Below, piece after piece: positions 1 through 22,581 of a stretch of DNA of 22,581 nucleotides. Location of the stretch: NCBI GenBank assembly GCA_024699005.1, contig JAILQN010000180.1, positions 1 to 22,581 on the forward strand, given 5' to 3'. Below the pieces are notes generated by a model. The model was not told the origin of the DNA. It saw only the letters and a program-made list of their open reading frames with translations, and did not search any database. Made by a program: the position numbers and the translations under genes. Each line of letters begins with the position of its first letter. Position 1 is the stretch's first letter. Source of the stretch: Clostridia bacterium. GTDB lineage: Bacteria > Bacillota_A > Clostridia > Oscillospirales > Acutalibacteraceae.

Positions 1-631
1 GTTTGCGGACCAGCCAGAATATCTTGAAGATCAGATACAGCGCCAGTATAATGACCGCAGCCGAGGATATCGTATACAGAACGCGGTACCACGAGGCGGC
101 GTCACCGAACTCCTTATAATAGCAAGTCAGTTCAAACAGAATCAGAGCCGCCCATATCCATTTCGGTACGCCCGAAAAAACCTCGGGCAGAACGTTTATA
201 TCCGACCGCCTTGATGCAAGTGCGATCCCCGCCGCCAAAACAAGATGGAACACGGTAATAATGAGCTTTTCAAGAATCAGATTATCTCCTGTATACTGCG
301 CGAACAGAGAGTAAAACATCTCAACGGTGCAGTCGCAGATTATCACCGTAAAGAACGTCCTGGCCTGCCGACGGTCGTCGAACAGCGCGTAAGAGGCTGT
401 TATCAGCAGCGCAGCGGAGATCATATCCGCAAAGCCGTCAAAGTCATACAGATAACGGGACAGCGCCGGCGCAACGGCAAAAGCGTTTACGGCGAATAAT
501 GCGGCAAACAAAATATAAGCCCAAACCTTGCGGACGGGCGTTTTACTAAAAACGAGCCGTAGGATAAGAAAAATACTGACTCCGGCGGAAATATCGGATA
601 AAAGATAGCAAGTGGATGAGATAAGCGTCAT
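1..631 (-). CDS. Multi-pass membrane protein, probable N-terminal sensor part of a GHKL/AgrC-type histidine kinase (partial)
   Basis: An open frame starts at an ATG at 629-631 on the minus strand and runs off the left edge after about 210 codons. The translation is very hydrophobic and shows about six membrane-spanning stretches separated by short polar loops, for example WAYILFAALFAVNAFAV, WIWAALILFELTCYY and SSAAVILALYLIFKIFWLV. The start lies one base past the stop of the upstream LytTR response regulator, so the two genes are almost certainly translationally coupled. LytTR regulators are usually paired with kinases that have a polytopic sensor and a GHKL ATPase domain; that domain would lie beyond the window and is not seen. 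The kinase call therefore rests on membrane topology and gene order. An unrelated membrane protein is the alternative. Confidence 0.75.
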   Translation of the reverse strand, partial: MTLISSTCYLLSDISAGVSIFLILRLVFSKTPVRKVWAYILFAALFAVNAFAVAPALSRYLYDFDGFADMISAALLITASYALFDDRRQARTFFTVIICDCTVEMFYSLFAQYTGDNLILEKLIITVFHLVLAAGIALASRRSDINVLPEVFSGVPKWIWAALILFELTCYYKEFGDAASWYRVLYTISSAAVIILALYLIFKIFWLVRK

Positions 632-632
632 A

Positions 633-1328
633 TTATTTGTTTTCTGCCAGCCACTGAGTGTATCTTCTTAAAAAATCGGTTTTCTGACGGCGGCTGACTG
701 TCACGATATCGCCGTTGTCCATGGTTATCCTGTCATCTTTGTGGCGTTCAGCGTGTGCGAGATTGATTATTTCGCTGCGGTTCACGCGGAAGAAAGCTCC
801 CGCCGGGAGATCCTTTTCAATATCGTAAAGTGTCCTGCGGGAATTGTAGACCGTGCCTGATGTAACGACAGAGATGTTCGATTTGCCGGGAAGGCGAAAG
901 ATGCGGATGATCTCATTTGCCGGTATGCTCAGATCCGTCATCACCATGACCGGTCTTTTTTCGTTGAGACCCGAAAAAAACGTGTCGAATGTTTTTTTGA
1001 TCTTCAAGGCATCGACCGGTTTTAATATGAATCTGAGGTGCTTGACCTCATAGGAGTCGAAAATGTATTCCGGAAATGCAGAGAAAAAGACGATATCCGA
1101 TCCGGCGGAGTTCTCACGCAGTTTTTTCGCAAGCCCGAGCCCGTCCTCACCGGGCAGACGGCAATCGATAAAGATAAGGTCGAATTGCGTATCGGCTGAG
1201 AGAAGTTTTTCTGCGTCGTAAAAACAGCGGATTTCGGATCTTATCCCTCTGCGGTCAAGATCCTCCGCGATAAGGCAGGATATTTCTTCGGTTATGACCT
1301 TTTCGTCATCGCATACGGCAATCTTCAT
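633..1328 (-). CDS. LytTR-family response regulator
   Basis: The 231-residue protein has the usual length and two-domain layout of LytTR/AgrA-type regulators. Residues 1-120 are a receiver domain with the acidic pocket CDDE at 6-9, the phosphoacceptor Asp55 in FIDCRLPGEDG, a Ser in the FFSAF strand and the conserved Lys in FILKP. Residues 130-228 form a LytTR DNA-binding domain, recognisable from FFRVNRSEIINL, the following MDNGDIVTVSRR strand and the FLRRY end. A GAGGT ribosome-binding site lies about 8 bases upstream of the ATG. The gene has a strong consensus promoter and two tandem operators upstream (1360-1469), which suggests that it regulates itself. It is followed immediately by the probable sensor kinase. 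The same operator upstream of 3736 suggests that its targets include the neighbouring surface-protein locus. Confidence 0.95.
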   Translation of the reverse strand: MKIAVCDDEKVITEEISCLIAEDLDRRGIRSEIRCFYDAEKLLSADTQFDLIFIDCRLPGEDGLGLAKKLRENSAGSDIVFFSAFPEYIFDSYEVKHLRFILKPVDALKIKKTFDTFFSGLNEKRPVMVMTDLSIPANEIIRIFRLPGKSNISVVTSGTVYNSRRTLYDIEKDLPAGAFFRVNRSEIINLAHAERHKDDRITMDNGDIVTVSRRQKTDFLRRYTQWLAENK

Positions 1329-1359
1329 GTTATTACCTCGTCGGGATTTTTCACTTTTT

Positions 1360-1389
1360 ATTATAATAAAGAACGTGCGGAAATGTCAA
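1360..1389 (-). promoter_or_regulatory. Consensus sigma-A promoter of the LytTR two-component operon
   Basis: On the minus strand TTGACA (1389-1384) and TATAAT (1365-1360) are separated by 18 bases. Both hexamers are perfect matches to the sigma-A consensus. The -10 box is about 31 bases upstream of the response regulator start. The proximal LytTR operator begins about 10 bases upstream of the -35 box, a placement compatible with activation, or with modulation of an already strong promoter. Confidence 0.8.
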
Positions 1390-1399
1390 ATTATTCATC

Positions 1400-1430
1400 G
1401 CAAACGGTCGAAATACTGCACTAAACGGCA
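1400..1430 (-). promoter_or_regulatory. LytTR-type direct-repeat operator, promoter-proximal copy
   Basis: On the minus strand the half-sites GCCGTTTAG (from 1429) and ACCGTTTGC (from 1408) are spaced exactly 21 bp start to start, two helical turns. This is the architecture known for AgrA and other LytTR regulators, whose half-sites centre on a GTT core. The spacer ends in ATTTCG, as does the one at 3614-3644. Confidence 0.75.
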
Positions 1431-1438
1431 AAAAAATC

Positions 1439-1469
1439 GTAAACGGTCAAAAATTGTCGACAAGCGGCA
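1439..1469 (-). promoter_or_regulatory. LytTR-type direct-repeat operator, distal copy
   Basis: On the minus strand the half-sites GCCGCTTGT (from 1468) and ACCGTTTAC (from 1447) are again spaced 21 bp. The whole 31-bp unit matches the operator at 3614-3644 at 25 of 31 positions, including the spacer core TCGACAA. Its offset from the proximal operator is 39 bp. Confidence 0.75.
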
Positions 1470-1478
1470 GTTTCATAC

Positions 1479-1507
1479 TTGCGGTTGATCAGTAAAGATG
1501 GTACAAT
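1479..1507 (+). promoter_or_regulatory. Candidate promoter for the exported LRR_5-like gene
   Basis: TTGCGG (1479-1484) and TACAAT (1502-1507) are 17 bases apart and point toward the gene at 1658. The -35 is only a partial match. The two operators at 1400-1469 lie just upstream but read in the opposite direction, so divergent control is possible but not shown. A transcript from here would carry the inverted-repeat element at 1517-1637 in its leader. Confidence 0.4.
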
Positions 1508-1516
1508 CTCAGAGCA

Positions 1517-1637
1517 GAGAGTTGAGAGTGAAGAGCGGAGTTTTTTGCGCGGCAGAAAACTTGTTGTTTTGCAGCCTAATGCGTATCTGTATATGAAAGA
1601 ATCACAACTCGTTCTCCACTCTTAACGCTCAACTCTC
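1517..1637. repeat. Small inverted-repeat (MITE-like) element, copy 1
   Basis: A 24-bp left arm (1517-1540) and a 24-bp right arm (1614-1637) are inverted repeats of each other with 3 mismatches, rich in GAGAGTTGAG-type sequence. The core (about 1541-1613) contains TTGTTGTTTTGCAGCC. It aligns base for base over most of its length with the sequence downstream of the next gene (3466-3570), so this is a dispersed repeat. No coding capacity is visible. The right arm ends 6 bases before the ribosome-binding site of the following gene. Confidence 0.7.
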
Positions 1638-1657
1638 ATAATAGAGGTGTCTTGATT

Positions 1658-3463
1658 ATGAAAAGATTTCTTGCTCTTGCGCTTTCCTTTCTTCTCACCC
1701 TTTTGCTCGGATTATCCGCCGTTGCCGACACAAGCGGGGACGGGCTGTTTACCTATACCGTCAATGATGACGGCGAGGGCGGATATTATGTCTCGATCAC
1801 CTCTTATGACGGTGTTTTTGAGGGTGATCTTGTTTTGCCGGATGAACTCGGCGGATACCCGGTGACCGATTACAGGGGAAATGTTACCGCCGCCACGGCG
1901 GAACCGGGCAGCGCCGGGCTGTATACCACGCATCTTACCACCCTGACGTTGCCGAAGCACCTTAACAATTTCAGGATCAGCAAGGGATTTTTCTCCGTCG
2001 AACGCTATGTCACTCCCGCGGACGCCGACGCGGTATATGCGGATGAGGTCGGCGCTCTCTACAGCTCCGACGGTACTGAATTCTACGCCTGGCCGGCTTA
2101 TAACCCGACAAAGGAATACCGGATAGCCGACACCGTCACGACGATTTACGACGCAGGGATGTATTCCAAATATCTTGAACGTTTATATATCCCGGGTTCT
2201 GTCAGAGAAATCCCGAATACGGCCTGTACCTTTGCGCAGAGCCTTCGGGAGGTCTTCCTCGGCGAAGGCGTGGAGACTATTGCCGACAACGCCACCGGGG
2301 TATGCCCCGCAATGGAGCGCTTTGTTCTGCCTTCCACTCTCACGACCATCGGCGGCAACGGTCTTTCCGGGCTGGCCAAGGTCAAAGAGCTTGTTATCCC
2401 GGCATCCGTTACGTCGGTGGGCGGTGCCGCGCTCTCGGACAATGCGGAGATGGAGAGGGTCGTTTTCCTTGGCTTCCCGGACACCTTTGTCGGCGGCAGG
2501 CTCAATTTCGGCAGTGATCCCGCGCTCACAGATATATATTTCGCGGGCACGGAGGCTGAATTCAACGCCTCAGCCCTCGCCTCCGCCATTCCGGAGGGCG
2601 TGACGGCTCATTTTGAAGCGGATTACGTAAACGCCGACAACGTGAAGACCGACTTTGACGGCGCAAACCTCACTCTTGACGGCGATATCGGCGGCGGCAC
2701 GGAAGACAGCCTCTACGCCTGGGACTTTTACCGCGACGAAGCGGCGACACTCGCTCTCGGCGCGGAGACGGGCAGCGTCGGAGAATTCGCGTTCCACGAT
2801 TTTTCACAGCTCTCCGAGCTTGTCATAGCCGGCGATGACGTGTCCGTCGCGGCAAACGCCTTTGCCGGCTGCGGCAGTCTTAAAACGGTCATCTGCGCCG
2901 GTAATGTCGTTTTCGGTGACGGCGCTTTACCGGAAGACGTAGCCGTTTTTGCCCCCGAGGGGGCTGCGGTCTCCGGCGCGGACAACGTTGCGTATTATTC
3001 TTTCTCCGGCGGCGAACTCACCTTCTCCGGCGATATCGACACCGACGCCTACAGCTTTCTTGACACTGTCGCCTGGATGTGCGCGCGCTTCGGCGGGATC
3101 ATGAAGATAAACGTGAGTTCCCTTTGTCTTTCCGGCGTGAGCTTTTATTATTACGATGAAAACGGCGATAAACGGATGCTCGAGGACAACAGGATCGTCG
3201 ATGGCTACGTTCGGATCGAAGCAAATAAGGACGGCAAGGACGTTATTATCAGCTTCAACGAGCTTTGTGAAGGCATAGCCGATGAAAGTCTTGACAGCTT
3301 CCGTTTCGTCACCGGCACCGGGGAACACGGGGAAAACGTCGACATCCCGGTAAAAATAAGCTTCGGCGAGAACATCGTCATCGGTATAAGAAGGGTGCTC
3401 AAGGCGATAGTCACCCTGCTGAACAGGCTGTTTAAGCTGCTGAAGAAGCTTGGAGGGACGTAG
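1658..3463 (+). CDS. Exported LRR_5/BspA-like repeat protein with cationic C-terminal helix
   Basis: The protein has about 601 residues. The ATG at 1658 is preferred over the in-frame TTG at 1652 because AGAGG at 1643-1647 is 10 bases from the ATG and only 4 from the TTG. Residues 1-23 form a signal peptide (KRF, a hydrophobic core, cleavage near AVA-DTS). The body carries degenerate LRR_5 units such as LPSTLTTIGGNGLSGLAKVK and IPASVTSVGGAAL, typical of surface beta-solenoid proteins in gut Clostridia. Later units diverge. The last 30 residues (IRRVLKAIVTLLNRLFKLL and flanks) form a strongly basic amphipathic helix, perhaps for membrane or envelope association. There is no dockerin, LPxTG-like signal or catalytic domain. 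Its function is unknown, with adhesion or surface display the likely role. A dispersed repeat and a terminator follow. Confidence 0.85.
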   Translation: MKRFLALALSFLLTLLLGLSAVADTSGDGLFTYTVNDDGEGGYYVSITSYDGVFEGDLVLPDELGGYPVTDYRGNVTAATAEPGSAGLYTTHLTTLTLPKHLNNFRISKGFFSVERYVTPADADAVYADEVGALYSSDGTEFYAWPAYNPTKEYRIADTVTTIYDAGMYSKYLERLYIPGSVREIPNTACTFAQSLREVFLGEGVETIADNATGVCPAMERFVLPSTLTTIGGNGLSGLAKVKELVIPASVTSVGGAALSDNAEMERVVFLGFPDTFVGGRLNFGSDPALTDIYFAGTEAEFNASALASAIPEGVTAHFEADYVNADNVKTDFDGANLTLDGDIGGGTEDSLYAWDFYRDEAATLALGAETGSVGEFAFHDFSQLSELVIAGDDVSVAANAFAGCGSLKTVICAGNVVFGDGALPEDVAVFAPEGAAVSGADNVAYYSFSGGELTFSGDIDTDAYSFLDTVAWMCARFGGIMKINVSSLCLSGVSFYYYDENGDKRMLEDNRIVDGYVRIEANKDGKDVIISFNELCEGIADESLDSFRFVTGTGEHGENVDIPVKISFGENIVIGIRRVLKAIVTLLNRLFKLLKKLGGT

Positions 3464-3465
3464 AC

Positions 3466-3570
3466 GCAGAGTGGCGTTATTTGCTGCAGTGAGCTTGCTG
3501 TTTTGCAGCCCAAAGCGCGTCCATGTAAGACAACGACCACAACTTCACACGTCACTTTCAACTCTCACAC
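3466..3570. repeat. Small dispersed repeat, copy 2 (left arm lost)
   Basis: The segment from GAGTGGCGTT through CTTGCTGTTTTGCAGCC to CAACTCTCA aligns with copy 1 at about 1533-1637 with roughly 70% identity and small gaps. The right terminal arm survives in part. The left arm is replaced by the 3' end of the gene ending at 3463. The two copies therefore flank that gene in the same orientation. Confidence 0.65.
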
Positions 3571-3573
3571 ATT

Positions 3574-3606
3574 ACCGCAGGGCAGATCTTCCTGCGGTCT
3601 TTTTTT
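3574..3606 (+). terminator. Rho-independent terminator after the LRR_5-like gene
   Basis: The perfect 8-bp stem ACCGCAGG / CCTGCGGT (3574-3581 and 3591-3598) is followed by C and seven T residues. It ends the 1658-3463 transcript and separates it from the operator and promoter of the next locus. Confidence 0.85.
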
Positions 3607-3613
3607 GTCTGTT

Positions 3614-3644
3614 TGCCGTTTATCGACAAATTTCGACCGTTCAT
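3614..3644 (+). promoter_or_regulatory. LytTR-type operator upstream of the cohesin-dockerin locus
   Basis: The half-sites GCCGTTTAT (from 3615) and ACCGTTCAT (from 3636) are 21 bp apart, with spacer core TCGACAA. The unit matches the distal operator of the response regulator at 25 of 31 positions and reads toward the gene at 3736, whose start is 91 bp downstream. A weak -10 candidate is TATATG at 3669-3674 with no good -35, as expected for an activator-dependent promoter. The rest of 3645-3735 holds only the leader and an AGGAGG ribosome-binding site. Confidence 0.75.
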
Positions 3645-3735
3645 ACACATTCCTTATTGATCATATTGTATATGAAAAAATCTTGTGTTAAAACTAAAAT
3701 GAAACCTAAACGCTCTGATAACAGGAGGAAGATTT

Positions 3736-6700
3736 ATGACAAGAAAGCTGTTGAGTATTCTGATTTGCTGCGTTCTTATGATCAGCGCGGCTCCCGTCGG
3801 CGTTTTTGCTGTTGAAGGCGCAGATGACGGGCATATCGATCTCGATCTCGAAGAGTCTTACGACGACGATCCTGCTGATGACGGTCCCGATGAACCGGAC
3901 GAGCCTTCGGCCTCGCGATCCGAACCCGGAAAGTGCGGCGAAAATGTTACATACTCTTTTGATGAAAGCAGTGGTGTTCTGACCGTCAGCGGCACCGGAG
4001 CGATGTATGATTATTATCTGGATGCGCCCTCACCGTTTTCAGGCAAAGAAAGCATCCGCAACGTAATAATAGAATCCGGAGTAACGTCGATCGGACAATT
4101 AGCGTTCTATCTCTGTAAGGGTATCGAAAGCATCACTATTCCGGACAGCGTGATCTCGATAGGCCCGAGGGCGCTTGCCGCTTGCGTGAGATTGACAAAT
4201 CTGCGTCTGCCCGGCGGAGTTGCGTCTGTTGGGGACGATGCGTTTTTCCGCTCCGGAATTGAGACATTAGAGGTATCTCCGGACAATCAGGTCTTTCACA
4301 GCGCGGGAAACTGTCTTATTGAAACAAAAACCGGAACTCTTCTTTTAGGCTGCAAAAACAGCGTTATACCTGCCGACGGCAGCGTGACCGCTATCGGTGA
4401 CGGCGCCTTCTCCGGGAACACGGAAATCAAAAACGTCATCTTGCCTGACTGCATTGTTTCGATCGGAGACAGCGCTTTTGACGGATGTGCCGGGCTGAAG
4501 GAAATATCAATACCGGGCAGCGTGAAAGATATCGGAGCCAGTGCATTTGAGAGCTGTACCGGCATAACTGCCGTAACCGTACCGGGCAGCGTTCAGACCA
4601 TCGGCAGCAACGCGTTTGACGGTTGTTCCGGACTTGAGAGCGCAACGATCGAAGACGGTGTGACTTCGATCAGTCCGGCGATGTTCGAGGATTGTGAAGC
4701 GCTTCGCAGTGTTTCAATCTCCGGCAGCATGAAGACAATAGAAAATTACGCTTTTTACAATTGCAAAAATCTTACAGATATTACATTGCCGGAAGGTCTG
4801 ACGACCATAGGAGGCTGGGCTTTTGAAAATTGCGTGGCGCTCACAGACGTTTCCATTCCGTCGGGCGTGACCGCTATGGAGAACGATATTTTCATCGGCT
4901 GTACCGGTATTGAAAAAATGGAAGTCAGGGACGGTAATCCCGTTTACCACAGCGCAGGCAACTGCATTATAGAAACAGACAGCGGGCTTCTGATATCCGG
5001 ATGCAAAAACAGTGTCATTCCGGACGACGGCAGCGTCAGGGCGATAGATTGGGAGGCATTCAGCGGCTGTACCGGACTTAAAACCATAACCATTCCCGCC
5101 AGCGTCTCATATATAGACACGCAGGCATTCAGCGGCTGCACGGGACTTGAAGAGCTGATAATATCCGAGGGCGTTGAGTCAATAGGGTACGCCGCGTTCT
5201 GCGGCTGTTCTTCACTGAAAAGCGTAACCATCCCCGCAACCGTAAATGATATAGATCTTATCGCGTTTGCCGAATGCGACGCTCTCACACAAATGACGGT
5301 GAGCGAAGAGAACCCCGTTTATCACAGCGCAGGGAACTGCATCATCGAAACCGGAACAAAGACACTGATAACCGGATGCAAAACGGCGGAAATACCCGGT
5401 GACGGCAGTGTTGCGGCGATATGCGAAGACGCGTTTTTAGGGTGCGCGGGTCTTGAGAGCGTGATAATACCGGATGGAGTGACAGCAATACCCCAAGGGG
5501 CGTTTTTCGGCTGTACCGACCTTAAAAACCTGATATTGCCGGAGGGACTGCTCTCAATAGGCGCTTACGCGTTTCAGGATTGTGTATCTCTTGATAATAT
5601 CAATAACAACGTAACATATGATGGTGAGAACACGCGTTCCTATTCAGCAATAACGCTCCCGGAAAGTTTAACGGAAATAGGCGCAGAAGCATTTTCCAAT
5701 TGCCGCAGCCTGCCCTGGATGATAGTTATACCCGGCAGTGTAAAAACAATACCCTACGGGGCTTTTTCCTGCTGTGAAAATCTTGAACGCGTCGTTATCT
5801 CAGACGGAACGGAAAACATTGACGATTCTGCGTTCTCCAAATGCTCTGAACTTAATGCCATAACCATTCCTGCGAGCGTGGTGTCAATAGGCGATACTTT
5901 TATAAGCAGCACGAATGACACTGTGGTCATTATCGGCGCCGCAGATTCCTGCGCTCAGGAATGGGCTGACGAACATCACATGACGTTTGTTTCCGAAGGC
6001 GATAAATATGAACTCAAAAGCGGCTGGCTTTCAAATGACATATCCTATATCATTGACGACAACGGCGTACTGACTATCAGCGGAACGGGCGAAATGAGGG
6101 ATCTTACCGAGAATTCCCCGTTCAGAGGCAATGAGTCCATAAAAAAAATCGTGATAGAGGACGGCGTCACGTCCATAGGCGATTGGGAGTTTATGGACTG
6201 TTCGGGAGTAACAGGCGTTACCATCCCCGGGAGCGTAAAATCAATAGGCAATCTGGCGTTCGACGGATGTTCCGGTTTGACAAACGTTACACTGCCGGAG
6301 GGGCTTGAATATTTAGGCCCCAGGTACAACAACGGCGCTTTTCGCAGCTGTACGGGGCTGACCGATATAACTCTGCCCGGAGGCATAGGTTATGTCGGTG
6401 ACAGGCTGTTCGGCGGCTGCGAGAATCTGGAACGCGTGGTCATAATAAACGGCGTGACAACAATAGAAGACGATGCGTTCATCGGCTGTTCAAAGCTTAA
6501 AACCGTAATCATCCCTCCGACTGTTGACGAAATAGCTCCGGCTGTTGTGCCGGAAAGCGCGACAGTCGTCGGCGCCGCCGGATCTTTTGCCGAGGACTGG
6601 GCGAATAATAATGACCGGAGATTTGAGGAATACTCAAAGGGCGACGTTGACGGTAACGGAGAAATCCTGGCAAGCGATGCGAGACTTGCTCTTCGCGCCT

Positions 6701-6849
6701 CCGCAAAACTTGAGCAGCTCGGAGACTGGCAGACAAAACTGGCAGACGTCGACGGCAGCGGTGAAATACATGCAGACGATGCAAGACAGATCCTCAGATT
6801 TTCAGCAAAACTTCAGTCTGCTTTTGAAGTTGCCGCTTTAAAAAAATGA
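3736..6849 (+). CDS. LRR_5 (BspA-like) surface protein with C-terminal type I dockerin
   Basis: The 1037-residue protein starts at an ATG 7 bases after AGGAGG. Residues 1-25 are a signal peptide, followed by an Asp/Glu-rich stretch (about 26-62). Two CGENVTYSFD / GVLTVSGTGAM-type modules (about 67-95 and near 757-780) each introduce a run of LRR_5 units of the form AFxGCxGLxxVTIPxSVxxIG, more than twenty in all. A subunit with HSAGNCIIET appears three times (from 4291, 4942 and 5317). Residues 968-1030 are a dockerin with two calcium loops, DVDGNGEILASD and DVDGSGEIHADD, each followed by an A-R-x-x-LR helix. LRR_5 proteins bind host or polymer surfaces in characterised cases. The dockerin implies non-covalent attachment to a cohesin such as those encoded downstream. 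It is the first gene of the operator-linked locus. Confidence 0.93.
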   Translation: MTRKLLSILICCVLMISAAPVGVFAVEGADDGHIDLDLEESYDDDPADDGPDEPDEPSASRSEPGKCGENVTYSFDESSGVLTVSGTGAMYDYYLDAPSPFSGKESIRNVIIESGVTSIGQLAFYLCKGIESITIPDSVISIGPRALAACVRLTNLRLPGGVASVGDDAFFRSGIETLEVSPDNQVFHSAGNCLIETKTGTLLLGCKNSVIPADGSVTAIGDGAFSGNTEIKNVILPDCIVSIGDSAFDGCAGLKEISIPGSVKDIGASAFESCTGITAVTVPGSVQTIGSNAFDGCSGLESATIEDGVTSISPAMFEDCEALRSVSISGSMKTIENYAFYNCKNLTDITLPEGLTTIGGWAFENCVALTDVSIPSGVTAMENDIFIGCTGIEKMEVRDGNPVYHSAGNCIIETDSGLLISGCKNSVIPDDGSVRAIDWEAFSGCTGLKTITIPASVSYIDTQAFSGCTGLEELIISEGVESIGYAAFCGCSSLKSVTIPATVNDIDLIAFAECDALTQMTVSEENPVYHSAGNCIIETGTKTLITGCKTAEIPGDGSVAAICEDAFLGCAGLESVIIPDGVTAIPQGAFFGCTDLKNLILPEGLLSIGAYAFQDCVSLDNINNNVTYDGENTRSYSAITLPESLTEIGAEAFSNCRSLPWMIVIPGSVKTIPYGAFSCCENLERVVISDGTENIDDSAFSKCSELNAITIPASVVSIGDTFISSTNDTVVIIGAADSCAQEWADEHHMTFVSEGDKYELKSGWLSNDISYIIDDNGVLTISGTGEMRDLTENSPFRGNESIKKIVIEDGVTSIGDWEFMDCSGVTGVTIPGSVKSIGNLAFDGCSGLTNVTLPEGLEYLGPRYNNGAFRSCTGLTDITLPGGIGYVGDRLFGGCENLERVVIINGVTTIEDDAFIGCSKLKTVIIPPTVDEIAPAVVPESATVVGAAGSFAEDWANNNDRRFEEYSKGDVDGNGEILASDARLALRASAKLEQLGDWQTKLADVDGSGEIHADDARQILRFSAKLQSAFEVAALKK

Positions 6850-6913
6850 TATTATCGAATGATGTATTCATTTTGTTTTATCTGTAATAAAAACCTTAGG
6901 AGATATTTGTAAT

Positions 6914-9664
6914 ATGATTACAAAAAAAACCAAAATTATTCATTTGCTATCATTTTTGTTGACTGCTTCAATAGTAATTTTAGCCTTTTGTTCTGAATCG
7001 TTGATGATTCATTCAAATGCCAAATTGCTTGCAAAATCTTTTCAGCCAAGATTGACAGCACCTACTTCTTCCGACAAAGCATGGAAATGGTACAAGGAAT
7101 ACGATTACAGCAATAATTGCGCCAGATATGCCTATGCTCGTATTTGTGAAATCCTGGATACTGATATGCGTCCTTTATACGGACCGGGAACTCCGAATAG
7201 TAAATTTATTCCCCCAAACGCCCTGTCTTCAGAATTTGAAGATTGGTTGAAGTCATGTGGGTATGAATCCGAAACTGTTCCAAGACCGGGAAGTGTATAT
7301 GTTGTTAGCGGTCATGTAGCAATTGTCGAATTGGTTGATGAAAAACGTCATATAATTACTGTAAGCGAAGGAAATTCATTTTCGGATATGTCCAAAAATA
7401 ATGGCGTTATAACCTTTTTAACTGATGGTAAAGATGAGATTGGCGAATCAACTTTAACTCACGATCCAAAGCGTCCAGGTAATGGAACGTGGTTTGATGT
7501 TCGAGCAATAAATTATGTGGAACGTAAAGGAACTTATTATTATCTTTTACCAGAAGATTCAGAACCTCCAATAATAACCAATCCAAAGCCAGAGGAGAAA
7601 GATGAAAAAGGTTTTTATTGTTCCATATCTGCGAGTGATGCATTATCTAATGTTGCATCAGTATTCTTCTCGGTTGAACATGAATCCGGAACAAAAACAT
7701 TTCCAGCTAAAGAATATATAGCAACGAATATCTCTGGAAATAAATGGAGAACAAATAATAAAATACTGATTAATGATTTTGGAAATCAGTCAGGATTATA
7801 TCTCATTACAGCTAAAGCAACTGATGCAAACGGTTTTGTAGCGACAGAATCATTTAAGATATCCGTTGGTTCCCCAAATGGGACTAAATATAACATATTA
7901 TATTATCAAGAAGAAGGTTCGTTGAAGCAAAGTTCGACAAAAACGGCTGTTTCGTTCAACCATAAAACTTCAACAGCGAAAATCGAAGACCTGACAGATA
8001 TAAATAAAGCCGGATACGTATTTAAAGGATGGCATGTATACCGTGATTACGATGATACGTGGTATATGAAAAACAAATCGACCGGTGAAAAGTATTGGCT
8101 TCCCATGAAGGATGGTAAGGAGCCGGATGGGTTTGTTCGCGGTGTTTACAAGTCAGGAACCGAGGTTTCAAGGACAGCACCGTACGGGAATGTTTATTTT
8201 TACGGTACATGGACTCCCAAGACAATTACGGTCCAATATGACAACGGAAAGATCATTTCAACACAAAAGCAAAAACCGGTATACGGAGACGGAACGAAGG
8301 TGTTGACCGCGGACGCGCTCGGAAGTGATTTCAAGAAAACCGGTTATACTTTAAACGGTTGGAGAGTCCGGAAAGACGGAAAGTGGCTGGTCCGTAATAC
8401 AAGCACCAAAAAATTATACTGGCGTAACAGCGCCGGTTCCGGATATACGTATTATAAGCTCGGGCTTACAAGCGGCTTAAATACAGTTTTTAAATGCTCA
8501 GAAAACAACAATACGATCACACTTGTGGCTGCGTGGAAGGCAAACCGGTTTAAAATACAATACTACGCAAATCCAAATGGAAACTCATTATCCGGCGCAA
8601 AATATATTACGGGTTCAGATCAGTCTTGTGTATACGGAAGTAAAAACAAAACACAGACATATAAAAATCTTGGAATAACAGTTCCGACAGGTTATTCCGA
8701 ATTTAAAGGTTGGGTTGTGGTAAACAGTGCCGGAAAGCGTCGTTACAAGAGCATACTCGGAGACAACGCTTTGTGGTTGGATCCCGACACTGAAATGATT
8801 CCGATAGGGTACAAGATATGGCTTTATAAGAACGGCTGCAGCGTCACAAAGACTGTAAGTTCCGGTACGGTTAAGTTTTACGCACAGTTTACACCGAATT
8901 CTTACTCCCTTGATTACTATAACAACGGAAAAAAAGCTGACAGTTCCAAAGATTTAAATTATGGTAAAAAGTATAATGCAAAAACGCTTGCTCAAATTGC
9001 GAAGATTACGACACCGAAAGGTTATACGTTCAGAGGTTGGAAATTGCAGCGTCCCGATGGATCTTATCTGATGAAGAGAGTATCTGATGGCAAAAAGGTA
9101 TGGAAAAAACTATCCAACAATGCTGTCCCGTCCGGCTATAAGATTTATTATCATAATGATGGGTTCAGATTCTCGTCACTGACACCTGAAAACGGCAAAA
9201 CCGTAAAAGCAATTGCTTCATGGACGCCTATCAAGTATACGATCGAATACGGAAAAAGAAATGGAGGCGGTCCGGATACCGCAAGCCAGAAGACAACGGT
9301 AACTTACAACGTCAAACATTCCACCCGTTCATTCAAGAAACTGGGCTTTACTTCTCCAAATAATGATACAAAGAACTATGAAGGCCGTTGGCGTATTTAT
9401 CGGTCAGATACTAAAAAATGGTTGTGTTATGACACCAAGGATCAAAAGAAAGTCTGGATCACAGAGGACACATACAAATATAATAATGAACAAATTAATA
9501 ACCACAAACGTTATGTTTATTATTACTATAAGGAAAAGCAAGAAGTCAGCCGAACCGTTTCCACACCATGTACTGTCAGATTTGAGGTGTTTTGGCGTTT
9601 GAAAACAGGAAAGGGCGACAGTTGGGAAACATATGATAAAAATCTGAAAAAATGGCGGAATTAG
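6914..9664 (+). CDS. Exported CHAP-domain protein with five InlB-like/Flg_new repeats
   Basis: The 916-residue protein starts 10 bases after AGGAGA. Residues 1-37 are a signal sequence. Residues about 50-200 look like a CHAP (NlpC/P60-like) amidase or endopeptidase domain, with the candidate nucleophile Cys in NNCARYAYA and the His in SGHVAIVEL. Residues about 218-318 resemble an Ig-like bacterial surface domain (SASDALSNVASVFFSV). Residues about 322 to 900 are five units of roughly 110 residues. Each has an IxYYxNG strand, a GYxFKGWxVxR core and a xVxFYAxWTP end, like Listeria-Bacteroides (Flg_new/InlB B) repeats but lengthened by a Lys/Trp-rich insert. There is no dockerin or anchor. The first kilobase is visibly more AT-rich than its neighbours, which suggests separate acquisition. 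It could remodel peptidoglycan for insertion of the surface complex, or act as a toxin-like hydrolase. Confidence 0.85.
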   Translation: MITKKTKIIHLLSFLLTASIVILAFCSESLMIHSNAKLLAKSFQPRLTAPTSSDKAWKWYKEYDYSNNCARYAYARICEILDTDMRPLYGPGTPNSKFIPPNALSSEFEDWLKSCGYESETVPRPGSVYVVSGHVAIVELVDEKRHIITVSEGNSFSDMSKNNGVITFLTDGKDEIGESTLTHDPKRPGNGTWFDVRAINYVERKGTYYYLLPEDSEPPIITNPKPEEKDEKGFYCSISASDALSNVASVFFSVEHESGTKTFPAKEYIATNISGNKWRTNNKILINDFGNQSGLYLITAKATDANGFVATESFKISVGSPNGTKYNILYYQEEGSLKQSSTKTAVSFNHKTSTAKIEDLTDINKAGYVFKGWHVYRDYDDTWYMKNKSTGEKYWLPMKDGKEPDGFVRGVYKSGTEVSRTAPYGNVYFYGTWTPKTITVQYDNGKIISTQKQKPVYGDGTKVLTADALGSDFKKTGYTLNGWRVRKDGKWLVRNTSTKKLYWRNSAGSGYTYYKLGLTSGLNTVFKCSENNNTITLVAAWKANRFKIQYYANPNGNSLSGAKYITGSDQSCVYGSKNKTQTYKNLGITVPTGYSEFKGWVVVNSAGKRRYKSILGDNALWLDPDTEMIPIGYKIWLYKNGCSVTKTVSSGTVKFYAQFTPNSYSLDYYNNGKKADSSKDLNYGKKYNAKTLAQIAKITTPKGYTFRGWKLQRPDGSYLMKRVSDGKKVWKKLSNNAVPSGYKIYYHNDGFRFSSLTPENGKTVKAIASWTPIKYTIEYGKRNGGGPDTASQKTTVTYNVKHSTRSFKKLGFTSPNNDTKNYEGRWRIYRSDTKKWLCYDTKDQKKVWITEDTYKYNNEQINNHKRYVYYYYKEKQEVSRTVSTPCTVRFEVFWRLKTGKGDSWETYDKNLKKWRN

Positions 9665-9708
9665 AAATGAGCCCACATGCGTAATACTTATTTAAAGGAG
9701 GAATGGAT

Positions 9709-10623
9709 ATGAAAAGAAATCGAAAAAGATTGAGCATATTAGTTCATATTTTGACCGTTGTTTTCGCTGCCGCTCTTTTTTCTTTGTTTATTTTTGCCGA
9801 AGATGCAGAAGATGCCAATGATGAAACAATTTCAGGAGTTCCCTCGGATGTCGCTACAGACGGAGATGCGTCGTCCGAAGCATTAGGCTATGAAGACGAA
9901 GGTATGGGAAATTTTGTGGTTGGCGGCGACGAAGACGCTCTTGACGTTGAAACATATGAAGGCGATGTAGACGACGCAGACGGCGAACCAGATGCGCTCC
10001 CGGCGATGGCTGATGACAGCGGGGCGGATTCAGAAGATCCCATCGAAGAAAAGATCATTGATCCGGAAAATCCGGTTTTGCTTTTTAATGAATCGGAGAG
10101 TATTATTGGTATATATGGCGCATATCTTGTTTTTAAAGTAGATAAAAGCAGTGAACAAAAGATGACCGGATACACGCTTAAGCTCACACGAGCCACGGAC
10201 GGAACATCCGTCGAAGGCGTCGCGGAATTGCAGGACGAAGGATATCTGCGCTATAATATTACCGCGTATACCGGCGAACTTCTGCCTGGTTTCACCATGA
10301 CTCCCGATACTGAATATAAATACGTATTCAGCGTTACCGTCGACGGAAAAGCATACTCAAAGACCGGCAGTTTCCGGACGGCTGCCGCTGCAGAACAACC
10401 GGTTAAAGTTTTGTGCGGTGATATAAATGCCGACGGCAAAGTTAATAACAAAGACAGTACAATTCTGGCCAGATATCTTGCCAAATGGGACGGTTATGAA
10501 GAGCAGATAGTTTCCATGGAAGCTGCTGATGTTAATAAAGACGGAAAGGTAAACAATAAGGACAGAACGATCCTTGCAAGATATCTGGCAAAATGGGATG
10601 GATATGCCCAGTATTTTGAATAA
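9709..10623 (+). CDS. Exported acidic protein with FnIII-like domain and C-terminal type I dockerin
   Basis: The protein has about 304 residues. The ATG at 9709 is chosen over 9703 because the AAGGAGG site ends only about 2 bases before 9703. A signal peptide (1-30) is followed by a long Asp/Glu-rich low-complexity region (about 31-115). Residues about 125-225 look like a fibronectin type III-type beta sandwich, ending in TEYKYVFSVTVDGKAYSKTG. The C-terminal dockerin (236-304) has two nearly identical halves, DINADGKVNNKD and DVNKDGKVNNKD, each followed by x-TILARYLAKWDGY. Its recognition helices differ from those of the dockerins at 3736 and 12683 and resemble those of the protein encoded just downstream. 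This is probably a non-catalytic client of the surface complex. It sits 28 bp before the sortase-fusion gene. Confidence 0.88.
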   Translation: MKRNRKRLSILVHILTVVFAAALFSLFIFAEDAEDANDETISGVPSDVATDGDASSEALGYEDEGMGNFVVGGDEDALDVETYEGDVDDADGEPDALPAMADDSGADSEDPIEEKIIDPENPVLLFNESESIIGIYGAYLVFKVDKSSEQKMTGYTLKLTRATDGTSVEGVAELQDEGYLRYNITAYTGELLPGFTMTPDTEYKYVFSVTVDGKAYSKTGSFRTAAAAEQPVKVLCGDINADGKVNNKDSTILARYLAKWDGYEEQIVSMEAADVNKDGKVNNKDRTILARYLAKWDGYAQYFE

Positions 10624-10651
10624 TTCTGATTTGATCGGAGGGCGACAGAAT

Positions 10652-12655
10652 ATGAAACGCTTTATTTCATCTATTCTATGTATTATACTTATTTTATCTT
10701 GTTTTTCGGTTTGCGTATCTGCGACCGGCGAAGGGACTATTGCTGCAAGTACGGCAAAGGCAAAACCGGGAGATACTGTTAATATTCAGGTGAGTATCAG
10801 TAACAATCCCGGTGTGATGATACTTGGATTAGATGTAGGATATGATTCTTCGGTGATGAAGCTGACAAAGGTTACGGACGGCGCATTGCTCGGAACCGCA
10901 ACGCACACCGAAAATCTTGAACTTAATCCTTATCGGCTTACATGGGATAATCCTACCGTAACGACTGATTTTACTCAAAACGGTGTGATCGCGACTCTGA
11001 CATTCTTGATAAATAATGATGCTTCTCAAGGTTCTTATCCAGTTTCTCTTTCATATGAAAAGGACAATTCCGAAATTATGAATGTGAATATGGATGATGT
11101 TGATTTCGTTCTTGAGAATGGGGTTATCGAAATTGAAGACGGACATACTCATACGTCCGTAACTATTCCCGGCACGGCGGCAACCTGTACAGAAGATGGT
11201 ATGACTGACGGAGAGAAGTGTTCCGAATGCGGTAAGATACTGAAAAAACAGGAGATCATTCCCGCAGCAGGACACAAGTGGGATGAAGGGAAGGTCACAA
11301 AAGCTCCGACCTGCACCGGGGAAGGTGTGAAACAATTCACATGTACGGTTTGTGATGAAAAGAAAACCGAATCGGTCGCATCTCTCGGACATGACTGGGC
11401 TGTTGATTTCACAATCGATAAAGAACCGACAGCTGCAGCGCCGGGCGAGAAGTCGATTCACTGTTCCCGCTGCGATGCGCGTAAGGATATTACGGAGATT
11501 GAAAAGATACATACTCATACGTCTGTAACTATTCCCGGTAAAGCGGCAACCTGTACAGAAGAAGGGATGACTGACGGAGAGAAATGTTCCGGATGCGGTG
11601 AGATCCTGAAAAAACAGGAGATCATTCCCGCAACAGGACACAAGTGGGATGAAGGGAAGGTCACAAAAGCTCCTACATGCACTGAGGAAGGTGTAAAACA
11701 GTTCATATGTACGGTTTGTGATGAAAAGAAAACCGAATCGGTCGAATCTCTCGGACATGACTGGGCTGCTGATTTTACGATAGATAAAGAACCCACGTTT
11801 ACAATGCCGGGAGAAAAGTCCGTTCACTGTTCTCGCTGCGATGAGCGTAAGGATATTGCGGAGATCCCGATTAAAATACTATATGGGGACGTGTATAAGG
11901 ACGGCAAAGTGGACGGCAGAGACGCGACCCGTCTGCTCCAGTATTTCGCCAAATGGGACGTGGAGATAAACGAGGAGGCCGCGGACTGCTGGCCCGACGG
12001 AAAAATTGACGGCAGAGACGCCACTCGTATCCTGCAATATCTGGCGAAATGGCCTGTAGTATTAGGATCGAAAAACAGTTATGTCTGTCCTGTTGATCTC
12101 GATGCTTACAAGAGGCAGAATGCGGATATCTATTCCTGGCTTGAGATTCCCGGTTCCGAAATAAGTTATCCTGTGTTCCAGCATCCAACGGAAAATGAGT
12201 ATTATCTCAGGCGTGATATAAACGGCGATTATTCCGTAAGAGGCGTTCTGTTCACCGAAGCCGGGTACAACGGCAAAGACTATAATGATCCTGTGACAGT
12301 TATTTACGGGCATGATATGCAGGACGAAACAATGTTCGGGCCCCTGCAGGAGATGTACTCGAATGATGAAGGGCTTGCCCGGTATCAGACCATAAAAATC
12401 TATCTTCCGGACAGGGAACTTACGTATCGGGTGTTCGCATGCGTTCCGTATAGTGACGAACATATATTATACAATTACGATTTCAAAGATGCCGACTCTT
12501 TTGATCGGTTCTTTGCCGGGATATCACAGATAAGTTCTGAACAGGCGATTTTCAGTCAGATCTCCCTTGAAAAAACTGACAAGGTTCTGATTCTCTCGAC
12601 ATGTTTGTCCGGAAACAGTGACGGCCGTTTCCTTGTCTGCGCCAAGCTTGTTTGA
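10652..12655 (+). CDS. Cohesin / Cys-rich tandem repeat / dockerin / class B sortase fusion protein
   Basis: The protein has 667 residues. The ATG at 10652 follows GGAGGG by about 10 bases and begins a signal peptide (1-24); the longer frame from 10574 overlaps the previous gene. Residues about 26-155 resemble a type I cohesin (PGDTVNIQVSISNNPG, YDSSVMKL, SYPVSL). Residues 165-408 are two 122-residue repeats, each with four CxxC-like pairs (for example CSECG and CTVCDEK), possibly metal-binding. Residues about 410-470 are an internal dockerin with loops DVYKDGKVDGRD and DCWPDGKIDGRD. Residues about 471-667 are a class B sortase domain: IPGSEISYPVFQHP, His554 in IYGHDMQDETMFGPL, Cys651 in LSTC and Arg659, so the catalytic triad is intact. 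Sortases are normally separate enzymes with an N-terminal membrane helix; here the enzyme appears tethered through cohesin-dockerin contacts. Confidence 0.9.
   Translation: MKRFISSILCIILILSCFSVCVSATGEGTIAASTAKAKPGDTVNIQVSISNNPGVMILGLDVGYDSSVMKLTKVTDGALLGTATHTENLELNPYRLTWDNPTVTTDFTQNGVIATLTFLINNDASQGSYPVSLSYEKDNSEIMNVNMDDVDFVLENGVIEIEDGHTHTSVTIPGTAATCTEDGMTDGEKCSECGKILKKQEIIPAAGHKWDEGKVTKAPTCTGEGVKQFTCTVCDEKKTESVASLGHDWAVDFTIDKEPTAAAPGEKSIHCSRCDARKDITEIEKIHTHTSVTIPGKAATCTEEGMTDGEKCSGCGEILKKQEIIPATGHKWDEGKVTKAPTCTEEGVKQFICTVCDEKKTESVESLGHDWAADFTIDKEPTFTMPGEKSVHCSRCDERKDIAEIPIKILYGDVYKDGKVDGRDATRLLQYFAKWDVEINEEAADCWPDGKIDGRDATRILQYLAKWPVVLGSKNSYVCPVDLDAYKRQNADIYSWLEIPGSEISYPVFQHPTENEYYLRRDINGDYSVRGVLFTEAGYNGKDYNDPVTVIYGHDMQDETMFGPLQEMYSNDEGLARYQTIKIYLPDRELTYRVFACVPYSDEHILYNYDFKDADSFDRFFAGISQISSEQAIFSQISLEKTDKVLILSTCLSGNSDGRFLVCAKLV
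11144..11875 (+). repeat. 366-bp in-frame tandem duplication encoding Cys-rich modules
   Basis: Two adjacent units begin with CATACTCATACGTC at 11144 and 11510, so the period is 366 bp or 122 codons. They remain very similar at the DNA level, with mostly single-base differences. This indicates a recent duplication or ongoing homogenisation and a likely source of length variation between strains. Confidence 0.9.
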
Positions 12656-12682
12656 TTACGTTATTATATGAGGTATAAAACT

Positions 12683-13318
12683 ATGGTCAAAAGAACACTA
12701 TCATTAGTTTTGACGGTCCTTATGCTTTGCGCTGTTCTGTCTTTCGGAGCGTATGCCGAAAACAGAGGACCGTTCAGGTGCATTGCCGTGAATGTGTCTC
12801 TGGACGAGAATCCGGGCATCGATTATCTTAAAATAAGAGTATCTTATGAAAAATCGAAGCTGGACCTGATAGAGGTGACCGACAAGGAGATTCTCAAGGG
12901 ATTTCAGTTTGTGTCCGGAAAGTCATTATCGGACGATCCATACCATGTGTTGTGGGCGGCATCGGAAGATAATAACAGTACCGGAGAATTGTTGAGACTG
13001 GCTTTTGAGGTTAAGGCTCCTTCTGCCGGTAACAATTACGACATTTCCGTGGAGGTGGATTCCGCCTTTAATCAGGAAATGGAAAGCGTGGAAGTCAAAC
13101 TCAGCTCCAAAATATTTGCGTCTTACGACATCGGAGATGTGGACGGGAACGGCAAGGTTTTTGCGAACGACGCGAGACTCGCACTAAGGGCGTCGGCGAG
13201 GCTGGAAGAATTGTCCCGCGAAGCTTTCTATGCCGCCGACTGTGACAGAAACGGCGTAATAACAGCGGGTGAAGCTAGAATGATACTCAGATATTCGGCG
13301 AATTTGCCGTTGAATTAA
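12683..13318 (+). CDS. Small exported cohesin-dockerin adaptor protein
   Basis: The protein has about 211 residues. The ATG at 12683 is chosen because GAGGT ends 8 bases before it, whereas the upstream in-frame ATG at 12668 has no such site. After a signal peptide (1-24), residues about 30-145 are a cohesin-like domain closely related to that of the next gene, sharing LDENPGIDYLKI, LSDDPYHVLW and AFNQEMESVEV. Residues about 150-211 are a dockerin with loops DVDGNGKVFAND and DCDRNGVITAGE and the helix ARLALRASARLEEL, very like the dockerin of the LRR_5 protein at 3736. One cohesin plus one dockerin is the layout of adaptor scaffoldins such as ScaC of Ruminococcus flavefaciens. Here it could link dockerin clients to the membrane cohesin encoded next. 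Confidence 0.87.
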   Translation: MVKRTLSLVLTVLMLCAVLSFGAYAENRGPFRCIAVNVSLDENPGIDYLKIRVSYEKSKLDLIEVTDKEILKGFQFVSGKSLSDDPYHVLWAASEDNNSTGELLRLAFEVKAPSAGNNYDISVEVDSAFNQEMESVEVKLSSKIFASYDIGDVDGNGKVFANDARLALRASARLEELSREAFYAADCDRNGVITAGEARMILRYSANLPLN

Positions 13319-13333
13319 ACAGAGGTAATAATG

Positions 13334-14254
13334 ATGAAGAAATATTTTTGCATTGCAATAGTACTGCTGATGCTTTGCGCCGCGATCGCATTCGGTGTCA
13401 ATGCGGCCGAAGCCAGTCCCGGTAAGACAGTGCAGGTCAGTGTCGACCTTTCCGAAAATCCTGGGCTCAATTATCTGGGATTAAATATCTCTTATGACAG
13501 CTCGGTCATGACTTTGAGATCAGCGGACAATACGGGCGTGCTCAACGGCGGTTTTACTTCCGGGAGGTACCTGTCCGCAGATCCTTACGCCGTGATCTGG
13601 AGTTCTGACGGTGATATGACCGGTGAGGGCAGCATTCTCACGCTTACATTTGATGTGAGAGACGACGCCGCAGACGGAACGTATCCTGTCAATGTTGAGG
13701 TTGAAGGCGCCTATAACCAGAATATGGAAGAGGTGAACGTCAGCGCTTACGCCTCGAGCGTCTCCGTAAAACATGCTCCTGAGACTACCACAAAACCGCC
13801 GGAAACTACTACAAAGCCACCGGCAACTACAACGAATCCGGTAACCACGACAAAGCCGCCTGCGACTACAACGAATCCGGTAACCACGACAAAGCCTCCC
13901 GAAACCACCGACAAACCGGAAACGACGACGAAGCAGCCCGAAACTACCGCGAAACCGGGAACGACCGCCGGGCAGACAGAGAACGGTACGAAAACCGGAA
14001 CTTCCGTTACAACAACGCAGCCCGCAGTCATCAATGACTTTTCGGTCACGGAGCCTTTGGCTTCGACCTACGGTGAGGCGGAAAATGTTTCCGCTCCTTC
14101 TGGCGTTAACGCGGAGTCCGCGACGGATACGGACGGTACGGTAAACAGCAGCCGCACAGGTAAAGTGATCGGTATCTCTGTCGCCGCAGTCGTCATCGTC
14201 GCCGCAGCGGTGGGAGTGTTCTTCGTTATAAAAAAGAAGAGACTTGCCGTATAA
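13334..14254 (+). CDS. Membrane-anchored single-cohesin protein (anchoring scaffoldin-like)
   Basis: The protein has 306 residues. The ATG at 13334 has a better distance to GAGGT than the adjacent ATG at 13331, which cannot be excluded. A signal peptide (about 1-25) precedes a cohesin domain (about 28-150; PGKTVQVSVDLSENPG, LGLNISYDSSVM, YPVNVEVEGAYNQ). A Thr/Pro/Lys linker (about 153-220; repeats of ETTTKPP and TTTNPV) and a low-complexity stretch follow. The end is a hydrophobic helix (278-299) with the tail KKKRLAV. Directly before the helix is SSRTG (272-276), which resembles the S/PPxTG-type signals of some class B sortases but lacks the Pro. Single-cohesin cell-surface anchors such as ScaE are the closest known parallel. 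It is the last gene before the palindromic terminator. Confidence 0.87.
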   Translation: MKKYFCIAIVLLMLCAAIAFGVNAAEASPGKTVQVSVDLSENPGLNYLGLNISYDSSVMTLRSADNTGVLNGGFTSGRYLSADPYAVIWSSDGDMTGEGSILTLTFDVRDDAADGTYPVNVEVEGAYNQNMEEVNVSAYASSVSVKHAPETTTKPPETTTKPPATTTNPVTTTKPPATTTNPVTTTKPPETTDKPETTTKQPETTAKPGTTAGQTENGTKTGTSVTTTQPAVINDFSVTEPLASTYGEAENVSAPSGVNAESATDTDGTVNSSRTGKVIGISVAAVVIVAAAVGVFFVIKKKRLAV

Positions 14255-14272
14255 GGAACGTTTTATATATTT

Positions 14273-14319
14273 AAAACACATAGGCTGTAAAACCGCGGTT
14301 TTACAGCCTATGTGTTTTT
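14273..14319. terminator. Perfect 46-bp palindrome, probable bidirectional terminator
   Basis: Positions 14273-14318 are a perfect palindrome centred on CCGCGG, with 23-bp arms starting AAAACACATAGGCTG. The A-rich left end and T-rich right end give a U-tract after the hairpin in both directions. It lies between the convergent genes ending at 14254 (plus) and 14326 (minus) and would stop transcription from both sides. Confidence 0.88.
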
Positions 14320-14325
14320 GAACGT

Positions 14326-14940
14326 TCATTTGCCTGTATTTCTGACCTGGCATCGTTCCATTGCGTGGTCGATCTCGCCTCTGATGATGTATTCCACCGC
14401 ATCGCAGGCCTTCTCCAGCGACGGCGCGAGATCCTTCATTTCCTGTTCGGTCAGTCTGCTCAGTACAAAGTCCTTGAGGTCGTAATCGGGGTGGAGCTTG
14501 CCGCCGGCGCCGATCTTCACTCTGGGGAAGTTTTCGGAATTCAGAAAACCGACGATGCTCTTTATTCCGTTGTGAGAACCGGCAGAGCCTTTCTGTTTGA
14601 CCCGCACGTCGGCAAAGGGTATATCCACGTCGTCAAAGATAATGATGATCTTCTCCGGTGGTATCTTGTAGAAGGAAGCACATTCCTCCACGGCTATACC
14701 CGAGGAGTTCATAAATGTCTCGGGCTTGAGCACAACGCACCGTACGCCGTTTATCACGCAGTCGCACATGCGCGACTGAAATTTTATTTTGTTTATCTTG
14801 AGGTCGTGCCTCCGGGCAAGCTCGTCCACGCACAAAAAACCGAGATTGTGCCTTGTGCGTTCGTATTTTTTGCCGGGGTTGCCCAGACCGACTATAAGGA
14901 ACTCCGGCGCGCCGGAAGGCCTTCTTTGAAATATCGACAT
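14326..14940 (-). CDS. pth: Peptidyl-tRNA hydrolase
   Basis: The 204-residue cytoplasmic enzyme releases tRNA from prematurely dropped peptidyl-tRNA. Length and motifs match the bacterial Pth family: VGLGNPGKKYERTRHNLGF with the catalytic His31, LKPETFMNSSG, the FDDVDIP motif with Asp103 (equivalent to Asp93 of the E. coli enzyme) and KGSAGSHNGIKSI. The start at 14940 has only a weak AGAAG site upstream. In many Firmicutes pth lies in a glmU-prs-pth (spoVC) cluster. Here glmU is upstream on the same strand, prs is absent, and the 218-bp gap is filled mostly by an inverted-repeat element. Confidence 0.97.
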   Translation of the reverse strand: MSIFQRRPSGAPEFLIVGLGNPGKKYERTRHNLGFLCVDELARRHDLKINKIKFQSRMCDCVINGVRCVVLKPETFMNSSGIAVEECASFYKIPPEKIIIIFDDVDIPFADVRVKQKGSAGSHNGIKSIVGFLNSENFPRVKIGAGGKLHPDYDLKDFVLSRLTEQEMKDLAPSLEKACDAVEYIIRGEIDHAMERCQVRNTGK

Positions 14941-14980
14941 TTTTAAGTTTCTTCTGTTCAGTTAAGAATACGGTTTCAAT

Positions 14981-15147
14981 AATGTGCAATGTGCAATGTG
15001 CAATGTGTAATTGCGCCGGACCGTGTCCCAGCTGTTTGCATCATACCGCCCCGTGAGCATCAGAACAAAACCTTCCGGGGCGGAGATACGTCAGCCGTAA
15101 TACCATCCAAAACGCAATTGCACATTGCACATTGCTAATTGCACATT
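14981..15147. repeat. 167-bp MITE-like element with 35-bp terminal inverted repeats
   Basis: The left arm (14981-15015) consists of four tandem AATGTGC-like heptamers followed by AATTGCG. The right arm (15113-15147) is its inverted repeat with 3 mismatches in 35. The 97-bp core contains a second inverted repeat, CCGCCCC (15046-15052) and GGGGCGG (15077-15083), so the whole element could fold into one long hairpin. No frame of note is present. It lies between glmU and pth and differs in sequence from the GAGAGTTGAG element near 1.5 kb. Confidence 0.8.
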
Positions 15148-15158
15148 ACTCCTGACTG

Positions 15159-16559
15159 TCACTCGTCGTCATCGATTTCCACCGTCCTGCGGTAGGGCTG
15201 ATGTTCAATGACCCAATTCCGCTTGACTTCCTGCCTGGAGCGGGCGATAACGAGCGAATTGTCTGGCACGTCCTCGGTTATGGTGGAGCCGGCGGCGGTG
15301 AATGCGTTTTTACCGACAGTGACCGGCGCGACGAGATTCGTGTTGCAGCCTATGAAGGCGCCGTCCCTGATGACGGTGCGGAACTTCTCCTTCCCGGTGA
15401 AGTTTACCGTGACCGTGCCGCAGCCGAAGTTGACGTTCTTTCCCACGTCGGAGTCGCCGACGTAAGTCAGGTGCGAGACCGCGGTACCCTCGTCCACGAC
15501 CGAGTTCTTGACCTCGGTGAAGTTGCCGAGATGCACCCTGTCGCAGATGACGCTGTTGGGACGAATCTGGGCGAACGGCCCTATGCGGCAGTTGCTTCTG
15601 ATCTCGGCGGAGCGGATCTGGGAATTATCAAAGCGCACAAGGTCCCCGATCTTTGAATCCTTGATATAGGAGTTGGGGCCGATGACGCATTTTTCGCCTA
15701 TGGAGACCTTGCCCCTGGCTATCGTGCCGGGCAGTATGCGGGTGTCCTTGCCGACTTCCACGTCGGGCCCGATGATGACGCCGTCGGTACAGGGGATGTC
15801 CACTCCGTTGTCCCAGAGCTTATTGAGTATCCTGAAACGCGCAACCTCGTTGATTTCAGAGAGCTGGCGTCTTGTATTCGCGCCGAGTATGACGCTCTGG
15901 TCTTTGGCAGTGTAAGCGCCGACTCTGCCGCCCTGACCGTTGACTATGCCGATGGTGTCGGTCAGATAGTACTCGTTCTTTGAGTTGTTCGGCGTGATTT
16001 TGGAAAGCGCGTCCAGAAGACTTTCGGCGCGGAAGCAGTATACGCCGGAGTTTACCTCGTTCACCTGCTTCTGCGCATCGTCCGCGTCCTTTTCCTCAAC
16101 TATGCGGTCGATATCGCCCTGAGAGTCGCGGATGATCCTGCCGTAGCCCGTGGGATCCGGTATTTTGGCGGTCACGACGGTTATATCGTCGCCTTTCTTC
16201 GTATGATAAGCGCAGGCGTCGCTGATGGTCTCGGCATTGATAAGAGGGGCGTCGCCGTTTAAAACAAGAACGTTGCCTTCTATGTGTCTTTTTATAAAAT
16301 CCGTCGCCTGCATAACGGCGTGACCGGTGCCTTTTCGCTCAAACTGGTGTACGGTCTCATATCTGCCGGCAAGGTGTTCTTCGATGATGTCGGCGGAAAA
16401 GCCTGTTACGACGCAGATTTCGCTGACGTCCGCCGCTTCAAGAGCGGAAATGACCCAGTCAAGCATGGGTTTGAAAAGAACTTCTGTCATGGCTTTCGGC
16501 AAAAAAGTCTTCATTCTTGTGCCCTGACCCGCCGCTAAGATTACTGCGCATGTATCCAT
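15159..16559 (-). CDS. glmU: Bifunctional GlcNAc-1-P uridylyltransferase / GlcN-1-P acetyltransferase
   Basis: The 466-residue enzyme makes UDP-GlcNAc for peptidoglycan in two steps. The N-terminal pyrophosphorylase domain (1-230) has LAAGQGTRMKTFLPKAM and NGDAP with the metal-binding Asp103. The C-terminal left-handed beta-helix (about 255-450) carries hexapeptide repeats and the acetyltransferase site: the catalytic His363 in SHLTYVGD and the GCGTVTVNFTGKEKFRT loop. Position 387, usually Tyr next to Asn386, is Phe. Length matches the family (about 450-460). GGAGG is 8 bases before the ATG, and a good promoter lies upstream at 16593-16621. The gene is divergent from rny. Confidence 0.97.
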   Translation of the reverse strand: MDTCAVILAAGQGTRMKTFLPKAMTEVLFKPMLDWVISALEAADVSEICVVTGFSADIIEEHLAGRYETVHQFERKGTGHAVMQATDFIKRHIEGNVLVLNGDAPLINAETISDACAYHTKKGDDITVVTAKIPDPTGYGRIIRDSQGDIDRIVEEKDADDAQKQVNEVNSGVYCFRAESLLDALSKITPNNSKNEYYLTDTIGIVNGQGGRVGAYTAKDQSVILGANTRRQLSEINEVARFRILNKLWDNGVDIPCTDGVIIGPDVEVGKDTRILPGTIARGKVSIGEKCVIGPNSYIKDSKIGDLVRFDNSQIRSAEIRSNCRIGPFAQIRPNSVICDRVHLGNFTEVKNSVVDEGTAVSHLTYVGDSDVGKNVNFGCGTVTVNFTGKEKFRTVIRDGAFIGCNTNLVAPVTVGKNAFTAAGSTITEDVPDNSLVIARSRQEVKRNWVIEHQPYRRTVEIDDDE

Positions 16560-16592
16560 GATGAAACCTCCGATGGATTTTTCTGTGAGAAT

Positions 16593-16621
16593 ATCATATC
16601 ACATTTAAAACAATATATCAA
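16593..16621 (-). promoter_or_regulatory. Promoter of glmU
   Basis: On the minus strand TTGATA (16621-16616) and TATGAT (16598-16593) are 17 bases apart, about 33 bases upstream of the glmU start. Each hexamer has one mismatch to the sigma-A consensus. Confidence 0.7.
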
Positions 16622-16646
16622 GGAAAAATTGCCGATGACTTTTTTC

Positions 16647-16676
16647 TTGACAAATCATTATATTGAGATATATAAT
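16647..16676 (+). promoter_or_regulatory. Promoter of rny-ymdB
   Basis: TTGACA (16647-16652) and TATAAT (16671-16676) are perfect consensus hexamers with an 18-base spacer, in an AT-rich region. The leader to the rny ATG is about 70 bases and ends with GAGGT. The rest of the 196-bp intergenic region holds only the divergent glmU promoter. Confidence 0.8.
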
Positions 16677-16755
16677 AAAAAATATTTATGATATTACAAT
16701 GAGTCAGTGTATCATTTATATAGATCAACTAAGAAAACTGAGGTGCTAAACAACA

Positions 16756-18315
16756 ATGGAGAACATCGGTCTGGTAATCGGACTGATAATTGCCGCAGCG
16801 GTGGTTTTCGCGATCGTCGGTTTTGTGATGGGCAACATCTATCGCAAAAAGACAGCGGAGGCCCGCATCGGTTCCGCCGAGCTTGAAGCCGAAAGGCTTG
16901 TGAAGCAGGCTATATCAGACGCAGAACAACAGAAAAAAGAAGTCGTGCTTGCCGCCAAGGAGGAGATCCAGCGTCAGCGCGACGACCTGGACAAAGAGAT
17001 ACGCGACCGCAGGGCGGAAGTGTCCAAGCAGGAGCGCAGGCTTATCCAGAAAGAAGAAAACCTGGAAAAACGAACCGACAATTTAGAGGCGAAGGAGGAG
17101 TCGCTCAACCAGAAGCACAAAAACGCCGACCAGCGTATACTTGAAACCGAAAAGATCAAAAAACAGCAGCAGGAGACACTTCGCCGTATTTCTGGTCTGA
17201 CTACCGAGGAGGCCAAGCGGGAGCTGCTCCTTCTGATGCAGAGCGAAGTCATCCGCGAAAAGGCTCAGATCCTGCGTAATTACGAGCAGGAGCTGCGGGA
17301 TAAATCCGACCAGATGGCGCGCGAGATCATCACGACCGCAATCCAGCGCTGCGCGTCAGACGCGACGTCCGACGTTACGGTATCTTCTGTGGAGCTGCCG
17401 GGCGGCGACGAGATGAAGGGCAGGATAATCGGCAGAGAGGGCAGGAACATCCGCACGATAGAGGCGATTACCGGGGTGGATATGATAGTTGACGACACTC
17501 CGGGGCTGGTCACGCTTTCATGCTTCAATCCCGTCAAACGCGAGATCGCGAGGCTGACTCTTGAGCGGCTTATCGCGGACGGCAGGATCCATCCCACCAT
17601 GATCGAGGAGACCTACAAACGTTCCAAACGCGAGGTGGAGCATGCGATCCGTCAGGCCGGCGAACGCGCCGCCATGGATCTGGGCGTGAACGGTCTGCAC
17701 GGCGAGCTTATAAAGATGCTCGGCAGCCTGAAGTACAGGACCAGCTACGGTCAGAACGTGCTCGATCACTCCGTTGAGGTGGCTCAGCTTGCCGGTATGA
17801 TGGCGGCGGAGCTGGGCGGCGACGTCAAAAACGCAAGGCGCGCGGGGCTTCTGCATGATATCGGCAAATCCGTCGACCGCGAGCAGGAGGGCACTCACGT
17901 AATGCTGGGCGTCGAGGCGGCAAGGAAATACCACGAAAACGAGATAGTCATCAACGCGATCCACGCTCACCACGGCGACGTGCAGCCGACAAGTCTTGTG
18001 GCCTGCCTCGTTCAGGCGGCGGACGCAATATCCGCGTCCAGACCCGGCGCCAGGCGTGAGAACGTCCAGAATTACATCAAGCGTCTTGAAGATCTGGAAA
18101 AGATCGCCGGCAGTTACGACGGCGTCGAGAACTGTTACGCTCTTCAGGCCGGCAGAGAGATACGCATCATGGTCGTGCCCGAAAGCATAAACGACGACCG
18201 CGCCGTCATCATGGCGCGCGAGATAGCCAAGCGCATAGAGACAGAGCTGCAGTATCCCGGGCAGATAAAGGTCAACCTTATCCGCGAATTCAGGGCAAAC
18301 GCGGTCGCCAAATAG
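16756..18315 (+). CDS. rny: Ribonuclease Y
   Basis: The 519-residue protein is a membrane-bound endoribonuclease that initiates mRNA decay in Firmicutes. The layout matches the family: an N-terminal membrane helix (5-27), a long charged coiled coil (about 30-200, rich in Glu, Lys, Gln and Arg), a KH RNA-binding domain (about 210-275; [20 protein letters not shown]) and an HD hydrolase domain (about 335-430) with His367-Asp368 in LLHDIGKS and HAHHGD. The usual length is about 515-520. GAGGT lies 11 bases before the ATG. The next gene, ymdB, starts 3 bases after the stop, the arrangement also seen in Bacillus subtilis. Confidence 0.97.
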
Positions 18316-18318
18316 ATC

Positions 18319-19104
18319 ATGTCCGTCGTCAAGATACTGGCGGTCGGCGATGTGGTCGGCAAACCCGGAACCGAATTTTTCAAAAAGAATATTCCCGCCT
18401 ATAAAAGATACGCGGGAATTGACTTATGTATCGTAAATGCGGAAAACTCCGCTCCCGGCAACGGTACCACTCCCGACTCGGCAAAGGAGCTCCTGACGTG
18501 GGGCGCCGATATCCTGACCGGCGGAAACCACAGTTTCAAACGGCGGGAATTTTACGAATATCTCGATACCAACGCTCCCTGTCTGCGTCCTGCGAATTAT
18601 CCCGAAGGCGCGCCGGGCAGGGGCTGGTGCATATACGAAACGGCGCGCCTGAGAGTATGTGTCATCAGCCTGCTCGGGACCGTATTTATGGAGAACCTTG
18701 ACAACCCTTTCCGCCGTATAGACGATATCCTCAGGATCCCGGAGGTCGAAGACTGCAAAATAAAGATCGTGGATTTCCATGCCGAAGCAACGAGCGAGAA
18801 AGAGGCCATGGGCTTTTTCCTTGACGGGCGTGTCACGGCGCTTTTCGGCACGCACACCCACGTGCAGACCGCAGATGAACGTATATTGCCCGGCGGGACC
18901 GGGTATATCACCGATCTTGGCATGACGGGTTCCGTCGATACGGTCATAGGGGTGGACAAGAACGAAATAATCTCCATGTTCCTGACCCGTATGCCGCTCA
19001 GATTCAGCAATCCCGAGACAGCCTGCCGGCTCAGCGGCTGCGTGATAGAAGCGGACACCGTGACGGGACAGTGCCTGAATATGGAGAGGATATCTCTCGG
19101 GTAA
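18319..19104 (+). CDS. ymdB: YmdB-family metallophosphoesterase
   Basis: The 261-residue protein belongs to the YmdB family of dinuclear-metal phosphodiesterases. In B. subtilis YmdB acts on 2',3'-cyclic nucleotides and affects motility and biofilm decisions. Metal ligands are visible in order: Asp11 in VGDVVGKPG, Glu42 in NAENS, Asn70-His71 in TGGNHSF, His154 in DFHAEATSEKEA, and His179 and His181 in GTHTHVQTAD. TDLGMTGS is also a family signature. The start is 3 bases after the rny stop with no Shine-Dalgarno site of its own, so translation is probably coupled. No terminator is obvious before the next gene. Confidence 0.94.
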   Translation: MSVVKILAVGDVVGKPGTEFFKKNIPAYKRYAGIDLCIVNAENSAPGNGTTPDSAKELLTWGADILTGGNHSFKRREFYEYLDTNAPCLRPANYPEGAPGRGWCIYETARLRVCVISLLGTVFMENLDNPFRRIDDILRIPEVEDCKIKIVDFHAEATSEKEAMGFFLDGRVTALFGTHTHVQTADERILPGGTGYITDLGMTGSVDTVIGVDKNEIISMFLTRMPLRFSNPETACRLSGCVIEADTVTGQCLNMERISLG

Positions 19105-19172
19105 TACGCGGCTAAAAATCTGTAACGGTCAATCTGGGAGCAACATACAATACGCAAAGCGCAATACGTAAA

Positions 19173-20729
19173 ATGAAACGCAACTCCACTCTCCACTCTC
19201 AACTCTTCACTCTGATATTGATCTTTACGCTCCTGGCGTGCTGTTTTTCCGCCTGCGGGGAGCAGACCATAATACGTCCGGGCGAGCCGGTAAGCCGTAC
19301 GGACGAAACGGCGAACATCAGTCTTACACTTAATCTCGGCTGCTCCCGGGATTATTCTTTGCCGTCCCCCTACGATTCCGATTCCGATCTGGACAAATCG
19401 CTTGTTTCACTGATGTATGAGCCGCTTTACCGGCTCGACGATGAGTTCCGCGCCGTGCCGGTACTGGCGAAGGAGATCTCTGAGCCGGACGCTGAAGGCT
19501 CGATGAACGTAGTTGTCGACACGGACAGGCAGTTCTCCGACGGCACCTACATCACAGCTGTCGACGTGGTCTATTCCTTCCGTCAGGCGAAGAATTCCTC
19601 CGAGTATTCCGCCGAGCTTTCTGCGTTCCGTTCTGCCGAGGCCAAGTCGCTCGATACGGTTCTGTTCAGCCTGAATTCATACCGTGTCGGCGCGGCGGAC
19701 GCGCTGAATTTCCCGGTGGTACAGAACGCTACCGCGGATGATGAAAACGATCTTCCGATAGGCACCGGCATGTACGCCAAAATGACTCACGGGGCATCGA
19801 TACTCAGCCTTAATCCTTACTATCCCGGCGAAAAGCCCTATATCAAAGCGATCAACCTTGTCCCGGTATCGGATGATGCGAGCCTTGTGCAGACGCTTGA
19901 CACCGGGCTCATCGACGCGTATTTTGACGACTTCTCCGCCGGGACTGTGATCGAGACCGCCGGCAGGACGGTTTTTACGCCGATGCCCAATCTGGTTTAT
20001 CTCGGCCTGAATTCGGAGGCGTACGGTCTGTCCGACCCTGCGGTCCGGCAGGCGATAGGATATTCCGTGAACCGCAGAGCGATAGCCATGAACGCCTACG
20101 AGGGGACCGCGAAGGAGGCGTACACGCCTTTCCATCCGGGATGGTACAGACTTAAAGAGAGCGGCTTTGACACCTCTTCCCTTGTTCTCGATTTCTCCAG
20201 AGCGGCACGTCTGATGTACGGCGCCGATATAGACTCGGATTATTCGTGCAGGCTGCTTGTCTATTCCGGCAACGGCTTCAAAACAGCTGCGGCGCGTCAG
20301 ATCGCCGATGATCTTGCTCATATAGGTATCGACGTGATAGTTGATGAGCGCGAATGGAGCGAGTATACGGAAGCGCTCGGCAAGGGGGATTACGAACTTT
20401 ATATCGGCGAGGTCGTGACACCCGCGTGCATGGATATTTCCCCGCTGCTGCGCGGATACCACTCTTTGTACGGCATATCCGACGCCGATACCACAGACAC
20501 CGCTTTCGCACAGTTTTCGCGCGGCAGTATAGATATGTCGGCATTTATGGATTCTTTTACAGGGAACTCACCGTTCGTTCCGCTTGTTTACCGCGACGGT
20601 GCGCTGTATTGTTCCAGGAGCATAGCTCCGGCTGTCGATACCGACTGGCATATGCCTTTCAAGAATATCGTCGAGTGGCATTTTGTGGAACCGGAGTATG
20701 TGTCGAAGGAACCGGAAACATTTTATTGA
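19173..20729 (+). CDS. Oligopeptide-type ABC transporter substrate-binding lipoprotein
   Basis: The 518-residue protein fits the SBP_bac_5 family by length and by typical segments: LVSLMYEPLYRLDDEF near the start, FSDGTYITAVDVVYSFRQAK, NPYYPGEKPYIKAINL, VYLGLNSEAYGLSDPAVRQA and the dipeptide-site region near WYRLKESG. A lipoprotein signal ends at Cys28 in CFSACG, with Cys23 in LLAC as an alternative. No permease or ATPase gene is adjacent, so it is an orphan receptor here and its substrate cannot be told. The start is unusual: there is no Shine-Dalgarno site, and residues 4-14 are encoded by a CTCCACTCTCAACTC-type repeat. Confidence 0.9.
   Translation: MKRNSTLHSQLFTLILIFTLLACCFSACGEQTIIRPGEPVSRTDETANISLTLNLGCSRDYSLPSPYDSDSDLDKSLVSLMYEPLYRLDDEFRAVPVLAKEISEPDAEGSMNVVVDTDRQFSDGTYITAVDVVYSFRQAKNSSEYSAELSAFRSAEAKSLDTVLFSLNSYRVGAADALNFPVVQNATADDENDLPIGTGMYAKMTHGASILSLNPYYPGEKPYIKAINLVPVSDDASLVQTLDTGLIDAYFDDFSAGTVIETAGRTVFTPMPNLVYLGLNSEAYGLSDPAVRQAIGYSVNRRAIAMNAYEGTAKEAYTPFHPGWYRLKESGFDTSSLVLDFSRAARLMYGADIDSDYSCRLLVYSGNGFKTAAARQIADDLAHIGIDVIVDEREWSEYTEALGKGDYELYIGEVVTPACMDISPLLRGYHSLYGISDADTTDTAFAQFSRGSIDMSAFMDSFTGNSPFVPLVYRDGALYCSRSIAPAVDTDWHMPFKNIVEWHFVEPEYVSKEPETFY
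19181..19214. repeat. CACTCTCAACTC-type repeat fragment inside the lipoprotein start
   Basis: The segment has the same low-complexity CTCCACTCT/CAACTCT composition as the right arm of the dispersed element at 1614-1637. It is preceded by short CAATACG direct repeats at 19148-19168. It supplies the N-terminal part of the signal peptide of the downstream gene. Confidence 0.55.
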
Positions 20730-20754
20730 CAAAATACAGCGCACATGGTATGAT
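20726..20754 (+). promoter_or_regulatory. Promoter of the MBL-like / superoxide reductase / rubredoxin operon
   Basis: TTGACA (20726-20731) and TATGAT (20749-20754) are 17 bases apart. The -35 box overlaps the stop codon of the lipoprotein gene. The first downstream start is at 20798, giving a leader of about 37 bases. Confidence 0.78.
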
Positions 20755-20797
20755 TTTTATATAAAGGCAATACCGTAACTCGGAATTTGGAACTATC

Positions 20798-21580
20798 ATG
20801 GAAATCAATAAGTATAACGTAGAAAAAATCGCGAACGGCACGTACCGGATAGATGAATTCGGTATGACCTCCATGTATTTCATCATTGGCAGCGAAGCGG
20901 CTCTCGCTATCGACTGCGGCATCGGCGTTTCGGATTATATGCGTGTACTCAGGAGCCTGACCACACGCCCGATCATGCTTGCCGTGACCGCGGGTCTCAC
21001 CCGTCACGTGGGCGGCAGGGGACAGTTCGCCACTCTGCGTATCTCAAGAATGGACTTTCCCCTCGTAAAAAAAGCGACGGCGAAACGTCGTGTTCTTGCA
21101 TTTCTTGCCGCGGGCGTTGCCGGAAAATGTGAACTTCCGTTGTTTGACGCGCGCATATGCAAAACGAAAAAAGAACCGTCTTACATGTATATCCGCACCG
21201 GAGACGTTATAGATCTCGGTTCCAAGCATATCAGGATATACGATACCTACGGCGTCACTACGGGCGGGCTGGCGTTCCTGTCAGAAGAGGATAAGCTTCT
21301 GTTTGCCGGCGAGGTTTATAACAAAAACACGCTGCTCTGCGCGCCCGGCGCCGATACCGTGGAGCATTACGCAGGCACTCTCAGGACCCTTATAGACAAC
21401 AACGACTGGAATGAGCTCTGGCCGATCGGCGGCAAGAAGCCCGTTACAAGGGGCGAGCTTGCGGATGCCGCCGCCTGCGCCGAAGCCGCGCTCAAAAAGA
21501 AACCGGTGCCCTTCCCGTTTATAGGCGTCGCAAAGTCAAGGGGTTACAGAATTCTTTACAGAACAGATAAAATCAGATAA
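20798..21580 (+). CDS. Metallo-beta-lactamase-fold protein with degenerate metal site
   Basis: The 260-residue protein has the sequence plan of an MBL-fold hydrolase: an N-terminal MTSMYFIIGSEAALAIDCGIG strand pair, the motif region, and a later LLFAGEVY strand. The usual THxHxDHxGG motif, however, reads TAGLTRHVGG (64-73), so only the last His remains. The GHTPGS-like loop reads YGVTTGGL, without its His, and the following metal-binding Asp (LFxGD) is Glu. Hydrolysis by the classic dinuclear mechanism is therefore unlikely. The gene heads an operon with superoxide reductase and rubredoxin, 18 bp from the former. The start at 20798 has only a weak GGAA site. It may be a pseudoenzyme or binding protein; its function is unknown. 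Confidence 0.75.
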   Translation: MEINKYNVEKIANGTYRIDEFGMTSMYFIIGSEAALAIDCGIGVSDYMRVLRSLTTRPIMLAVTAGLTRHVGGRGQFATLRISRMDFPLVKKATAKRRVLAFLAAGVAGKCELPLFDARICKTKKEPSYMYIRTGDVIDLGSKHIRIYDTYGVTTGGLAFLSEEDKLLFAGEVYNKNTLLCAPGADTVEHYAGTLRTLIDNNDWNELWPIGGKKPVTRGELADAAACAEAALKKKPVPFPFIGVAKSRGYRILYRTDKIR

Positions 21581-21598
21581 AAAGGAAGGAATACTGTT

Positions 21599-21961
21599 AT
21601 GGCATTAAAATTCTACAAGGCGGAGAACGGCTCCGTATTCGCTTTTCCGCTGGTTGAAAGCGCTCCCGCGGGTCTTACCGAAATGGTCGCCAATACGACC
21701 GACGCAGCGACCGAAAAGCACGTGCCGGTTATCGAAACAACCGGAAATCTGGTCAAGGTGACCGTAGGCTCGGTAGCTCATCCCATGCTGGAGGCCCACT
21801 CTATTCAGTGGATAGCTCTTGAGACCGCAGAAGGCGTTCAGAAAAAGGCGCTCAGGCCCGGCGACGCTCCCGAGGCCCTCTTTGCGTTGACCGAAACCGA
21901 CAGGCCCGTCGCGGCTTATGAGTACTGCAACCTCCACGGTCTGTGGAAGGCCGAAATCTGA
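21599..21961 (+). CDS. Superoxide reductase (desulfoferrodoxin family) lacking the N-terminal iron site
   Basis: The 120-residue protein reduces superoxide to hydrogen peroxide without making oxygen, an oxidative defence of anaerobes. The catalytic iron site (center II) is complete: His41 in TEKHVPVIE with the adjacent Lys40, His61 in AHPMLEAH, His67, Cys110 and His113 in YCNLHGLWKA. The N-terminal desulforedoxin domain is present in length, but all four cysteines expected around the CxxCG and CC positions are absent (the region reads KFYKAENGSVF), as in so-called class III enzymes. AAGGAAGG precedes the ATG. Electrons probably come from the rubredoxin encoded next. Confidence 0.93.
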   Translation: MALKFYKAENGSVFAFPLVESAPAGLTEMVANTTDAATEKHVPVIETTGNLVKVTVGSVAHPMLEAHSIQWIALETAEGVQKKALRPGDAPEALFALTETDRPVAAYEYCNLHGLWKAEI

Positions 21962-21985
21962 TATTAAAAGAAAGGAAATACTGCT

Positions 21986-22141
21986 ATGAAATACGTTTGC
22001 TCTGTATGCGGCTACGTTTATGACGAAGAGATCGGCGATCCCGATAACGGCATAGCCCCCGGCACAAAGTTCGAGGACCTTCCCGAGGATTGGGTCTGCC
22101 CCCTCTGCGGCGTAGGTAAAGAGAACTTCAACGAGGAATGA
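21986..22141 (+). CDS. Rubredoxin
   Basis: The 51-residue protein carries the two rubredoxin knuckles, CSVCGY (Cys5, Cys8) and CPLCG (Cys38, Cys41), which bind one iron. It also has the family core [34 protein letters not shown] precedes the ATG and is nearly the same leader as that of the superoxide reductase gene 24 bp upstream. Rubredoxin is a known electron donor to superoxide reductase, so the pairing is functional as well as positional. Confidence 0.97.
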
Positions 22142-22154
22142 TCGATTGATAATG

Positions 22155-22195
22155 AGTGTGATGTCAAAACCGCTTGACATCACACTTGTATTTTT
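22155..22195 (+). terminator. Rho-independent terminator after rubredoxin
   Basis: A perfect 13-bp stem (AGTGTGATGTCAA at 22155-22167 and its complement at 22174-22186) with a 6-base loop is followed by TGTATTTTT. It closes the redox operon. Confidence 0.88.
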
Positions 22196-22236
22196 GTAAT
22201 CTGTTCGGGGAAACATATCTGAAGGAGTACGATATC

Positions 22237-22581
22237 ATGAAAAAAGCATTGAAGATTTTCGGGAAGACGATCGGCATCATTCTTGCCTGCATTATCGGCA
22301 TTCTGGCTGTTCTGTGTATCGTTACGCTTATCTGGAGCGGCGTGCAGCGCGGGAGAGGTTCGGTAATGGACTTCCCCGCGGTCCCGGATGATTTCAAACC
22401 GGAGATACGTATGGTCCTGTTTACCGATACGCACAACGAGAACGACAACGTCGCTCTCGCCATTGACACCGCCTACGAAATGTTCGACGCCGACCCGGTA
22501 TATCCGGGAGTCGACGCTTTCGTCTGCCTGGGAGATATCAGCAGCATCGGCACGGAGCCGGATTATACGAATTACAATAAC
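22237..22581 (+). CDS. Membrane-anchored calcineurin-like phosphoesterase (partial)
   Basis: The ATG at 22237 follows AAGGAG by about 9 bases. The 115 visible residues begin with a basic stretch and a membrane helix (about 11-32; TIGIILACIIGILAVLCIV). The start of a metallophosphoesterase domain outside the membrane follows: MVLFTDTHNENDN supplies the first Asp-x-His metal ligands, and VCLGDIS the next Asp. The remainder, with the GNHE and later His motifs, lies beyond the window. The substrate cannot be inferred. Confidence 0.88.
   Translation, partial: MKKALKIFGKTIGIILACIIGILAVLCIVTLIWSGVQRGRGSVMDFPAVPDDFKPEIRMVLFTDTHNENDNVALAIDTAYEMFDADPVYPGVDAFVCLGDISSIGTEPDYTNYNN

Follow-up and report, generated by a model that had tools for sequence, protein, structure and literature searches.

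A sortase and its substrates normally come together through their shared location in the membrane, and class B sortases usually retain an N-terminal helix. The known systems that come closest to the protein described here include class B enzymes of the type of C. difficile SrtB, which, according to the accessible part of the report, cleaves SPKTG between T and G (PMC4371152). Where sortases and cohesin-dockerin systems meet in the available passages of the literature, anchoring scaffoldins are the substrates of sortases (PMC12997984, PMC11557425, PMC2930009, PMC4081043, PMC12484212, PMC3573020, PMC5814915, PMC9112005), which is the reverse of the arrangement found here. Phrase and word searches of the open-access literature, within the text they reached, returned no sortase with a dockerin or a cohesin, in line with an earlier sequence-only reading of this DNA that knew of no described example. 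We analyzed a stretch of 22,581 nucleotides (the window; contig JAILQN010000180.1 of Clostridia bacterium assembly GCA_024699005.1) in which a sortase domain shares one open reading frame with both modules:

10652..12655, plus strand: fusion protein of 667 residues with signal peptide, cohesin, two Cys-rich modules, dockerin and class B sortase (frame, Pfam, NCBIfam, solved-structure sequences, AlphaFold, Foldseek)
10652..10723, plus strand: signal peptide, residues 1-24, ending CVSA/TG with the cleavage site placed by eye; the sole hydrophobic stretch of the protein
10736..11134, plus strand: cohesin domain, about residues 29-161 (Pfam, AlphaFold, Foldseek)
11144..11509, plus strand: Cys-rich module 1, residues 165-286 (repeat comparison)
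11510..11875, plus strand: Cys-rich module 2, residues 287-408, 85% identical to module 1 (repeat comparison)
11882..12043, plus strand: type I dockerin, residues 411-464, with two similar calcium-loop repeats (Pfam, solved-structure sequences)
12077..12652, plus strand: class B sortase domain, residues 476-667, with His554, Cys651 and Arg659 (NCBIfam, Foldseek, alignment with relatives)

The frame is open from the ATG at 10652 up to the stop codon ending at 12655. A TTG upstream at 10574 would give a frame of 693 residues, and the ATG is the probable start because the signal-like N-terminus begins there. The order of domains had been proposed from the letters alone, and profile and structure comparisons bear it out. 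Pfam places Cohesin at residues 32-134 (E 3.6e-12), Dockerin_1 at 411-464 (E 1.6e-9) and Sortase at 497-667 (E 2.7e-8), all three above the Pfam cut-offs. The NCBIfam class B sortase model matches at E 3.7e-32 with 111.5 bits, below its curated threshold of 153.75. Sequences of solved structures gave the same picture, with C. difficile SrtB at E of about 1e-18, clostridial dockerins at about 2e-6 and cohesins at about 1e-4. An AlphaFold model of the whole frame built from 57 sequences has a mean pLDDT of 68; the sortase is mostly above 90 and the cohesin mostly above 80, and the Cys-rich modules and the dockerin are poorly predicted. Among the best 50 rows of a Foldseek search with this model, class B sortases aligned with TMt of 0.68-0.83 and single-cohesin chains with 0.58-0.76. 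Judged from sequence and model, a class B sortase bearing a cohesin and a dockerin in one frame is a real and unusual architecture, known from one contig.

The scaffold half of the protein has a relative that lacks the sortase. P0004 is a cohesin - Cys-rich - cohesin - dockerin protein whose dockerin is 77% and whose Cys-rich module is 90-93% identical to those of the fusion, which shows that such modules occur in other combinations. It ends a few residues past its dockerin, at the point where the sortase part of the fusion starts, and two kinds of module known apart elsewhere thus appear to be joined here in one frame. The Cys-rich modules, of 122 residues each, have no Pfam match at E 0.01; their DNA is 90% identical over 300 nucleotides, with exact shared stretches as long as 40 bp. 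The calcium loops of the fusion dockerin carry Tyr and Trp at position 3, a position usually held by Asn or Asp.

The sortase half points to a particular ancestry. A search with the sortase domain, restricted to its size class, matched 146 proteins and listed 120; the nearest of them stand alone and are about 250 residues long. The catalytic assignment made by the sequence-only reading agrees with the alignment, in which His554, Cys651 and Arg659 are conserved in the fusion and in all 40 aligned relatives. Two other near-invariant positions differ (D601S and R603E, conserved in 37 and 36 of the 40), which could mean altered substrate specificity or decay. The seven closest sortases among those listed (P0006-P0012) are stand-alone, 58-80% identical, and all carry a lipobox at Cys23; this class B clade resembles lipoproteins and not helix-anchored enzymes. 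Among the remaining 113 listed sortases the lipobox pattern occurs in four, each time inside an apparent membrane helix, and many relatives have a hydrophobic N-terminus without a lipobox. In a tree of 41 sequences the fusion sortase is nested within the P0006-P0012 clade, on a branch longer than those of its sisters, with support of 90 for its grouping with P0006, P0007, P0008 and P0010, 88 when P0009 is added and 100 for all eight. Homology to the lipoprotein-like sortases begins at YVCPVDL, about 12 residues past the dockerin, in place of the lipoproteins' linker. No lipobox was found in the fusion protein, and its hydrophobic 19-mers lie at the N-terminus only, as had been claimed. Together these comparisons suggest that a lipid-tethered sortase of lipoprotein-like origin was moved onto a cohesin/dockerin scaffold.

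The earlier statement that known sortases are stand-alone membrane enzymes holds in part: the nearest relatives do stand alone, but they look like lipoproteins, and other fused sortase frames exist. In two genomes a pilin-like protein is fused to a class B sortase (L074:5032-9963 and L076:1933-3753, both on the minus strand, the latter frame cut by the contig end), in the order pilin-like repeats (by eye), VPQTG sorting signal with helix, second helix and sortase, which places substrate and sortase on one polypeptide. In two others (L059:3532-6486 and L077:2408-5260, both minus strand) CinA, assigned by Pfam in L059 and by eye in L077, is followed by a membrane helix and a class B sortase. P0003 (404 residues) continues in frame from its sortase into a part ending in SAKTG, a helix and a basic tail, as read by eye.

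The fusion gene lies in a row of four genes that run head to tail (9703-10623, the fusion, 12668-13318 and 13331-14254) with gaps of 28, 12 and 12 bp. The surroundings are as follows:

633..1328, minus strand: LytTR-like response regulator (by eye), upstream of the surface-protein cluster
3736..6849, plus strand: leucine-rich-repeat surface protein with a C-terminal dockerin (Pfam 21.7 bits, just below the 22.9 cut-off)
6914..9664, plus strand: protein with CHAP (peptidoglycan hydrolase-type) and Listeria-Bacteroides repeats (Pfam); no dockerin at E 0.01
9703..10623, plus strand: secreted protein with a C-terminal dockerin (Pfam), the row's nearest to that of the fusion (48% identical)
12668..13318, plus strand: adaptor-like protein with cohesin and dockerin, both just below the Pfam cut-offs
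13331..14254, plus strand: cohesin, Thr/Pro-rich linker, SSRTG-K, C-terminal membrane helix and KKKRLAV tail (Pfam, hydrophobicity); candidate partner and substrate

The dockerin of 12668-13318 is nearest to that of the leucine-rich-repeat protein (59%) and 42% identical to that of the fusion. Among the seven window proteins scanned with Pfam, no dockerin-bearing glycoside hydrolase was found, and of seven window proteins checked for hydrophobic stretches only 13331-14254 has one beyond the N-terminus. The homologue search saw this cohesin protein on one contig only.

Loci of related stand-alone sortases indicate what such enzymes may act on. At 17 of the 37 loci with enough flanking sequence (four of 41 were dropped for short flanks), a neighboring gene within 1.5 kb encodes a C-terminal sorting signal: SPQTG in nine, SPTTG and SAQTG in two each, and APITG, PPKTG, SPATG and GYATG in one each, the protein scored for GYATG also carrying SAQTG. 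Of the other frames of at least 100 residues in these loci, 23 of 2069 pass the same test, a figure that includes the 17; in L013 and L021 the test also overlooked signals that other inspections show. In loci L001-L078, the proteins that end in a helix and a basic tail carry S[PA]xTG in 25 of 42 cases near related sortases vs none of 24 elsewhere. Position 2 of the SxxTG signals near related sortases is Pro or Ala in 25 of 25, and Ser in none. The sole C-terminal sorting-like signal in the window, SSRTG-K followed by a helix and KKKR in the cohesin protein 13331-14254, is non-canonical in having Ser there. This protein is probably the best candidate substrate of the fusion sortase, and two comparisons weaken the assignment. 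The presence of Pro or Ala in all 25 counts against SSRTG as a substrate signal. Furthermore, among other helix-ended cohesin proteins (P0127, P0131, P0135 and P0136, from the 10 of 17 hits inspected; P0135 and P0136 are nearly identical) a TG signal was seen in P0131 only, as IPATG, so that the helix of 13331-14254 may be a plain anchor.

The same architecture was sought in other sortases, and none was found in the frames and proteins covered. Dockerin and cohesin profiles, which recovered their positive controls, matched none of 74 sortase frames in fetched loci (these overlap, so that fewer distinct genes are involved), none of 122 sortase proteins, and none of the 19 sortase frames recognized when 12 regions were read in the genus whose RNase Y is nearest, for which 29 sortase matches are listed and some were opened. 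A simpler pattern search for dockerins was set aside, as it failed to recover three of the window's four dockerin proteins. Within 398 genomes of one family, 100 match a dockerin-sortase query at E ≤1e-22, and the lowest query start among the matches listed is 49; the dockerin occupies query residues 4-57, and a minority of the matching frames was opened. Sampling the family around two further centers gave apparently the same 200 genomes and little that was new. A protein search for dockerin-sortase combinations (lengths of about 367-1167 residues, shared words needed) returned five proteins, of which the fusion alone has both domains, and in a collection of 5.8 billion proteins the fusion is one member sequence from one contig. 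Long sortase frames of relatives, considered as possible cases, were instead pilin-like or CinA fusions, frames with disordered-looking N-termini, or merely open upstream sequence (Pfam or by eye). A scan of viral contigs gave one weak relative.

The RNase Y encoded in the window reaches no more than 65% identity with its counterparts in the 398 sampled genomes. Seven fetched loci around RNase Y showed no such gene row, although one of them (L084) has three dockerin frames. In the genus nearest by RNase Y (65%), cohesins occur in 11 of 11 genomes and sortases in 10 of 11, and the window sortase has no match at E 1e-30 in the 11. Of nine regions read beside sortases of that genus, seven encode a protein that carries an IPQTG-type signal and looks von Willebrand-like by eye, and the nine contain no cohesin by profile. 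Loci of this cohesin-bearing genus (L086-L094 and L098-L105) show tandem sortase pairs with long N-termini, most of which have such a von Willebrand-like protein (by eye, IPQTG-type signal) as a neighbor.

Our best reading, to which we give about an even chance, is that the dockerin stands in for the sortase's lipid tether and fixes the enzyme to a cohesin at the surface, where it joins a substrate to the wall. The fusion protein would be exported by its signal peptide, which would then be cleaved. The lost tether, to judge by the nearest relatives, would be a lipid anchor, replaced by the cohesin - Cys-rich - Cys-rich - dockerin part. The dockerin would plug into a surface cohesin, most simply that of the membrane-held 13331-14254 protein two genes downstream, and docking would keep the sortase where sorting happens. 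There it would cut the Thr-Gly bond of an S-x-x-T-G signal and join the substrate to the wall. If 13331-14254, with its SSRTG, helix and KKKR, is that substrate, docking could bring enzyme and substrate together, and the fusion's own cohesin could hold a further dockerin protein. Behind this proposal stand the domains, the catalytic residues, the gene order, the lipoprotein-like origin and the occurrence of S[PA]xTG beside many related sortases. The lipobox of all seven nearest sortases vs none in the fusion supports the dockerin as a replacement for the tether. The long branch, D601S and R603E, Tyr and Trp at position 3 of the calcium loops, and the occurrence as one member sequence on one contig count against the proposal. 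A bolder form, which we think rather doubtful, is that the dockerin grips the cohesin of the enzyme's own SSRTG substrate, so that one plug would take over from the membrane tether and also select the protein to be attached to the wall; once anchored, this cohesin would receive the remaining parts of the complex.

The other explanations that we considered are not all mutually exclusive with this reading or with one another. The fusion may be a young accident, in which a gene for cohesin, Cys-rich and dockerin modules became linked to that of a lipoprotein sortase, through an in-frame deletion or an exchange of modules, and the enzyme was left as a passenger, without special use or decaying. 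Its single occurrence (none in the 74 and 19 sortase frames or the 122 proteins), the long branch with D601S and R603E, and the end of P0004 just where the sortase begins all fit such an event. The catalytic residues and the frame are intact, however, and each of the three flanking genes of the row codes for a protein with a cohesin or a dockerin (12668-13318 just below both cut-offs), and we regard an accident as somewhat unlikely. An artificial join, with the dockerin and sortase parts brought together from different genes in assembly, could account for a protein with one member on one contig among 5.8 billion, and the exact stretches of up to 40 bp in the Cys-rich repeats and a GC3 that varies between the parts of the gene (0.36 to 0.66, and 0.21 in the signal peptide) would suit it. 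Yet no exact repeat of at least 18 bp lies at the dockerin-sortase join (plus strand, within the window), the repeats detected in the gene fall within its Cys-rich modules, and the downstream cohesin protein was likewise seen on one contig only, so that the rarity may belong to the organism; a chimera is highly improbable.

If the N-terminal helix is instead an uncleaved anchor, as in ordinary class B sortases, a dockerin is unnecessary for tethering and the extra modules would do no more than bring surface proteins to the enzyme, which counts against the best reading. The helix that class B sortases usually keep and the many relatives with a hydrophobic N-terminus and no lipobox fit a conventional membrane enzyme. 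Here, however, a signal-peptidase-like VSA-TG (by eye) closes the N-terminal stretch and is followed directly by the cohesin, and we regard this explanation as unlikely. The sequence-only reading had proposed that the sortase covalently fixes or cross-links components held by cohesin-dockerin contacts, which would give a covalent scaffold in place of anchoring to peptidoglycan. Enzyme, cohesins and dockerins do occur together, and the title of structure 3psq links a class B sortase of S. pyogenes to pilus biogenesis. Against this, a C-terminal sorting-like signal is present in one window protein only, related class B sortases often adjoin one protein with a wall-sorting signal, and the row's one protein with a C-terminal helix is the cohesin protein. 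We consider a covalent scaffold very unlikely, and wall anchoring by an unusually tethered enzyme would explain more with less.

If docking of the sortase is confirmed, a calcium-dependent plug would offer a natural means, exchangeable at need, of mounting an enzyme that welds proteins on a scaffold, and docked protein ligation could take it as a ready-made design. It would also extend the cohesin-dockerin world from polymer breakdown to the building of the cell surface.

In comparison with class B sortases of the C. difficile SrtB type, as described in the accessible part of PMC4371152, the fusion has the same fold, the same His-Cys-Arg residues and probably the same S-x-x-T-G substrate logic. 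It differs in showing no membrane or lipid anchor of its own besides the signal peptide, in having 475 further residues at the N-terminus that include the cohesin and the dockerin, and in a candidate substrate signal of SSRTG in place of SPxTG. R. bromii Amy4, in the available text of PMC5814915, likewise combines an enzyme with a cohesin and a dockerin, the enzyme being an amylase there and a transpeptidase here. R. flavefaciens dockerin proteins with transglutaminase-like, peptidase and NlpC/P60-like (RflaF_05439) enzymes resemble the fusion in placing a dockerin on a protein-acting enzyme, and the accessible passages on these non-sugar enzymes name no sortase among them (PMC2930009, PMC3573020). 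In the anchoring scaffoldins (R. flavefaciens ScaE, R. bromii Sca2 and Sca5, and Limousia cSca5), as far as the available descriptions go, a cohesin is held at the surface by a C-terminal sortase-type signal and a dockerin protein plugs into it. What appears to be new in the window is a variant of a known enzyme class in which these roles are exchanged: in the scaffoldins it is the sortase substrate that belongs to the cohesin-dockerin system, whereas here the sortase enzyme itself carries the dockerin and the cohesin.
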